From the NCBI GenBank assembly GCA_943787745.1, contig CALSNJ010000005.1, positions 234,455 through 298,454 of the forward strand: 64,000 nt of DNA, read 5' to 3'. The notes beneath the pieces were generated by a model. That model saw only the letters and a program-made list of their open reading frames with translations, ran no database searches and was not told the origin of the DNA. Positions 1-64,000 of the stretch are shown here, piece after piece. Numbering within the stretch: position 1 is the stretch's first letter; every line of letters begins with the position of its first letter. The stretch comes from an uncultured Alphaproteobacteria bacterium. Its GTDB lineage: Bacteria > Pseudomonadota > Alphaproteobacteria > UBA6615. Position numbers and translations under genes: made by a program.

Positions 1-72
1 CCCCCAACCGGGTACTCCCGATTTAGGCCGGTTGTAACGAATTCGCGAGGGATTCCAAGGGCTGTAAGAATA

Positions 73-561
73 TCAATCCACTTGGTTCAGGCAGGTCCGA
101 AATAGCGCCAATGCCTGGTGCGAGAAGAGCCACATGTTTTTACTGCGGTCATCGTCCCCGGTTTCCAGTGTTTGCACCATCGAAATCGGTCCCGAAACAG
201 CGACGCATGTGTGGCCGGCGTTGTCGCCATAGCGATTTCCCGATGGTCCGGCCGCCCCGGTTTCAGCCAACCCCCAGGTGGTGCCCAGTTTCTCGCGCAT
301 GGTTTTGGCCAACAATTCGGCATAAGGCTCACTGCTTGAGCGCATGCCCGTGATGTCTGCTTCCGTGATTCCTGCCAGGCCCTCGCGCGCGTCACCGGTG
401 TAAAGCACGCCGCCGCCCATGAAATATGCTGATGCGCCGGGAACGGCCAGCAATTGAGCCGATACCAGACCTCCCGCCGAGGTTTCGGCCACGGCCACCG
501 TCTCGCCGCGTGCCTTGAGGATTTCGGCAATGGCCATTGTGTGTTCTGTGAGTGAGGTCAT
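73..561 (-). CDS. CinA C-terminal-domain protein (nicotinamide-nucleotide amidohydrolase family)
   Basis: A 162-residue stand-alone CinA C-terminal domain. Members deamidate nicotinamide mononucleotide in pyridine-nucleotide salvage in the cytoplasm. Visible motifs are AETSAGG near residue 25 (family form AESCTGG), a glycine-rich stretch around residues 45-56, and ETGAAGPSGNRYGDNAGH near residue 100, matching the conserved GIAGP-G block. The cysteine of the first motif is absent, so activity is less certain than family membership. The start overlaps the stop of the upstream transporter gene as TGATG, so the two are probably translationally coupled. Confidence 0.85.
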   Translation of the reverse strand: MTSLTEHTMAIAEILKARGETVAVAETSAGGLVSAQLLAVPGASAYFMGGGVLYTGDAREGLAGITEADITGMRSSSEPYAELLAKTMREKLGTTWGLAETGAAGPSGNRYGDNAGHTCVAVSGPISMVQTLETGDDDRSKNMWLFSHQALALFRTCLNQVD

Positions 562-1469
562 CAGTTCGTCTCCTGACGTGGCAAAGTGATTGTGCTAGTC
601 TTTCGTATATCGGCCAAGCGTACCGATGTGACGGCCATTATGACCAGTCCCGCGCCGAGCAACTGAATGCCCGAAAGCAGTTGGCCGAGCACAATAAAGC
701 CCAGCGCCATGCTCGCCACCGGTTCCAAATTCATTGACAGCGTGACAGGTACGGGCCCGGCCAGCGATACGGCGATGAAGACGGTGGTGATCGCGGCTGC
801 GTAGGATGCGGTTCCGATACCCAGACTGGCCCAACCGGTATTTGTCTGGGGGAGCATGAAATCACCAAGCAGCACGGTGACAAGGGCGCAGAGCGCGGCA
901 GCCGAAAACATCATGTGTAACGTCACCGGATAGGAATCCTCGTTGCCCACGAGCCGATTGTTCAGAAGGATAACGGCTGTGACACCCAGAGCTGCACCTG
1001 CCGCGAGCGCGATACCGAGCGGGTTCATCTGCCCGCTGCCGATATCCAGAGCCAGACCGAGCCCGAGAAACGCGACCAGCAAGGCGCCGACGGAGAGAAC
1101 GGTCGGACGTTCGCGACCCGAGACCCAGGTATAGGCGGCTGTCAGCAGTGGAAAGGTGTAGAAAATCAGGATTGCGAGCGCGACGGGGATGTACTGAATG
1201 GCCGCGAGCACGCCATAGGAATAGGTCGCAAGGATTACGCCGATGCCACAGGCCGCCAGTCGGCGGCGAAACGGCATTCGCAGACTGCGGCGTGTGATCA
1301 GGACAATGGTGAGCACCAGCAGGGCCGCCAGGGCGGAGCGGAGCGTCAGGAATGTCAGTGGATTCGTCCCACCGTCATAGGCGAGTTTGGCCGCAGTCGA
1401 ATTGGCAGCGAAGCCAATTCCCGCCGCGCCGGCAAGGATCGATCCGAGCAGAATGTTGGAGCGTGACAT
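561..1469 (-). CDS. DMT/EamA-family transporter
   Basis: A 302-residue hydrophobic protein with about ten predicted membrane segments in two homologous halves, the usual EamA (drug/metabolite transporter) layout, and the usual length for the family. The N-terminal hydrophobic segment begins at once and a short charged tail ends the protein. EamA proteins export amino acids, purines or other metabolites across the inner membrane; the substrate cannot be read from sequence. It is followed without a gap by the CinA-like gene, forming a two-gene unit, and is divergent from the amidase at 1558. Confidence 0.85.
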   Translation of the reverse strand: MSRSNILLGSILAGAAGIGFAANSTAAKLAYDGGTNPLTFLTLRSALAALLVLTIVLITRRSLRMPFRRRLAACGIGVILATYSYGVLAAIQYIPVALAILIFYTFPLLTAAYTWVSGRERPTVLSVGALLVAFLGLGLALDIGSGQMNPLGIALAAGAALGVTAVILLNNRLVGNEDSYPVTLHMMFSAAALCALVTVLLGDFMLPQTNTGWASLGIGTASYAAAITTVFIAVSLAGPVPVTLSMNLEPVASMALGFIVLGQLLSGIQLLGAGLVIMAVTSVRLADIRKTSTITLPRQETN

Positions 1470-1557
1470 CTTCGGGTGTTTCGGTGGACCATGTTGGGGT
1501 GACGCGCCAGAGTGTACAGGGCGCGTGCGTAAAACACATCAGAGACGGGGAACAGCC

Positions 1558-2994
1558 ATGTCGGGCTTTAGTGAGTATGAATCCTACGATGCCATGGGTC
1601 TGGCAGAACTGGTCAGGAACGGCGATGTGACCGCCGCAGAGGTGCTGGAGGCCGCGATCGCGCGGTGCGAGGTCCGCAATCCCGGGCTTAATGCGATCGT
1701 TCTGGAGTTGTATGAGCACGGTCGTGATATGGCCAGGAGTAACCTGCCCGATGGGCCGCTGTCCGGCGCGCCCTATCTGATCAAGGATCTGGGGGCGGCC
1801 ATCGCAGGTACGCCGACCACGGGAGGCAGCAAATTTATGGAAGATGTTGTGCCTGACGCGGACAGTGAAACCGTGATCCGCCTTAAGTCGGCCGGAATGT
1901 CCATTTTCGGCAAAACCAACACATGTGAATTCGGTATGTCGATCACGTGTGAGCCGCAGTTCTATGGCCCGACGAAGAACCCTTGGGATGGTGATGTCAC
2001 GCCAGGCGGATCATCGGGCGGGGCGGCATCTGCTGTGGCCGCACGCATCCTGCCCGCCGCCCATGCCAGCGATGGTTTCGGGTCAATCCGTGTGCCGGCA
2101 TCCTGTTGCGGTCTCGTGGGCATGAAACCCACGCGGGGGCGCAACAGCTTCTCACCGGGTCTTGGCGAGCGGATGGGCGGCATTGTCGCCGAGCACACGG
2201 TTTCGATCACGGTCCGCGATCATGCTGCAATCCTTGATGCTACGGCCGGTCCGGCAGCAGGTGATCCGTATTTTGCGCCGCCGCCGTCGCGACCGTTCCT
2301 CACAGCAGTTGGTGCCGATCCCGGGTCACTGAAGATTGCCTTCTCTTATGGCGGTGCCACCGGCGCGAAATGTGATGGCGAACATGCTCGGGTTCTCGAC
2401 GAGACGCTGCAGGTGCTCGCCGATCTTGGACATGAGGTCGAGGAGGTCGATCCACCGCTTGTGAACGATGAAATGCAGGATATTTTCCGTACGCTCATGG
2501 CGTCCAATGCTGCCCAGACAATCCGCCTACATCCGACCAAGGGCCGACTTCCCGAAGAAGGTGAAATAGAGCGGGTTGTGGCCGCAACGGCGGAAAAAGG
2601 TGAATCGGTCACCGGCTATGATGTGTTTCTCGCGCAAGGCCGTATGCATGGCGCGGGCCGCCGCATGGCGGCGTTCCATGAGGCCTATGATGTCCTGCTG
2701 ACACCGGGTCTCGGTCACATGCCGCCGAAACTCGGCTGGCTCGATATGATGATGGATGACGCTGATGAATACTGGGACCGGGTGGCCGCGTTCTCGCCTT
2801 ACACCGTGTGGTTCAACCTGACCGGTCAACCGGCGATCAGCCTGCCTGTGGGCACGACTGAGGAAGGCTTTCCTGTCTCGGTTCAGGCCGTTGGTGCTTT
2901 TGCCGATGAAGCCACCTTGTTCCGGCTTTCGGCCCAGCTGGAAACTGCAATGCCTTGGCGTAATCGTCGTCCGGAAGGTCTGCCAATTGTTTGA
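1558..2994 (+). CDS. Amidase (amidase signature family)
   Basis: A 478-residue amidase-signature hydrolase that cleaves carboxamides through a Ser-cisSer-Lys triad. The triad is readable as K76 (LIKDL), S152 in GGSSGG and S176 in [10 protein letters not shown], with the standard 24-residue spacing between the two serines. An open frame extends upstream to 1387, but the ATG at 1558 is preceded by AGAGACGGGGA at ribosome-binding distance and gives the family's normal length, so the longer version is rejected. The substrate is not predictable. It is divergent from the DMT gene and separated by repeats from a second, unrelated-looking amidase at 3527. Confidence 0.9.
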
Positions 2995-3012
2995 GTACAG
3001 TCGTCATTGAGA

Positions 3013-3092
3013 CTGGATTGCCTCGTCGCGAGGCTCCTCGCAATGACAATTTTATCAGACCGTCATTGCGAGCCGCAGGCGAAGCAATCCAG
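3013..3092. repeat. 80-bp palindromic intergenic repeat, copy 1
   Basis: Two inverted arms of about 31 bp, GGATTGC..CGCAATGAC and GTCATTGCG..GCAATCC, joined by a short AT-rich spacer. A second copy in the same orientation lies at 3432-3511 and matches at 76 of 80 positions, so the two copies bracket the GIY-YIG gene as direct repeats. This GTCATTGCGAG type of palindrome is common between genes in alphaproteobacteria. Confidence 0.85.
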
Positions 3093-3109
3093 AGCCGACA
3101 CGCTGATTC

Positions 3110-3397
3110 TTAGAAAAGTTCCTCGTACAAATCACGCCACGTGGGATTACCGCTTTCGATCAACGCGAGCTTTCGTGCGCGCGAACCGGCTTTGATTTGC
3201 TTCTCACGCGTGATTGCAGAGAGCATTTCGTCATGCAATTCAAACCAGACAAGAATTCGACAGTTGTAACGAGCGGAAAAACCGGGGATGTCACCGCAAC
3301 GATGTTGCGCTATGCGCTGCGGTAGTTTGGAGGTCACGCCGGTGCACAAAGTTCCGTTGCGCTTGTTGGTGACAATATAGACTGCTGGTTGTTTCAA
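3110..3397 (-). CDS. Small GIY-YIG domain nuclease
   Basis: A 95-residue single-domain GIY-YIG protein of the YhbQ-like type. VYI at residues 6-8 is the first motif, R28 (PQRIAQH) the conserved arginine, REKQIK supplies the metal-binding glutamate, and GNPTWRDL the C-terminal asparagine block. The second motif, normally YTG or YIG, reads CTG at residues 18-20: a TAC-to-TGC type change at a tyrosine thought to matter for catalysis. The gene is bracketed by two 80-bp direct copies of a palindromic repeat. Family members are structure-selective endonucleases; the target here is unknown and reduced activity is possible. Confidence 0.85.
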   Translation of the reverse strand: MKQPAVYIVTNKRNGTLCTGVTSKLPQRIAQHRCGDIPGFSARYNCRILVWFELHDEMLSAITREKQIKAGSRARKLALIESGNPTWRDLYEELF

Positions 3398-3431
3398 GTG
3401 CCCGCTCTCCGCAACTTAGGTGAAGCTCACT

Positions 3432-3511
3432 CTGGATTGCTTCGTCGCGATGCTCCTCGCAATGACAACTTTATCAGACCGTCATTGCGAGCCGCAGGCG
3501 AAGCAATCTAG
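3432..3511. repeat. 80-bp palindromic intergenic repeat, copy 2
   Basis: Second copy of the repeat at 3013-3092, same orientation, with four substitutions at repeat positions 10, 20, 38 and 78. It lies between the start of the GIY-YIG gene and the 3' end of the amidase at 3527. Confidence 0.85.
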
Positions 3512-3526
3512 TACCGGGGGGCAGCC

Positions 3527-4939
3527 TCAGACGTATCCGGGGGCTGCCGCGAAAGGACGGGCTTTCTCGTAAGCCCGGGCTGCGCGAAGCACCAATGCGT
3601 CTTCCCAGTGTCGTCCGACAAGCTGGAACGCGATCGGCATGCGAGAATCACCCAGACCACAAGGGACCGAACAGGCCGGCTGCATGGTCAGGTTGAACGG
3701 ATAGGTGAAGGGCGACCAGTCCACCCATTCCTTCATGTTCCGGCCATCGGGAACATTTTGTCCGGCCGCAAACGCTTCGAGCGGCATTTGCGGGGTCAGC
3801 AGCAGGTCATAGGTTTCGTGGAACCGCGCCATGGCATTTCCCAGCAGCACGCGTTTGGCATAGGAATCGACGAGTTCGGTCACACCAACCTTGCGGCCTT
3901 CTTCAGCGATTGCGAGCAGGCCCGGGTCCATCATGTCACGCTGTTCGGGCGACATCTGATCGACCAGCCAGGTGTCTGCCGTCGACCAGATCGCATCAAT
4001 GATCGGCCGGGTCGGTGGGATGACCGGATCGGCTTCCTCGACGATGGCGCCAAGGTCGGACAGGACGTCTGCAGCCGCCTTGACGGCATTGGCGACGTCG
4101 TCATCGGCCCAGCCGTTCTCGCCAAGGGTGGGGCTATAGGCGATCCGAACGCCCTCGATGCCAGCCTCAAGGCCGTTCAGATAGTTTTCATCCTGTGCGA
4201 CGGATGGCGCGGACATGAAGTCACGTGAATCCGGCTGCGCGAGCACGTTCAGCATGATGGCCGCATCGGTCACGGTGCGGGTGATCGGCCCCATATTGGC
4301 GAGACTTCCGATATGCGGGGGCAGGGGATAGTTCGGGACAAGTCCGAAGGTCGGTTTGTGTCCGAAGACCCCTGAAAAAGCCGCCGGGATACGGATTGAC
4401 CCGGCCGCGTCAGACCCCTGATGCAACGGACCCATGAAAGCCGCTGTTGCGGCCGCCGCGCCGCCCGAGGACCCGCCCGGCGTGCGTTCAGGGTTCCAGG
4501 GGTTGCGCGTGATCCCGGTCAACGGATTGTCGGTGACGCCCTTCCAGCCCATTTCCGGTGTGGTGGTTTTGCCGACAAGAACAGCACCGGCTTCTCGCAG
4601 GCGTGCTGTTGCGGGTGCGTCTTCGTCCCAGGGTCCCTTGGGGTCACTGGTGCGCGATCCCCGCAGTGTCGGCCAACCCTTGGTCAGGGTCAGGTCCTTG
4701 ATGGATGTGGGCACACCATCGATCACCGAGAGCGGTTCACCCGCGAGCCATCGGGCTTCGGACTCCCCGGCGGTGGCCAATGCCGAATCTGCATCAACCA
4801 GACAGAAGCAGTTCAGGGTCGGATTGTGCGCTTGGATCTGCGCAAGGACCGCTTCTGTGACGGTGACCGGGGAAAGCTCGCCGCTGGCATATAGCTCCCC
4901 GAGTTCGGAGGCTGTTTTGGCTGTCAGGCTGTCGCTCAT
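3527..4939 (-). CDS. Amidase (amidase signature family)
   Basis: A 470-residue amidase with the triad K81 (TSIKDL), S157 in GGSSGG and S181 in AAGSIRIPA, again 24 residues apart. The C-terminal half is typical of aryl/alkyl amidases and the indole-acetamide hydrolase group. Its start overlaps the stop of the upstream aminotransferase as ATGA, so it is the last gene of a minus-strand run of aminotransferase, amidohydrolase and dehydrogenase. The context suggests a pathway releasing ammonia or an amine from an amide and then transaminating it; the substrate is inference only. Confidence 0.9.
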   Translation of the reverse strand: MSDSLTAKTASELGELYASGELSPVTVTEAVLAQIQAHNPTLNCFCLVDADSALATAGESEARWLAGEPLSVIDGVPTSIKDLTLTKGWPTLRGSRTSDPKGPWDEDAPATARLREAGAVLVGKTTTPEMGWKGVTDNPLTGITRNPWNPERTPGGSSGGAAAATAAFMGPLHQGSDAAGSIRIPAAFSGVFGHKPTFGLVPNYPLPPHIGSLANMGPITRTVTDAAIMLNVLAQPDSRDFMSAPSVAQDENYLNGLEAGIEGVRIAYSPTLGENGWADDDVANAVKAAADVLSDLGAIVEEADPVIPPTRPIIDAIWSTADTWLVDQMSPEQRDMMDPGLLAIAEEGRKVGVTELVDSYAKRVLLGNAMARFHETYDLLLTPQMPLEAFAAGQNVPDGRNMKEWVDWSPFTYPFNLTMQPACSVPCGLGDSRMPIAFQLVGRHWEDALVLRAARAYEKARPFAAAPGYV

Positions 4940-6327
4940 TTTACGCCGCGCTCCTGCAACATCTCCATCGTGTCATCGAGCGCCAGTCTGAACCGTGCGA
5001 TCATTTCCTCGATTTCGTCCTTGCTGATGATCAAAGGCGGACAGAACGACATGGTGTCGCCGATGGCGCGAATGATCAGGCCATGCTCTTCGGCCCGGTC
5101 ATTACAGAAGGGACCGACGCCAAGCGCGGGGTCAAAAGCTTCGCCGGTGGCCTTGTCCTTGACCAGTTCGACGCCGGCGACCAGGCCCATGCCGCGAACC
5201 TCACCGACGAGCGGGTGATCGAGCAGCTCGCGCAGACCGCCCTGGAAATGCGGATCCATGGCGCGCACATGACCGACGATGTCTTCGTCTTCATAGATGC
5301 GCAGTGTTTCGCGAGCGACAGCGGCGGCGACCGGATGACCCGAATAGGTGAAGCTCAGGCCAAATACGCCAACCCGGTCGCTTTCTTCGGAAATCACATC
5401 GAAGACACGGGCATTCACCATAAGAGCGGAGATCGGGATATAAGCGCTCGAAAGCCCCTTGGCGCAGACGATCATGTCGGGTTTCAAGCCCATCGTGGTC
5501 GTTCCAAACATGTTGCCGGTGCGCCCGAACGCGGTAATCACCTCGTCGGAAATCAGCAGCATGTCGTACTTGTCGAGCACGATTTTGATCTTTTCGTAAT
5601 AGGTTGGTGGCGGAACGATGACGCCACCCGATCCCATAATCGGCTCGGTGAAGAAGGCGCCGACCGTCTCGGGACCTTCCGCGATGATCAGGGCGTCCAG
5701 CTCATCGGCCAGACGGGTCGCGAAGTCTTCCTCGCTCTCGCCGGATTCGGCGTAGCGATAGTGATGCGGCGGGGTGACATGCAGGAAACCATCGAGCGGT
5801 AGACCGAAGGACGCGTGGTTGTAATGCATGCCCGACAGGCTGGCTGAAGCAATCGTGTTCCCGTGATAGGCGCGCTGATGGGCGATGATCTTGCGTTTTT
5901 CCGGCTGACCCTTGGCGTGCCAGTAGTACCAGACGATCCGGGCTGCGCTGTCATTGCCCTCCGATCCGGAGTTGGCAAACCAGATTTTTGACATCGGGAC
6001 CGGTGCCATCTCTAGCAGCTTTTCTGCCAGTTCGATGACGGGTGAATGGCTCTTGTGATTGGTCAGATGGTAGTAGGGCAGGCGCGCCATCTGGTCGGCG
6101 GCCGCCTTCACCAGTCGGTCCTGACCATAGCCAAGCGACAGGCACCAGAGCCCGGCCATTCCCTCAATGTATTTTTTGCCATGGATGTCGGTGACCCAGA
6201 CACCTTTGCCTTCGTCGATCACCACCGGGCCTTTCTCAAGATGGGTCTTGAGATTGGTCAGCGGATGAATAATCGACGCGGCATCGCGCGCTTCGGGGGA
6301 ATTGGGCCGTGGGGAATCATCAGGCAT
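4936..6327 (-). CDS. Class III PLP-dependent aminotransferase (omega-amino acid:pyruvate type)
   Basis: A transaminase of about 463 residues. Counting from the chosen start, the PLP lysine is K290 in CAKGLSSAYIP, the PLP-ring aspartate D261 in LISDEVITAFGRTG, and the phosphate-binding SGSEGND lies near residue 120. This pattern fits the omega-transaminase and beta-alanine/pyruvate group. An in-frame ATG at 6354 would add nine residues; I prefer the ATG at 6327, which has GGAG at proper spacing. It overlaps the downstream amidase by ATGA and follows the amidohydrolase gene by about 60 bp. It probably moves an amino group from an omega-amino compound to pyruvate in the cytoplasm. Confidence 0.9.
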   Translation of the reverse strand: MPDDSPRPNSPEARDAASIIHPLTNLKTHLEKGPVVIDEGKGVWVTDIHGKKYIEGMAGLWCLSLGYGQDRLVKAAADQMARLPYYHLTNHKSHSPVIELAEKLLEMAPVPMSKIWFANSGSEGNDSAARIVWYYWHAKGQPEKRKIIAHQRAYHGNTIASASLSGMHYNHASFGLPLDGFLHVTPPHHYRYAESGESEEDFATRLADELDALIIAEGPETVGAFFTEPIMGSGGVIVPPPTYYEKIKIVLDKYDMLLISDEVITAFGRTGNMFGTTTMGLKPDMIVCAKGLSSAYIPISALMVNARVFDVISEESDRVGVFGLSFTYSGHPVAAAVARETLRIYEDEDIVGHVRAMDPHFQGGLRELLDHPLVGEVRGMGLVAGVELVKDKATGEAFDPALGVGPFCNDRAEEHGLIIRAIGDTMSFCPPLIISKDEIEEMIARFRLALDDTMEMLQERGVK

Positions 6328-6389
6328 TGTCGTCTCCAGTGGGGAAGACGTCATATTACATCACCAGCCTGCCGCTTGGTAACTCCCGG

Positions 6390-7757
6390 TTAGGCAGCCA
6401 GTTTGACGCCTTTCAGGATGCGACGGCCCGATTTGGCGAGCTCATCCATCTTGCTGCGCAGGCCGCGATATTTCAGCTTGCCGTTCTGCTTCTGGATTTT
6501 GCCCGCGATCATGACGGTGTCCACATTGCCGCCATGGGCGTGGAAAACCACGCTCTCGACCGGGTTGTGGACCGGGAACAGGTTCAGGTCATTCCCGTTG
6601 ATCATGATGATATCGGCTTGTTTCCCCGGTTTCAGGGAGCCGACTTTCTTGTCCAGCCCCATGGCACGTGCGGAATTGATCGTCGCCCATTCAAGGGCCT
6701 CCCGCGGCTTGATCGAAAGCTCTGAAACAAGGGTTTTGGTTTCCCGGACCGTCGCCTGATTGTCGACCAGTCGCTGTGGCTGCATCGCCATCCGCATCAC
6801 CGTGAACATATCGCCGGAGATATTGGATTCGACATCAATGCCAATTGAGGGCTTCCCGCCCATGGCCCGGACCCGGCCGATCAATGGCTGGCCGTGACCC
6901 ATCTGGATTTCAACCTCGGGCGTGATCGTGACGGATGCGCCACTGTCGAGAACAAGCTGCAATTCGTCGTCCGGCAGGTAGTTGCCATGGACTAGGTTGT
7001 GGCGCTTGTCGAGAAGCTTGAGTTTCGACAGCTTTTTGTAGCCGTCCGGGTTCAACCGGGTGGGTGCGCCCCAGACATGGGTGCTGATGATCAGGTCAAG
7101 TTCCTTGGCCAGAGCAAAGTCATGCTCGACGACGTCCCAGATGGAGAAGTCGACGCCAAGCGCGGACATGGCCAGCGAGACGAGGCCATCATCATCGGAC
7201 AGGGCACCTTTGCGAAGGCGTTCGAGTTCGGCGCGCGGATGCGGAATTTCACTGAAATGCTTTGCACCTTTTTTTGCATCCGGCTTGGGCGATCCATGTC
7301 CAAAGAGGGCCCGGATGCCCGCTTCCTGAAGTCCGCGAACACCTGCATCGGAATGGGCCGGGGTGGAATTGTTGTGACACCAGTCGAAAATCGTCGTCGC
7401 GCCGAGATTTATCTGGTTGAGCGCCCCAATCAGGTTGCCCAGATATGTGTCCTTGGCGGTGTAGCGTGGCGCGATGGTTGCGTGCATCTGATGCAGGTAT
7501 TCCGGGATCGACCAGTTGCCAGCAACACCACGAATGCCGGTCTGCCAGGTGTGCAGATGGGCGTTCACGAAGCCCGGCATCACGATCATGCCGGTGGCAT
7601 CGATGACTTTGGCACCCGGGGAGCGGATCGATTTGCCGATCTTCTCGATCTCCGTGCCATTGACAAGAATATCGCCCTTGGCGAAGTCGCCGGTCTTGCG
7701 GTCCATCGAGATGATGGTGCCGCCCTTGATGAGGGTCTTGGTCATATCAGTCTGCAT
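6390..7757 (-). CDS. Metal-dependent amidohydrolase (TRZ/ATZ deaminase-like)
   Basis: A 455-residue amidohydrolase-superfamily protein with the N-terminal beta-sandwich segment and TIM-barrel metal site: H67 and H69 in NAHLHTW, a further histidine in ISTHVWG, LVHGNYL, and an aspartate in GIDVESN. It resembles cytosine deaminase, chlorohydrolase and methylthioadenosine deaminase relatives, which remove amino or halide groups from N-heterocycles. Substrate cannot be assigned. Start codons at 7757 and 7745 are both possible. It lies between the NAD-dependent dehydrogenase and the aminotransferase on the same strand, so it is likely part of one catabolic operon. Confidence 0.85.
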   Translation of the reverse strand: MQTDMTKTLIKGGTIISMDRKTGDFAKGDILVNGTEIEKIGKSIRSPGAKVIDATGMIVMPGFVNAHLHTWQTGIRGVAGNWSIPEYLHQMHATIAPRYTAKDTYLGNLIGALNQINLGATTIFDWCHNNSTPAHSDAGVRGLQEAGIRALFGHGSPKPDAKKGAKHFSEIPHPRAELERLRKGALSDDDGLVSLAMSALGVDFSIWDVVEHDFALAKELDLIISTHVWGAPTRLNPDGYKKLSKLKLLDKRHNLVHGNYLPDDELQLVLDSGASVTITPEVEIQMGHGQPLIGRVRAMGGKPSIGIDVESNISGDMFTVMRMAMQPQRLVDNQATVRETKTLVSELSIKPREALEWATINSARAMGLDKKVGSLKPGKQADIIMINGNDLNLFPVHNPVESVVFHAHGGNVDTVMIAGKIQKQNGKLKYRGLRSKMDELAKSGRRILKGVKLAA

Positions 7758-7820
7758 CCCGTGTCAAAGTCGAGCCGGGGCGCTGACCCCGGTTGCTCAG
7801 TTTGAAAAGGTGGTGTCGCG

Positions 7821-8759
7821 CTATTCGGCCGCATCTTTGAGGCCGTCGGAAACCACGACATTCTCTGGCTCAATGTCGTAGCCCGACATGGCGGCCTGCA
7901 CTTTAATCATGGAGGCGAAATCGTCCTCTCCATGGCCAAGCCCGATCAGAGCCTGCACCAGTTCGCGGGTCAGATTGGTGACGGGCATCGGCACTTCGAG
8001 GTCCTTGGCTTCCTTAAGCGCCAGATCAAGATCCTTGCGCAGCATCTTGGATGTATGGGTCGCTGTGAAGTCCAGATTCACCAGCGCGGGTGCTTTGTAA
8101 TTGGTGAAGGTCGACGACATCGCGCTGTTGTTGAAGTAGTTCAGGAAATCGGCCCGTTTGATGCCGCCTTTCTCACAGAGCACCGTGATCTCGGCCAGAC
8201 ACTGGGCGACAACACCCAGCATGACGTTGTGAGCGAGCTTTGCCAGACGTGAGGAATCACCTGCGCCGATATAGGTCTCGGCGCGGCCCAAAGCCGCGAT
8301 GTAGGGGCGGGCAATGTCATAGGCTTCCCGTGGGCCCGACACACCAAGTGTTGCCTTCCCGGCGGCGACGGCATGGCCGTTACCGCTGATCGGCGTGGCG
8401 AGGAACATCACGCCCTTGGCCTCACAAGCTGCGCGCATTTCCATCGACGTTTCGATTGAAACGGTGGAACTGTCGCTGATGATTTTCGGCAATGTGCTGC
8501 CCGACAACACGCCGTCGGGACCAGTGATCATTTCTCGGATCGCGGTATCATCCGTCACGATGGAGAAGATAATGTCACGATCCGCAAGATCAGAGGGTTT
8601 TCCGACAACTTCGACACCCAGCGGCTCAGCCTTGGCTGCGGTGCGGTTATAGACTTTCACATCCGCGCCAGCTGCGATCAGCAGGCCAGCCATCGGGTAT
8701 CCCATTTTGCCGGTGCCGATCCAGCCTACGGTGTGTGATTTCATGTCTGCGCCGGACAT
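7821..8759 (-). CDS. NAD(P)-dependent 3-hydroxyisobutyrate dehydrogenase-family oxidoreductase
   Basis: A protein of about 312 residues with the Rossmann motif GWIGTGKMGYPMAGLL at the N terminus and the family's catalytic lysine in LAKLAHNVMLG. The group oxidises beta-hydroxyacids or reduces semialdehydes. The frame stays open to 8876, but that would overlap the divergent ChaC-like gene and add an uncharged-looking 39-residue extension. The ATG at 8759 is preceded by GGGGAGAG and places the Rossmann fold at the N terminus, so it is chosen. It is the first gene of the minus-strand catabolic run; it could reduce the semialdehyde made by the neighbouring transaminase. Confidence 0.88.
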   Translation of the reverse strand: MSGADMKSHTVGWIGTGKMGYPMAGLLIAAGADVKVYNRTAAKAEPLGVEVVGKPSDLADRDIIFSIVTDDTAIREMITGPDGVLSGSTLPKIISDSSTVSIETSMEMRAACEAKGVMFLATPISGNGHAVAAGKATLGVSGPREAYDIARPYIAALGRAETYIGAGDSSRLAKLAHNVMLGVVAQCLAEITVLCEKGGIKRADFLNYFNNSAMSSTFTNYKAPALVNLDFTATHTSKMLRKDLDLALKEAKDLEVPMPVTNLTRELVQALIGLGHGEDDFASMIKVQAAMSGYDIEPENVVVSDGLKDAAE

Positions 8760-8876
8760 TGGATACTCTCCCCTGTGTCTTGATGAATTTGAATGGCAGA
8801 ATAGCAGGGCGGGTTTCGGCCTGCCTGCAAATTCTGCCTGATTTTTCTTTTTCTGTTCGCGGTGCGTACGACTCAC

Positions 8877-9512
8877 ATGACTGAATATCCTTTCAATCCT
8901 CCCCCGTCATCCTTTGCCCAATGGACGGACGCCCAGCGTACCGCCAACCTTGAGGAGACGATGGCCGCTTCGCCGGACCCGTCGCGGTTGTGGGTGTTTG
9001 GTGCAGGCTCATTGATCTGGGACCCGCGCTTTGAACCGGCGGAAACCCGCACGGCTCTGCTTGAGGAACATCGGCGTGCCTTCTGTTTCTGGACGGTGCG
9101 CGCGCGTGGCTCGTTTGAGCGCCCTGGTCTGGGTCTGGCGCTGGAACCGGGTGGCACGTGTGCGGGCGTGGTTTTTGACGTGCCCCAGGAGGGCCGTGAG
9201 GAAATTCTTGATGCCCTGTGGCGTCGCGAAATGAGCGGTGGTGTTTACAATCCGACCTGGATTTCGGCGCAAACCGATGACGGGCCGGTCTGGGCGTTGG
9301 GTTTCGTGGGCAACCGTTCGCATCGCAACTATGCGGGCATACTTCCACTGGATCAGTCGGCGCGCATCATCGCGAATGCACTGGGAACCATGGGAACCTG
9401 TCATGAATACGTCGCACTGCTTGCACAGGCGCTCGACGACTATGGACTCGATGATCCGGAAACCCAGGAATTGCACCGGCTGGTGCAAAAGTATCTGGCG
9501 GAGCTGTCGTGA
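8877..9512 (+). CDS. ChaC-like gamma-glutamylcyclotransferase
   Basis: A 211-residue protein with the ChaC substrate-binding loop FGAGSLIWDPRF near residue 35 (family GYGSLIW) and later conserved blocks, including SGGVYNPTW. ChaC enzymes cleave glutathione to 5-oxoproline and Cys-Gly in the cytosol. A GTG at 8862 would add five residues; the ATG at 8877 is taken. The 3' end overlaps the next gene's GTG start as GTGA, suggesting coupling with the methyltransferase. Confidence 0.85.
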   Translation: MTEYPFNPPPSSFAQWTDAQRTANLEETMAASPDPSRLWVFGAGSLIWDPRFEPAETRTALLEEHRRAFCFWTVRARGSFERPGLGLALEPGGTCAGVVFDVPQEGREEILDALWRREMSGGVYNPTWISAQTDDGPVWALGFVGNRSHRNYAGILPLDQSARIIANALGTMGTCHEYVALLAQALDDYGLDDPETQELHRLVQKYLAELS

Positions 9513-10114
9513 CGCCTGACGTGCCTATGTTTCGCGCGGCCGATCGCAACAAGGACGCCATCCTGCCGGTCCTGCGTGACGCGCTGCCTTCGCACGGTAC
9601 GGTTCTCGAGATTGCGAGCGGGGGTGGTCAACACATCTCGCATTTTGCCGATGCGCTGCCGAATTTCGACTGGCAGCCGAGCGAGCGTGACTCTGAACTT
9701 GTTGAGTATCTCAATCGGCTTCCCGGAAAGAACGTGCTTCCTGCGCTGCAGATCGATGTAAGCCAGACAGGCTGGCAGAAATCCGTAACGTCGGACCCGG
9801 TCGCGGTGATCAGTGCCAACATGATTCACATTGCCCCATGGGAGGCTTGTGCTGGATTGCTCGAAGGAAGTGCTGCGCTGCTTCCGACAGGCGGACTGGT
9901 CTATTTCTATGGCCCGTTCATTGTGGAAGGTGCGTATTCCTCGGATGGGAACGAAGCCTTTGATCGCTCACTCCGTGCGCAAAACGCCGCGTGGGGATTG
10001 CGGGATTTGGAACAGGTGTGTGATGCCGCCCTGAAAGTCGGGCTCGATCTGGACCAAACCATTGACATGCCGGTGAATAATTTGTCGGTTGTATTCCGCC
10101 GACAAGACACATGA
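9509..10114 (+). CDS. DUF938-family SAM-dependent methyltransferase
   Basis: A 201-residue class I methyltransferase-like protein. It begins with the DUF938 (UPF0585) pattern RNKDAILPVL, followed by the SAM-binding motif LEIASGGGQHISHFA and WQPSERD, then NMIHIAPWEA and GPF in the expected order. The GTG start overlaps the previous stop. Substrates of this family are not well established. It precedes the VOC protein by about 15 bp in the same direction. Confidence 0.85.
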   Translation: MTPDVPMFRAADRNKDAILPVLRDALPSHGTVLEIASGGGQHISHFADALPNFDWQPSERDSELVEYLNRLPGKNVLPALQIDVSQTGWQKSVTSDPVAVISANMIHIAPWEACAGLLEGSAALLPTGGLVYFYGPFIVEGAYSSDGNEAFDRSLRAQNAAWGLRDLEQVCDAALKVGLDLDQTIDMPVNNLSVVFRRQDT

Positions 10115-10129
10115 AGTGAGACCCATAAG

Positions 10130-10483
10130 ATGACAGTCGAAAAACTCCAGAACGCCTATTACGTCACCAGCGATATGGAACGCGCGGTCGGATTCTACCG
10201 GGATGCGCTGGGCCTTGATCTGATGTTTCAGGATGGCGAGAAGTGGACCCAGTTCAAGGCAGGCGGTGTGAACTTCGCTATGGCCTCGGATGACGAAGCG
10301 CCCGATGGTGCCGTCGGGGCAACGGTTGTCTTTGAGGTCGACGATATTGCGACCATGAGCGCGGCGATCGAGGCCGCGGGCGGCGAAATATTTGGTACGC
10401 GTGACATGGGTGACCATGGCAAGACGCTCACCTTTCGCGACCCGGATGGCAATCTGGTTCAGCTCTATCAACGCGCGTCCTAG
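10130..10483 (+). CDS. VOC-fold (glyoxalase/bleomycin resistance-like) protein
   Basis: A 117-residue single vicinal-oxygen-chelate domain: AYYVTSDMERAVGFYRDALGL at the N terminus and FRDPDGNLVQLYQ at the C terminus, the two classic betaalphabetabetabeta module ends. The usual N-terminal metal histidine is not apparent, so it may bind a ligand rather than catalyse. It follows the DUF938 gene closely and precedes the quinone reductase gene by 39 bp. Confidence 0.8.
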   Translation: MTVEKLQNAYYVTSDMERAVGFYRDALGLDLMFQDGEKWTQFKAGGVNFAMASDDEAPDGAVGATVVFEVDDIATMSAAIEAAGGEIFGTRDMGDHGKTLTFRDPDGNLVQLYQRAS

Positions 10484-10522
10484 GGTCGCGGCAAAATTAG
10501 ATTTCAGTCCTGGGAGGACAAT

Positions 10523-11509
10523 ATGAAAACCAACGCATTCCGAGTTTACAAACACGGCGGACCCGCGGTCCTGAAATGGGAAACCGTCGATGTTCCCGCG
10601 CCCGGCAAAGGTGAAGCGCTCATCAAGCACACGGCCGTGGGTCTCAACCTTGCAGACACCTATCGCCGCACGGGGCTTTATCCGATCAAGCTTCCCAGCG
10701 GCATCGGCAATGAGGCTGTCGGCGTGGTCGAGGCGGTTGGTCCCGGCACCCGGGGTGTCAAAGTTGGCGACCGCGTTGGTTATATTGGGGGCATGGCGCT
10801 GGACGGTTATTCCCAACGTCGCGTCGCGCCGGTTGGCAGCCTGATTCCGATTCCGGACTATATCAACGACCGGACAGCGGCAGCAGCACTTCTCAAGGGG
10901 ATTACGGCGCAGTACCTGCTGCGGGATTCCTATCGCGTCAAAAAGGGCGACACGATTGTGGTGCACGCGGCGGCCGGCGGCGTGGGCTTGATCATGTGCC
11001 AATGGGCCAACGCGATCGGTGCGACCGTTATCGGAATTGTGAGTTCCGAGGAAAAGGCGAAGATTGCGAAAAAGAATGGCTGTCATCACCCGATTGTGGT
11101 GAAGCGGAGCAAGCCGAAATTTGCCAAGAAAGTCCGCGAACTCACGAACGGTGAGGGCGCACATTGCATCTATGATTCCGTCGGCAGGGACACCTGGGAA
11201 GAGTCCCTGGCCAGTGTTCGGCTGCGCGGGTCTGTCATCAGTTTCGGCAGCGCTTCGGGCAAACCGCCCAAAACCGATATTGCGGATACGGGCGGCCTGG
11301 GTTCGCCCTATATCGCACGATGTGCATTGGTGAATTACACCACATCACGCAGCGAAACGATGGCGCGTGCGCGGGACCTGTTCAAGGCAATCAAAACCGG
11401 GGCTGTGAAGATCAGCGTCAACCAGCGCTACAAGCTGAAAGATGCGGCGCAGGCGCACAAAGACATCGAAGCCCGCAAGACAACCGGCTCCACGGTCCTG
11501 CTTCCATAA
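10523..11509 (+). CDS. Zinc-independent quinone oxidoreductase (MDR family)
   Basis: A 328-residue medium-chain reductase without the structural-zinc cysteine cluster, typical of NADPH:quinone reductases (QOR/Qor2). GIGNEAVGVVEAVG forms the substrate-domain core and HAAAGGVGLIMCQWA near residue 150 is the nucleotide-binding loop. A GGGAGGA ribosome-binding site sits just before the ATG. These enzymes reduce quinones or enones with NADPH in the cytoplasm. It lies immediately upstream of the dehalogenase, possibly in one transcript. Confidence 0.88.
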   Translation: MKTNAFRVYKHGGPAVLKWETVDVPAPGKGEALIKHTAVGLNLADTYRRTGLYPIKLPSGIGNEAVGVVEAVGPGTRGVKVGDRVGYIGGMALDGYSQRRVAPVGSLIPIPDYINDRTAAAALLKGITAQYLLRDSYRVKKGDTIVVHAAAGGVGLIMCQWANAIGATVIGIVSSEEKAKIAKKNGCHHPIVVKRSKPKFAKKVRELTNGEGAHCIYDSVGRDTWEESLASVRLRGSVISFGSASGKPPKTDIADTGGLGSPYIARCALVNYTTSRSETMARARDLFKAIKTGAVKISVNQRYKLKDAAQAHKDIEARKTTGSTVLLP

Positions 11510-11530
11510 CGCTCACGGGTGGTCGCTGAT

Positions 11531-12403
11531 ATGACTTGGACAGAGAAGAAGTTTGAGACCGTCAACGGTCGTCGCATGGCCTATGTGGAGATGGGGGACC
11601 CTGCGGGTGACCCCATCGTCTTTCTGCATGGCAACCCAACCTCCAGTTATCTCTGGCGCAACGTCATGCCCCATATGACCGATCTGGGTCGGTGCATTGC
11701 GCCGGACCTGATCGGTATGGGTGATTCCGAAAAGCTTCCTGACAGCGGCCCGGACAGTTATCACTTTGCCGAACACGCCGATTATCTGTTCAAGCTGCTC
11801 GATCAAATCGGGGTGCATCGCAAGGTGACCCTCGTCATTCATGACTGGGGCAGCGCATTGGGCTTCCATTGGGCCAACATGCACCGCGATGCGGTTCGGG
11901 GCATTGCCTATATGGAAGCACTGGTCCGGCCAATGTCCTGGACGGAATGGCCTGATGCGGCGACACCGCCCTTTCAGGCGATGCGATCGCCAGCTGGCGA
12001 GGAGATGGTTCTCGAGAAGAATTTCTTTATCGAGAAAATTCTGCCCGCTTCGATCATTCGCAAATTGGCTGATGATGAAATGGCCGAGTATCGCCGTCCG
12101 TTCCTTGCACCGGGGGAGGAACGGCGTCCAACGCTGAGCTGGCCACGCAACATTCCTCTCGACGGGGCCCCGCCGGACGTGACAGCGATCATTGCAGATT
12201 ATGCGGCTTGGCTGGAGGCAGCCGAAGTGCCCAAACTCTTCATCGATGCGGCCCCGGGAATCATTCTGACCGGTGCGCAGCGCGAGTATTGCCGGAGCTG
12301 GCCGAACCAGAGCGAAGTCGCGGTCAAAGGCCTGCACTTCATCCAGGAAGATTCGCCCAACGAAATCGGGCAGGCCATCGCGGGCTGGCTGAAGGCCATC
12401 TGA
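11531..12403 (+). CDS. Haloalkane dehalogenase (LinB/DhaA-like)
   Basis: A 290-residue alpha/beta hydrolase carrying the full haloalkane dehalogenase pentad: N35 (HGNPTSSYLW) and W106 for halide binding, D105 nucleophile (HDWGSALGFHW), E129 acid (YMEALV) and H269 base (GLHFIQEDSP). Every position equals the LinB number minus three, which argues strongly for this function rather than epoxide hydrolase. It would hydrolyse haloalkanes to alcohol and halide in the cytoplasm. A GTG at 11519 is possible, but GGGTGG upstream of the ATG at 11531 supports the shorter form. Next to a quinone reductase and a TSUP anion exporter. Confidence 0.92.
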   Translation: MTWTEKKFETVNGRRMAYVEMGDPAGDPIVFLHGNPTSSYLWRNVMPHMTDLGRCIAPDLIGMGDSEKLPDSGPDSYHFAEHADYLFKLLDQIGVHRKVTLVIHDWGSALGFHWANMHRDAVRGIAYMEALVRPMSWTEWPDAATPPFQAMRSPAGEEMVLEKNFFIEKILPASIIRKLADDEMAEYRRPFLAPGEERRPTLSWPRNIPLDGAPPDVTAIIADYAAWLEAAEVPKLFIDAAPGIILTGAQREYCRSWPNQSEVAVKGLHFIQEDSPNEIGQAIAGWLKAI

Positions 12404-12415
12404 GCGGACAAACTG

Positions 12416-13162
12416 ATGGAACTGGACCTTGCAGGCCTGGCGGTGGTGGCCGTTGTCTTCATGGTCGCCGGGTTCGTGAAGGGTGTCATCGGGTTCGGGT
12501 TGCCGAGCATTTCCATGGGGTTGCTCAGCGTTTTGATCCTGCCTGATATGGCAGCCGCGATCCTGATCATTCCGACCTTCCTGACCAATGTCTGGCAGGC
12601 CTTTGTCGGGCCTCACACACTGGCCATGCTGCGCCGCTTCTGGCCGATGTTTGCCGGTGTCTTTGTGGGAACGCTCATGACGGCCGGTATCATTACCGGC
12701 GACAATCCCGGTCTGGCGGCGTTGCCGATCGGCGGGATTCTTCTGGCCTACGCCGTACTCGGTCTTTCGGGGGTGCGGTTTCGTGTGCCGCGGAAGTCTG
12801 AAATCGTCATCAGTCCCGCAATGGGACTGACGACGGGACTGATCAACGGTGCAACCGCGATCTTCGTCCTGCCCGGTGCGCCCTATCTGCAGGCCACGAA
12901 TATGGAGAAGGACGAGCTCATCCAGGCGCTCGGCTTTGTGGCCTTGTTTGCCTCAGGTGCGCTGGCGCTGGGATTCGGTCTGAACGGGTCGATCGCCACG
13001 AATTTGTGGCCGGCGGTCCTTGTCGCCCTGGCTGCTGCCGTTGGAGGCATGGCCGTCGGACAGGTGGTTCGGCGCAGGCTCTCGGTTGCGACGTTCCAGC
13101 GCTGGGTCTTCTTTGGACTCGCGGCCTTGGGTGTCGCGATGATTTTGCGGTCGCTCGTTTAG
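12416..13162 (+). CDS. TSUP-family (TauE/SafE) membrane transporter
   Basis: A 248-residue protein with about eight hydrophobic segments and the TSUP opening FVKGVIGFGLPSISMGLL. TSUP proteins move sulfite, sulfonates or other small organic anions across the inner membrane; the substrate here is unknown. It starts 13 bp after the dehalogenase on the same strand, so an exporter role for an anion made in that pathway is possible but inferred. It is convergent with the MBL-fold gene. Confidence 0.85.
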   Translation: MELDLAGLAVVAVVFMVAGFVKGVIGFGLPSISMGLLSVLILPDMAAAILIIPTFLTNVWQAFVGPHTLAMLRRFWPMFAGVFVGTLMTAGIITGDNPGLAALPIGGILLAYAVLGLSGVRFRVPRKSEIVISPAMGLTTGLINGATAIFVLPGAPYLQATNMEKDELIQALGFVALFASGALALGFGLNGSIATNLWPAVLVALAAAVGGMAVGQVVRRRLSVATFQRWVFFGLAALGVAMILRSLV

Positions 13163-13183
13163 CGCGCGAACTTTGCCGGGCTG

Positions 13184-13972
13184 CTACCAGTCGTTGCGCA
13201 GCTTGCGCAGGCTCAGGAAAACGTCTTCATCGCTGGGCGTATCCGGCAGTTCGGGGAACTTTGCCTTCACGCCCGCGACCACACTTGGGTTGTCGAGGCG
13301 CATGAAGGTGTTCACCTTGCGCTCCTGTCCCAGCGTCGTCACAAGCGCGTTGGCCGGGTCCTGGCCTTCGACCTCGGCCAGCAGGGCCTTGGCGTCGGCG
13401 TTGTCGGGCTCACGGTCGAGCGTAAAGTTGAGATTGTTGGCGATGTAGTCATGCCCCGGATAAATCCGGGTGTTGTCGGCCATCGGGGCGATCTTGTCGC
13501 GGAAGGTGGCGTAAAGAACGTTCGGGTCGCCGCTGTAGCAATGGCCGACCCCGGCGTTGAAGATCGTATCCCCGCAGAGCAGGTGGGATTCATCGCCGTG
13601 CCCCAGCATGGAGATGTGGATCGGCGTGTGGCCGGGGGTTTCGATCACTTCCATTTCGACCGCGCTGCCCAGTTTCACAACATCACCCTGACGCAGGCCC
13701 TTGTCGATGCCGGGGATAGAGTTTCCGGCATTGTAGGGGCCCATCAGCTTGGCGCCGGTTGCTGCGATGACATCATCATTGCCTTCGATGTGATCGGCAT
13801 GTTCGTGGGTGTTCATCACCCATGTGATGTCCCAGCCCTTGGTTTTGGCCGTTGAGAGGCACAGGGCTGGGTCGATCGGGTCGATCGCGATGGCCTCGCC
13901 CGAGTCCGGGCAGGCGACGATATAGAAGAAGTTGCGGCCGGAATTTCCGGTCCAGACCTGTTCGACGATCAT
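13184..13972 (-). CDS. Glyoxalase II-like metallo-beta-lactamase-fold hydrolase
   Basis: A 262-residue MBL-fold protein with the dinuclear zinc motif THEHADH near residue 55, a later TPGHTP histidine, LLCGDTIFNAGVG with the bridging aspartate, and YPGHDY supplying the last histidine, all in hydroxyacylglutathione-hydrolase order. The C-terminal helical region is shorter than classical GloB and ends in RKLRNDW. It probably hydrolyses S-acylglutathione-type thioesters; the exact substrate is open. Its single gene is divergent from nothing nearby and convergent with the TSUP gene. Confidence 0.85.
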   Translation of the reverse strand: MIVEQVWTGNSGRNFFYIVACPDSGEAIAIDPIDPALCLSTAKTKGWDITWVMNTHEHADHIEGNDDVIAATGAKLMGPYNAGNSIPGIDKGLRQGDVVKLGSAVEMEVIETPGHTPIHISMLGHGDESHLLCGDTIFNAGVGHCYSGDPNVLYATFRDKIAPMADNTRIYPGHDYIANNLNFTLDREPDNADAKALLAEVEGQDPANALVTTLGQERKVNTFMRLDNPSVVAGVKAKFPELPDTPSDEDVFLSLRKLRNDW

Positions 13973-14042
13973 GTCTCAATTCCTGTCACTGTTTCTGTGT
14001 TCATGTGATTGGCCCGAACATACGATTCTCCGGCGCGCGCGG

Positions 14043-15134
14043 CTAGTTGTCGTCACGATTCAGGAATTTGAACAGGAACGGGACGGCAATCACGACCACG
14101 CTGATCCGTGCAATGTGATGGGTCGCAACAAAGGCGGTATCGATCTCGAGGGCGAGCGCAACAAGGCTCATTTCCGTCAGGCCGCCTGGAGAGAATGCCA
14201 AGATCAGCGATTCAAACGGGATGTCCGTCACGGCCTGCAGGACAATCGCGAATATTGCGGAAATCGTCAGCAGGATCAGGGTCGCGGTGCCGCCGAGACG
14301 AAGAATTCGTCCGAGATCACGAAAGGTCAGTCCGGCAAACCGGGCACCAACGGCCGAGCCAAGGATGACCTGCGCCGTTGCAACGACGATGACAGGAGGG
14401 GCGGCCGATGTCAGTCCCGTCAGATGCACGGCGGCACTCACGATCATCGGTCCTGTGAGATGCGGGGCCGGGATTCGGGCCATCCGCGCCGCGTAGTAGC
14501 CGATCACCGCGCTTGCCGCCAGAATGACGATGTCCAGAACATCGATACCGCCTGCGCTCGTGCCGAAGGTTCGCAAGCTGGGATCAAAGTCATCGAGAAT
14601 TCGGAACATGAAGGGCAGGGTCATCACCACCAGAAAAATTCGCGTGGTGTGCATGACGCTGACCTGACGTTCATCGCCGCCAGCGGCCTGGGTCAGGATC
14701 ACCATTTCGTTGAGGCCGCCCGGAACGCCAGAGAAAAAGGCTGTTTTCCGGTCGAATCCGGCTACGAAACGAAAGAACAGATAGACGGTGATCGTGCTGA
14801 CGAAGACATATCCGGCCAACGCCGCAAGCGTGATGGGCCAGAGTGCGATCCGGTCGAGTATCTCTGGGGAGAAGGCGCTGCCAAGCAACACGCCCAGCAC
14901 GAGGATCATCAGGGTGCGCAGCCGAGTGTCCATGGCCATTTCGACCTTGGCGAGGGTCAGGGAGCCGGTGGCAGCCATGGCGCCCATCATCCAGGGCAGC
15001 GGAAGGTTGAGCGCAGTGAAGATCGCACCACCGACCACCCCGATTGCGACTGTACGCGCGAACAGGAAGAGGTCAGCCCGCGTCAGATGGCGCACTGGCG
15101 ATCGGACAGCCTTGGAAAATTGTTCAGGCATCAT
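14043..15134 (-). CDS. AbrB-family integral membrane protein
   Basis: About 363 residues with some ten hydrophobic segments in two repeated halves, each containing a PWMMGAM- or PHLTGPM-like motif, matching the AbrB membrane duplication family (unrelated to the DNA-binding AbrB despite the name). The open frame extends to 15590, but that extension overlaps the upstream gene and is basic and low-hydrophobicity. Adjacent ATG codons at 15134 and 15131 overlap the upstream stop by about ten bases and are chosen. Function of the family is poorly known; transport is likely. Confidence 0.8.
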   Translation of the reverse strand: MMPEQFSKAVRSPVRHLTRADLFLFARTVAIGVVGGAIFTALNLPLPWMMGAMAATGSLTLAKVEMAMDTRLRTLMILVLGVLLGSAFSPEILDRIALWPITLAALAGYVFVSTITVYLFFRFVAGFDRKTAFFSGVPGGLNEMVILTQAAGGDERQVSVMHTTRIFLVVMTLPFMFRILDDFDPSLRTFGTSAGGIDVLDIVILAASAVIGYYAARMARIPAPHLTGPMIVSAAVHLTGLTSAAPPVIVVATAQVILGSAVGARFAGLTFRDLGRILRLGGTATLILLTISAIFAIVLQAVTDIPFESLILAFSPGGLTEMSLVALALEIDTAFVATHHIARISVVVIAVPFLFKFLNRDDN

Positions 15135-16122
15135 GTGGTCCCGGGAATGCGCGCCATCGACCCAGCCGGACCGCCGTCTGTCCTTTGGCGAGATGCCGCG
15201 CCGGCATGATGAGCACGCAGTCATCATAGGGTGTGGTGAAGTCCTGACCGCCCTCACGTGCGAAGGTCGTGCCTGCGGTTGGAATTGTTTCAAGCCCGAT
15301 AAAAGGTTCGTCGAACGCTGCCGTCTCAGTTTTGGGGATGAAACGGTCCGTGACCTCGACCCATCGGTCTGAGACTTTGCCCGAACCGACATGTGGCGCA
15401 GCGGTTTCCGATGCGATGCTTCCTGCGGCGTGGAGAAAGCGATAGGTCGTCTGGATTGCGATCTTTGCGGTGCCTGGGTGCCAATGGGGTCCGCATTCCG
15501 CGAGCAGAGAGTTGCGCGAGTCGCCTGGCGTGTTGAAACGCCCGTAGTCACGCATGCGGGTGCCGTTGGCATGACCCATATCGGCGACAATGGTGGCGTC
15601 CATATTCAGGCTTCGGGCCAGTCTGCGGCCTTTTTCGCTGGGGCCGCAGAGAAACAAGGGGCGGTTTCCCGATTGCATGGAATGAAGGTCGAGAAGGAGG
15701 TCGACACTGTCAACGAGCGGGCGGAGCGCCTGAACGCGCAAGCGCTCGACGTTTCGGATGTCTTGGGAGAGTGTTTGGGCATTCCAGAGGCGGTTCATGT
15801 CCTCATCGACAAATCGGGACCTGTAAGGATTTTTCGGATCAAACAATCCGAATGCCGTGGGGTTGGCCAAGACAAGGCTTAACCGTCCCTGCACGGGCCG
15901 AATGTCATTGTGGAACAGGTGGTCAAGCGCGATGGCGCCGCTGATTTCGTTTCCGTGGGTCAGCGCGCAGACCATGACATGCGGCCCGGGCTGGCCGCTC
16001 TCCCATGTGGTGACGTATGGGATATCCGAATTGCCCTTTCGGTAGGGCGAGATATCGGGGGCGGTCAATTCAGGCGTGTCGCTATGCGTCGATGTTTCGC
16101 CGCCGTCTTGGGCAGCGCTCAC
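15124..16122 (-). CDS. Succinylglutamate desuccinylase/aspartoacylase-family metallohydrolase
   Basis: A 332-residue M14-like zinc hydrolase with THGNEISGA (His and Glu zinc ligands), the substrate arginine region [10 protein letters not shown], and LLLDLHSM (third zinc ligand) in the AstE/aspartoacylase order. Such enzymes deacylate N-acyl amino acids. The start overlaps the NAD kinase stop by ATGA and its stop overlaps the AbrB-family start, so the three genes form a tight minus-strand operon. Natural substrate unknown. Confidence 0.85.
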
Positions 16123-16994
16123 GGGGTAAATTGCTCTTTCAGTATCCGCTCTTCGAGGTTGGTTTCCGGGTCGAAGAGCAGCTGGAAGCTCCGGTCACGG
16201 TCCTCACGGATGGTGACTTCGGTAACATCGCGCACTTCGAAATCGTCGGCGGTGGCGCTGACCGGGCGTTTTTTATTGTCATGGATACGGAACACAACAT
16301 CCGCGTCATGGGGCAGCAAGGCGCCGCGCCAGCGGCGTGGCCGGAATGCGCTGATCGGTGTGAGAGCCAGAATTTCGGCGCTTAATGGAATGATCGGTCC
16401 ATGTGCGGAAAGATTGTAAGCCGTGCTGCCCGCCGGTGTTGAAACGAGCGCGCCGTCGCAGATCAGTTCTTCCATGCGGGTGACACCATCGATGATGATC
16501 TCAAGTTTGGCCGCCTGATAGGTTTCGCGTAGCAAGGAAACCTCGTTGATTGCGATGGATTCATGAATCTCACCATCAGTCGTCTTGGCAATCATCTGGA
16601 GCGGATAAAGCGTAACCGCCTGAGCCTTCGAGAGCCGTTCGTTGAGGTTTTCATTGCTGTAGTCATTCATCAAAAATCCGACCGAGCCACGATTGAGGCC
16701 GAAGATCGGTTTTTTGCTATCCACGAACCGCCGGAGAGTTTGCAGTGCGAACCCGTCCCCTCCCAATGCAACAATCACGTCGGCTTTATCGGGGGCGACA
16801 TTGCTGTAGCGGGCCCGCAGGTCCTTCAACGCATCCTGGGCAGCTTCGAACTCGGCCGCCACAAAGGCAATGTTCACCGTGCCGGTGGTGAAGGGAGATG
16901 ATGTTTTTGTTGCGGCCACGTTATCGCTCGCAGGCAGGGACGGCATTTGTGCCAATAGTAACAAGTTTATCGCACGGACGGCGCTGGGAACCAA
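16119..16994 (-). CDS. nadK: NAD kinase
   Basis: An ATP-NAD kinase with the signature [25 protein letters not shown], the NEVSLLRE block and [22 protein letters not shown]. It phosphorylates NAD to NADP in the cytosol. The full open frame gives 291 residues; the family in alphaproteobacteria is near 250-260 and begins with an IAFVA strand, so the true start may be the GTG at 16877 immediately before NIAFVA. No convincing ribosome-binding site separates the candidates. It overlaps the downstream deacylase by four bases. Confidence 0.92.
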
Positions 16995-17179
16995 TCTGGT
17001 TAGAACGCCATTTGGTTTCGCGATGGCGTGAGTTCTATGTCGGGGCTTCTGCGCGGCATTGGACGTGACGTGATCATTTGTTGCGGACTCCCGTCATGTC
17101 AGGCGATATGAACGCTGGACGATCTGCGAACAAGCGATTGCCAGGTGTAAGCGCGTGTGTCTCAGGAAAGGTTGAGTTG

Positions 17180-17683
17180 ATGACGGAAATTGGAAAGCGG
17201 CTTGGTGTCGCCACGGTAATATTGATCCTTTCGGGAGCAGGGTCGGCCTGGGCACAGTCCCCGGCAAAGCCCGATGACCGGCATGCGGGCTATTATTATC
17301 CGGAACCGGAAACGACGGAGATTTATGAGGCGCGGGTTCCCATTTTGCCGGGAAGCAACCGCGTGCGTCGGGTTGGATTCGTTACGGTCATGACGCGAGA
17401 GATGCTGAAAAATTCATACGCGCCGCAATTTGCGATCTTTGCCAAGGGTGAGGATGCGGAGAAGCTCATCATAACGTCGCTTTACGAAAACTCCTTCAAC
17501 ACGCTCTATCGTGCACGCGGCCTGTTCGCGATGCTGACAGCGATTGCGCGCAACACACAATTGTTCCGTGAACAGCCAGAATCGGATCGCTACACGTTTT
17601 TTGATCTGGCGCATTTGCTCGGGTTCAAGCAAATCACCTTTACCGACGGTGCATCCTTTGCCCATCAGATAGAGCTGCGATAG
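17180..17683 (+). CDS. Conserved secreted protein of unknown function
   Basis: A 167-residue protein with a clear signal peptide (basic start, hydrophobic core VATVILILSGAGS, cleavage after AWA) and a mature part containing YYYPEPETTEIYEARV, GSNRVRRVGFVTVMTREM and FFDLAHLLGFKQITFTDG. I recognise no enzyme motif. The ATG at 17180 is chosen over 17078 because of AGGAAAGG upstream and the signal peptide. It is probably periplasmic. It is convergent with the large ankyrin protein, whose frameshifted end runs into this gene's 3' end. Confidence 0.75.
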   Translation: MTEIGKRLGVATVILILSGAGSAWAQSPAKPDDRHAGYYYPEPETTEIYEARVPILPGSNRVRRVGFVTVMTREMLKNSYAPQFAIFAKGEDAEKLIITSLYENSFNTLYRARGLFAMLTAIARNTQLFREQPESDRYTFFDLAHLLGFKQITFTDGASFAHQIELR

Positions 17684-20118
17684 CGGGTACAGCTGTGTTC
17701 GTCAGGCACCAAATGCGCGAAGGATCCGGGCGATTTCGCGATGACCACCCAGAACGGCATAGTCGAGAGCCGATTTCCGGTTTCGTCGGTTTCTGAAAGC
17801 TGTGAGCCGCTGTTAATCAACAGGCGGACGACGTCCAGATGCCCGTTCCAGGCAGCGCGCATTATTGGTGTGAGCCCTTGCTCATCCGCAATGCCCGATC
17901 GTGCGCCATTCTCGAGAAGCCGGCGGACAATGTCGGCATGGCCATTGCTGGCCGCCCATGAAACAGCGGTACGGCCTTCGTTGTCGGCCACATTCAGATC
18001 TGCGTCGAGTTCGACCAAAAGGTCCACGACTTCCTGCTCACCGCGCCATGCAGCGTTGATCACAGCTGTCCGGCCAGCGGTGTCGTTGCCCTCGAGATCC
18101 GCGCCGCGCGAGAGCAGTTCAGCGATCTTGGCAGTGTTGCCCGCTGCCGCCGCCGCAAGCAGTTGGTCGCGCAATCCGTCACCGCTGGATCCGCGTGAGC
18201 GGGAATCCGCCATGGCATCGAGCAAACGACGATACTCCCGGGCCAACCGACGGGAATCGATAACTTCGCGTGGTGCCATTTGCCGTTCAAGAACCGGGAT
18301 CAGTTCATTGGCTTCCTCGCTCCCCTGTTTGGCGGCCAGTTCCAGGAAGACATGAGATTGCACAAGGTCCTTCGGGACGATCCGGCCATCAGCGAACAAA
18401 GCGCCCAGCATCAACTGGGCTTCTTCGTCTCCGCGTTCGGCCGCGTTGCGAAGCATTTCCACCAACTCGTCGGGATCACTGCCATCGACCAGTCCGAGTA
18501 GATATCGCTTGGCCAAAGCAGTTTGTGCGCTCGCCAATCCTGCATCAGCGGCTTTCTCCAGAATATCGTTGGTGCGGAGATCGCCCGGGTTGGGGTTCCC
18601 GCCAATGGTGTCGAGCGCATCGGGATTGGTGAGCGCACGCGCAAGCGCTTCATTGTTCCCGGCGATTACAGCGATGACCTTTGCGAGCGGGTCGAGCTCT
18701 CCCCGCACGCGCGCAGACTGATCTGTTGGGCCGGCGTCGAGAGCCTTGAATTCTTGGCCTTCCTCCAGTGCTGCGATCTGCGCACCGGGGACGTCTTCAT
18801 TCATGGCTACTCCGGCGTCACGAACACCGTCCTCGGTGATGCCCTCGCGCAGTTCGGCGTCCGGGGAAATGGTCTCTGCTGCGTTTAGGGAGCCTTCCGC
18901 GACTTGAACCAGATTCTGCGAATCCGGGTTGTCCGGACCGCGCATGCCGGGGAGGTCATCATCGATCCCACTTGCAAGGCCGCCAATCCGCGCCAGAGCC
19001 GCACCCGGTTCGTCTGGCTTCAGAAGTTTGTCGACGACTTCTCGACTTTCGGCGGGGGTGCTGAAGCCATCTATCCCTCTGACAGGAGCGGTTACGTCAA
19101 ACTCGGGGCGTGGCTCGGTGTCCGCCGGGATCGGAGCTTCCGCGGTGATGTCGTTATCCTGATCGGGAAGGCCAGGTTGTCCGGTCGCCTGCTCAATCGT
19201 GGTGGTGGCATCAACCTGCAACTTGCCACCCGACGCCACATCGTCCGGTGTAACCGCGGTTGTTGTCTTCACAGAGGTAGACGAATTTTCTTCACCTTCT
19301 GAAAATTCTTCCGGGGTGCTGCCAATGGTGTCGGATTCAAGGGCGGCCGCAGAGTCTGGTGGTGACAATTCCCCCTGATTGGGAGCAACGGCACGCGTTA
19401 CATCGCCCGTGCTGAGACGTCCGGCATCGGTTTCACCGTCCTCAAGCCCTTCGGGGTCCCCGGAGCGAGGTGCCTCCGTTGCCGAGAGAGCTTCATCAGG
19501 GGTCAATCCTGCGACCTGAGTTGGGGTTTCGCCATCGGTGCTGGAGGCCACTGCAGCAGGAATATCTGTGTCTCCGCGCGCGCGCGCCGGGTCAGACTCG
19601 ACCGGGTCCTGATCGGGTTCTGGCTCGGGGCGCAAATTCACGAAGATGATGATTTCGCGCGTTGCCTGACCGGGTTCATCAGCCTCGCCGCTATCGCCGG
19701 GCCCTTCAACAGTTCCTTCGGCGGCGGCTTCAAGAGTCCGATCATCACCCTGGCCTTCGCCCCCCACCGGGGCTTCGGTCAGAGGGGCGTCGTCTGGGCT
19801 TCCGAAACGGGTGTCCGTCCGGTCGGAATCGCCGATTTCGTCAAATCCGAATTCACCGCTGGAATCTGTGTCGGAGAAGTCGTCCGGGTCCACGCCGGAG
19901 GCCGTTTCATCAGCCGTGGCGTCTTCGGATTCGCGCGTCAGGGCGCCGCTGGTGAACTTGCTCTGAAAGTCATTCGTTTCCCCATAGGTCAGCACGTCCT
20001 GTGTCTGACCTCGACCAAAACGATCACCGAAGGCGAGTTCGAGGGCGGGAATACTAAAGAGTGAGGCTGCCACGATGACAACGTGGACCACGCCTGATGT
20101 TCCGGCAGGGAAGAGCAT
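17665..20118 (-). CDS. Large membrane-anchored Sel1/ankyrin-repeat protein, frameshifted at the C terminus
   Basis: An 817-residue reading frame with one N-terminal membrane segment (residues 8-27), a long acidic Ser/Thr/Pro/Asp-rich and probably disordered region to about residue 480, Sel1-like helical repeats (about 500-610), then four ankyrin repeats (about 660-790; GADLEGND, DADLNVADNEGRTAV, GARSGIADEQGLTPI, GSQLSETDETGNR). The last repeat breaks near 17775: the next frame reads ALDYAVLGGHREIARILRAF, a perfect ankyrin continuation, ending at 17702. One missing base is implied, and without it the gene would no longer overlap its convergent neighbour. It starts 18 bp after moaA. Role unknown; protein-protein interaction at the periplasmic face is likely. 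Confidence 0.8.
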   Translation of the reverse strand: MLFPAGTSGVVHVVIVAASLFSIPALELAFGDRFGRGQTQDVLTYGETNDFQSKFTSGALTRESEDATADETASGVDPDDFSDTDSSGEFGFDEIGDSDRTDTRFGSPDDAPLTEAPVGGEGQGDDRTLEAAAEGTVEGPGDSGEADEPGQATREIIIFVNLRPEPEPDQDPVESDPARARGDTDIPAAVASSTDGETPTQVAGLTPDEALSATEAPRSGDPEGLEDGETDAGRLSTGDVTRAVAPNQGELSPPDSAAALESDTIGSTPEEFSEGEENSSTSVKTTTAVTPDDVASGGKLQVDATTTIEQATGQPGLPDQDNDITAEAPIPADTEPRPEFDVTAPVRGIDGFSTPAESREVVDKLLKPDEPGAALARIGGLASGIDDDLPGMRGPDNPDSQNLVQVAEGSLNAAETISPDAELREGITEDGVRDAGVAMNEDVPGAQIAALEEGQEFKALDAGPTDQSARVRGELDPLAKVIAVIAGNNEALARALTNPDALDTIGGNPNPGDLRTNDILEKAADAGLASAQTALAKRYLLGLVDGSDPDELVEMLRNAAERGDEEAQLMLGALFADGRIVPKDLVQSHVFLELAAKQGSEEANELIPVLERQMAPREVIDSRRLAREYRRLLDAMADSRSRGSSGDGLRDQLLAAAAAGNTAKIAELLSRGADLEGNDTAGRTAVINAAWRGEQEVVDLLVELDADLNVADNEGRTAVSWAASNGHADIVRRLLENGARSGIADEQGLTPIMRAAWNGHLDVVRLLINSGSQLSETDETGNRLSTMPFWVVIAKSPGSFAHLVPDEHSCTRYRSSI

Positions 20119-20136
20119 CGCGGCGCCGCAGTCCCC

Positions 20137-21165
20137 TCAGCCGCCCGTGACGCTCATGTGCCGGCCGACGGCTGGCGCATTCTGGCGACGGTCGATAATG
20201 AAGTCATGTCCCTTGGGTTTGCGGCCGATCGCTTCATGGATCGCGTCGATCAGCAATCCGTCATCCTCGCTGGCACGCAGCGGCGCCCGCAGATCAGCTG
20301 CATCTTCCTGTCCCAGGCACATATAAAGCGTGCCGGTGCAGGTCAGACGGACGCGATTGCACGCCTCACAGAAATTATGTGTCAAAGGGGTGATGAAGCC
20401 GATTCGTTGGCCCGTTTCCGCGATATCGAAATAGCGCGCAGGGCCGCCGGTGGCATGGTCGGATTCCGTAAGTGTCCAGCGTTTTGCCAGATCCCCGCGA
20501 ACCATCGAAAGCGGCAGATACTGGTCGAGGCGTTGTTCGCCGATTTCACCAAGCGGCATGACTTCGATAAAGGTCAGATCAAATCCACCTTCACCGCACC
20601 AGTTCAGCATGCGGTCGAATTCATCATCGTTCACACCGCGAAGTGCGACGGCATTGATCTTGATTGCCAGTCCTGCAGCCTGTGCGGCGGCGACACCTTC
20701 AAGGACGCGATCCAGATCTCCCCAGCGCGTGATTGCCTTGAACTTGTCGGGGTCGAGTGTGTCGAGCGAGATATTGATCCGTTTGACCCCCGCATCGGCG
20801 AGTTCCTGAGCATACCGCGCAAGCTGTGTGCCGTTGGAGGTCAGGGTCAGTTCATCCAGCGCCCCTGAGTCCAGGTGACGGCCGAGGCGTCGGATGAGCC
20901 ACATGATATTCTTGCGAACCAGAGGTTCACCCCCGGTCAGGCGCAGTTTGCGCACGCCCAACCCGACGAATGCGCTACACATTCGGTCGAGTTCTTCGAG
21001 GGAAAGCACCTGCGCTTTGGGCAGGAACGTCATGTCTTCGGCCATGCAGTAGACGCAGCGAAGGTCGCACCGGTCCGTGACAGAGACACGCAGATAGTTG
21101 ATCGGCCGCTCGAACGGATCGATCAGTGATGTCGCATTTTGTGAAGTCTCAATGTTCATGGACAC
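20137..21165 (-). CDS. moaA: GTP 3',8-cyclase MoaA
   Basis: A 342-residue radical-SAM enzyme that starts molybdenum cofactor synthesis by cyclising GTP. The N-terminal SAM cluster is CDLRCVYC, the C-terminal GTP-binding cluster [27 protein letters not shown] is present, and the protein ends in the functional Gly-Gly dipeptide. Length is normal. It is first in a minus-strand pair with the ankyrin protein and divergent from the HTH-PBP regulator. Molybdo- or tungstopterin is needed by the formate dehydrogenase further along the window. Confidence 0.96.
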
Positions 21166-21264
21166 TTATGTAGTACGTTTCGCGACCGGAATGTAGGGGC
21201 CGATACAGAAGCTTTGGCCCTTTTTGGTAATAACAGACATACTCACGCAGGTTTTTGCGCACCA

Positions 21265-21285
21265 TTCGTCAAAATTGGTGACGAA
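21265..21285. promoter_or_regulatory. Candidate operator palindrome between moaA and the HTH-PBP regulator
   Basis: Perfect 7-bp inverted arms TTCGTCA and TGACGAA separated by seven AT-rich bases, in the 132-bp divergent region and just upstream of the regulator start at 21298. Position and symmetry suit a regulator-binding site, probably autoregulatory. Binding by this regulator is inference. Confidence 0.4.
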
Positions 21286-21297
21286 AGGCACAACGGT

Positions 21298-22199
21298 ATG
21301 GAGGCATGTTCCGTGCCAGAAATGATGACGACCCGGGAAGTTGCAGACTATCTGCGGGTCAAGGAACGCAAGATTTACGAGTTGATCCGGCAGGAACAAA
21401 TTCCCTGCGCCCGGGTTTCGGGAAAATGGTTGTTTCCCCGGGTCCTGATCGATCGATGGATTTTGCAAAGCGTTCAGGGCGGGGGCGTCGCCGCAAAACC
21501 GTCCCACCCGTGATTGCCGGAAGCCATGATCCCTTGCTCGACTGGGCGATTCGCGAAAGCGGCTCGGGGCTGGCGTTCCTCTCAGGCGGCAGTCTGGACG
21601 GCTTGCAACGTGTTGCCGAAGGGGAGGCAGCGCTTTGCGGGGCACATATGCGGGACCCGCAAACCGGCACCTACAACATTCCCTGGGTTGCGCGTGTTCT
21701 CGCTGACAGTGACGTTGTGGTGATTGCCTGGGCAAAGCGCCAGCAGGGTTTGGTGGTTGCAACGGGAAACCCTCTCGCGATCAGGTCTGTCACGGATCTG
21801 ACAAAAGGCCCGCGCGTGGTGCGACGTCAGGAAGGCGCGGGCAGCCGGTTGCTGCTCGACCAGTTGCTGGAGGCCGAAGGCCTTGATGAAGGCAAAGTTG
21901 TCTATGCCGAGGGGGTGGCGCGGACAGAAGCAGATCTGGGCGGCATGATTGTTGATGGCAAAGCTGATGTCGGTCTTGCGATCGGCGCGGCCGCTTCGAT
22001 GTTTCGCCTCGACTTCATTCCGTTGCAGGAAGAGCAATTCGACCTTGTGATCCGTCGCCGGGAGTTCTTTGAGCCACCGGTTCAGGCCTTGTTGTCGTTT
22101 GCGCGGACGCCCGAGTTTGAAATCCGGGCAGGCGAACTGGGTGGCTATGACGTGAGGTCTACTGGAGCGGTGGTTTGGAACGGGGTGTCGGCACCGTAA
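21298..22199 (+). pseudogene. Helix-turn-helix plus PBP-like (molybdate/tungstate-type) regulator, frameshifted
   Basis: The first frame (21298-21513) encodes an excisionase-type winged helix, MTTREVADYLRVKERKIYEL..GKWLFPRVLIDRWI. The second frame, from about 21480 to 22199, encodes the PBP-like ligand domain AGSHDPLLDWAIRESGSGLA..EGAGSRLLLDQLLE..DVGLAIGAAA. In known homologues these are one protein of about 300 residues. One missing base, most simply in the G run at 21481-21485, would join them; a programmed -1 shift is the alternative. Its place beside moaA and the tungstate transporter suggests an oxyanion-sensing regulator. The GAAAGG upstream of 21298 supports that start. Confidence 0.75.
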
Positions 22200-23265
22200 T
22201 GCCGCGAACCACGCCAAGCGGCGGTGGGGCATCGGGAATAGGGGGTTTGATCCGGGGCCGGGGTCCGGCGCCCTCGGCCCAACCGATAATGGATTGACGC
22301 TGGCCTGCCAGCTGTTCCTCAATGGCCGCAACGTCCAGAATGCCTTTGGCATCCTCATTCAGGATCAGATGCGATGCCCGTACCCGTTCGAAGGGAACCC
22401 GGGCGGCAGATGGGTCATCGAGGATGTCGGCAACCAGATTTCCAAGTTGCTGGCCAATTCCGTAAGGCTCGATCACCATCGCGGCCAGTGCGCCGCGCAC
22501 CACACTGTCTTCCTCGCTGGCAAACAGACGGAGTTTCTGCTGGGCTGCCGCTGCCGCGAGCGCCTCCACGGGGGCATCGGGCAGAAGTTTGCGATCAAGC
22601 AACAGGACTGTGTCTTGAGGGTCGAGTGCTCCGAGTTCTTCGCCAACGGCGTTTCGTCGGATTGAGACGGGAAGCGCGGCCACGTCCAGTTCGAAGCTTC
22701 GCGCCGCGGCAAGCAATTCCTGAAGCTGGGTTGTCAGGCCACCACGTTCGGGATCCACAGGCACAGCGACGTTCTTGGCGTCCGGGGCGAGTATCCGGAT
22801 CAGGGCAAGTTGATCATCCCGCGTGTCGCTTTCGGCAATGCCGGTGACGGCGCGCCGCCGGTGTTCATTGCTGATCTGTCGGGCCTGCTCCATGGAAATG
22901 CCTGCCCCGACAATCGGGATACGGGACTTTTGATCAAGCGCGGCCTGAAGGGACGGATTGGTGATTGCAACAATGACCCGGACTTCCTGTTCGGCAAACT
23001 CGCGAATCACGTCTGCTGCGCGCGCGCTGCCTGCGGAGGTTTCGCGAACAAGAAAGTTGATGGTCTGACCCGGGCTGAAGTTCCGTTCCGCCAGTCGATC
23101 ACGCAGGCCGTCAACAACCGCCTGAATTTCGGCGCTGAAGGTGATCGTGACAATGCCAACCCTGGGAGGTGCCTTGTTTTGTGATTGGGCCAGGCCAGCC
23201 TCTGTCAGGCCCAATGAGAGCGCCAGAGCCATCACCACTGCAATCTTTGAACGGATGCGCAACAT
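22159..23265 (-). CDS. ABC transporter substrate-binding protein (PF04392 type)
   Basis: A 368-residue secreted protein with a signal peptide (VVMALALSLGLTEAGLA) and the two-lobe pattern of ABC_sub_bind proteins: VGIVTITFSAEIQAVVDGLRD, VIVAITNPSLQAALD, IPIVGAG, and YGIGQQLGNLVADILD. The C terminus is proline-rich. These lipoprotein-like binders work with TrpXYZ-type permeases, but no matching permease is here; the gene instead follows tupA by 92 bp on the same strand. Ligand unknown. Its 3' end overlaps the convergent regulator gene by 41 bp. Confidence 0.8.
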   Translation of the reverse strand: MLRIRSKIAVVMALALSLGLTEAGLAQSQNKAPPRVGIVTITFSAEIQAVVDGLRDRLAERNFSPGQTINFLVRETSAGSARAADVIREFAEQEVRVIVAITNPSLQAALDQKSRIPIVGAGISMEQARQISNEHRRRAVTGIAESDTRDDQLALIRILAPDAKNVAVPVDPERGGLTTQLQELLAAARSFELDVAALPVSIRRNAVGEELGALDPQDTVLLLDRKLLPDAPVEALAAAAAQQKLRLFASEEDSVVRGALAAMVIEPYGIGQQLGNLVADILDDPSAARVPFERVRASHLILNEDAKGILDVAAIEEQLAGQRQSIIGWAEGAGPRPRIKPPIPDAPPPLGVVRGITVPTPRSKPPLQ

Positions 23266-23357
23266 GACGTCGTGAGCTAGTGGACCGGGCCAACAACCTG
23301 ACGGCCCGGGCTGCAGGCGTCAATCCGAAGCGCCGGTGTGACTGCGCGGACTCAGGC

Positions 23358-24182
23358 CTACTCGGCGTTGGGAAAAAACAGCTGCTGCCCGTCCACGCGA
23401 AAGGCTGCAATGGCAGCCTGACCTGTGCTGCTGGTTAGCCATGTCACCAGTTTTTCGGCGTCATCCGCACGGATATGGGGGTGACGTTTCGGGTTTACGA
23501 GCAGCACCCCATAAGGATTGAACAGCGGGGGATCACCTTCGAGAAGGATTTCCATATCTCCCCGGTTTCGGAAACTCAGCCATGTCCCGCGGTCCGTCAG
23601 GGTGTAGGCGCCCAGTCCGGCGGCAGTGTTCAGGGTGGCCCCCATGCCGGAGCCGGATTCCTTGTACCAGCCGCCCGAGGCGGATTGCGGGTCTATATCT
23701 GTTTCGGCCCAAAGGCGCAGTTCGGCCTTGTGGGTGCCACTGTCATCGCCGCGCGAAACGAATGTCGATCCGGTTTCGGCCATACGCGTCAGGGCGCGTG
23801 AGGCGTCCTGCATGCCCGAGATGTTCGCCGGGTCGTCGCGTGGCCCGACAATCACGAAATCATTGAACATCACGTCCCGGCGATAAGCGCCATAGCCAGC
23901 CGTGACAAACGCATCTTCGTCGCTGCGCGCGTGGACCAGCAGAATATCGGCGTCTCCCTGGCGCCCGATATTGAGCGCGGCCCCGGTGCCGACAGCAACG
24001 ACCCGGACGGGGATGCCTGTTTCCGCAGTGAACTGCGGCAGGATTGCACCCAGCAGACCGGAGTTCTCGGTTGAGGTGGTCGAGGCCAGCGTGATCGGGC
24101 CGTTTTGGGCCTGGGCGGAAACACCCAGCGCAAAGGAGAAAAGGAGCGCCGCAGTCGCGCAGCGTATGATCCGGGCTACCAA
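23358..24182 (-). CDS. tupA: Tungstate ABC transporter substrate-binding protein TupA
   Basis: A 274-residue periplasmic protein with a signal peptide ending AQAQ and the TupA oxyanion motif LASTTSTENSGLL at the mature N terminus, then ADILLVHARSDED, FVSRGDDSGTHKAE and GMGATLNTA, all TupA hallmarks that distinguish it from ModA. It binds tungstate with high affinity for uptake. The gene overlaps tupC by seven bases. Tungstate supply suits the formate dehydrogenase encoded downstream. Confidence 0.92.
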   Translation of the reverse strand: MVARIIRCATAALLFSFALGVSAQAQNGPITLASTTSTENSGLLGAILPQFTAETGIPVRVVAVGTGAALNIGRQGDADILLVHARSDEDAFVTAGYGAYRRDVMFNDFVIVGPRDDPANISGMQDASRALTRMAETGSTFVSRGDDSGTHKAELRLWAETDIDPQSASGGWYKESGSGMGATLNTAAGLGAYTLTDRGTWLSFRNRGDMEILLEGDPPLFNPYGVLLVNPKRHPHIRADDAEKLVTWLTSSTGQAAIAAFRVDGQQLFFPNAE

Positions 24183-24907
24183 AGCAATTCTCCCTGTGTA
24201 AAAGCGCGGGCCTCCGGGGTCTGGGGGTTCTCGAAGAACTCGCTTGCCGGTGTAAACTCCAGAAGCCGACCCTTGTGCAGAAACACAATGTCATCGGCGA
24301 GACGGCGGGCCTGCCCGAGATCATGGGTGGCCATAATGATTTTGGTGCCGGCCGCATGAAACCCCTCGACCAGGGATTCCACCGCGCGGGTGGCGGCGGG
24401 ATCGAGGCTGGCGGTGGGCTCATCTAGGAACAGCACCTCGGGTTCGGTCACCCAGGCACGGGCCAGCGCCAGACGTTGCTGCTCACCCCCCGACATCAGC
24501 CGGGCCGGGCGGTTGGCCAGATGGGACAGCCCGGCCAGCGCGAGCGCCGCTTCGGCGCGTTCGCGGCGTTCGGGCGCGGCGACATCACGAATTCTCAGCG
24601 TGTGCAGAATGTTGCCGATCGCCGTCCGGCGCAGCATGACCGGGCGCTGGAACACCATCGCCTGATGCCGGATGACCCGGGACCGGCTGGTGCCCGCGCC
24701 GCGCCAGATGATTTCGCCCGATGTGGGTTTGAGCAGGCCGTGGCACAGGCGCAGCAGCAGGCTTTTGCCCGCGCCGTTCGGGCCCAGAATGATGGTCCGC
24801 CGCCCGGCGCTCAGTGTGACGTCGATATCGTGGAGCAGGCGGGTGTCACCGCTCTCGAAGACCAGCTTGCGGATTTCCAGCGGCAGAATGGATTGCGGGG
24901 CGCTCAT
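24176..24907 (-). CDS. tupC: Tungstate ABC transporter ATP-binding protein TupC
   Basis: A 243-residue ABC ATPase with Walker A GPNGAGKS, signature MSGGEQQRLALARA, Walker B VLFLDEPTASLDP and the switch histidine in ATHDLGQ. It powers TupB. The open frame reaches 24973, but MSAPQS at 24907 lies 11 bp after the tupB stop and gives the normal length. It sits between tupB and tupA in the operon. Confidence 0.92.
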   Translation of the reverse strand: MSAPQSILPLEIRKLVFESGDTRLLHDIDVTLSAGRRTIILGPNGAGKSLLLRLCHGLLKPTSGEIIWRGAGTSRSRVIRHQAMVFQRPVMLRRTAIGNILHTLRIRDVAAPERRERAEAALALAGLSHLANRPARLMSGGEQQRLALARAWVTEPEVLFLDEPTASLDPAATRAVESLVEGFHAAGTKIIMATHDLGQARRLADDIVFLHKGRLLEFTPASEFFENPQTPEARAFTQGELLW

Positions 24908-24917
24908 GATGGGCTCG

Positions 24918-25630
24918 TCATGCGAGAGCTGCCTTGCGCGCGCTGGCGTTGTTGACGATCTGGACCGCGGCATTCACCGACAGCGCGATCACCAGCAGCA
25001 CGATCCCCAGCCCCAGCGCGGTGGCGAGATTACCCTTGGAGGTTTCCAGCGCGATGGCGGTCGTCATCACGCGGGTCGCGTGGTCGATATTGCCCCCGAC
25101 GATCATCACCGCCCCGACCTCGGCGATGGCCCGCCCGAACCCGGCGAGCACAACTGTGGCCAGCGAGAAACCGCGCGTCATAGATCAGCGTACCCAGCGT
25201 ATCGATAGGTCCGGCATTCAGGGAGCGCAGGTGATCGCCATATTCGCGCCACAGGTCCTCGACAATCTGTCGCGTGAGCGCGGCAACAATCGGGGTCACA
25301 AGGATCGCCTGCGCGATGATCATCGCCGTCGGGGTGAACAGCAGACCGAGCACACCGAGCGGTCCGCTGCGCGAGAGCATCAGGAAGACGATCAGGCCGA
25401 CAACGACCGGTGGCAGACCCATGAAGGTGTTGAGCAGCAGGGATACCACGCCACGCGCCGGGAAACTTGTACAGCGCGACGGCCGCACCCAGCGGAAACC
25501 CGATCAGGCACGCAATCGCCACAGCGCTCAGACTGACCCGCAGGGACAGCCCGACGATCTCAAGAAAATCTGCGTCCAGACTGGCAAGCAGCGCGCCAGC
25601 TTCGGCAAAGGCGTGAAAGAAGGTGTCCAT
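24918..25630 (-). pseudogene. tupB: Tungstate ABC transporter permease TupB, broken by two single-base insertions
   Basis: Three frames together give one TupB permease. Frame one runs from MDTFFHAFAEAG to GAAVALYKFP; frame two carries RGVVSLLLNTFMGLPPVVVGL..LGTLIYDAR; frame three carries FSLATVVLAGFGRAIAEVGAVMIVGGNID to the end. The first junction is repaired by removing one C of CCC (plus-strand GGG at 25460-25462), the second by removing one G near 25179. No stop or deletion accompanies them. As written, the permease cannot be made in full, which would disable the tup system unless this is a sequence error. Confidence 0.85.
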
Positions 25631-25939
25631 GAGTGTCTGTAATTATGTGTTTACAAGCAAAAATTACCTAATACCGAGTGGGTCGTTGGTAAATGCACTA
25701 TGTGAGGACATTCCGGACGATGTCCAGCCGGTGGCGGGAATGGGGAACCCTCTCCTCCCGGGAGGAGAGGGTGGTGAGCGCAGCGAACCGGGTGAGGTGG
25801 GTCGTGGTGTCAGGCGCGTGTCACTGGGAGTTCGTTGCACCCCCACCTCACCCCGGCCCTCTCCTCCCGGGAGGAGAGGGAGAAAAGCCTGGTTCAGAAA
25901 TCAATTCGCCGGGACCTCCGGATGTTCTAGGTTTCATCC
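25631..25939. other. Intergenic region between tupB and fdhD with palindromic repeats
   Basis: No gene seen. The part nearest tupB is AT-rich and should hold the divergent tupB and fdhD promoters. From 25748 the region contains two identical 24-bp perfect palindromes built on CTCCTCCCGGGAGGAG (25748-25771 and 25857-25880), with GGTGAGGTGGG and CCCACCTCACC in inverted orientation between them. Confidence 0.7.
25748..25880. repeat. Inverted pair of GGAGGAGAGGG palindromic repeats
   Basis: Two perfect 24-bp palindromes at the ends and inverted GGTGAGGTGGG arms inside, forming one large potential cruciform. A related single element lies at 28236-28316. Probably a non-coding mobile palindrome family of this genome. 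Confidence 0.75.
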
Positions 25940-26794
25940 ATGACATCTCTCATCCCCAATCCTGACGATCCGCGCCTGACCGAGCCTGTCTCGGGCATCG
26001 ATCAGGACGGCAACACGGTTGAGTCCCGCGTCGTGGTGGAACGTCCGCTGACCTTGTTTCTCAACGGGCAGGAGATCGTCACCATGATGACCATCGGGGA
26101 CTATCCCGATTATCTGGCGGTCGGCTATCTCGCCAACCAGAACATGCTGCTGCCCGGCGACAAGATCACCGGGATCGACCATGACGATGATCTCGGCGTG
26201 GTCGTGGTCCGCACCGACCGCACCACCGATTACGAGGAACGCCTGAAGAAGAAGACGCTCACGAGCGGCTGCGCCCAGGGCACGGTGTTCGGCGACCTGA
26301 TGGAAAGCCTCGAGGGGGTGCAGCTCAACACCGAGGCCCGGCTGCACACCTCATCGCTCTATGCCCTGACCAAGGCCATCAACACCATGCCGAGCCTGTA
26401 TCTCGCCGCCGGGGCGATCCACGGCTGCGTGTTGTGTCAGGGTGATGCGCCGCTGATCTATATGGAGGATGTCGGCCGTCACAATGCGGTCGACAAGATC
26501 GCGGGCTATATGCGCCTCAAGGGCATCACGGCGGATGACAAGATTTTCTACACGACCGGCCGCCTGACCTCCGAGATGGTCATCAAGACCGTCCATATGG
26601 GCATTCCCATTCTGGTCTCGCGCTCCGGCTTCACCGCCTGGGGCGTGGAGCTGGCCCGCGAAGCCAACCTCACCCTGATCGGCCGCGCCCGGGGGCAGCG
26701 GTTTCTGGCATTGGCGGGGGAGGAGCGGATCGTTTTCGACGCGGATGCGGGGGATGCGAAGCCCGACGATGAAGAGCGAAGGGGCGCATCGTGA
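25940..26794 (+). CDS. fdhD: Formate dehydrogenase accessory sulfurtransferase FdhD
   Basis: A 284-residue FdhD/NarQ protein with TSGCAQGT and AAGAIHGCVLC, the conserved cysteine regions, and EDVGRHNAVDKIAGY followed by TGRLTSEMVIKT and VSRSGFTAWGVELA. It passes sulfur from IscS to the molybdenum or tungsten cofactor before insertion into formate dehydrogenase. Length is normal and the frame is intact. Its stop overlaps the next gene's GTG. Confidence 0.95.
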   Translation: MTSLIPNPDDPRLTEPVSGIDQDGNTVESRVVVERPLTLFLNGQEIVTMMTIGDYPDYLAVGYLANQNMLLPGDKITGIDHDDDLGVVVVRTDRTTDYEERLKKKTLTSGCAQGTVFGDLMESLEGVQLNTEARLHTSSLYALTKAINTMPSLYLAAGAIHGCVLCQGDAPLIYMEDVGRHNAVDKIAGYMRLKGITADDKIFYTTGRLTSEMVIKTVHMGIPILVSRSGFTAWGVELAREANLTLIGRARGQRFLALAGEERIVFDADAGDAKPDDEERRGAS

Positions 26795-27249
26795 CCGATA
26801 CACGAAATTTTCAGTACCGACCTGAAAAGGCCAATTCGGAGTATAATTACCGCCAACCATTGTGGTTCTGGTTTCCAGCCGCGGTAGCTGTTCCATACCT
26901 CCTAGGGTTACTCGTTCAGGAACTTAATCCAGACAAAGATAACTTGGTCAGCCTCGCTGGTTCTATCCAGCCTTTGGCAGCTCTATTTTTTGTTCCTGTT
27001 GCCTTTGCCATTACTTTTTATCGCAGAGATTCCAATTTCGACAGTTTGGGGCGTGCGGCTGGGCCGTACCTGATTGTCGGCCTGCTTATCGCCCCATTGG
27101 CTGTGTACCTGACTGAGATGTTGGTTTTTGAAACTGAAGACGCGGCAATCGTAGGGTCCCTTGTTTTTGGTTTCCCGTTCTATTTGGCATACGCGGTAGT
27201 TTGCGTGTGCATATTCATCCTGATCTTGTTCAAGCGAAATCGTTTCTGA
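26791..27249 (+). CDS. Hypothetical four-helix membrane protein
   Basis: A 152-residue protein with a hydrophilic N terminus of about 24 residues, then about four membrane segments (WFWFPAAVAVPYLLGLL, LAALFFVPVAFAITF, YLIVGLLIAPLAVYL, FYLAYAVVCVCIFILILF) and a basic end KRNRF. It starts at a GTG overlapping the fdhD stop. The base composition is visibly more AT-rich than fdhD and mobA on either side, which suggests later acquisition. I do not recognise the family. Confidence 0.6.
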   Translation: MTDTRNFQYRPEKANSEYNYRQPLWFWFPAAVAVPYLLGLLVQELNPDKDNLVSLAGSIQPLAALFFVPVAFAITFYRRDSNFDSLGRAAGPYLIVGLLIAPLAVYLTEMLVFETEDAAIVGSLVFGFPFYLAYAVVCVCIFILILFKRNRF

Positions 27250-27335
27250 CTGGGCGAGGTGGATGACGTGGTCGCTATAATGGAGTTCTTTTGCATCAGG
27301 GCGTACTCGACGGATGCAATGAAATCTAAGAATCT

Positions 27336-27965
27336 ATGAACATCCTCGGCGTCATCCTCGCGGGCGGGCAGGCGCGGCGGCTGGGGGGCGGCGACAAGGC
27401 GCTGACGGAGCTCGCCGGGAAGCCGTTGCTCGCCCACGCCATCGAGCGGCTCGCGCCGCAGGTCTCCGATATCATCATCAACGCCAATGGCGATCCCGCC
27501 CGGTTCGATTCGTTCCGGGTGCCGGTCGTGGCCGACACGGTGGAGGGGTTTGCCGGGCCGCTCGCGGGCGTGCTCGCGGGGATGGACTGGGCGGCGGTGA
27601 ACGCGCCCGACTGCGAATGGATCGTCACCTGCGCCACCGATGCGCCGTTCTTTCCGGGAGACCTTGTGGCGCGGCTGGTTGCGGCTGTTGCTGAGGGTGC
27701 GGACATGGCTTGCGCGGAAACGAACGGCCGGACTCACCCGGTTTTCGGGCTTTGGCCGGTGCGGCTGCGCGCGGATCTGCGCCACGCGCTGGTGGTCGAG
27801 GACATTCGCAAGGTGGATCGATGGACCGCGCGCTATGCGCTGGCTGAAGTTTCGTTTCCCGTTCAGGTGGTGGATCCGTTCTTCAACATCAACCGTCCTG
27901 AGGATGTATCTGAGGCGGAACGAATTGTGGCGGATTTGAACAGTTCTAAGGCCTGTTCGTTGTGA
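27336..27965 (+). CDS. mobA: Molybdenum cofactor guanylyltransferase MobA
   Basis: A 209-residue nucleotidyltransferase with the GTP-binding loop LAGGQARRLGGGDKAL at the N terminus, GPLAGVLAGMDWA, CATDAPFFP (metal aspartate) and NINRPED at the end. It adds GMP to molybdopterin to make the MGD cofactor used by DMSO-reductase-family enzymes, including the formate dehydrogenase here. Intact and normal length. Confidence 0.95.
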   Translation: MNILGVILAGGQARRLGGGDKALTELAGKPLLAHAIERLAPQVSDIIINANGDPARFDSFRVPVVADTVEGFAGPLAGVLAGMDWAAVNAPDCEWIVTCATDAPFFPGDLVARLVAAVAEGADMACAETNGRTHPVFGLWPVRLRADLRHALVVEDIRKVDRWTARYALAEVSFPVQVVDPFFNINRPEDVSEAERIVADLNSSKACSL

Positions 27966-28319
27966 ATTGACTCTTTGTTGTAGAGTCACTCTAATCCGCG
28001 ACACAATTACTCACCCCAGCGAGAAATGGGGTGATGCACGCAAGCCGAAATTAATTTGGCGGTGTGCTTTACGGCCCGAGGGAGGGGAGGAGAGTGGAGC
28101 AAAGTTTGGACGGCGCCTGCGCCAGTCCAGCGGGATAAAGGGGGGACAAAAAGACCTGCCCGTAGAAAATGCTCTGTCTTAAAATTGTGGGGTCCGGTGT
28201 GTTCATTCGCGCCGGCCCTTTTTCTTTTGCAGTAGGCGCTAACCCACCTCACCCGGCTCGCGGCCGCTCGGCACACTCTCCTCCCATGGGGAGGAGAGGG
28301 CCGGGGTGAGGTGGGGGCG
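27966..28319. other. Intergenic region after mobA
   Basis: About 350 bp with no convincing gene. It ends with a palindromic repeat (28236-28316) related to the pair at 25748-25880, with CCCACCTCACCC and GGGTGAGGTGGGGG as outer inverted arms and CTCTCCTCCC-ATG-GGGAGGAGAG inside. The remainder holds no motif that I can interpret. Confidence 0.6.
28236..28316. repeat. Palindromic repeat of the GGAGGAGAGGG type
   Basis: Outer arms CCCACCTCACCC and GGGTGAGGTGGG are complementary and enclose an inner CTCCTCCC/GGGAGGAG hairpin. It belongs to the same family as 25748-25880 and lies at the 3' end of the cupin gene. Confidence 0.7.
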
Positions 28320-28874
28320 CTAGGCCCCCGCGACCTCTTTCAGATTGCCCTCGTCATCGACTTCCAGTCCGGTTTCCCGGGCGCGATCGATCACGCTTGG
28401 ATGCCAGGACACCTTGCCCGCGTCGGGGCCGCCGACAATCGCCAGCATCAAGGCATCGGGTTCGCCCGAGATACAGCGAAAGCCACGATAGATTCCCGTT
28501 GGGACGCTGACCACGTCGAGTGGTTCCAGCGCGATGGCGCGTTCCTCTTCGTCTTCCAGCCAGACAACCTCCCAGGTTCCTTTCATGGGGACGAAGACTT
28601 CCTCGGTCTGATGCACATGGAAGGCCGGGCCTGACCCGCTGCCCGCATGGGCCTTGTTGTAGACCAGAGAAAACCCATGGGCGCTGCCGAGCTTGGGCTC
28701 AAGCGCGGGATCATCCGTATTCTCGGTCACATTCATGCCGATCACGTTGACGATTTCACGTTCATGGCCGGGCAGGCGCTGGTCGAGATAGGCCAGATCG
28801 GAGCCGTTGCAATCCGCGTAACGCACGACGTGGCGGGCTTCCATATCGGCGGTCGAAATCTTTGGCGTGGTCAT
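28320..28874 (-). CDS. Cupin-domain protein
   Basis: A 184-residue protein with a cupin core: AFHVHQTEEVFVPMKGTW supplies the two-histidine and glutamate metal motif, and VSVPTGIYRGFRC the second motif. The N terminus contains a further conserved-looking segment, YADCNGSDLAYLDQRLPGHE. Cupins of this kind are dioxygenases, isomerases or sensors; no closer call is possible. Single gene, flanked on both sides by repeats. Confidence 0.75.
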   Translation of the reverse strand: MTTPKISTADMEARHVVRYADCNGSDLAYLDQRLPGHEREIVNVIGMNVTENTDDPALEPKLGSAHGFSLVYNKAHAGSGSGPAFHVHQTEEVFVPMKGTWEVVWLEDEEERAIALEPLDVVSVPTGIYRGFRCISGEPDALMLAIVGGPDAGKVSWHPSVIDRARETGLEVDDEGNLKEVAGA

Positions 28875-28950
28875 GGTGTTTCCTCCGGTTTGTACGGGGA
28901 GTTTCGGGTGGTGGGGGATGGTGTGTCAATTCATCAGCGTTATATCATTC

Positions 28951-29033
28951 GTCATACGCGGACTTGATCCGCGTATCTCGTCGCGGTCGCGATGTGTGGT
29001 TGAAAAGATGCCCGGATCAAGTCCGGGCATGAC
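28951..29033. repeat. GGACTTGATCC / GGATCAAGTCC palindromic repeat, copy 1
   Basis: Two adjacent palindromes, ATACGCGGACTTGATCCGCG.. and ATGCCCGGATCAAGTCCGGG.., flanked by GTCAT and ATGAC. A second copy lies at 31995-32067. This type is widespread between alphaproteobacterial genes. Confidence 0.8.
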
Positions 29034-29074
29034 GGTTAGAGGGTTGCTCCGCTACTTGTCGGAAAACAAATGTC

Positions 29075-29156
29075 GTCATTGCGAGCCGAAGGCGAAGCAA
29101 TCCAGGGCGGAGATGCTGGATTGCCTCGTTGGCGCGTTGCGCCGCCTCGCAATGAC
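29075..29156. repeat. GTCATTGCGAG-type palindromic repeat
   Basis: Arms GTCATTGCGAGCC..GCAATCCAG and CTGGATTGCC..CTCGCAATGAC are complementary. It is the same family as the repeats around the GIY-YIG gene but in the opposite arm order, and it abuts the 3' end of fdhA. Confidence 0.8.
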
Positions 29157-29165
29157 GTTTGAGGT

Positions 29166-31934
29166 TTACTCTGCAGCCTTGCGTTCGCTCGCTTCAACTT
29201 TCGCCGCGCAGAACTTGAACTCCGGGATTTTTCCGAACGGATCGAGCTGCGGGTTGGTGAGCAGGTTGGCCGCGGCCTCGGCGAAGCAGAAGGGGATGAA
29301 GACCATGCCTTCGGGCACGTCGCGATCCGCACGGGCTGTGATCTCGACGGTGCCGCGCCGTGTGCTGACCTGAATGGGGTCGCCGGGCCAGATATCCAGG
29401 CGCTTCATTTCGCGGGGGTGGAGTGAAGCCACCGCTTCGGGCTCCAGCGCGTCGAGGACGGTGGCACGGCGTGTGATTGCACCCGTATGCCAGTGTTCGA
29501 GCATGCGCCCGGTGGACAGCACCATCGGATAGGCGTCGTCGGGCAGCTCGTCGGGCGCGACCAGTTCGGTCGGCACGAACTTGCCGCGACCGGCTCTGGG
29601 TCGGGAAGCCGGTGGCGAACATGATCTCGGTGCCCGGGCCGTCATCATCGCAGGGGTAGGTGACGGCATCTTCCTGTCTCGAGGCGGTCCCAGCTGATCC
29701 CGCCGATGGAGTTCATGGCCTGACGCAGTTCTTCGTAGACATCCTTCGGGCTGTCATAGGTCCAGCCGAGGTCCAGACCGTTGGCGAGGTCCTGAATGAT
29801 CGCCCAGTCGGCGCGGGCTTCGCCGGGCGGGTCGAACGCCGGGCGGCCCATCTGCACCTGACGGTTGGTGTTGGTCACGGTGCCGGTTTTCTCGGGCCAG
29901 GCCGAAGCGGGCAGGATGACATCGGCGTGGAAGGCCGTCTCGGTCAGGAAAATCTCCTGCACCACGAGGTGATCGAGTGCGGCCAGACCCTGACGCGCAT
30001 GGTGCTGGTCCGGGTCTGACATGGCGGGGTTCTCACCCATCACATACATGGCTCGAATGTCGCCTTCGCGGGCGGCATCCATGATTTCGACGACGGTCAG
30101 GCCGGGGTCGGGATTGAGGTCCTCGATCTTCCAGAGTTTCTCGAACCGCGCCCGGGCCGCCGGGTCGGCAACGCTCTGATAGTCCGGGAAGACCATCGGG
30201 ATCAGGCCTGCGTCAGAGGCACCCTGCACATTGTTCTGGCCACGCAGCGGGTGGAGACCCGTGCCCGGGCGGCCGACCTGTCCGGTCATCAGCGCCAGCG
30301 AGATCAGGCAACGGGCGTTGTCGGTGCCGTGCACGCTTTGTGAGATGCCCATGCCCCAGAAGATGATCGAGCGTTCTGAAGTGGCATAGATCCGCGCAAC
30401 ACTACGGATGGTCTCGGCGTCGATGCCGCAGACTTCGGCCATTTTGTCGGGTGTGAAGTCTGCGAGTGAGTCCCGCAGCGCCTCATACCCTTCGGTGTAG
30501 CCGCTGATGTACTGGTCATCGACGAGGTCTTCTTCGACGATGGTGTGCATCATCGCATTGAGCAGCGCGACATCGGTGCCGGGCTTGAACTGCAGGAAGT
30601 GATCGGCATGCCGGGTCAGGGCGTAGCCGCGCGGGTCCATCAGGATCAGCTTGGCGCCACGCTTGGCGGCGGCCTTGAGAAAGGTGGCGGCGACCGGGTG
30701 GTTCTCGGTCGGGCGTGCGCCAATGACGATGATGCAATCGCTGTCTTCGGCGGCTGTGAAGGGCGCGGTGACCGCACCAGACCCGATGGTCTCCATCAGG
30801 GCTGCCACAGAGCTCGCGTGGCAAAGCCGGGTGCAGTGATCGACATTGTTGGTCCGGAATGCGGTGCGGATCAGCTTCTGGAAAAGATAGGCTTCTTCGT
30901 TGGAGCCTTTGGCCGAGCCGAATCCGGCAATTGCATCGCCACCATGTTCGTCGCGGGTCTTTGCGAGGCCCGAGGCGGCAAGCGCGAGCGCTTCCGTCCC
31001 AGCTGGCTTCGCGGAAATGTGTCGAAGGGTCAGACGGGTCAACTTCGTCGTCCCAGCGTTTGCCGACACCGTCCTTGCGGATCAACGGAACCGTCAGCCG
31101 ATCGGCGTGGTGCACGTAGTCCAGCCCGAAGCGGCCCTTCACACAAAGGCGCTGTTCATTGGCCGGACCGTCGCGGCCATCGACCTTGATGATCTTGTCG
31201 TCTTTCAGGTGATAGGTGACCTGACAGCCCACACCGCAGAACGGACAGATGCTGTCTACGGTCTTGTCGGCGGCGCCGACGCCCACGCCAGCTTCATCAA
31301 CCATAGTGGCGGGCAGCAGCGCGCCGGTCGGACAGGCCTGCACGCATTCCCCGCAGGCCACGCAGGTGGATTCGCCCATCGGGTCGTCGAAATCGAAGAC
31401 AATTTTCGAATCCGCCCCCCGCATGGCCATCCCGATCACATCGTTGGACTGCACTTCCCGGCAGGCACGGACACACAGGTTGCAGTGAATGCAGGCGTCG
31501 AGGTTCACCGCCATTGCGGCATGGCTCATATCGGGGGCTGGGGTGTCGCGGCCCGGGAACCGGCTTCCGGTCACGGCGGTGCGATCGGCCCATTGCCAGA
31601 ATTTGGAATCACCGTCATGCGCCGTGGCACGATCGGGCTGGTCGGCAACGAGCAGTTCGAGCACCATCTCGCGCGCTTTCGTGGCGCGTTCGGCCTGGGT
31701 GTCGACCACCATGCCCTCGGTTGGCTGGCGCAGGCAGGACGCGGCCAACACGCGCTCGCCCTCCACATGGACCATGCAGGCGCGGCAATTGCCGTCGGCC
31801 CGGTAACCGGGCTCGGGCGCATAGCAAAGATGTGGGATATCCACGCCTTCACGCGCGGCGACTTGCCAGATGGTTTCATCGGGCGCGGCCTCGACCTGGT
31901 TGCCGTCGAGGGTGAAGGAGATGCGTTCGCTCAT
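29166..31934 (-). pseudogene. fdhA: NAD-dependent formate dehydrogenase alpha subunit, broken by three single-base insertions
   Basis: A catalytic subunit of about 921 residues if repaired. In order: a [2Fe-2S] ferredoxin domain (HLCYAPEPGY..CRAC), two 4Fe-4S motifs (CNLCVRAC; CVACGECVQACPTGA), the CPFCGVGC cluster of the Mo/W-bisMGD enzyme, and the active-site TRLCHASS, where cysteine rather than selenocysteine ligates the metal. Frame breaks lie near 31007 (extra G), 29679 (extra A in CTCGAGACAGG) and 29599 (extra C). Removing one base at each restores SWDEALALAASG, LEQEDAVTYPC and GRGKFVPTELV; net frame is restored. The ATG at 31934 is preferred to 31964. Its electron partner is the fused subunit at 35858. 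Confidence 0.88.
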
Positions 31935-31994
31935 GACGGAAACAGCGTGCCGTGCGGAGGACATGGTTGTCCAGTTTCCAAACAGCCCAAAGTC

Positions 31995-32067
31995 GTCATA
32001 CGCGGACTTGATCCGCGTATCTCGTCTCGGTTCGAGTTAAGATGCCCGGGTCAGGCCCGGGCATGAC
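31995..32067. repeat. GGACTTGATCC / GGGTCAGGCCC palindromic repeat, copy 2
   Basis: Same organisation as 28951-29033: GTCATACGCGG..CCGCGTATC followed by ATGCCCGGG..CCCGGGCATGAC. It lies between fdhA and the FKBP gene, so the broken fdhA is bracketed by members of these repeat families. Confidence 0.8.
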
Positions 32068-32085
32068 GATTAATGAGTAAGGGCT

Positions 32086-32529
32086 CTACTGAATTTCGAG
32101 CAGTTCCACGTCGAACATCAGTGTGGCGTTCGGCGGAATGACGCCGCCGGCACCGCTGGCGCCATAGCCGAGATCGGGCTTGAGGATCAGGGTGCGCTTG
32201 CCGCCGGGCTGCATACCCGCCACACCTTCGTCCCATCCCTTGATGACGCGTCCGGCGCCGAGCGGGAAGGTGAAGGGCTGACCGCGGTCAACGGAGCTGT
32301 CGAACTTGGCGCCTTTTTCCCCATCATTGTAGAGCCAGCCGGTGTAATGCACAGCCACGTTGTCGCCCGCCTTGGCGGCATCGCCAGAGCCGACTTCGTG
32401 CTCGATATACTGCAAGCCGCTCGATGTGGTGGTGGTCTCTTGTGCGTCGGAATTTTCGGTCATTTTAAATACCAGTGCCGCGACAAGAACCGCCGCAGAC
32501 ATCCATTTTGTGAGGTGGAGGGGAAACAT
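32086..32529 (-). CDS. FKBP-type peptidyl-prolyl cis-trans isomerase
   Basis: A 147-residue protein with a hydrophobic N-terminal segment (MSAAVLVAALVF), likely a membrane anchor or signal, then one FKBP domain: VAVHYTGWLYNDGEKGAKFD, FPLGAGRVIKGWDEGVAGM, PDLGYGASGAGGVIPPNATL, FDVELL. It should speed prolyl isomerisation of exported proteins. A second in-frame ATG at 32463 would remove the hydrophobic segment and give a cytosolic form. Confidence 0.9.
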   Translation of the reverse strand: MFPLHLTKWMSAAVLVAALVFKMTENSDAQETTTTSSGLQYIEHEVGSGDAAKAGDNVAVHYTGWLYNDGEKGAKFDSSVDRGQPFTFPLGAGRVIKGWDEGVAGMQPGGKRTLILKPDLGYGASGAGGVIPPNATLMFDVELLEIQ

Positions 32530-32633
32530 CTAATGGAACCTCGTTGAATTTGAAAGGTGTGTGCCTGGGAAAGCAGGGCCAAGCCTGAATTTAGCCCGGC
32601 CCTGCATTCGCCTGAAATGAATTGCGCGTGATT

Positions 32634-33086
32634 TTAGGTGTTTGCAGACCGCAATACACCCCTTTGACGCGCACTGGTCAGGGCATGGCCCGAATAGCGT
32701 CCCATGCCATTGGTTTGCTCAAGGAAATCAAACTTTTCATAGAAGGATTCCTTTCCAAAAACCGTGGTTAGAAAAATCCGCTCAAACGGGAGCCGTTCAA
32801 GCAGCCGCTCCATGATCATGCGTCCCGCACCATTGCCCTGATGATCAGGCGCGATGACCACATCAAACACCGAGGCATAGAACACGCCATCTGACGTCGC
32901 GCGCGCCGCGCCGACCAACATCTCCCCCTTGAACGCAAAGACCGCCGCATAGCTGCCGTGAAAGGCGCGTGCGATGTCGAACGGTTTGCGATTGAAGAGG
33001 TTCGCGTCTGCCATAATATTGGCAAGGCGCCACCAGTCGATGGTGGAGAGGTCTTCGCTCAGTCTGTACGCGTCATGGTCTTGCAT
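32634..33086 (-). CDS. GNAT-family N-acetyltransferase
   Basis: A 150-residue acetyltransferase with the acetyl-CoA loop VIAPDHQGNGAGRMIMERLL (Q-x-x-G-x-G/A form) near residue 90, followed by the KESFYEKFDF beta-bulge segment typical of GNAT. The substrate is unknown. Upstream on the same strand lie a short open frame and a terminator-like hairpin that may form a leader. Confidence 0.82.
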   Translation of the reverse strand: MQDHDAYRLSEDLSTIDWWRLANIMADANLFNRKPFDIARAFHGSYAAVFAFKGEMLVGAARATSDGVFYASVFDVVIAPDHQGNGAGRMIMERLLERLPFERIFLTTVFGKESFYEKFDFLEQTNGMGRYSGHALTSARQRGVLRSANT

Positions 33087-33133
33087 GTTCCGGTTCCTGT
33101 TTTTCGGAGTGTTTCGCCGGCTGCATGCACAAA

Positions 33134-33165
33134 AAAACCGCCATGCAAGGGGCCGGCGGTTCTTT
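33134..33165 (-). terminator. Rho-independent terminator-like hairpin upstream of the GNAT gene
   Basis: Arms AACCGCC and GGCGGTT, with a run of seven T on the minus strand after the stem. It lies between a 31-codon frame and the GNAT gene, so it is either an attenuator or the end of a separate small transcript. Confidence 0.6.
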
Positions 33166-33189
33166 TGATCAACTGCGATGTCGTGGTTG

Positions 33190-33285
33190 TCAGGCCATCA
33201 TCACCGCACAAAAGGAACCGCTCACGTTCGCGCGTCGCGCGACATGTTTCCAAATCGGATTCATCTTGGCAGTTCGGTTGATCAT
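33190..33285 (-). CDS. Possible 31-residue small ORF or leader peptide
   Basis: ATG at 33285 preceded by AAAAGGCG, encoding MINRTAKMNPIWKHVARRAN and a short tail before TGA at 33190-33192. A terminator hairpin with seven T follows within 30 bp, then the GNAT gene on the same strand. The arrangement resembles a leader peptide with attenuator, or a tiny independent gene. No homology is known to me; coding is unproven. Confidence 0.3.
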   Translation of the reverse strand: MINRTAKMNPIWKHVARRANVSGSFCAVMMA

Positions 33286-33384
33286 GGGCGCCTTTTAGGC
33301 GCGGGCGCCGATAGCGTCAAGCGTTGACGTTGATCTCGCGGCGGCGTCAACTTCCTGACATGCAAAATCACGGGGGACAGAAGG

Positions 33385-34070
33385 ATGACTGAAGAGAAAG
33401 TCGGCGAGTACCTTCCAGACGATCCACGCTACGGGAAGAATGCCGAAGAACTGCGCCAGTACTACAGCCAGAAGCCTGCGCAATGGGTGATCTTTGCGTG
33501 GGACAGACCAGATGCTGCAGAATTGCGCGCGGCCCATTTGAAGGCCCAGAAGCAGTACGCCCGCGACCTTGGTGAGCGTCTGGTCGGCTATGGCCATATC
33601 GTCACCGAGGACGGATCACAGACCCAGGCCACCACGTGGTTTGTGCAGCTCGATGACCGGGCGGTGGCCGATGCATTCATCGCCAATGATCCGCTGGCTC
33701 TTGCCGGCGTCTATGAGCGGGTCGAGGTCAAGCGCTGGTCCAACAGCTTCATCAAGCGGGCATCTGAATACCCGCGAAAAGGTCTCGAGCAGTATTTTTA
33801 CACCGGCTCGAAGATCGAGAGATGCTGTCCGCTTTTATCGCCGAGCATCTCCACGCTCACGAAAGCTATTTCAAGTCCTTCGAAGACAGCTTCATATTTA
33901 GGGGACCGCTGCGCTCACCGGACGGGATGGTCAATGTCGGAACGGCACTGTTGATCGAGTTGCCGGACCGCGCCGCAGCTGAAAGTTTCTGGAACAACGA
34001 ACCTTTCGCGGCAAACGGCGGCTATCAGGATGATTCCCGCATGTATCGATGGGTTTTCGGCGACGAATGA
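33385..34070 (+). pseudogene. Tandem YCII-domain protein, frameshifted in the second domain
   Basis: The first frame encodes one YCII-like dimeric alpha-beta domain (WVIFAWDRPDAAELRAAHL..DPLALAGVYERVEVKRW) and the opening strand of a second, EQYFYTGSK. The second domain continues in another frame from 33822: AEHLHAHESYFKSFEDSFIF, RGPLRSPDG, YRWVFGDE. One missing base near 33820 explains the split; because an ATG occurs right there, translation of a separate 82-residue second domain is also possible. YCII proteins are of mostly unknown function, some with lyase-like activity. Confidence 0.65.
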
Positions 34071-34166
34071 ATGGGGTAAGAAGCCGACTGAATTGTCTTC
34101 GGGGGAGGACGTTTTGAGAAAAAATTCATTTTGATCGTACGGGGTTGATGCCTGCTCACGGTTGAA

Positions 34167-35801
34167 GTGACCCACTTTGGGAGCAAGTTGATTAACGAAC
34201 CAGTAGACCCCCCTCCGCTGGCGAGTCTTGCTGTCGACACGGCCGCCTGGGAGCTGATCGAAGATCCGATCTGGGTCTTCGACCTCGACCACTATCGCGT
34301 TGTCTGGGCGAATGCCGCAGGTCTGGAGCTCTGGCGTTCAGAAGCGCTCGAGGAACTGCAGTCCCGGGACATGAGTGATTTGTCCGATATCGCAAAAGCT
34401 CTTCTGGGGGAATATGCGGACGGATTTGCGTTAAACAAAAGTTTTGAAGCGACTTGGACATTGCACCCTCGCAATGCAGAAGTTCGTGTGCGCTATCGAT
34501 GCTGTGGTGTGTCTGCCACGGATGGACGGACGTTGATGCTGGTCCACTGTATTGGTGTTGAGGGACGTAATAGCCGCGTAACCGAGCGCCTGGATCGGTC
34601 GGACGAATTGATCGAGGTTCGAGAGCAGCTTGCCCACGCCGAGGCACGGTATCGGGCATTCGCGGAAGCGGGTTCAGACTGGCTTTGGGAAACGGATCAG
34701 GATCAAAAGTTTGTCTACTATTCGTCGAAAGTGGCGAACCACTGGGCTTATTCCTTCGATGACGTGTTGGGAATAACCAGATCGGAATTGATGGAGAAAA
34801 TCGGTGCGGATCCGGATACGGAAGAGGTGCGCGAGAAATGGCTGCAGCATGCTGCAATTCTGGATCAGCAACTTCCCTTTCGTGATCTCGAGTATGCCTA
34901 TGATCGGGGTACGGGAGAAATCGCACACGCCTCGGTGTCTGGCGATCCGATTTTCTCAAAGACGCAGGAATTTCTTGGTTATCGCGGCGTGGGGCGTGAC
35001 ATTACGCGACGTGTGCGGGCCGAAGAACACGGGCGCGAGATGCAACGTGAACGCGATGTCGCTGTGACGGCGAATTCTGTAACCAATCAGTTCCTCGCGA
35101 CAATGAGCCATGAGTTGCGCACGCCTCTCAACGCCATTTTGGGGTTTTCCGAAGTGATGATCGACCAGCTTTTCGGGCCCATGCAGAACAGCAAGTATCA
35201 TGAATACGCGACAGACATCTTTGATAGCGCAAGCCATCTTCTGAGCATTGTTGAAGACCTTTTGAACGTCTCCCGGCTCGATATTTCGGACGCTAATCTG
35301 GATCTCGAACCGATACTCGCACGGCAGTTTGTTGCCGATATTGTGCGTATGACCCGCAGTCTTGCGACGGGGCGCGATCTGCACCTTTCAAATGATATTC
35401 CGGATTCGCAGTTTGTATTTCAAGCTGACCAGCGTGCCCTTCGTCAAGTGATGTTCAACCTGATTTCAAACGCGATCAAGTTTACCGACCGCGATGGACA
35501 GATTGAAATATGTTGCAGACGGGGCGTGGATGGTGCGACCGAAATTGTGGTGCGTGATAACGGGTGTGGCATTCGTGATGTCGATCTGCCGCACATCTTT
35601 GAACCGTTTCACACTGTCGACCCGCGTGTTGCCAAAAAACAGCCGGGAACAGGGCTTGGTCTTTGGGTATGCAAGCGCATTGTCGAGGCCCATCACGGAC
35701 AGATCTATATTGAAAGCGAATTAGGCAAAGGGACCACAGTCACAGTTCGTTTGCCCGAGGGCGAGGTGCGCAAGATCGAACGACATGGAGAGGTCGCCTG
35801 A
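34167..35801 (+). CDS. PAS-domain sensor histidine kinase
   Basis: A 544-residue, soluble-looking histidine kinase. An N-terminal PAS-like region (about 25-130), a short coiled segment, a second PAS domain (about 160-285, YRAFAEAGSDWLWETD..GYRGVGRDIT), then HisKA with the phospho-acceptor H315 in ATMSHELRTPLNAILGFSEV and HATPase_c with FNLISNAIKF, DNGCG and GTGLGLWVCKRIVE. No receiver domain or response regulator gene is adjacent. The H-box is of the PleC/DivJ alphaproteobacterial type. The GTG start at 34167 has no strong ribosome-binding site. Confidence 0.9.
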   Translation: MTHFGSKLINEPVDPPPLASLAVDTAAWELIEDPIWVFDLDHYRVVWANAAGLELWRSEALEELQSRDMSDLSDIAKALLGEYADGFALNKSFEATWTLHPRNAEVRVRYRCCGVSATDGRTLMLVHCIGVEGRNSRVTERLDRSDELIEVREQLAHAEARYRAFAEAGSDWLWETDQDQKFVYYSSKVANHWAYSFDDVLGITRSELMEKIGADPDTEEVREKWLQHAAILDQQLPFRDLEYAYDRGTGEIAHASVSGDPIFSKTQEFLGYRGVGRDITRRVRAEEHGREMQRERDVAVTANSVTNQFLATMSHELRTPLNAILGFSEVMIDQLFGPMQNSKYHEYATDIFDSASHLLSIVEDLLNVSRLDISDANLDLEPILARQFVADIVRMTRSLATGRDLHLSNDIPDSQFVFQADQRALRQVMFNLISNAIKFTDRDGQIEICCRRGVDGATEIVVRDNGCGIRDVDLPHIFEPFHTVDPRVAKKQPGTGLGLWVCKRIVEAHHGQIYIESELGKGTTVTVRLPEGEVRKIERHGEVA

Positions 35802-35857
35802 CCGGGCGTTTACACCTTTAGTAACGCCGAGCAGCGTTTGGGAAAGGTCGTGGGGTG

Positions 35858-37552
35858 TCAGACGTCGTCCGGGAAATAGCGCAAAACGCTTTCCATTGGA
35901 TTTGGTGCAGCCTGACCCAGCCCACAGATCGATGCGTCCCGCATGGCCGATGAAAGTTCACCCAGAAGGTCTGAATCCCAGGTTTCGGCCTGCATCAGCT
36001 TTGCCGCCTTTTCGGTGCCGACGCGGCAGGGCGTGCACTGACCACAGCTTTCATCTTCGAAAAACCGCATCAGATTGAGAGCCGCGTCCCGTACGCTGTC
36101 TTTTTCCGAGAGGACGACCACGGCACCGGATCCCACAAAACAGCCATGTTCTTCGAGCGACCCGAAGGCCAGGGGCACATCGGCCATGGAGGCGGGAAGT
36201 ATCCCGCCCGATGCTCCGCCGGGGAGATAGCCTTTCAGGGTGTGGCCTTCTGCCATGCCCCCGCAATAGCCTTCGATCAATTCGGTGAGGGTGCTCCCGT
36301 TGGGCGCTATTTTTACGCCAGGGGCATGAACTCGTCCCGAGACCGAGAAGGCACGAGATCCGGTGTGCCCGTTCAGGCCCTGTTCGCGATACCAGTCTGC
36401 GCCCGTTTCCAGAATTTCACGGATCCAGAATACGGTCTCTACATTATGGACCAAAGTCGGACGGCCAAAGACGCCGTTCTGGGCAACATATGGTGGCCGA
36501 TGACGCGGCAGCCCGCGCTTGCCTTCGATGGATTCGATCAGCGCGCTTTCCTCGCCACAGATATAGGCGCCCGCGCCGCGCCGCAGCTTGATATAGCCCG
36601 GCCCGATAATGCCGGCGGCTTCGATGGAGGCGATTTCCCGGCGAAGTATTTCCCGGGCGGCCGGATATTCGTCACGCAGGTATATCCAAAGTTCCTCGGC
36701 ATCGACCGCCCAGGCGGCGATCAGGGCGCCCTCCAGAACTGCGTGGGTTGCGCGTTCAAGAAACCAGCGGTCCTTGAAGGTGCCGGGTTCACCTTCATCG
36801 GCGTTGATGACAACGGTGCGTGGTCCATCTGCCGCGTTTACAAAATCCCATTTTTTTGCTGCGGGAAAACCTGCGCCGCCCATGCCGCGAAGGTCTGATT
36901 TTTCGATGGTTGTGCGCACGCTGTCATAGCTTCGATCTTCGTTCACGCACGACTTGAAGATGGCATAGGCGCCGTTCTGGCGTGTGTTCTCGAGAATAGG
37001 GTAGGGCGGCAAGACGGTTGCCACGGCGCCGTTTTTGATGGCCTCAGAAACCAGGTCGGGTGTGGCCCGATCAATATGATTGTGGCCGACTTCGACAACC
37101 GGGGCGCAATCGCAGCGTCCCATGCAAGGTGCGCGCAGGACCCGCACATCGTCATTTGGGTTGTCTGTTAGTGCGGCATAAAGCGCAGCCGATCCGGCCA
37201 GTTCGCAGGGCAGGCTGTTACAAACCCGCACGGTGATCTCCGGCATGGCACCGTCATCATCTCGAGCAACATCAAAATGCGCGTAGAAGGTGGCGACCTC
37301 ATAGATTTCGACCAATGACAGTCGCATGAGCTCTGCGAGTGCCGCGAGATGTCGTGGCGAAAGACCGTGATAGTGGTCTTGAATCTGGTGCAGATACTCA
37401 ATCAGCAAGTCACGGGCAAAGGATGTGTCGCCCAGGAGTTCGCGAATCTCTTCAACGGCGGCGGGGTTGACCTGTCGTCCTTTGGTGTGTGGTACCGCGC
37501 GACGGCGGCCTTCACCGGGATGATGGAAACGTTTGGGCTTATCCGCATTCAT
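35858..37552 (-). CDS. NAD-dependent formate dehydrogenase NuoE-NuoF-fused subunit
   Basis: A 564-residue fusion. Residues about 30-180 are NuoE/thioredoxin-like with the [2Fe-2S] cysteines in CNSLPC and CMGRC; the rest is NuoF-like with the FMN loop RGMGGAGFP, NADH-binding GAGAYICGEESALIESIEG and the 4Fe-4S cysteines ESCGQCTPCRVG..CGLG. It transfers electrons from the formate-oxidising subunit to NAD. This fits FdsG-FdsB fused into one chain. The frame is intact, in contrast to fdhA, from which it is separated by about 4 kb and four unrelated genes. Confidence 0.88.
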   Translation of the reverse strand: MNADKPKRFHHPGEGRRRAVPHTKGRQVNPAAVEEIRELLGDTSFARDLLIEYLHQIQDHYHGLSPRHLAALAELMRLSLVEIYEVATFYAHFDVARDDDGAMPEITVRVCNSLPCELAGSAALYAALTDNPNDDVRVLRAPCMGRCDCAPVVEVGHNHIDRATPDLVSEAIKNGAVATVLPPYPILENTRQNGAYAIFKSCVNEDRSYDSVRTTIEKSDLRGMGGAGFPAAKKWDFVNAADGPRTVVINADEGEPGTFKDRWFLERATHAVLEGALIAAWAVDAEELWIYLRDEYPAAREILRREIASIEAAGIIGPGYIKLRRGAGAYICGEESALIESIEGKRGLPRHRPPYVAQNGVFGRPTLVHNVETVFWIREILETGADWYREQGLNGHTGSRAFSVSGRVHAPGVKIAPNGSTLTELIEGYCGGMAEGHTLKGYLPGGASGGILPASMADVPLAFGSLEEHGCFVGSGAVVVLSEKDSVRDAALNLMRFFEDESCGQCTPCRVGTEKAAKLMQAETWDSDLLGELSSAMRDASICGLGQAAPNPMESVLRYFPDDV

Positions 37553-37697
37553 TTCGTTCTACACACCCCGGAAAAATCGTCCACACCGTGCGCCATCACG
37601 GTAATGAGGCTGCGCGGTCGACTTGGGTCAGACCAAGCGAATCGCATTAGATTGCGCGACAAGGTTCGGGTCAACCGTGGCCCGAGGTGGAAGGAAG

Positions 37698-38052
37698 ATG
37701 CGATTCATGGAACCGACAATCGAACTGCGGGTGGCCGAGCTTCTCGCCTCGCGCCTTTGCCATGACCTGATCAGCCCGGTTGGCGCAGTCAATAGCGGCA
37801 TCGAATTGATGACGGAATTTGGTGATGGCGTGGACAGCGAGAGCATGCAGCTTGTCAGCACCAGTGCAAAACTGGCATCGGAGAAACTCCAGTTTTTCCG
37901 GATTGCCTATGGAAACGCGGGATCGGGCGCAAACATTCCGCTGGGCGATGGAATGCGCCTTATTGAGCCGGTCTGCGCCAATCAGCGCACGACGGTTGTT
38001 CTTGAAGATCACACGGCAGGCGCGTTGCCAGGGCCGGGCGTAGATCATCAAT
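37698..38052 (+). pseudogene. chpT: Histidine phosphotransferase ChpT, 5' part, cut by an insertion sequence
   Basis: About 118 codons of a ChpT-like protein of some 200 residues. MEPTIELRVAELLASRLCHD and LISPVGAVNSGIELM contain the phosphorylated histidine and first helix of the dimeric HPt domain; the C-terminal pseudo-ATPase domain is missing. The frame runs into the IS at 38053. In alphaproteobacteria ChpT passes phosphate from CckA to CtrA, which in Rhodospirillales mainly governs motility. No 3' part exists on the other side of the IS, so the gene is not simply interrupted but deleted. Confidence 0.8.
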
Positions 38053-38126
38053 TGTCCGTCGTCATATAAATTGGAACAACTGGCGGGCTGATCCAAGGGA
38101 GGATCTGGCTCATCTGGTTTAAGATG

Positions 38127-39107
38127 TTAGGCGGCGTATTTGCGGTATTGCAAGCGCCGGGCCTTCATCGTTTTCCGTTTGATCCTTTCCCGTTGTTGTA
38201 AAATGGCTTGGCCCCGCCCGAAGTAGACGTCTGCAGGGGTAAGGTTGTTGATGCTCTCGTGGTAGCGTTGATGGTTGTAATGATCGACGAACGCCTCGAT
38301 CTGCGCCTCAAGATCTGCCGGGAAGAAGTAGTTTTCCAGCAGGATGCGGTTCTTCAGCGTCTGATGCCATCGTTCGATCTTACCCTGAGTTTGCGGATGA
38401 TACGGTGCACCCCTGACGTGCTTCATCTTCTTTTCATCCAGCCATTCCGCCAGCTCACCAGAGACGTAGCTGGAGCCATTGTCCGATAACAGTCTCGGCT
38501 TGTGCACAACATGGGCCTGATCACAGTCCGATGCCTGCAAGGCGAGGTTCAGCGTCTCGGTCACATCGCTGGTCTTCATGGTCGTGCACAGCTTCCAGGC
38601 AATGATATAGCGAGAGTAATCATCAAGGATCGTCGATAAGTACATCCAGCCCCAGCCGATGACCTTCAGATAGGTGAAGTCGGTCTGCCACAGTTGATTG
38701 ATCGCGGTCGTCTTTTCCTTGAACTCATCAGCAGCCTTGATGACGATGAATGCACGGCTGGTAATCAGATCAAGGGATTTAAGCAGGCGATAGACGGAAG
38801 CCTCTGAGACAAAGTAGCTTTCTGTATCAGTGAAGCGTACTGCCAGTTCGCGAGGAGACAGTTCCGGCACATCCAGGGCCAGGGCAATGATCCGCCGGCG
38901 AACGTCATCAGGAATGCGGTTCCAGACCCGCGATGGCCTGGGCGATTGATCTTCCAGGGCCTCCGAACCACCAAGCTGATAGCGGTCATACCAGCGATAA
39001 AACGTGGTGCGGGGGATACCTAGCTTGTCCAGCGTCTGCTTGATGGGCAGGTGAGACTGCTCGACAAGGCGGATGATCTCAAGTTTCTCAGATGCGGGGT
39101 ATCTCAT
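38127..39107 (-). CDS. IS3-family transposase OrfB (DDE integrase core)
   Basis: A 326-residue DDE transposase. The triad lies in QTDFTYL, LSDNGSSYVS and GKIERWHQTL; the N-terminal third is a helix-turn-helix region. Its ATG overlaps the orfA stop as ATGA, and the upstream -1 frame is open back to an A7 run, so an OrfAB fusion by frameshifting is possible. Appears intact. Confidence 0.92.
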   Translation of the reverse strand: MRYPASEKLEIIRLVEQSHLPIKQTLDKLGIPRTTFYRWYDRYQLGGSEALEDQSPRPSRVWNRIPDDVRRRIIALALDVPELSPRELAVRFTDTESYFVSEASVYRLLKSLDLITSRAFIVIKAADEFKEKTTAINQLWQTDFTYLKVIGWGWMYLSTILDDYSRYIIAWKLCTTMKTSDVTETLNLALQASDCDQAHVVHKPRLLSDNGSSYVSGELAEWLDEKKMKHVRGAPYHPQTQGKIERWHQTLKNRILLENYFFPADLEAQIEAFVDHYNHQRYHESINNLTPADVYFGRGQAILQQRERIKRKTMKARRLQYRKYAA

Positions 39108-39478
39108 TCGTCGTCTCCCCCATCCGCGGTCATGCTTTTTTTAAGCAACCTGAGCTCCAGGGTCTGCTCAGCAACAACCTCCTTCAAATCACGTGCTTCA
39201 CGGCGAAGGGCTTGAACCTCGCCCGTAGAAGCCGCACGAGCCGTATCACCCGCAAGTCGACGCTTGCCAGCTTCAAGAAACTCTTTCGACCACTTGTAAT
39301 AAATGCTCTGCGCAATGCCTTCCCGGCGGCATAACTCCGCGATCGTTTCTTCACCACGCAATCCGTCCAGCACAATGCGGATCTTCTCTTCAGCAGAATA
39401 TTGCTTGCGCGTTGCCCGGCGGATGTCCTTGATCGCCTTGGCGGCACCCGTCTGGCGGGTCTGCGATTTCTGTCTCAT
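39104..39478 (-). CDS. IS3-family OrfA (helix-turn-helix)
   Basis: A 124-residue basic protein with a helix-turn-helix (EKIRIVLDGLRGEETIAELC..SIYYKWSKEFL) and a C-terminal leucine-zipper-like helix (LKEVVAEQTLELRLLKKS). The A7 stretch near its end is a candidate slippery site for the -1 shift into orfB. Confidence 0.9.
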   Translation of the reverse strand: MRQKSQTRQTGAAKAIKDIRRATRKQYSAEEKIRIVLDGLRGEETIAELCRREGIAQSIYYKWSKEFLEAGKRRLAGDTARAASTGEVQALRREARDLKEVVAEQTLELRLLKKSMTADGGDDE

Positions 39479-39565
39479 CTTCGTTCCCTTCGGTCACTAC
39501 GATGAGCCAGAAATCCTCCCTTATGAAATCCGGCTAGTTTGTTCCATAGGCGCTGACGTCAGACA

Positions 39566-39694
39566 GCTCTGACATCGATTGTGCATCGTCTGTCTGAGCG
39601 GCGTCGTGACAGTGTGGACCCGCGTCTTGCCTCACTGATTGATGAGGTGGAACTGCGTGCGAAGGTCGAACTTGCCAAGCTTTCGATGATCTAG
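39566..39694 (+). pseudogene. fliX: FliX flagellar assembly regulator, 3' fragment
   Basis: Immediately outside the IS, 42 codons stay open to a TAG: HRLSERRRDSVDPRLASLID followed by EVELRAKVELAKLSMI. The DPRL..ID-EVELRA-VELAKL pattern is the conserved C terminus of FliX, the class II flagellar assembly regulator of alphaproteobacteria. About two thirds of the gene and its start are gone. It is followed by dksA, a neighbour I recall for fliX in Rhodospirillales. Confidence 0.7.
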
Positions 39695-39879
39695 AACGTA
39701 TTTCTGGCGTTCGCTGAGAACAACTTTCAGTATTTTCATATAGTTAAAATTTTCCAATCTGAATTTTCATCACAATTTCTTCACGCAAAGGCGCTTGCCG
39801 GAGTGCGTCGTGGCGCATATATTCCGCGCCCAAAATCAGGGCTCACCGAGATATCGGGAGCCGAAGGAAACAGAACGTC

Positions 39880-40299
39880 ATGGCGTCCAATATGCTTCCA
39901 CCAGATTACACTCCGTCCGACGACGAAGACTTCATGAATCCAATCATGCAGGAGTTCTTTCGGCAGCGGCTCACAGAATGGAAGAGTGAACTTCTGCGTG
40001 AATCCGGCCAGACTCTGCAAAACATGCAGACCACGACCAGCCAGGAGGCAGATATCGCAGACCGGGCTTCGGTCGAAAGCGAACGTGCTCTGGAATTGCG
40101 TACGCGTGACCGTGAACGCAAACTGATCTCCAAGATCGACGACGCGCTGCGCAGTATTGAAACCGGCGATTACGGGTATTGCGAAGATACCGGTGAACCG
40201 ATCGGCGTCCGTCGTTTGATCGCGCGTCCCATTGCAACCCTGAGCATTGAAGCTCAGGAACGCCACGAGCGAATGGAAAAGACCCACCGCGACGACTAG
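39880..40299 (+). CDS. dksA: DksA/TraR-family RNA polymerase-binding factor
   Basis: A 139-residue DksA: coiled-coil with acidic tip residues (ADIADRASVESERALE), then GDYGYCEDTGEPIGVRRLIARPIATLSIEAQ. Only one of the four zinc-finger cysteines is kept, as is usual in alphaproteobacterial DksA, which folds without zinc. It works with ppGpp at RNA polymerase. GAAGGAAAC precedes the ATG. It lies downstream of the fliX remnant. Confidence 0.92.
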   Translation: MASNMLPPDYTPSDDEDFMNPIMQEFFRQRLTEWKSELLRESGQTLQNMQTTTSQEADIADRASVESERALELRTRDRERKLISKIDDALRSIETGDYGYCEDTGEPIGVRRLIARPIATLSIEAQERHERMEKTHRDD

Positions 40300-40444
40300 T
40301 TCAGGGTTATAGCGAGACGATCTCTGTCATCGTTTTATATATCCGAAGACCATTTCGTGTGGCTGTTCATGCACGTCTGAAACCTGTTAGCTTTTGATGA
40401 TACCGGACCCGATAAGAAGGTTCGTCGGCTAAAGGGGAAACATC

Positions 40445-41473
40445 GTGCGCGCAATGGTCGTCAAGGAATGGGGTCAACCGTTTACGCTTGAGGAGCGACC
40501 CGATCCGCAACCGGGCCCCGGTGAAGCGTTGATGAAGGTCCGCGCAGCCGGTGTGGGGCTAACCCTTGTCACCATGCGAACCGGCATATTCGGAGGCGAA
40601 GCGCCCCGGATCATGGGGCATGAACTCGGCGGCGATATTGTCGCGGTTGGGGACGGGGTGACCAATATCCGACCCGGTGATCGGTGCGCGGTCTATTTTT
40701 ATCTCAATTGTGGCCACTGCCGCTGGTGCCATGGCGGACGCGAGACCCTGTGTGAAAACCATGGCGGCTATGTCGGGGTTCATGTTGATGGTGGCTATGC
40801 CGACTATGTGGTTCTGCCGGCGGGCAACTTCCTTCCGATCCCCGAAGGTCTCGACTACGAGGGAGCGGCAATCGCGGCTGATGCGGTCAACACCAATTGG
40901 CACTGTATGCGCGAACGCGCGAAGATTTCGCCCCATGATGACGTGCTGCTGATCGGCGCTGCCGGTGGGGTCGGGGTCCACGGGATTCAAGTCGCCAAAG
41001 CTTTTGGTGCACGGGTGATCGCCGCCGACATTTCGGACGAAAAACTGGAATTCGCCAAAAAGTGGGGTGCGGATGAAGTGATCAACGTTCGCGCGGTCAA
41101 TGATATTGCCGAAGCAGCCAAGAATCTCACCGATGGCAAGGGCGTTGATGCGGCGGTGGACTATGTCGGTTCGTCAGAGACATTTACCGCGGCAATCGAG
41201 GCGTTGGCGACCGCCGGGCGTGCAGTGTTGATTGGCGCCAAGCCGAGTTCGGTCCAGATCGATCCTCTTAATTTGCTGATCCATGAAAAGACCATCACCG
41301 GGTCGCGGCATTCAACGCGCACCGAGTTGATGGAAACCATGGAGGTGATGGCCAGAGGCACGATCAAGTCTGCCATCGGCAAACGGGTTCACTTCACCGA
41401 AGTGGAGACCCTGTTCGATGAGTTGCAAGCCGAGACCCTCTTGGGGCGCGGCGCGCTGACTTATGACGACTAG
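40445..41473 (+). CDS. Zinc-binding medium-chain alcohol dehydrogenase
   Basis: A 342-residue MDR with the structural-zinc cluster CGHCRWCHGGRETLC, catalytic-site GHELGGDIVAVG, and the coenzyme loop GAAGGVGVHGIQVAKAFGA. It probably oxidises an alcohol or reduces an enoyl/carbonyl compound with NAD(P). The usual first catalytic cysteine region reads VGLTLVTMRTG, without Cys, so a reductase role without catalytic zinc is possible. It precedes the acyl-CoA dehydrogenase gene by 61 bp. Confidence 0.85.
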   Translation: MRAMVVKEWGQPFTLEERPDPQPGPGEALMKVRAAGVGLTLVTMRTGIFGGEAPRIMGHELGGDIVAVGDGVTNIRPGDRCAVYFYLNCGHCRWCHGGRETLCENHGGYVGVHVDGGYADYVVLPAGNFLPIPEGLDYEGAAIAADAVNTNWHCMRERAKISPHDDVLLIGAAGGVGVHGIQVAKAFGARVIAADISDEKLEFAKKWGADEVINVRAVNDIAEAAKNLTDGKGVDAAVDYVGSSETFTAAIEALATAGRAVLIGAKPSSVQIDPLNLLIHEKTITGSRHSTRTELMETMEVMARGTIKSAIGKRVHFTEVETLFDELQAETLLGRGALTYDD

Positions 41474-41534
41474 CAATATCTGAGTACTCACAAAACCCGA
41501 GACGACAAAAGCAACACATTCCAGGAGGAAACAC

Positions 41535-42779
41535 ATGGTCGAGTTTGCACTGTCCAAGCGTCAGATCGCCTTGCGCGACAAGGCTCGTAAGTTTGCGATT
41601 GAGGAGATGATCCCGGTCGCAGAGATCGGGGACCGGGAGCCCGATCCTGCCAAGTCGTTTAACTGGGAGCTCATCCGCAAGGCCGACAAGCTGGGACTGC
41701 GGACGCTTTCCGTCCCCAAGGAATATGGCGGCGGTGGGGCCGACGTCATGACTCTGTCGATGGTTGGTGAAAACATGGCCTATGGCGATCTTGGCATCGC
41801 GGTGGCGTTTGATCAGACCTGGAAGATCATGACCATGATCAGTCACCTGACAACGGCGCGGCAGCGCAAGAAATGGCTGCCCCGGGTGATGGACGATCCT
41901 GAATGCCTGCTGGCAGCTGCGGCAACGGAGCCTTTGTCTGGCAGCGATTCCATCCTGCCCTACAACAAGCCCGATGGTGGTGTGCGCATGACCGCCAAGA
42001 AGAAGGGCGACAAGTGGATCCTCAACGGGGAGAAGCGCTACATCTCCAATGGCGGCCTGGCCAAGGTCATCTACGTGATGGCGCGCACGGATATGCGCAA
42101 GCCCCCGCTCAAGAGCATGACAGGTTTTCTGCTGACCTCGGACACACCGGGTTATTCGGTGACAGAAATCTGGGACAAGCTCGGCCAGCGCAACGTTGCC
42201 AATGGCACAATGATCTTCGACAACGTGGAGATCCCGCAATCCGATGTTCTGGGGACACCCAACGGTGCGCTCGGTGAGCTGGGGGCTTTGCTCACGCGCT
42301 TCGGATCGAATATCCAGGCTGGCGCGACAGTCTTGGGTGTGGCCCAGCGTGCCTACGACGTCACGCTTCAATATGCCAAACAGCGTGTGCAGGGTGGCAA
42401 GCCGATCTTCGAGCACCAGATTCAGGCACAACGGCTGGCGCGGATGCGCATGCTGATTGAGTCCGCGCGTTTCTACCTCTGGTATTCAGGATGGACGGCC
42501 AATCAGGGGACACCCGATGCGGTGGCGGCTTCGCTCTGCAAGGTCAATGCGGCCGAGAATTCGGTAAAGGTCCTGATGGAAGCTTTCGAACTTTGGGCCG
42601 CAACGGGATACATGAAGAAGAATCCCATCGAGAAGCTGCTGCGTGATGGACTGAGTTTCGTGCATTCTGATGGCACGAATGATGTTCTGTTGCTCAAGGC
42701 TTCGCGTCTGCTGGGTGAAATCAAACGCAGTGATCCGCGCTACAGCAAACGTGTGGAGTTGGCCGCCAAGGGGCGCTAG
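41535..42779 (+). CDS. Acyl-CoA dehydrogenase family protein
   Basis: A 414-residue flavoenzyme with the acyl-CoA dehydrogenase layout: N-terminal helices, LAAAATEPLSGSD (FAD/substrate motif 1), GEKRYISNGGLAKVIYVMARTD, and a C-terminal helical domain with FVHSDGTNDVLLLKASR in place of the usual Y-GT-EI motif. GGAGGAAAC precedes the ATG. The substrate is not evident. Downstream, on the other strand, is the IS-truncated hydrolase. Confidence 0.88.
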   Translation: MVEFALSKRQIALRDKARKFAIEEMIPVAEIGDREPDPAKSFNWELIRKADKLGLRTLSVPKEYGGGGADVMTLSMVGENMAYGDLGIAVAFDQTWKIMTMISHLTTARQRKKWLPRVMDDPECLLAAAATEPLSGSDSILPYNKPDGGVRMTAKKKGDKWILNGEKRYISNGGLAKVIYVMARTDMRKPPLKSMTGFLLTSDTPGYSVTEIWDKLGQRNVANGTMIFDNVEIPQSDVLGTPNGALGELGALLTRFGSNIQAGATVLGVAQRAYDVTLQYAKQRVQGGKPIFEHQIQAQRLARMRMLIESARFYLWYSGWTANQGTPDAVAASLCKVNAAENSVKVLMEAFELWAATGYMKKNPIEKLLRDGLSFVHSDGTNDVLLLKASRLLGEIKRSDPRYSKRVELAAKGR

Positions 42780-42790
42780 TCCGATCCCGA

Positions 42791-43156
42791 TCAGTCGAGT
42801 GTTTCGAGGAAGGACAGGAGCGCTGCTGTCACTTCCTCGGGCGCTTCCTGCTGAACCCAGTGACCAACGCCTTCGAGAATTCGGCTGATCCGCTGGTCGT
42901 TGCAGTGTCGACCGACATTTTCATAGAGATCGTGGCCCGGAACAAAATGCCGTAAGGCATCCCGGCTGCCACCGATGAAGCAGCTCGGCTGACGGAGCGG
43001 GGTCGCGTTCATTTGCGGCAGGTTGTCATAATCCCGACGGGCGTTTCGGTAACGGTTGAGGGGGCCACGAAACCCACCTGCTTCAAAGTTCGTGACCAGA
43101 TAGTCGATGTCATCTTCACCCAACCAGTAGCCCCCATGTTCTGGGCCATTCCTGAT
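42791..43156 (-). pseudogene. Alpha/beta hydrolase (epoxide hydrolase-like), 3' fragment fused to a transposase
   Basis: About 120 codons of a hydrolase C-terminal half: DDIDYLVTNFEAGGFRGPLN with YRNARRDY (cap and lid), FIGGSRD (acid) and EGVGHWVQQEAPEEV (base histidine), the epoxide-hydrolase ending. The nucleophile and oxyanion half is missing. It is read in frame with the transposase upstream, so one chimeric 384-residue frame spans 42791-43945. The join is near 43157. Confidence 0.8.
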
Positions 43157-43945
43157 TAGAGTTTCTGGAACAGGAGGGCGCATGTTGAGGGCCTGATGTG
43201 GGCGGATGTGATTGTACTGTCTGAGCCACTGGTTGATGACGATCTGGGCCTGCTTTGTTGTGGTGAACCATTCGGCGTTGAGCACCTCGCGGCGCAGAGT
43301 TCCGTTAAATCGTTCGTTGTATCCATTCTCCCAGGGTGACCCGGGATAGATCCGGATAGGCTTGATCCCGACCCTTGCCAACCAGTCCTGCATCGCTTCC
43401 GCGACGAACTCGGGGCCATTGTCGGAACGGATATATTCTGGAGTGCCGTGGCGCATGAGTAGCGGGTAGAGCGCCTCAAGGACATCCTCAGCTCCCATCC
43501 TGGTGCGAACCGCGACCGCTAGAGCCTGACGGGTGTACTCGTCGAGAACTGTCAGCATCTTGTAACTCCGACCGCTGTCGAGCTTGTCGTGTACAAAGTC
43601 GATGCTCCAGACGTGGTTCGGATGGGTTGGCCGCAGCCGTATGATCGAAGCATCCTTGTGGTAGAGCCGTCGGCGCTTCTTGTGCCGTTGCGGCAGTTGA
43701 AGGCCTTCTTCGCGCCAGATCCGCTCAACCTTCTTGTGGTTCACCTTCCAACCTTCGATGCGCAGCAGTTCGGCTATCTTGCGATAGCCGTAGCGCCCGT
43801 ATTGCTTGGCCAGCCGGATCAGGGCCAATCGCAGAGCATCATCATCTCGCCGGGCCGGTCGGTATTGCAGAGAACTGCGCGCCAGTCCGATCACCCGGCA
43901 TGTCCGTCTCTCTGACGTCGCGAGCTTCTGACGCGTATGGATCAC
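43157..43945 (-). CDS. IS3-family transposase OrfB, C-terminally truncated and fused to hydrolase sequence
   Basis: Transposase part of the chimeric frame, about 263 residues: HTH-like start (CRVIGLARSSLQYRP), HTH_21 region (YGYRKIAELLRIEGWKVNHK) and the DDE core with WSIDFVHD, IRSDNGPEF and NGYNERFNG. The catalytic triad is intact but the element ends are lost, so it could act only in trans. The open frame continues into the hydrolase remnant. Confidence 0.85.
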
Positions 43946-43968
43946 GGCCTGACGGACCTGCTCTGTCG

Positions 43969-44247
43969 TCAGGCCCTGGGCTTTAGGTGGGTCAAGCTTT
44001 CCTTGAGGATCAGCTTATCGAGTTCGAGTTCCGCGACGATCTTCTTCAGCCGCACATTCTCTTTCTCAAGAGCGCGAAGTTCCGACAGTTGAGACTTCCC
44101 CATCCCGCCAAACCGCTTGCGCCAGTTGTAGTAAGTGGCATCACTAATACCCACGCCACGACAGGCCGACGGCACGTCACTGCCAGTCGACAGCTTCACC
44201 TCAATCTCACGCAGCAGCTTGAGTATGTCCTCATCCGAATAACGTTT
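43969..44247 (-). pseudogene. IS3-family OrfA, start codon lost
   Basis: Reads RYSDEDILKLLREIEVKLST then ISDATYYNWRKRFGGMG and a leucine-zipper helix (LRALEKENVRLKKIVAELEL) to LKPRA. Homologues begin one or two residues upstream with ATG; here the codon before is TGA from the flanking gene. The in-frame GTG at 44199 is an unlikely real start. Confidence 0.75.
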
Positions 44248-44248
44248 T

Positions 44249-44333
44249 CACCCTGGCGCAGGGCGCCACGCAGCTGGTCGAGAGTATCGGAGGCGGTTTC
44301 CAGGTCCTCACGGACCGCTTCGAGAGTAGGCAT
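44249..44333 (-). pseudogene. 5' fragment of a small gene beside the FhlB-domain gene
   Basis: Starts with ATG three bases after the stop of the FhlB-domain gene and encodes MPTLEAVREDLETASDTLDQ, then LRGALRQGE, before meeting the IS remnant. The helical, acidic start suggests a coiled-coil protein. Its position suggests a flagellar-cluster gene of unknown role. The rest is absent. Confidence 0.55.
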
Positions 44334-44336
44334 GTT

Positions 44337-44681
44337 CTATCCTTCCTGTTCGGAATCGGGATTGTGGGGGGATGCGGCCGTGGCGAGATCGCCATTGGCC
44401 CGGTAGACATAGGTGAGAATTTCGGCGACAGCAGCCAGTGCATGCAGCGGCACATCACAATCGACATCGACGGCGTTGAGCACCTCGACGAGATCAGCGT
44501 CCTCGCGGACTTTCACACCATTGGCAAAGGCCAGTTCGAGGATCTGATCGGCCAGCGCGCCGTCACCCTTCGCGATGATCCGCGCAGGCGCGGACACATC
44601 TCGGCCCGGCGCAGCTTTCAGCGCGACGGCAGAGCTCCGCGTTTTAGACGGGTTTGAAGAGGGTGAGTTCGTGGCAGGCAC
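44337..44681 (-). CDS. FhlB-domain protein (FlhB C-terminal-like, flagellar export)
   Basis: A 114-residue protein. After a Ser/Ala-rich start, residues 30-95 match the cytoplasmic C-terminal domain of FlhB/EscU: RIIAKGDGALADQILELAFA, EDADLVEVLNAVDVDCDVP and AVAEILTYVYR. The NPTH autocleavage site of true FlhB is absent, as in stand-alone FhlB/FlhX proteins. These modulate flagellar type III export switching and usually sit next to fliK; no fliK is present here. Likely an orphan left from a lost flagellar cluster. Confidence 0.8.
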   Translation of the reverse strand: MPATNSPSSNPSKTRSSAVALKAAPGRDVSAPARIIAKGDGALADQILELAFANGVKVREDADLVEVLNAVDVDCDVPLHALAAVAEILTYVYRANGDLATAASPHNPDSEQEG

Positions 44682-44760
44682 GCGAGCTTCTCATGGCGTT
44701 ATCAGGCGGCCTTTTGCCGCACACCATGAGAATCGCGGATTATGCTTAAGAACAAGTTAA

Positions 44761-44780
44761 GGCGGCCCCGGAGGACCGCC
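44761..44780. terminator. GC-rich hairpin between two minus-strand genes
   Basis: GGCGG and CCGCC arms with a GGAGG-containing loop. It is placed to end the transcript of the gene at 44846, but the T run is weak. Confidence 0.4.
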
Positions 44781-44845
44781 CTAATAATGTTATTCAGGTA
44801 TTGGATCGACATGCGCTTCTGGTTGGAGCGCGCGCGCCGGGGCAA

Positions 44846-45196
44846 CTACATCTGGCTGGCGAATTCCGCGACGCAGGCGCGTGCGACCGGCAGATTGGGT
44901 TCGGTCTGTCCGGGCATGGTGGCCCAACCGGCCTTGGCAACGAAATCGCTGCGCTGATACTGACGCGCGGCTTTCATTTCTGCGATCGTGGCGGAGAAGT
45001 TTGAATCCCGAGCGGAATTCAGCACGCAGAATGGGACCAATGCGGCAACAAGTGTGTCTTCGGCCTGCTCGTCCGCCATCTCTGCGGCGCTGCTGCTGGT
45101 GACCCAGCCGCCCCATGAAAATCCGACAACGGCCAATGCGATTGCGCCAACGACGGCACCCATCAATCCCGGTTTCAGCCAAATAGGAAGTGTCAT
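44846..45196 (-). CDS. Hypothetical single-pass membrane protein
   Basis: A 116-residue protein with one membrane segment (residues 9-30, MGAVVGAIALAVVGFSWGGWV) and an outside domain containing two cysteines (FCVLNSARDSN; ARACVAEFASQM) and the segment QYQRSDFVAKAGWATMPG. It looks like a conserved alphaproteobacterial small membrane protein, but I cannot name it. The upstream 150 bp are unusually AT-rich. Confidence 0.65.
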   Translation of the reverse strand: MTLPIWLKPGLMGAVVGAIALAVVGFSWGGWVTSSSAAEMADEQAEDTLVAALVPFCVLNSARDSNFSATIAEMKAARQYQRSDFVAKAGWATMPGQTEPNLPVARACVAEFASQM

Positions 45197-45381
45197 ATTG
45201 TTTTCCTTGTATTGAAAAAGTGAAAATATTGAAACAATTTATAAAATAATAATAGTATAAATATTGACGTAATAATACGTAATAAAAAGTGAAATAAATA
45301 ATTACAAAAATATTTATTTGTTCGTTCCGGATCAGGGGCTTGCGTGTGTTTTGGTGTGCCTTTCCTGTTGCGTTCATGAAA

Positions 45382-45407
45382 AAAGGCGACCCGCAAGGGC
45401 CGCCTTT
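45382..45407 (-). terminator. Rho-independent terminator of the amidohydrolase gene
   Basis: Stem AAAGGCGACCC / GGGCCGCCTTT with one mismatch and loop GCAA, followed on the minus strand by a run of T. It lies about 30 bp beyond the stop of the gene at 45439. Confidence 0.75.
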
Positions 45408-45438
45408 CCACTTAAGTTTTGATCGTGTGGCGTGTGAA

Positions 45439-46551
45439 CTAGCTCCAGTTGTCCTGGGGCTTGGCGCGGGCGAAGTCGTTGACGTCGACGCCGAGCAGCT
45501 TGGCCGAGTTCAGGCCGCAAATGGCTTCCTTGTCGGCAGCCGAGATGCTGTCGATCCCCATGACGTGTTCGGTCGGGTCGTAGTCGGCCATATCGAACGG
45601 GTAGTCGGTGCCCAGCACGATCTTGTCCGAGCCGTATTTCTGGATCAGGAATTCGAGCTGGTCATTCGCGAAGACCACCGTGTCGAAATACATGTTCTTC
45701 AGGTAGCTCGTCGGCGGCTGGTCGATGTGCAGGCAGCAATCCTCGCGCTGGCCCCAGGCGTGATCCATACGCGCGGCATAGGCCGCAACGAAGGCGCCGC
45801 CGTGGACGACGACGAATTTCAGGCCCGGGTGACGCGCCATCACGCCGTCGAAGATCAGGTAGTGGATGGCGACGGTCGTGTCGAGCGGGTTGCCGATGAT
45901 GTTGGTCAGATAATGTGCGCCGAAACGCTCTGACGCAAAGGACGTCGGGTGGAGCAGGATCGGGATTTCCATCTCCGAGCACTTGGCCCAGAACGGTTCC
46001 AGCCGCTCGGCCGACAGTTCATCATTGCCGATCTGGGCGCCGATCTGGATGCCCTTGAAGCCCAGCTCATTGGTCAGGCGGTCGAGTTCCTTGAGGGCCA
46101 TGTCGGTGTTCTGCAGGGGAACGGTGCCGAGACCCAGCAGCCGGTCTGGTGCTTCAGATACGGCGCGCGCGATATTGTCATTGACCTTCTGGGCGGTTTC
46201 CTGACCCAGCGCGTCGGGGGCGTCATAATGCATCTGCGGCGGCTGGGGCGAGATCGCCATCACATCGACACACATCTTGTCCATGTCTTCCAGACGCTTG
46301 GTCACGCCGACCAGTTCCTCGTGACGCTCCTCGTTCTGCTTCTTGTTGAGTTCGCGGGTCAGGGGGCTGGCATATTTGACCGCGTCGAGGGACATGGCCG
46401 GAACATGCTTGCGGACTTCCTCGTCAATACCCTCGGTCATGATGTGGCCGTGGATGTCGAGAGTCAGGGTGTCCGGGCGCTTGAAATGCTCTGGGTGCTC
46501 GCGGCCTGCACTGGGGCCATAGGGGCGGATATTGTCGACGTTACCGGGCAT
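45439..46551 (-). CDS. Amidohydrolase family 2 (ACMSD-like) protein
   Basis: A 370-residue TIM-barrel metallohydrolase. Metal ligands are visible as DIHGH (residues 32-36), LLHPTS, VVHGGAF and the aspartate of LGTDYPFDM, the order seen in aminocarboxymuconate-semialdehyde decarboxylase and gamma-resorcylate decarboxylase relatives. A non-hydrolytic decarboxylation of a ring-derived acid is plausible; substrate unknown. Single gene with its own terminator. Confidence 0.85.
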   Translation of the reverse strand: MPGNVDNIRPYGPSAGREHPEHFKRPDTLTLDIHGHIMTEGIDEEVRKHVPAMSLDAVKYASPLTRELNKKQNEERHEELVGVTKRLEDMDKMCVDVMAISPQPPQMHYDAPDALGQETAQKVNDNIARAVSEAPDRLLGLGTVPLQNTDMALKELDRLTNELGFKGIQIGAQIGNDELSAERLEPFWAKCSEMEIPILLHPTSFASERFGAHYLTNIIGNPLDTTVAIHYLIFDGVMARHPGLKFVVVHGGAFVAAYAARMDHAWGQREDCCLHIDQPPTSYLKNMYFDTVVFANDQLEFLIQKYGSDKIVLGTDYPFDMADYDPTEHVMGIDSISAADKEAICGLNSAKLLGVDVNDFARAKPQDNWS

Positions 46552-46661
46552 GACGCTTCCTTCGATTGAACGATTGAAATTTATACTATTGTGGAATTTG
46601 CGGTGTCCCAGACCCGGGCGCTTCGGTCAAGCCAAACCTGAAGATTTGCCTGTTTTTGACG

Positions 46662-47087
46662 TCAGGCGTTTGCGCAGGTTTCACAAGTGCCGCGCAGTTC
46701 GATGATGGTTTTGTCGAGGCGGAATTTCTTGGTTTTGGCCCAGTTGCCCAGCCGCGCGACAATCTCATCATCGGCGAATTCATCGACCTGCCCGCAATCC
46801 TCGCAGATCGCAAAGGCAATCGCGCCATGCGGATCGCCCTCGGGGTGGTCGCAGGCCACAAACGCGTTCAGGCTTTCGAGCCGATGGACAAGTCCCATCT
46901 CAACCAGCTTGTCGAGGGCGCGATAGACCTGTAACGGCGCGCGGAAGCCGTCGTCACGGAGCTCATCGAGGATTGTGTAGGCACTCATCGGGGCTTTGGC
47001 GTTCTGCAGGGTTTCGAAGACAAAAGCCTGATTGCGCGTGAGCGTTGAAAGGTCGTGACGGTGGTCGTGCTTGTGATCATTGCTCAT
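46662..47087 (-). CDS. zur: Fur-family zinc uptake regulator Zur
   Basis: A 141-residue Fur-fold repressor with a His-rich start (MSNDHKHDHRHD), winged helix (YTILDELRDDGFRAPLQVYRAL), CEDCG and CETC zinc-cysteine pairs. It is last in a znuC-znuB-zur operon, overlapping znuB by 11 bases, which identifies it as Zur rather than Fur. It should repress znuABC through the operator at 48773-48810 when zinc is ample. Confidence 0.9.
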   Translation of the reverse strand: MSNDHKHDHRHDLSTLTRNQAFVFETLQNAKAPMSAYTILDELRDDGFRAPLQVYRALDKLVEMGLVHRLESLNAFVACDHPEGDPHGAIAFAICEDCGQVDEFADDEIVARLGNWAKTKKFRLDKTIIELRGTCETCANA

Positions 47088-47907
47088 GGTTTTGTGCCTC
47101 CTGCGGTTTGCGGCGGGTCAGCAGCCCGGCGACTGGCAACAAGCCGATCAGGAATAAGCCCAGCGCTGCCACCACAATGGAAGGTCCGGATGGTGTGTCC
47201 CATTCCAGTGAGCCGAACAGCCCGGCAATTACGGCTGCCGTGCCGATCACGGCAGCAAGAATGGCCATTTGCTCAGGCCCGCGTGCAAAGCGGCGAGCTG
47301 TGGCGGCAGGAATAATCAACAGGGCCGTGATCAGCAGTACGCCGACGATCTTCATGGCGATTGCGATCACAAGTGCCATCAGCAACATGAAGACAACGTT
47401 GGCGCGTTGAGGCCGAAGTCCTTCGGCCTCGGCAAGATCCGTGTTCACGGTGGCAGCAAAGAGGGGGCGCCAGATCAGCACGAGAACCACAAGGATGATG
47501 ACACCACCGCCATAGATTATCGCAATGTCCGTGACCGATACCGCCAGAATATCGCCGAAAAGGAAGCCCATCAAATCCACCCGGACCCAGGTCATGAAGG
47601 CCAGAACGACGAGGCCGAGGGCGAGGGAGGAATGGGAGAGCAGGCCCAGCAAGGAATCCGATGACAGCGTGGCGCGTTTCTGGAGCAGCAGCAGAGACAG
47701 GGCAACCGCGGCGGCGACACCGAACACGGCGAAGGTGATGTTGACCTCGAACAACAACGCAAGTGCCACGCCGAGCAAGGCCGAGTGGGAAAGCGTGTCT
47801 CCGAAATAGGCCAGCCGCCGCCAGACGATGAAACAACCCAGCGGTCCGGCGACGAGCGCCACGCCCACTCCGGCCAGAATGGCGCGGGTGAAAAAGTCAT
47901 CGAGCAT
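47077..47907 (-). CDS. znuB: Zinc ABC transporter permease ZnuB
   Basis: A 276-residue membrane protein with eight or nine hydrophobic segments and the ABC-3 permease signature (LGCFIVWRRLAYFGDTLSHS, LLGLLSHSSLALG, ALLIIPAATARR). Several starts are possible in the overlap with znuC; the ATG at 47907 has GATGAG at good distance, whereas 47913 does not. Moves zinc across the inner membrane with ZnuC energy. Confidence 0.92.
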   Translation of the reverse strand: MLDDFFTRAILAGVGVALVAGPLGCFIVWRRLAYFGDTLSHSALLGVALALLFEVNITFAVFGVAAAVALSLLLLQKRATLSSDSLLGLLSHSSLALGLVVLAFMTWVRVDLMGFLFGDILAVSVTDIAIIYGGGVIILVVLVLIWRPLFAATVNTDLAEAEGLRPQRANVVFMLLMALVIAIAMKIVGVLLITALLIIPAATARRFARGPEQMAILAAVIGTAAVIAGLFGSLEWDTPSGPSIVVAALGLFLIGLLPVAGLLTRRKPQEAQNHEQ

Positions 47908-48727
47908 GATCATGCTCATCGGTGGGGGGTTCTTCGTGGTGCCCGTCTTCGGGATGACAGTGCTCGGTGACCGAGCCGTCGGCATGACGCACACTGCCGT
48001 CAGGCAGATGCATGTGATCATGGGCGTGTTCGTAGACCGCGAGGGTCGAGGCGGCACGTCCACCGAACAACTCTCTGTATTCGGGACTTTCGGCAACAGC
48101 CCGGGGGTGGCCCTGACAGCAGACATGGCCATTCAGACAGACAACGCTGTCGGTCCCGGCCATAACCACATGCAGATCGTGGGAAATCATCAGGATGCCG
48201 CAACCCAGAGTCGACCGGATTTCCGAGATCAGGTCATAGAGCGCGATCTCACCACCGAAATCGACGCCCTGAACCGGTTCGTCGAGAACCAAAAGGTCGG
48301 GTTTGCGGGTGATCGCGCGGGCGAGCAGTGCGCGCTGGAATTCTCCGCCGGAAAGATGACGAACTTCCGTCCCGGCCAGATGCGCGATGCCGACCCGTTC
48401 GAGCGCCCCATGCGTCTTCTCGGAACTGACGCGCTCGGTGAGGGACATGAACCGGTTCACTGTCAGGGGGAGGGTCCAGTCGATGGAAAGTTTCTGCGGT
48501 ACGTATCCGATCTTGAGGCCGCCAAGCCGCCGCGCTGCACCTTCGTCAGGCTTTTCCAGACCAAGAGCGATCTTGGCTGTGGTCGATTTCCCCGCCCCGT
48601 TTGGCCCAATGAGTGTCACCACCTCGCCGCGATGCACCTTCAGGTCGATCCCGCGCACAAGCCAGCGGCCGCCACGGTTCAATCCGGCATTCTCCAATGT
48701 GACGAGGGGCTGTGTTTGATCCAGCAT
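47897..48727 (-). CDS. znuC: Zinc ABC transporter ATP-binding protein ZnuC
   Basis: A 276-residue ABC ATPase: Walker A GPNGAGKST, signature HLSGGEFQRALLARA, Walker B LLVLDEPVQGVD, and a His/Asp-rich tail (HAHDHMHLPD..DEHDHAR) probably binding zinc. The ATG at 48727 is preferred to a TTG at 48739. First gene of the znuC-znuB-zur operon and divergent from znuA. Confidence 0.93.
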   Translation of the reverse strand: MLDQTQPLVTLENAGLNRGGRWLVRGIDLKVHRGEVVTLIGPNGAGKSTTAKIALGLEKPDEGAARRLGGLKIGYVPQKLSIDWTLPLTVNRFMSLTERVSSEKTHGALERVGIAHLAGTEVRHLSGGEFQRALLARAITRKPDLLVLDEPVQGVDFGGEIALYDLISEIRSTLGCGILMISHDLHVVMAGTDSVVCLNGHVCCQGHPRAVAESPEYRELFGGRAASTLAVYEHAHDHMHLPDGSVRHADGSVTEHCHPEDGHHEEPPTDEHDHAR

Positions 48728-48772
48728 GGAAGGGGACAACTTGCAGATTGGTGTTGTTGACGTTCATCGCAC

Positions 48773-48810
48773 ATGTTATATCATTACGCCAATATGTAAT
48801 AATATAACAT
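48773..48810. promoter_or_regulatory. Double Zur-type operator between znuC and znuA
   Basis: Inverted arms ATGTTATATCATTAC and GTAATAATATAACAT (14 of 15 complementary) around an 8-bp spacer. Each arm alone resembles a Zur box of the GTTATANNATAAC type, so two adjacent sites may control both divergent promoters. It ends 14 bp before the znuA start. Confidence 0.75.
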
Positions 48811-48824
48811 TTTGAGAGTTGATC

Positions 48825-49847
48825 ATGAGGTTTTTCCGCTCTGTCGTTGTCGGCACTTTATTTTCGGTCATGTCGGTGTTGCCAGCGTTTGCAGATATCA
48901 AGGTTGTGGTGTCAATCAAGCCGATCCATTCGCTGGTGTCGGGTGTCATGGCGGGCGTGGGCGTACCGTCACTGATCGTTGAGGGGGCAGGTTCCCCGCA
49001 CACCTATGCGCTGAAACCGTCACAGGCGCGTGCGTTGCAGGATGCCGATGTGGTGTTCTGGGTTGGGGCCGCGCTTGAAACGTTTCTTGAAAAGCCCCTG
49101 GAAAGTTTGGGTGCCAATGCCGGGATTGAGGCATTGATGGATATTCCGGGACTGAAACAGCTGCCGTTCCGCGAAGACGGTCCGGGTCATGACGCGGATG
49201 AGGAATCGCACGCCAAACACGAAGATGCGCACGAAAATGCGCACGAAGACGAACACAAACACGAAGCCGGACATAAAGACGCGCACGAAGATGAGCATGA
49301 AGACGAACACCATCACGATCATGGCGAGTTTGATCCGCATGTTTGGCTTGATGCTGAAAATGCCAAACAGATGGTCCGGCGCATCTCAATGACGCTGGTA
49401 AAGACTGATCCGGCAAATGCTGAGGTCTATCGCGCCAACACAGTGGCGGTTCTCAAGCGTCTGGATGCGCTGGATGTCCAGATGACCGCGCGTCTGGCGC
49501 CGGTTGCAGATCAGCCCTTTGTCGTCTTTCACGATTCCTATCAGTATCTCGAAGAACGTTTTGATCTGATGGCGGTGGGCTCGATCACGGTTGTTCCCGA
49601 CGTCATGCCCGGAGCGGAACGGGTTGGGGAAATCTTGCATCGGATTCATGAATTGAAGGCAGTTTGTATCTTTGCCGAACCACAATTTACCTCGAAGCTG
49701 GTGCAGGTGATTGCGCAAGAGGGTGGGGTGCGGACAAGCGTGCTGGACCCGTTGGGCGCGGGAATTCCTGCCGGGCCCGAGCAATATTTCTCTCTGATGG
49801 GAAAGCTCACCGACAGCATGGTTGAATGCCTCGGGGCGCCAGCCTGA
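48825..49847 (+). CDS. znuA: Zinc ABC transporter substrate-binding protein ZnuA
   Basis: A 340-residue periplasmic protein with a signal peptide (SVVVGTLFSVMSVLPAFA), the zinc ligand histidines in GSPHTYAL and FDPHVWLDAENA, VFHDSYQY and a later ligand region AEPQFTS. Between residues about 122 and 170 is a long His/Asp/Glu loop with many HEDE and HKDAHED units, the charged flexible loop typical of ZnuA. It collects periplasmic zinc for ZnuBC. Confidence 0.94.
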   Translation: MRFFRSVVVGTLFSVMSVLPAFADIKVVVSIKPIHSLVSGVMAGVGVPSLIVEGAGSPHTYALKPSQARALQDADVVFWVGAALETFLEKPLESLGANAGIEALMDIPGLKQLPFREDGPGHDADEESHAKHEDAHENAHEDEHKHEAGHKDAHEDEHEDEHHHDHGEFDPHVWLDAENAKQMVRRISMTLVKTDPANAEVYRANTVAVLKRLDALDVQMTARLAPVADQPFVVFHDSYQYLEERFDLMAVGSITVVPDVMPGAERVGEILHRIHELKAVCIFAEPQFTSKLVQVIAQEGGVRTSVLDPLGAGIPAGPEQYFSLMGKLTDSMVECLGAPA

Positions 49848-49855
49848 AGACTGAG

Positions 49856-50080
49856 TTAGTCCGCTGCGCCTTCTTCAGGCGTGTCGACGGCCGGTGAAGG
49901 GTCTGTTTCACCAGCTTGTTCGGCCAGAATTCGCTCATAGACTTCGCGCCGATAGACCGACACATCTTCAGGAAATGTCAGGCCGAGTTTGATCGACTTG
50001 CCGCGGACATCGACCACGGTCACTTCAATGTCGTCATTGATGACGATGGATTCACCGATTTTTCGTGTCAGGTACAGCAT
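49856..50080 (-). CDS. csrA: Carbon storage regulator CsrA
   Basis: A 74-residue CsrA with MLYLTRKIGESIVINDDIEV at the start and IKLGLTFPEDVSVYRREVYE, then an acidic tail. CsrA binds GGA motifs in mRNA leaders and in many bacteria controls flagellin and motility genes. The frame is open to 50113, but the canonical CsrA start is MLYLTRK at 50080. A 8-bp GC stem (50093-50110) lies in its leader. Divergent from flgB, consistent with a former flagellar locus. Confidence 0.92.
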   Translation of the reverse strand: MLYLTRKIGESIVINDDIEVTVVDVRGKSIKLGLTFPEDVSVYRREVYERILAEQAGETDPSPAVDTPEEGAAD

Positions 50081-50269
50081 ATTTATCGGGCGGTCCGTGT
50101 GGGACCGCCGCAACCCCTCCCGTGGCTGAAAACAACTCTACCCCGCTTTACGCTTTGTTAACAACGCGCACCGATACTCAGTGTGTACATAAAGTTTTCG
50201 GCAAATTTGCCGTGATTTGCGCTGGTCCTGATTGGGACGACGCGCACCAACCGCGCCACGGGTTTGGGA

Positions 50270-50639
50270 ATGGAATTTAACAGTCTTCCTCTGATGGAGA
50301 TGATGACCAAGAAGATGTCTTGGTTGTCACGCCGTACCGAAGTCATTTCGCAGAATGTCGCCCATGCCGACACGCCGAACTTCAAGGCACGTGACCTCAA
50401 GAAGGTCAGCTTTCAGGATATGGTGCGCAAGGAATCACAAGCCAGTGGCTTTACGCCCCAGCGCACCAATTCCGCCCATCTGGTGGGGCTGACGAGCAAC
50501 ATGCCGTTTAAGGCAGAAAAGGCGCCCGACTCTTTCGAGACATCCATCGACGAAAATGATGTGAGCATCGAACAGCAGCTTACCAAGCTCGGCGAAACCC
50601 AGATGTCATATCAGATGACGTTGAACCTTTATCGCAAGC
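50270..50639 (+). pseudogene. flgB: Flagellar basal-body rod protein FlgB, 3' end replaced by an insertion sequence
   Basis: About 123 codons: MEFNSLPLMEMMTKKMSWLS, then RRTEVISQNVAHADTPNFKA and YQMTLNLYRK. This is nearly all of FlgB, lacking only the last dozen or so residues, which are replaced by IS sequence. FlgB forms part of the proximal rod. The genes that normally follow (flgC, fliE and export genes) are absent; recA follows the IS instead. Confidence 0.88.
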
Positions 50640-50726
50640 TGTCTGACGTCAGCGCCTATGGAACAAATCAGCGGGATTACCTAAGAGAGGATTTCTGGCT
50701 CATCGTAGTGACCGAAGGGAACGCAG

Positions 50727-51101
50727 ATGAGACAGAAATCGCAGACACGTCAGACCGGTGCGGCCAAGGCGATCAAGGACATCCGCCGGGCAACGCGTAA
50801 GCAATACTCGGCAGAAGAAAAGATCCGCATTGTCCTTGATGGGTTGCGTGGCGAAGAGACCATTGCCGAACTTTGCCGTCGTGAAGGCATTGCCCAGAGC
50901 ATCTATTACAAATGGTCGAAGGAGTTTCTGGAAGCTGGGAAGCGCCGGCTTGCCGGCGATACCGCCCGAGCAGCCTCCACGGGCGAGGTGACGGCTCTTC
51001 GTCGCGAGGCGCGTGAGCTGAAAGAAGTTGTTGCCGAGCAGACCCTGGAACTGCGTCTTCTTAAAAAAAGCATGATCGCGGATGGGGGAGACGACGAATG
51101 A
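50727..51101 (+). CDS. IS3-family OrfA (helix-turn-helix)
   Basis: A 124-residue protein nearly identical to OrfA of copy 1. An A7 run at 51063-51069 precedes the stop; the -1 frame from there is open into orfB, consistent with programmed frameshifting to a fused transposase. Confidence 0.9.
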   Translation: MRQKSQTRQTGAAKAIKDIRRATRKQYSAEEKIRIVLDGLRGEETIAELCRREGIAQSIYYKWSKEFLEAGKRRLAGDTARAASTGEVTALRREARELKEVVAEQTLELRLLKKSMIADGGDDE

Positions 51102-52078
51102 GATACCCCGCATCTGAAAAGCTTGAGATCATTCACCTTGTTGAACGTTCTCACCTGCCAATCAAACAGACGCTGGATAAGCTGGGTATTCCCCGCACCA
51201 CGTTTTATCGTTGGTACGATCGCTATCAGCTTGGTGGTCCGGAGGCCCTGGAAGATCAATCGCCCAGGCCATCACGCGTCTGGAATCGTATTCCTGATGA
51301 CGTTCGTCAGAGGATCGTTGACCTGGCCCTGGATGTTCCAGAACTGTCTCCTCGCGAGCTGGCGGTGCGCTTCACAGACACAGAAAACTACTTTGTCTCA
51401 GAAGCTTCCGTCTATCGCCTGCTCAAATCCCTTGATCTGATTACCAGCCCGGCATTCATCGTCATCAAGGCCGCAAATGAGTTCAAAGACAAAACGACGG
51501 CCATCAATCAACTATGGCAGACCGACTTCACTTATCTGAAGGTCATTGGCTGGGGCTGGATGTACCTGTCGACGATCCTTGATGATTACTCGCGTTATAT
51601 CATTGCCTGGAAGCTATGTACGACCATGCAGGCGAGCGATGTTACTGAGACGCTGGAGCTTGCCTTGCAGGCATCAGGCTGTGATCAGGCCCACGTCGCC
51701 CATAAGCCGAGACTGCTGTCGGATAACGGGTCCAGCTACGTCTCTGGCGAACTGGCCGAATGGCTGGGTGACAAGAAAATGGGGCACGTCAGAGGGGCAC
51801 CGTATCATCCGCAAACGCAGGGCAAGATCGAGCGTTGGCACCAGACCCTGAAGAACCGCATCTTGCTGGATAACTACTTCTTTCCCGCCGACCTGGAAGC
51901 GCAGATTGAGGTGTTCGTCGATCACTACAACCATCAGCGATACCACGAGAGCATCAACAATCTCACGCCCGCCGACGTCTACTTCGGGCGTGGCCAGGCC
52001 ATTTTAAAACAGCGGGAAAGGATCAAGGTGAAAACGATGGAGAACCGGCGATTGCAATACCGCAAATACGCCGCTTAA
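51098..52078 (+). CDS. IS3-family transposase OrfB (DDE integrase core)
   Basis: A 326-residue transposase with the same DDE positions as copy 1 (QTDFTYL, LSDNGSSYVS, GKIERWHQTL) and conservative differences elsewhere. Overlaps orfA by ATGA. Appears intact, so this copy could be active. Confidence 0.92.
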   Translation: MRYPASEKLEIIHLVERSHLPIKQTLDKLGIPRTTFYRWYDRYQLGGPEALEDQSPRPSRVWNRIPDDVRQRIVDLALDVPELSPRELAVRFTDTENYFVSEASVYRLLKSLDLITSPAFIVIKAANEFKDKTTAINQLWQTDFTYLKVIGWGWMYLSTILDDYSRYIIAWKLCTTMQASDVTETLELALQASGCDQAHVAHKPRLLSDNGSSYVSGELAEWLGDKKMGHVRGAPYHPQTQGKIERWHQTLKNRILLDNYFFPADLEAQIEVFVDHYNHQRYHESINNLTPADVYFGRGQAILKQRERIKVKTMENRRLQYRKYAA

Positions 52079-52205
52079 TATCTTGAACCAGATGGGCCAG
52101 ATCCTCCTTTAGATCAGACCGCAGATTGTTCCAATTTATATGACGACGGACACGTTGCGACTCACGACACCGGTTTAGTGTCAAATCGCGTATGATAACT
52201 TCCGG

Positions 52206-52238
52206 TTTGCGCCTGTTTCAAAGGCTTTGCGCCTGTTT
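52206..52238. repeat. 13-bp direct repeat in the recA leader
   Basis: TTTGCGCCTGTTT occurs at 52206-52218 and again at 52226-52238, 20 bp apart, roughly two helical turns. It may be promoter-related or a simple duplication. Confidence 0.45.
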
Positions 52239-52246
52239 TGAAATGA

Positions 52247-52261
52247 GAACAAAAAAAGAAC
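52247..52261 (+). promoter_or_regulatory. LexA (SOS) box upstream of recA
   Basis: GAAC-N7-GAAC with N7 all A, the alphaproteobacterial LexA operator, about 95 bp before the recA start. A further GAAC-N7-GTAC follows at 52272-52286 as a weaker possible site. RecA should be derepressed on DNA damage. Confidence 0.85.
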
Positions 52262-52356
52262 TTTACAGCGAGAACAAAACCGGTACATTGACGCTTCAAT
52301 ACGCGGGTTCGAGCCATATGGCGACCGCGAAGACCTTTTGAATACGGGAGCGACCA

Positions 52357-53460
52357 ATGAGCAGCAGCACACAACTTCGCGTCGTCGAGGACAGTATGAA
52401 TAACGAAGACCGCAAAAAGGCGCTGGATGCCGCGCTGGGCCAGATTGAGCGATCCTATGGCAAGGGTTCGATCATGCGTCTGGGCGACGATAACGCTGTC
52501 GAGATTGGATCGATCTCCACCGGTTCTCTTGGGCTCGATATCGCGCTGGGTATTGGGGGTGTTCCCAAGGGCCGGGTGGTTGAAATTTATGGACCGGAAA
52601 GCTCGGGCAAAACAACTCTTGCCCTCCACATCACAGCCGAGGCCCAGAAGACCGGCGGAACATGTGCCTTTATTGATGCCGAGCATGCGCTTGATCCGAC
52701 TTATGCCCGCAAGCTGGGCGTAAATCTTGATGATCTGCTGATTTCCCAGCCGGACAATGGCGAACAGGCACTTGAGATTGCCGATACTCTGGTGCGTTCG
52801 GGCGCGCTCAATGTGCTGGTCGTGGATAGTGTTGCGGCCTTGGTGCCGCGGGCGGAACTCGAAGGCGAAATGGGAGATTCACTTCCAGGTCTTCATGCCC
52901 GCTTGATGAGCCAGGCCCTGCGAAAATTGACCGGGTCCATTGCCAAGTCCGATACGACGGTCATCTTCATCAATCAGATCCGTCACAAGATCGGGGTCAT
53001 GTTTGGCAGCCCCGAGACCACGACGGGCGGCAATGCCCTGAAGTTCTATGCCTCGGTACGTCTTGATATTCGCCGGATCGGTGCCATCAAGGACCGTGAC
53101 GAGGTTGTCGGCAATCAGACCCGCGTCAAGGTCGTAAAGAACAAGCTGGCGCCGCCATTCAAGGTCATCGAATTCGACATCATGTATGGTGAGGGTGTCT
53201 CGAAGATGGGTGAGCTGCTGGATCTGGGGGTTCAGGCCGGGATCATCGACAAGTCAGGCGCATGGTTCTCATACGGAAGTGAACGGATTGGTCAGGGGCG
53301 TGAAAATGCCAAGACCTTCTTCAAGGAAAACCCCGACATGGCAAATGAGATCGAGCGCAAGGTGCGTGAGAATGCCGGGCTTATTTCCGACGCCATGTTG
53401 GGCAAGCCCGAAGAGTTTGCCGAGGACGGAGAGACGCCATCTCCCGCCGAAGGCGGCTGA
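52357..53460 (+). CDS. recA: Recombinase RecA
   Basis: A 367-residue RecA with Walker [20 protein letters not shown], Walker [17 protein letters not shown], loop [20 protein letters not shown] and [17 protein letters not shown]. It forms the strand-exchange filament and triggers LexA cleavage. Normal length and an acidic C terminus. Regulated by the LexA box upstream, which survived the neighbouring IS event. Followed by a strong terminator and alaS, the standard alphaproteobacterial order. Confidence 0.98.
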
Positions 53461-53490
53461 TCATTTTCTGATGCGAGAGTGTTGAATAGC

Positions 53491-53518
53491 AAACGGCGCC
53501 CCGATCTGGGCGCCGTTT
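53491..53518 (+). terminator. recA rho-independent terminator
   Basis: Perfect 11-bp stem AAACGGCGCCC / GGGCGCCGTTT with a 6-base loop, followed by TGTCGTTTG. It starts about 30 bp after the recA stop. Confidence 0.85.
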
Positions 53519-53652
53519 GTCGTTTGGTGGGCATTTTCACATCTCGTGGTGGCCTCGACACGCATTCGGGCGCACGGTACAAACGCTCCCGGCCTTTGCC
53601 GTGCTTTGCCCTGCATTCCGGGGCGTAATTCGATATTTACCGGCGTGTTCAT

Positions 53653-56328
53653 ATGGCGACGACAAACGATATCCGCACCACGTTTCTCGACTTCTTTGCT
53701 CAGGATGAGCATCAGGTTGTTGATTCATCTCCACTGGTGCCGCGCAACGATCCGACATTGATGTTTACCAATGCTGGGATGGTGCAATTCAAGAATGTGT
53801 TTACCGGAGCTGAGACGCGGCCATACAACCGCGCAACGACGTCTCAGAAATGTGTGCGCGCCGGCGGCAAACACAACGATCTGGAGAATGTTGGACGGAC
53901 CGCGCGTCATCACACATTTTTCGAAATGCTTGGGAATTTTTCCTTCGGAGATTACTTCAAGGAACATGCCATTGAGATGGCCTGGAACCTGATCACCAAA
54001 GAGTATGGTCTGCCTGCCGACAAGCTGTTGGTGACGGTCTATGCCAGTGACGACGAGGCATACGATCTCTGGGGCAAGATTGCCGGGTTGTCGGATGACC
54101 GGATTATCCGGATCGACACCCATGATAATTTTTGGGCCATGGGAGATACCGGGCCCTGCGGACCGTGTTCGGAAATATTCTTTGATCATGGCGAACATAT
54201 TCCAGGCGGCCCTCCGGGCAGTCCCGATGAGGATGGCGACCGGTTCATCGAAATCTGGAACCTGGTCTTCATGCAATACGAGCAGGTGACCAAGGATCAG
54301 CGCGAAGATTTGCCCAAGCCATCGATCGATACCGGTATGGGGCTTGAACGTCTTGCCGCGGTTCTGCAGGGCAAACACGACAATTACGATATTGATCTGA
54401 TGCGCAGCCTGATTGAGGCATCGGCCCATGCCTCGAATACGGATCCCGATGGTCCAGGCGCGATCAGCCATCGAGTCATAGCCGATCACTTGCGCGCCTG
54501 CTCCTTCCTGATGGCGGACGGCGTTCTGCCGTCGAATGAGGGGCGCGGCTATGTGCTGCGCCGGATCATGCGCCGTGCCATGCGTCATGCGCACCTTTTG
54601 GGATGTCGGGACCCGCTGATGTTCAAGCTTGTTCCCTCGCTTGTGTCGGCCATGGGCGCGGCGTTCCCGGAACTCGGTCGGGCCGAAGCGTTGCTAGCGG
54701 AAACCTTCAAACTCGAAGAAGAGCGTTTCAAGGCGACGCTGGATCGTGGCCTGAAATTGCTTGAGGAAGAAACCGACCGTCTGGGCGATGGTATGGCACT
54801 TCCCGGTGACGTCGCGTTCCGCCTTTACGACACCTACGGGTTCCCGCTCGATCTGACAGAAGATATCCTGAAAGGGCAGGGGCGTTCGGTCGACAATGCC
54901 GGCTTTGACGCCGCCATGGATGCGCAGCGCGCTGCGGCACGCAAGGCGTGGTCGGGTTCAGGAGAGGCCGCGACGGAAGAAGTCTGGTTCGATATTCGCG
55001 ACCAGAACGGCGCGACAGAGTTTCTCGGCTACGACACCGAAACCGCTGAAGGTCAGGTCGTCGCTATTGTGATTGACGGTGCGCCGGTTGAGAGTGCGCC
55101 CGTGGGCAGCGAGGCCTCGATTGTCATCAACCAGACGCCCTTCTATGGCGAGTCCGGTGGCCAGATGGGTGACACGGGTGAAATGCGTGTGCTTAACGGC
55201 GCCCGCGTTGAGGTTGTGGATACCGAAAAGCATCTTGGGGCGCTCCATGTGCACCGTGGAACGATTCACGATGCTGCGCTTTCGGTCGGCGATGTCGTTG
55301 AGCTGCATGTGGACCATGTTCGTCGCTCGCGCTTGCGCGCCAACCATTCAGCCACCCATCTGTTGCACGCCGCATTGCGCGATGAGTTGGGTGCGCATGT
55401 GACCCAGAAGGGTTCGCTGGTTGCGCCGGACCGGCTTCGGTTTGATATTGCACATCAAAAGCCCATTGATGCGTCGGAGATTACGGCTGTGGAAGATATG
55501 GTGAACGCACGGGTTGCCGTGAACGCGGCCGTTGAAACCCATCTCATGTCGCCTGATGAGGCGATCGAAGCCGGGGCCATGGCCCTGTTTGGCGAAAAGT
55601 ACGGGGACGAAGTTCGGGTTGTTTCCATGGGTGGACCTGCCGGTGATGACCCCAACAATACCGCCTATTCGGTCGAACTGTGCGGCGGTACCCATGTGCG
55701 CCGGACGGGGGATATCGGTCTGATCAAAATCGTGCATGAGGGTGCGGTGTCAGCTGGCGTCCGACGGATCGAGGCGCTGACCGGACCGGATGCGCGCGCG
55801 TATCTCGAGGCGCATGACCGGTTGCTTCGTGATGCCGCGGAGACGTTGAAATCCACACCGGAATCCGTGCCTGAGCGGGTTGCGCAACTTCTTGATGAAC
55901 GACGCAAACTGGAGCGCGAACTGACCGATATGCGCCGCAAGTTGGCCGCTGGCGGCGGCGGTGGAAGCAGCGCAAGTGACGACAGTAAGGATATTGGTGG
56001 TGTGAAGTTCGTCGCACGTGCGCTCGCCGATGTTCCGCCCCGTGAACTCAAGAGCCTTGTGGATGAACTCAAGGATCAGATTGGGTCGGGTATTGTCGCC
56101 GTCGCGGATGCCTATGACGGGAAGGGTTCGATTGTTGTCGGTGTGACCCCGGACCTTGTGAGCAAGATCAGTTCCGTTGACCTCGTGCGTATTGGCGTTA
56201 CGGAAATGGGCGGCAAGGGCGGTGGTGGACGCCCTGACATGGCTCAGGGTGGCGGCCCGGACCCAACGAAGGTGGATGCAGCGCTTGCGGCCATAGAGGC
56301 AGACCTGAAAGAGAAACTGACCGCCTGA
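53653..56328 (+). CDS. alaS: Alanyl-tRNA synthetase
   Basis: An 891-residue class II synthetase. N-terminal catalytic domain with [33 protein letters not shown] and [24 protein letters not shown]; editing-domain zinc motif [13 protein letters not shown] and [14 protein letters not shown]-Ala domain with a glycine-rich end ([16 protein letters not shown]). It charges tRNA-Ala and edits Ser/Gly mischarging. Normal length. Confidence 0.98.
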
Positions 56329-56350
56329 CGCGGGCGCCTGGAGAGTTTGA

Positions 56351-57202
56351 ATGCGATTTGAAGGCACCGAAGACTACGTTGCGACAGATGATCTCCAGAT
56401 CGCGGTCAATGCATCGATTACACTCGAGCGCCCTTTACTGGTGAAGGGGGAGCCAGGGACGGGTAAGACCGTCCTCGCCCACGAGATCGCTGAGGCGCTC
56501 GGTGCGCCGCTGATCGAATGGCATGTCAAATCCACGACGAAAGCCCAGCACGGTCTATATGAATACGACGCTGTGGCGCGTCTGCGTGACGGTCAGCTCG
56601 GTGATGACCGGGTGAAGGATATCGGGAATTACATTGTGCGTGGAAAGCTCTGGGAAGCATTCGAGAGTGAAACGCGCCCGGTTCTTCTGATTGACGAGAT
56701 CGACAAGGCGGATATCGAGTTTCCCAATGACCTTCTGCTCGAGCTCGACCGCATGGAATTCCATGTTTACGAGACCAAGGAGACCGTCGCGGCGCGGCAT
56801 CGTCCGATCGTGATCATCACGTCGAACAATGAAAAGGAGCTGCCCGACGCGTTTCTGCGGCGCTGTTTCTTTCACTACATCGCATTCCCCGATGCGGACA
56901 CGATGACCCGTATTGTTGATGTGCACTTTCCCAAGATAAAACAACGTCTGTTGCGTGAAGCGCTGACGTCCTTCTACGATTTGCGCGATGTTCCCGGGCT
57001 TAAGAAGAAGCCTTCCACGTCCGAACTTCTTGACTGGTTGAAGCTGCTGGTAGCCGAGGATATCGCGCCCGAAGAATTGCGCACCAATGACCCGGCCAAG
57101 CTCATCCCGCCGTTATATGGCGCGCTGCTGAAATCGGAACAGGACGTACAGTTGTTTGAACGGCTGGCCTTTCTGAACCGGCGTGAGCGTTCGGGAAGCT
57201 AG
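56351..57202 (+). CDS. MoxR-family AAA+ ATPase
   Basis: A 283-residue AAA+ ATPase with Walker A KGEPGTGKT, Walker B VLLIDEIDKADIEFP, sensor ITSNNEKELPDAFLRRC and arginine-finger region. It is of the MoxR/CbbQ kind, which with VWA partners inserts metals or remodels enzymes. It starts 22 bp after alaS, and the VWA gene follows by 27 bp, so the pair is almost certainly functional together. The target enzyme is not known. Confidence 0.92.
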   Translation: MRFEGTEDYVATDDLQIAVNASITLERPLLVKGEPGTGKTVLAHEIAEALGAPLIEWHVKSTTKAQHGLYEYDAVARLRDGQLGDDRVKDIGNYIVRGKLWEAFESETRPVLLIDEIDKADIEFPNDLLLELDRMEFHVYETKETVAARHRPIVIITSNNEKELPDAFLRRCFFHYIAFPDADTMTRIVDVHFPKIKQRLLREALTSFYDLRDVPGLKKKPSTSELLDWLKLLVAEDIAPEELRTNDPAKLIPPLYGALLKSEQDVQLFERLAFLNRRERSGS

Positions 57203-57229
57203 GCGCCGGAACGCGGGCGAGACCACGCC

Positions 57230-58411
57230 ATGTTCGCAGAACTTTTCTATACCCTCCGCAAGGCCGAAGTGCCGGTCTCGGTGCGCGAGTATCTCGACCT
57301 CTTGTCTGCCATGGATCAGGGTTTGGCCGAGTATGATGTGGAGGAATTCTACTATCTCTCTCGCGCCATCCTGGTGAAGGACGAGCGTCACATCGACAAG
57401 TTCGATCAGGTCTTCGGACATGTGTTCAGGGGGCTGGAGCCGCCGGAATTTGATGATGAAAGCGCAGAAATACCCGAAGAATGGTTGCGCAAAATGGGCG
57501 AGCTGGAACTCTCTGAGGAGGAGAAGGCGCAGATCGAGGCCATGGGTGGCTGGGAGAAGCTGATGGAGACCCTGCGCGAGCGCCTTGCCGAGCAGGAGAA
57601 GCGCCATCAGGGCGGGAAAAAGTGGATCGGGACCCAGGGGACCTCCCCCTATGGGGCGAACGGATACAATCCTGAAGGTGTTCGCATCGGCCAGGAGGGC
57701 AATCGCAACAATTCGGCGGTCAAAGTCTGGGACCGCCGCGAGTTCAAGGATCTCGATGGTGACACCGAGATCGGGACGCGCAATATCAAGGTCGCATTGC
57801 GACGTCTGCGCAAATTTGCGCGGGAGGGCGCGGCCGAAGAACTCGATCTTGATGACACCATCAATTCGACGGCCAAGAATGGCGGTTGGCTCGATGTCCG
57901 GATGGTGCCCGAGCGCCGCAATGCGGTGAAGGTACTGTTGCTGTTTGATGTTGGCGGCTCAATGGACCCGCATGTGAAGATGTGTGAGGAGCTGTTTTCG
58001 GCCGCAAGGACCGAGTTCAAACATCTTGAGTATTTCTACTTTCACAACTGCGTCTATGAATCGCTGTGGCGCGAAAACCGGCGCCGTCGCGCTGGCGGGA
58101 CGCCGACATGGGATGTGCTGCACACCTATCCGGCGGACTACAAATTGATCCTTGTCGGTGATGCGACCATGAGTCCCTATGAAATCGCGCATCCTGGCGG
58201 CAGTGTGGAACATTGGAACGAAGAAGCTGGCGAAACATGGCTTCGTCGGCTGGTGCGCACCTATCCCAATGTTGCCTGGCTCAATCCGATGCCCCAGGAT
58301 CGATGGCGCTATTTCCCGACAATCGGGACCATCAGCGAGATCGTTGACGGTCGGATGTATCCGCTCACGGTCGAGGGGCTGGACAACGCCATGCGTGGAT
58401 TAAGTCGTTGA
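57230..58411 (+). CDS. VWA-domain (CoxE-like) protein, partner of the MoxR ATPase
   Basis: A 393-residue protein: N-terminal helical part (LFYTLRKAEVPVSVREYLDL), charged middle, and a C-terminal von Willebrand factor A domain with LLLFDVGGSMDPHV as its modified MIDAS (DxGxS rather than DxSxS), typical of this subfamily. It should bind the MoxR ring and a substrate enzyme. Ends in a normal stop before an AT-rich gap. Confidence 0.9.
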   Translation: MFAELFYTLRKAEVPVSVREYLDLLSAMDQGLAEYDVEEFYYLSRAILVKDERHIDKFDQVFGHVFRGLEPPEFDDESAEIPEEWLRKMGELELSEEEKAQIEAMGGWEKLMETLRERLAEQEKRHQGGKKWIGTQGTSPYGANGYNPEGVRIGQEGNRNNSAVKVWDRREFKDLDGDTEIGTRNIKVALRRLRKFAREGAAEELDLDDTINSTAKNGGWLDVRMVPERRNAVKVLLLFDVGGSMDPHVKMCEELFSAARTEFKHLEYFYFHNCVYESLWRENRRRRAGGTPTWDVLHTYPADYKLILVGDATMSPYEIAHPGGSVEHWNEEAGETWLRRLVRTYPNVAWLNPMPQDRWRYFPTIGTISEIVDGRMYPLTVEGLDNAMRGLSR

Positions 58412-58522
58412 TTAAACAATAAAAAATTAAATATCACAATTCTATGGAATGAAATCCGGCAACGTGGTGTTTATCTCTTGCAAGTACACGCAAACACAAT
58501 GATACCCACAGGAGCCAGACAC

Positions 58523-58738
58523 ATGTCTATCACCCGCATTCTCGCCGCCGCCAGCATCGCTTCGATTGCCTTCACCGGTGCCGCGCTCGCACAGACCGCC
58601 ACCAATCCTCAGAAGTCCGCCAAGGACCAGATGATGAAGGAAGAGATGATGAAGAAGGACGCCATGGGCAAGGATTCCATGAAGAAAGACGCCATGGGCA
58701 AAGATTCCATGAAGAAAGACGCAATGGGCAAGAAGTAG
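58523..58738 (+). CDS. Secreted pentapeptide MxKDx-repeat protein
   Basis: A 71-residue protein with a signal peptide (ILAAASIASIAFTGAALA, cut before QT) and a mature part of about 45 residues made mostly of MKKDAMGKDS decapeptides. The ATG at 58523 has AGGAGCC upstream; the frame extends to 58478 but would spoil the signal. Such Met/Lys/Asp-rich exported peptides may bind metal through Met. It lies 40 bp before an ECF sigma gene. Confidence 0.8.
   Translation: MSITRILAAASIASIAFTGAALAQTATNPQKSAKDQMMKEEMMKKDAMGKDSMKKDAMGKDSMKKDAMGKK
58649..58738 (+). repeat. 30-bp coding tandem repeat in the MxKDx gene
   Basis: Three successive 30-bp units (58649, 58679, 58709; the last diverges at its end), each encoding MKKDAMGKDS or a close variant. 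Copy number could vary by slippage. Confidence 0.85.
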
Positions 58739-58778
58739 TCTCTTTACCCCATCTATTGGCCCTTCGCGCTTCTTCCGG

Positions 58779-59294
58779 ATGAGCACTGAGACCAAGCGAC
58801 AGGCTGTGGTGGCGGAAATTCCGCGCCTCCGCCGGTACGCGATTGCGTTAATGCGTGATCGCACTGAAGCCGACGATCTTGTTCATGACGTCGTGCTGCG
58901 TGCCTTGGACAAGCTTCATCTGTGGCGCGAAGGGACCAATATGCGGACCTGGTTGTTCACAATCATGCACAACCTGCATGCCAATGAGATGCGCCGGCGC
59001 AGCCGGATGCTTGATGTGGTGCCGCTTGATGCCGCACCACCGCGTGCGGAAGCTGCCGGACAAGAGGCCGCTGTAGAGTGGTCAGAATTGTCGGGCGCCA
59101 TGGGAGGCTTGTCCGCCCTGCACCGTCAGGTGCTGTTACTCGTCGGCCTTGAGGGCATGACATATGCCGAGGCCGCCGGTGTTCTCGATGTTCCCGTCGG
59201 GACTGTGATGTCCCGCCTGTCCCGTGCCCGAGAGGATCTTCGCCGCAAGATCGATGCAGGCACGCAAACCGCAACCATACGGAGGGTGAAATGA
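58779..59294 (+). CDS. ECF-type RNA polymerase sigma factor
   Basis: A 171-residue sigma-70-family factor: region 2 (IPRLRRYAIALMRDRTEADD and NMRTWLFTIMHNLHANEMRR) and region 4 (LHRQVLLLVGLEGMTYAEAA and VLDVPVGTVMSRLSRARE). Overlaps the anti-sigma gene by four bases. The usual arrangement is autoregulation and control of the gene next to it, here perhaps the MxKDx gene; this is inference. Confidence 0.92.
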   Translation: MSTETKRQAVVAEIPRLRRYAIALMRDRTEADDLVHDVVLRALDKLHLWREGTNMRTWLFTIMHNLHANEMRRRSRMLDVVPLDAAPPRAEAAGQEAAVEWSELSGAMGGLSALHRQVLLLVGLEGMTYAEAAGVLDVPVGTVMSRLSRAREDLRRKIDAGTQTATIRRVK

Positions 59295-60082
59295 GTGAGG
59301 ATCGTATATCCGATAGCGAACTCAATGCGCTCGTCGATGGTGAGCTCGACCCCGCCCGTCAGGCGGAGATAGAGATTTCGCTTGCGGAAGACCCCGATTC
59401 TGCCCGTCGGGTGGCGCGCTACCGGTCCCAGAACGCCGGTTTGCATGCGCTTTACGATGATATTCTGCACGAAGATATTCCGCCCAAGATTGCTGCTGCG
59501 TTTGAAACGCGCCGATCTGGTGTGCCGCAATGGGCCGCGATGGCTGCCGCAATCGCCCTGTTTGTGGTGGGGGCAGCGGGTGGCTGGATCGTGCGGGGAG
59601 AAGCCGATGTGGAGCCTGCCCAGCAGGTTGCGGCCGGTCCACCAATTGATACGCAGGAGCTGATGGTGCGCGCCTCGATGGCCCATGTGGTGAGTCATGA
59701 GGATGAGCTGCACGCGGTTTCAGCGGGAAGCAAGGCCGAGGTCGGTGACTATCTGGCTGATCGTATGGGCAAACCGGTTCGTGTGCCGAGCCTTGATACG
59801 TTTGGCTACCGGCTGGTTGGAAGTCGTGTCCTTCCCGACACCAATGGCCCGGCAGCGCAATTCGTCTTTGCCGATGAAACCGGCAAGAAAGTCTCGCTTT
59901 ATGTGCGTGGCGAGCAGGCCGACGGCGTTGATATCACCTACGCACTCGCCGATGATCTTTCCATGTTCTATTGGAATGATTCCGGCAGCTCTTATGCAAT
60001 GGTGACGCGTGTCGATGACGAAAAGGGCCGGGAAGCTCTTCTGACAGCCGCCAAGGCGGTGTACGGGCAACTCAGCCAGTAG
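59291..60082 (+). CDS. Transmembrane anti-sigma factor
   Basis: A 263-residue protein: N-terminal anti-sigma segment (ISDSELNALVDGELDPARQA), a single membrane helix (about 78-98, WAAMAAAIALFVVGAAGGWI) and a periplasmic domain of about 160 residues ending AVYGQLSQ. No zinc-binding HxxxCxxC is visible, so release would be by another route. It should hold the ECF factor at the membrane until an envelope signal. Confidence 0.88.
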   Translation: MSEDRISDSELNALVDGELDPARQAEIEISLAEDPDSARRVARYRSQNAGLHALYDDILHEDIPPKIAAAFETRRSGVPQWAAMAAAIALFVVGAAGGWIVRGEADVEPAQQVAAGPPIDTQELMVRASMAHVVSHEDELHAVSAGSKAEVGDYLADRMGKPVRVPSLDTFGYRLVGSRVLPDTNGPAAQFVFADETGKKVSLYVRGEQADGVDITYALADDLSMFYWNDSGSSYAMVTRVDDEKGREALLTAAKAVYGQLSQ

Positions 60083-60263
60083 CTTTTGTGCCCATTTGCG
60101 CAACGTCATGTTACCCGCGCGCAACGGAGTTGTGCGTGCTTCCCCTTTACAGATCGCAGCGTAGCAAGCATACAGTGCGCCGAATTCGGAAATCTCGCCC
60201 TGCGGACCCGCGGTTGGCGATTATCCTGCGGAAAACCTACGAATTATCCTTATGAGGGCGCAA

Positions 60264-61634
60264 ATGATTGACCTGATGTCCATCGCAAAAATCGAGGCCG
60301 CTGGTGGCGACCTTTTCGGAACCCTGGATGGCCTGTATGAGCCGACGGATGTCCGTCCCGAGGGCTATCCTGATGCTGTTGTGTGGCAGGGCGGTAACTT
60401 TGCCGGAGACGTGAACCCCGTCGCGCATTCGATGACAGATGCCTATGCGTTGCTCGGCACGATTGCTGCGATCGACGTGCTTGGCCTGCCATTTTATGCG
60501 GTGCCGATGTGGTCCCAGTATCGCCATGACACCAAGCTGGAATGCCTCGCCTGGTTCGGCAATATCCCCGCCACGTCGATCAAATGGTCCACGGCCGGTG
60601 ATGCCTATGTAAACGATGGAGACGGCTCCAAGGTTGTCGTCATGGGCAAGTCGGGCAACGCCCCGCTGCGCACCCAGGCTGGCGTATTCTGTAACGTTCG
60701 CCCCTATGGGCCGATCACGGTCGTACGTTGCATGCCCTGCCTGCCGTATTCACAGGATCGCCCGAAATTTACGGTCAATGCGGAAACCGGGATCGTCCAC
60801 ACCGAGATGAATTCCCCGGGTGTTCAGATGGCCTATGCCAATCGCCTGTTCCTCAAAATGGTGCATGAAAGCGGCAAGCTTGGTCGTGTTGCGATGAAGC
60901 CGACTCAGGCCATGGAAGACGGCATCAACGCCGGTCTGCATGCCTGGATGCTCGAAGGCACCAAATTCGAAGTCGGTCGCAAATATGCGGTGAACCCCTA
61001 TGAAGAGCATCGTGAAAGCATCGACAAGATCGTTGCCCTGCTGCCGGATGACTTCAAGGACGGCATGGAGAACTGGGGTGGCCGCATCGAGCAGCATATT
61101 GCCGATACCAACTATGGTCTGTTGCTGTGGGATTTGATCGAACAGCAGGACTGCATTGTTCTCGCAACCGATCTTGACGGTGACCGCCTGACTGATCTTT
61201 TGGCCGATGTTTCCGATCCGCTGCGTGCCTACAGCAAACGCGTTGCCGAAAAGCTTGGTCAGGATGTGAACACGGCCGAACTGTGGTCCGACATGGGTTA
61301 CACGACCGGCAATGGGCGTGACATGACTTCGGTTATGCATCGCATGTCCGGCCCTCCGATTCACGAGCAGACCCTCGGTTCAGCCGATGCGATGCTCCTG
61401 CGTCTTCTCGACGGGGACGAATGGGTTGGTGGCACCAAGCAGCCTTACGATCCGCGCATTCACTTCGTGCTGATCCGCGATGCTTATCTGGATGCCAATC
61501 CGGGCAATGAGAAGCTGGCGGCATGGCTGGACAGCGCCCTCGACACATTCGACGAGGTCTATGCCGGTGAGCGTCCGGGCTTCCTGGATGGCTACGCCAA
61601 GTTGAAGGAAGCGATTACGCCCTGGGGTGAATAA
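60264..61634 (+). CDS. Conserved protein of unknown function (456 aa)
   Basis: I do not recognise this family. A soluble, acidic protein without signal peptide or membrane segment. Notable segments: VVWQGGNFAGDVNPVAHSMT, GKSGNAPLRTQAGVFCNVRP, VVRCMPCLPYSQDRP (a CxxC), ATDLDGDRLTDLLADV and MTSVMHRMSGPPIHEQTL. The ATG at 60264 has GAGGG at good distance; 60252 would add four residues. Single gene, with 180 bp of non-coding DNA upstream. Codon use resembles its neighbours, so recent transfer is not indicated. Confidence 0.75.
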   Translation: MIDLMSIAKIEAAGGDLFGTLDGLYEPTDVRPEGYPDAVVWQGGNFAGDVNPVAHSMTDAYALLGTIAAIDVLGLPFYAVPMWSQYRHDTKLECLAWFGNIPATSIKWSTAGDAYVNDGDGSKVVVMGKSGNAPLRTQAGVFCNVRPYGPITVVRCMPCLPYSQDRPKFTVNAETGIVHTEMNSPGVQMAYANRLFLKMVHESGKLGRVAMKPTQAMEDGINAGLHAWMLEGTKFEVGRKYAVNPYEEHRESIDKIVALLPDDFKDGMENWGGRIEQHIADTNYGLLLWDLIEQQDCIVLATDLDGDRLTDLLADVSDPLRAYSKRVAEKLGQDVNTAELWSDMGYTTGNGRDMTSVMHRMSGPPIHEQTLGSADAMLLRLLDGDEWVGGTKQPYDPRIHFVLIRDAYLDANPGNEKLAAWLDSALDTFDEVYAGERPGFLDGYAKLKEAITPWGE

Positions 61635-61652
61635 CGCCGAGCGGGTCGTTTT

Positions 61653-62249
61653 CTAAAGTTTGTCACTGGCGAGGTTGCCTGACGCAGAGGCCTGTTGTTC
61701 CAATGCGTCGAGCGCCTCTCCGGGTGTCCCGACATAGGTCGTGAGCGCAACGTCTGCTGGCCGTGCATAGTTTGCGGCGGCCATGTCGTCGATCAAATTG
61801 CGCAGGCCGTCCCAGAATCCTTCCGTGTTCAGGATTGCTATGGGCTTGTTGTGCAAATTGAGTTTGCGCCAGGTCACGATTTCAAAGAATTCTTCAAGCG
61901 TCCCCATGCCGCCAGGCAGAATCAGGAACCCATCGGAGAGCTCGGCCATGCGCGCCTTGCGTTCATGCATGGTTTTGACGACTTCCAGATTCGTGATCTT
62001 GGAATGCCCGGCTTCCTGATGCATGAGAAAGTCAGGAATGATGCCGGTCACGTCGCCGCCGGCATCCATGACAGCGTCAGCGATGGCGCCCATGACACCA
62101 ACGCCGCCACCGCCGTAAATAAGCCGGATATCGCGCGCCACCATCATTTTTCCCAATTCAACGGCAACCTCCCGATGGGCCTTGGGGCCGTCATTCGAAG
62201 ATCCACAGTAAACACAGATTGATGAGATATGGGGCATGGTTTGGAACAT
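61653..62249 (-). CDS. LOG-family (TIGR00730) nucleoside 5'-monophosphate phosphoribohydrolase
   Basis: A 198-residue Rossmann-like protein with ICVYCGSSNDG at the start, LIYGGGGVGVMGAIADAV, and LPGGMGTLEEFFEIVTWRKL, the PGGxGTxxE catalytic motif of LOG/cytokinin-activating enzymes. In bacteria these often hydrolyse AMP or modified adenosine monophosphates. An ATG at 62237 would start directly at MPHISS and may be the true start. Convergent with the 456-aa protein gene. Confidence 0.9.
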   Translation of the reverse strand: MFQTMPHISSICVYCGSSNDGPKAHREVAVELGKMMVARDIRLIYGGGGVGVMGAIADAVMDAGGDVTGIIPDFLMHQEAGHSKITNLEVVKTMHERKARMAELSDGFLILPGGMGTLEEFFEIVTWRKLNLHNKPIAILNTEGFWDGLRNLIDDMAAANYARPADVALTTYVGTPGEALDALEQQASASGNLASDKL

Positions 62250-62333
62250 CCTTTATGTCGGCGGGCATTGATTGCTTAGAATCATCACCCGTAATACGTT
62301 GATCATATAACAGGAATTTTTCAGGTTGGGCTT

Positions 62334-63296
62334 GTGAACCGTTCTTTCGTATATGGCGGCATCGCTGTTCTGGTGGTTGGTATTATCATCGGCGCGTATC
62401 TGTTTTTTCAACTGCCCGAGCCAGATGCCCCGGTTGCAACGAGCGCGCCTGCCGAAACCGAGACGACAAGTACGGTCCCGGCCGAGCCTGCTGCACCAAC
62501 CCCGGTCCCGCCCTCCTTTGATGTTGTCCGTGTCGATGAGAACGGAAATGTCGTCATTGCCGGGCGCGCGACGCCGGGTTGTGAAGTCATTGTTCGTGAT
62601 GGGGACATCGAAATCGGCCGCGTGACAGCGGATCGTGCGGGGGAATGGGTGCTCGTTCCGGAAGTGCCACTGGCCGCAGGTGAACGTCAGTTCTCGCTGT
62701 TTGCTGAATGTGAGGGCGCCGCACCTGTGCAGGCTGAACGCGTGATTGCACTGGCTGTACCTGAACGGGATGGTTCGGTCGTTGCTGTTGCCGTGCCACG
62801 TGAAGGCGCGGGAGCTGCCGAGGTGCTGCAACGTCCGTCACTAGCGGGTGCGCCGGTGGCTGTTGGTGCCGTTGACTATGATGATGATGGCAACACCACA
62901 CTCTCAGGCGTGGCAGCGCCCAACAGTACGGTTCGGGTTTATCTGAACAACGAACTGGTTGGAACGGTTCAGGCGGATGAAAGCGGTCGCTGGTCCTTGA
63001 CGCTGGACCGGCAGGTGTCGCCGGGCTCCTATAACCTTCGGGTGGATCAGGTGGATAGCGACGGCCAGGTCGTCGCGCGCTCAGAAATTCCGTTTGTACG
63101 TGCCGAACCGCTGCGCAATTTGCCGGCCGGTCGGGTTGTGATCATCCAGCCAGGTGATCACCTGTGGCGGATTGCCAGTCAGCGTTATGGGTCAGGTTTT
63201 CAGTACACGCTGATCTACGATGCCAACAAGGATCAGATTCGGAACCCGGATCTGATTTATCCGGGCCAGGTCTTCACGCTGCCTGCAGCGAAATAG
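62334..63296 (+). CDS. Membrane-anchored LysM-domain protein
   Basis: A 320-residue protein starting at GTG with one N-terminal membrane helix (FVYGGIAVLVVGIIIGAYLF), a Pro/Ala/Thr/Glu-rich linker (about 27-60), two Ig-like beta modules (DENGNVVIAGRATPGCEVIV; DDDGNTTLSGVAAPNSTVRV) and a C-terminal LysM motif (IQPGDHLWRIASQRYGSGFQ..IYPGQVFTLP). It should bind peptidoglycan in the periplasm. Divergent from the LOG gene. Confidence 0.88.
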   Translation: MNRSFVYGGIAVLVVGIIIGAYLFFQLPEPDAPVATSAPAETETTSTVPAEPAAPTPVPPSFDVVRVDENGNVVIAGRATPGCEVIVRDGDIEIGRVTADRAGEWVLVPEVPLAAGERQFSLFAECEGAAPVQAERVIALAVPERDGSVVAVAVPREGAGAAEVLQRPSLAGAPVAVGAVDYDDDGNTTLSGVAAPNSTVRVYLNNELVGTVQADESGRWSLTLDRQVSPGSYNLRVDQVDSDGQVVARSEIPFVRAEPLRNLPAGRVVIIQPGDHLWRIASQRYGSGFQYTLIYDANKDQIRNPDLIYPGQVFTLPAAK

Positions 63297-63314
63297 ACCC
63301 GCGACAGAATTCCT

Positions 63315-64000
63315 CTATTCCGCCGGTGCGTTGGACGCCTTGGGCGTTAGGTTTGACGTGTCGGAGCGGTTGGCGCGCCATGTCACGAAGTTCTCTCGGG
63401 CCATAAGCGCGCTTGGTGTGATGAAGAGCGTGAGGACCGTTGCGAAGGACAATCCGGCAACAATGGCGGTGGACAACTGAACCCACCATTGGGTCGAGGG
63501 GGCACCAATACTGACCTCCCGGCTGACGAAGTCGATATTGATCTGCAACACCATCGGCAGCAGTCCAAGCACTGTGGTCACCGTTGTCAGCACCACTGGG
63601 CGCAAACGCTGGGCCCCGGTCAGCAGAATGGCGTCTCGCGGTTTCTGCATCTCTTTGCGCAATCGGTCATAGGTGTCGATCAGAACAATATTGTTGTTCA
63701 CAACGATGCCGGCGAGGGCAATCACACCTATCCCGCTCATGACAATTCCGAAGGGCTGCCCAACGACGAGCAAGCCCAGCATCACGCCGATTGTCGACAT
63801 GATCACGGCGGTGAGGATCAGCAGTGCGGAGTAGAAGCTGTTGAACTGGGTGACAAGGATGATTGCCATCATGAAGAGGGCGACCGCAAAGGCCTTCATG
63901 AGGAAGGACTGCGCTGCTTTCTGTTCTTCGTCTTCGCCGCGAAACTCGACATCGACACGCGGATCGAGTTCTGCCGTTTCCAGCCAGGCCCGGATCTGCT
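63315..64000 (-). CDS. RND-family efflux permease, 3' part
   Basis: The C-terminal portion of an RND transporter whose start lies beyond the window; the frame is open to the last base. Residues before SFLMKAF (WLETAELDPRVDVEFRGEDE) match the periplasmic loop, followed by five or six membrane segments with VTQFNSFYSALLIL, FGIVMSGIGVIALAGIVVNN and the GAQRLRPVVLTTVTTVLGLLP block. An AcrB/Hydrophobe-amphiphile type pump is likely; the substrate is unknown. Confidence 0.9.
   Translation of the reverse strand, partial: QIRAWLETAELDPRVDVEFRGEDEEQKAAQSFLMKAFAVALFMMAIILVTQFNSFYSALLILTAVIMSTIGVMLGLLVVGQPFGIVMSGIGVIALAGIVVNNNIVLIDTYDRLRKEMQKPRDAILLTGAQRLRPVVLTTVTTVLGLLPMVLQINIDFVSREVSIGAPSTQWWVQLSTAIVAGLSFATVLTLFITPSALMARENFVTWRANRSDTSNLTPKASNAPAE

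Follow-up and report, generated by a model that had tools for sequence, protein, structure and literature searches.

A truncated flgB joined to recA through an IS3-family element: a probable IS-associated deletion scar within the loss of a flagellar/CtrA island

The analysed DNA (the window) is a stretch of 64,000 nucleotides, G000:C5:234455-298454, from the genome of an uncultured alphaproteobacterium, G000, that comprises 3.27 Mb in 7 contigs and is 97.9% complete. Toward the right side of the window, the 5' part of flgB is separated from the leader of recA by an insertion sequence (IS). This junction, termed scar C in the following, and its neighbors comprise these features:
49856-50080, minus strand: csrA, intact (TIGR00202), ancestral left neighbor of flgB and in the same position in relatives
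50270-50639, plus strand: flgB', codons 1-123 plus one base, cut by the IS (FlgB family match, junction alignment)
50640-52152, plus strand: scar C, complete IS3-family element (isoform 2) between flgB' and the recA leader (terminal repeats, copy comparison, transposase families)
50727-51101, plus strand: orfA of the IS, HTH_Tnp_1 (Pfam PF01527, E 2e-11)
51098-52078, plus strand: orfB of the IS, DDE transposase, IS481/IS3-like (NCBIfam NF033577 and NF033516)
52153-52356, plus strand: recA leader with the LexA-type box GAACAAAAAAAGAAC at 52247-52261 (aligned with recA leaders of relatives)
52357-53460, plus strand: recA, intact (TIGR02012, E 2e-172)

The ATG of flgB is located at 50270, and the encoded product matched the FlgB family (NCBIfam TIGR01396, E 3e-16). 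Residues 1-123 are 82% identical to the intact FlgB of G005, a relative from the same genus, and 82-88% identical to the proteins of G005 and G004. The alignment with G005 and G004 continues to base 50639, where IS sequence begins and the last ~14 residues are gone; the initial annotation had described flgB in just this way, as whole but for its last residues. On the other side, the sequence from position 52153 onward aligned with the spacer that separates cckA from recA in G004, G001, and G002; in G004, this spacer runs from the cckA stop codon to recA. Homology to relatives thus reached the IS boundary on both sides in the junction alignment. The LexA-type box has the form GAAC-N7-GAAC, a motif for which chance occurrences in 64 kb are not rare, yet its place before recA is conserved in relatives. 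The initial annotation had already described this box of recA as spared. In a scan of a collection of named genomes, the RecA relatives obtained were no closer than about 82%. The flgB'-IS-recA junction was therefore confirmed, with one correction that concerns the identity of the IS.

The IS at scar C is 1,513 bp long, carries the imperfect terminal repeats TGTCTGACGTCAGCGCCTATGGAAC and GTTCCAATTTATATGACGACGGACA, and has both ORFs intact. Its ends read TGTCTGACGTCAG... and ...GACGACGGACA. As is characteristic of two-ORF IS3-family elements, orfA and orfB overlap, here by 4 bp (51098-51101). The TG...CA terminal inverted repeats likewise agree with the IS3 family, and the same ends were found in all complete copies and in six of the seven plasmid-borne relatives examined. 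Plasmids of alphaproteobacteria carry homologues of this IS, and their annotation is likewise IS3 family. G000 contains seven complete copies and a partial one. Five are identical to each other (L003-L007, one of which lies at 38053-39565), and a further complete copy, L002, matches these at 98.5% identity. The element at scar C is the sole representative of its isoform in the genome and shares 87-88% DNA identity with the other complete copies. The initial annotation had taken it for a second copy of the same IS, a claim that has to be revised: relative to the copy at 38053-39565, identity is 87% for the DNA, 93% for OrfB, and 98% for OrfA, and the two are related sister isoforms. An origin of the scar C element as a recombinant of two known copies was rejected, as it differs along its whole length (78-92% identity per 150-bp stretch). 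Left-end fragments ~98-99% identical to the scar C isoform are present in G001 and G004; thus, the isoform circulates in the genus.

The scar C element is flanked by ...CGCAAGC on the left and CGTTGCG... on the right. The adjoining triplets, AGC and CGT, differ, and the absence of a target duplication reported earlier was borne out. Such a duplication was missing in 16 of the 17 copies of this IS group examined, that is, in 11 complete copies from three genomes, scar C included, and in five of six plasmid copies; the remaining plasmid-borne copy is flanked by the 10-bp direct repeat accgtgacgg. Because nearly all copies lack a duplication, its absence at scar C is weak evidence, and it was discarded as proof of a deletion. 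Exchange of flanks between IS copies by inversion was also considered and rejected: one pair of triplets matched (left of L007 and right of L006, GTG), but the reciprocal pair did not.

The gene order in G005 is csrA-flgB-flgC-fliE-fliQ-fliR-flhB-cckA-recA, and the framework of this region is common to G007, G009, and G011. These four genomes substantiate the statement in the initial annotation that, in related Rhodospirillales, flgC-fliE, export genes, and often cckA lie between flgB and recA. FlgC, FliQ, FliR, and FlhB of G005 were confirmed by Pfam, CckA shows a PAS-HisKA-HATPase-receiver architecture, and fliE was named from its position. According to the coordinates in G005 and G009, the stretch missing at scar C amounts to ~5.8 kb. 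When the G005 segment was used as a DNA query against the G000 assembly, only flgB', the recA leader, and short kinase-like stretches were matched, and an intact cluster of flgC, fliE, flhB, and cckA with a full flgB elsewhere was not among the matches. Searches of the assembly for FlhA, for the C-terminal domain of ChpT, for rod/hook proteins, and for CtrA found none of them; each of these searches gave matches in flagellated relatives or in controls. Rearrangements supported by the six other complete IS copies could in principle have moved the flgC-cckA genes elsewhere. Yet the whole assembly, of which roughly 2% may be missing, holds no flgC-to-cckA segment at the DNA level and no rod/hook protein, FlhA, or CtrA, so that we regard relocation as exceedingly improbable. 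The earlier proposal of a large deletion is supported by the ~5.8 kb gone relative to G005 and by the absence of the genes from a 97.9%-complete assembly. It changes in two respects: little can be concluded from the missing duplication, and the deletion belongs to a set of three scars, each marked by an IS, that the loss of a whole island left behind.

The flagellar genes and those of the CckA-ChpT-CtrA relay form an island in flagellated relatives. In G007, it lies on one contig with recA (26.5 kb), cckA, flhB, flgC, flgB, csrA, rod genes, flhA, and ctrA (88.8 kb). In G011, it consists of three blocks on two contigs:
Block A, between NuoEF and dksA, about 43 kb: chpT-ctrA-fliI-flhA...flgE...flgI-fliX
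Block B, between an acyl-CoA dehydrogenase gene and csrA: flgH-flgG-flgF-fliL...fliP-fliO-fhlB
Block C, between csrA and recA: flgB to cckA

The island spans at least 62 kb in relatives, compared with an interval of about 14-15 kb from NuoEF to recA in G000. The places of blocks A and B in the window are occupied by the following features:
37698-38052, plus strand: chpT', encoding the N-terminal portion of the phosphotransferase that links CckA to CtrA, and bordering scar A on the left (86% identity with ChpT of G005)
38053-39565, minus strand: scar A, complete IS copy of isoform 1, one of the five identical copies (copy comparison)
39566-39694, plus strand: fliX', the final ~41 codons, bordering scar A on the right (junction alignment)
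43128-44247, minus strand: scar B, an IS3 element of a different type, shortened at each end and now 1,120 bp long instead of about 1,188 bp
44248-44680, minus strand: flagellar relics at scar B, the initial ~31 residues encoded by a small gene of the island, followed by an fhlB-like gene

As in G005, chpT' adjoins NuoEF. The fragment alone gave no Pfam match because the PF10090 domain resides mostly in the lost part. The fliX' remnant is 63-78% identical to the FliX C termini of G011 (PF10768), G009, and G004. At scar A, homology to relatives extends to the very edge of the IS next to fliX' and, next to chpT', is clear to within about 10 bases of the IS. In relatives, chpT and fliX are the first and last genes of the ~43-kb block A, with ctrA, fliI, flhA, flgE, and flgI between them. 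The ORF at 39781-40287 on the minus strand was rejected as a gene; it is the antisense of dksA. At scar B, the IS3 type is represented by about a dozen near-identical longer copies in G000. The fhlB-like gene, whose left end is approximate, encodes the C-terminal domain of FlhB (PF01312, E 1e-9), and G011 possesses the same small gene plus fhlB-like pair next to fliO-fliP near csrA. The other edge of scar B is a truncated alpha/beta-hydrolase gene, named from its sequence and from a like position in G015. Each of the three flagellar scars in the window thus contains an IS: chpT'/IS/fliX', hydrolase'/trimmed IS3/flagellar remnant plus fhlB, and flgB'/IS/recA.

IS copies are typical sites of misjoining, and the genome contains four further complete copies identical to the scar A element, which could suggest that the assembly had fused unrelated pieces at a repeat. 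Such an artefact is very unlikely, as the scar C isoform occurs only once in the genome and its flanks are the correct ancestral neighbors in the right order and orientation. Moreover, the missing genes are found nowhere in the 97.9%-complete assembly, and flhA and ctrA from the same pathway are missing too.

Taken together, scar C is probably an IS-associated deletion scar within the loss of a whole island at three IS-marked junctions. The two sequences that directly border the intact IS are collinear in relatives but lie apart there. In the sequence of events that we propose, an IS3-family element would have inserted into the last codons of flgB. The DNA from this element to about 30 bp past the cckA stop, ~5.8 kb with flgC, fliE, fliQ, fliR, flhB, and cckA, would then have been lost through a deletion adjacent to the IS or through its recombination with another copy, two routes that cannot be told apart at scar C. 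The IS would have stayed behind as the junction, with the recA leader and its LexA-type box spared. The other two blocks of the flagellar/CtrA island would also have been lost, with IS elements at those junctions, so that flagellum and relay both disappeared. We infer the causal role of the IS elements and the order of these steps from the observed junctions, missing genes, ancestral gene order, and other scars.

A comparable arrangement was found at another site. IS copy L006 (G000:C2:1303792-1305304) replaces 5.94 kb that are collinear in G009 and G015, and IS-bounded deletion therefore recurs in G000. The 5.94-kb deletion is located between hydantoinase-like and permease-like genes and is unrelated to flagella. 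Homology extending up to the IS ends, together with the collinear deletions, supports IS-associated deletion.

Against loss driven by the IS stands the finding that, in relatives, the same blocks have disappeared and the junctions examined contain no IS; an IS is consequently not needed for the loss. The blocks might accordingly have been lost first by ordinary short-homology deletion, with the IS inserting later into an existing scar. This order of events gains from the IS-free scars in the same blocks of G001, G004, G021, and G019 and from the in-frame flgB'::cckA' and chpT'::fliX' fusions in G021. It is nevertheless unlikely, because the IS would have to hit the junction itself twice, at scars A and C, with flanking homology ending at the IS boundaries. 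In addition, an IS copy that has nothing to do with flagella also lies at a collinear 5.94-kb deletion. The relatives searched included no sister strain in which flgB carries the IS and the block is intact.

Other genomes of the same two genera are broken at these loci as well, at different points, and the junctions examined contain no IS. In G001, chpT extends to residue 106 and is joined to the last 20 residues of fliX, and a cckA remnant is present. Claims of pseudogenes in G001 were left unused, as recA and alaS (L029:1-2300) both contain many frameshifts that are most likely sequencing errors. In G004, 49 residues of chpT and a longer fliX remnant persist, flgB and flgC are present, and cckA is frameshifted with its 3' half retained. 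In G021, 44 residues of flgB are fused in frame to the cckA receiver, and the chpT start is fused in frame to the fliX end. Further relatives with other breakpoints at these loci are G022, G015, and G019. On a six-gene tree, flagella were lost at least four times in the two genera: in the G000/G001/G002/G004 clade, in G021, in G020 plus G022, and in G015/G019. This count assumes no regain, several of the genomes are incomplete, and support for the pair of G015 and G019 is low (64).

Details of the G021 fusions were recorded separately. At L033:13116-13529, next to recA, flgB codons 1-44 are fused to the CckA receiver domain, and this reading frame could encode a small free receiver protein. 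The in-frame fusion of the chpT start with the fliX end lies at about L033:7435-7500.

Neither of the deletions in G000 and G004 lies within the other, and their final forms therefore arose separately. Since its congener G004 keeps flgB, flgC, and the 3' half of cckA, the scar C deletion postdates the split of G000 and G004. For flgB', dN/dS was 0.07-0.08 relative to G005 and G004, with dS near or above 1 and thus close to saturation, and the ratio gave no sign of neutral decay. The flgB break is therefore probably recent on the dS scale and independent of the loss in G004. On balance, we lean toward the view that the island, with the CckA-ChpT-CtrA relay at its edges, was lost many times, recently and independently, within one family, and separately in G000 and G004.

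In G000, cckA is absent, chpT is truncated, and ctrA is absent, while all three are present in the same-genus G005. The relay is dispensable in Ruegeria KLH11, as is CtrA in Rhodospirillum centenum and Magnetospirillum magneticum, and CtrA controls flagellar genes in every order studied (PMC3692519, PMC8116508); control of motility may be the primordial role of CtrA (PMC8116508). The losses in G000 fit the view in the literature that motility is the main function served by the CtrA relay in early-branching alphaproteobacteria. Those earlier cases are laboratory mutants, whereas the present losses occurred in nature, and the relay genes border the flagellar island. In Caulobacteraceae, convergent and independent losses of flagellar motility have been inferred from genomes, many of them metagenome-assembled (PMC12700997). 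Our case resembles these in that independent losses are read from alphaproteobacterial genomes, but here the core relay CckA-ChpT-CtrA was lost with the flagellum, and physical scars are readable. G012 (L038, L084) presents the reverse of G000: cckA, chpT, and ctrA are kept, and no FlhA or rod/hook proteins were found.

IS-associated deletion itself is a known kind of event. For IS150, also of the IS3 family, adjacent deletions without target duplication have been documented in the E. coli long-term evolution experiment (PMC11708052). As there, a deletion of kilobase size has an IS3-family element at its junction, and a target duplication is missing. In contrast to IS150, the scar in G000 comes from a natural genome without an ancestor or time series, and IS-IS recombination is an additional possible route. 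What makes the present case interesting is that three scars occur together, that the CtrA relay was lost at the same time, and that losses recur around G000. From the scars, one could read how a motility island of >60 kb and the relay that controls it were dismantled. If the proposed history is correct, natural relay-null genomes stand beside relatives with the relay but without flagella, and the family offers a natural series for studying roles of CtrA besides motility and the point at which CtrA becomes dispensable.

As a minor observation, a short dispersed repeat (CGTCATTGCGAGCCGCAGGCGAAGCAATCCAG) is present in the window at 3013-3097, 3432-3516, and 29074-29118.
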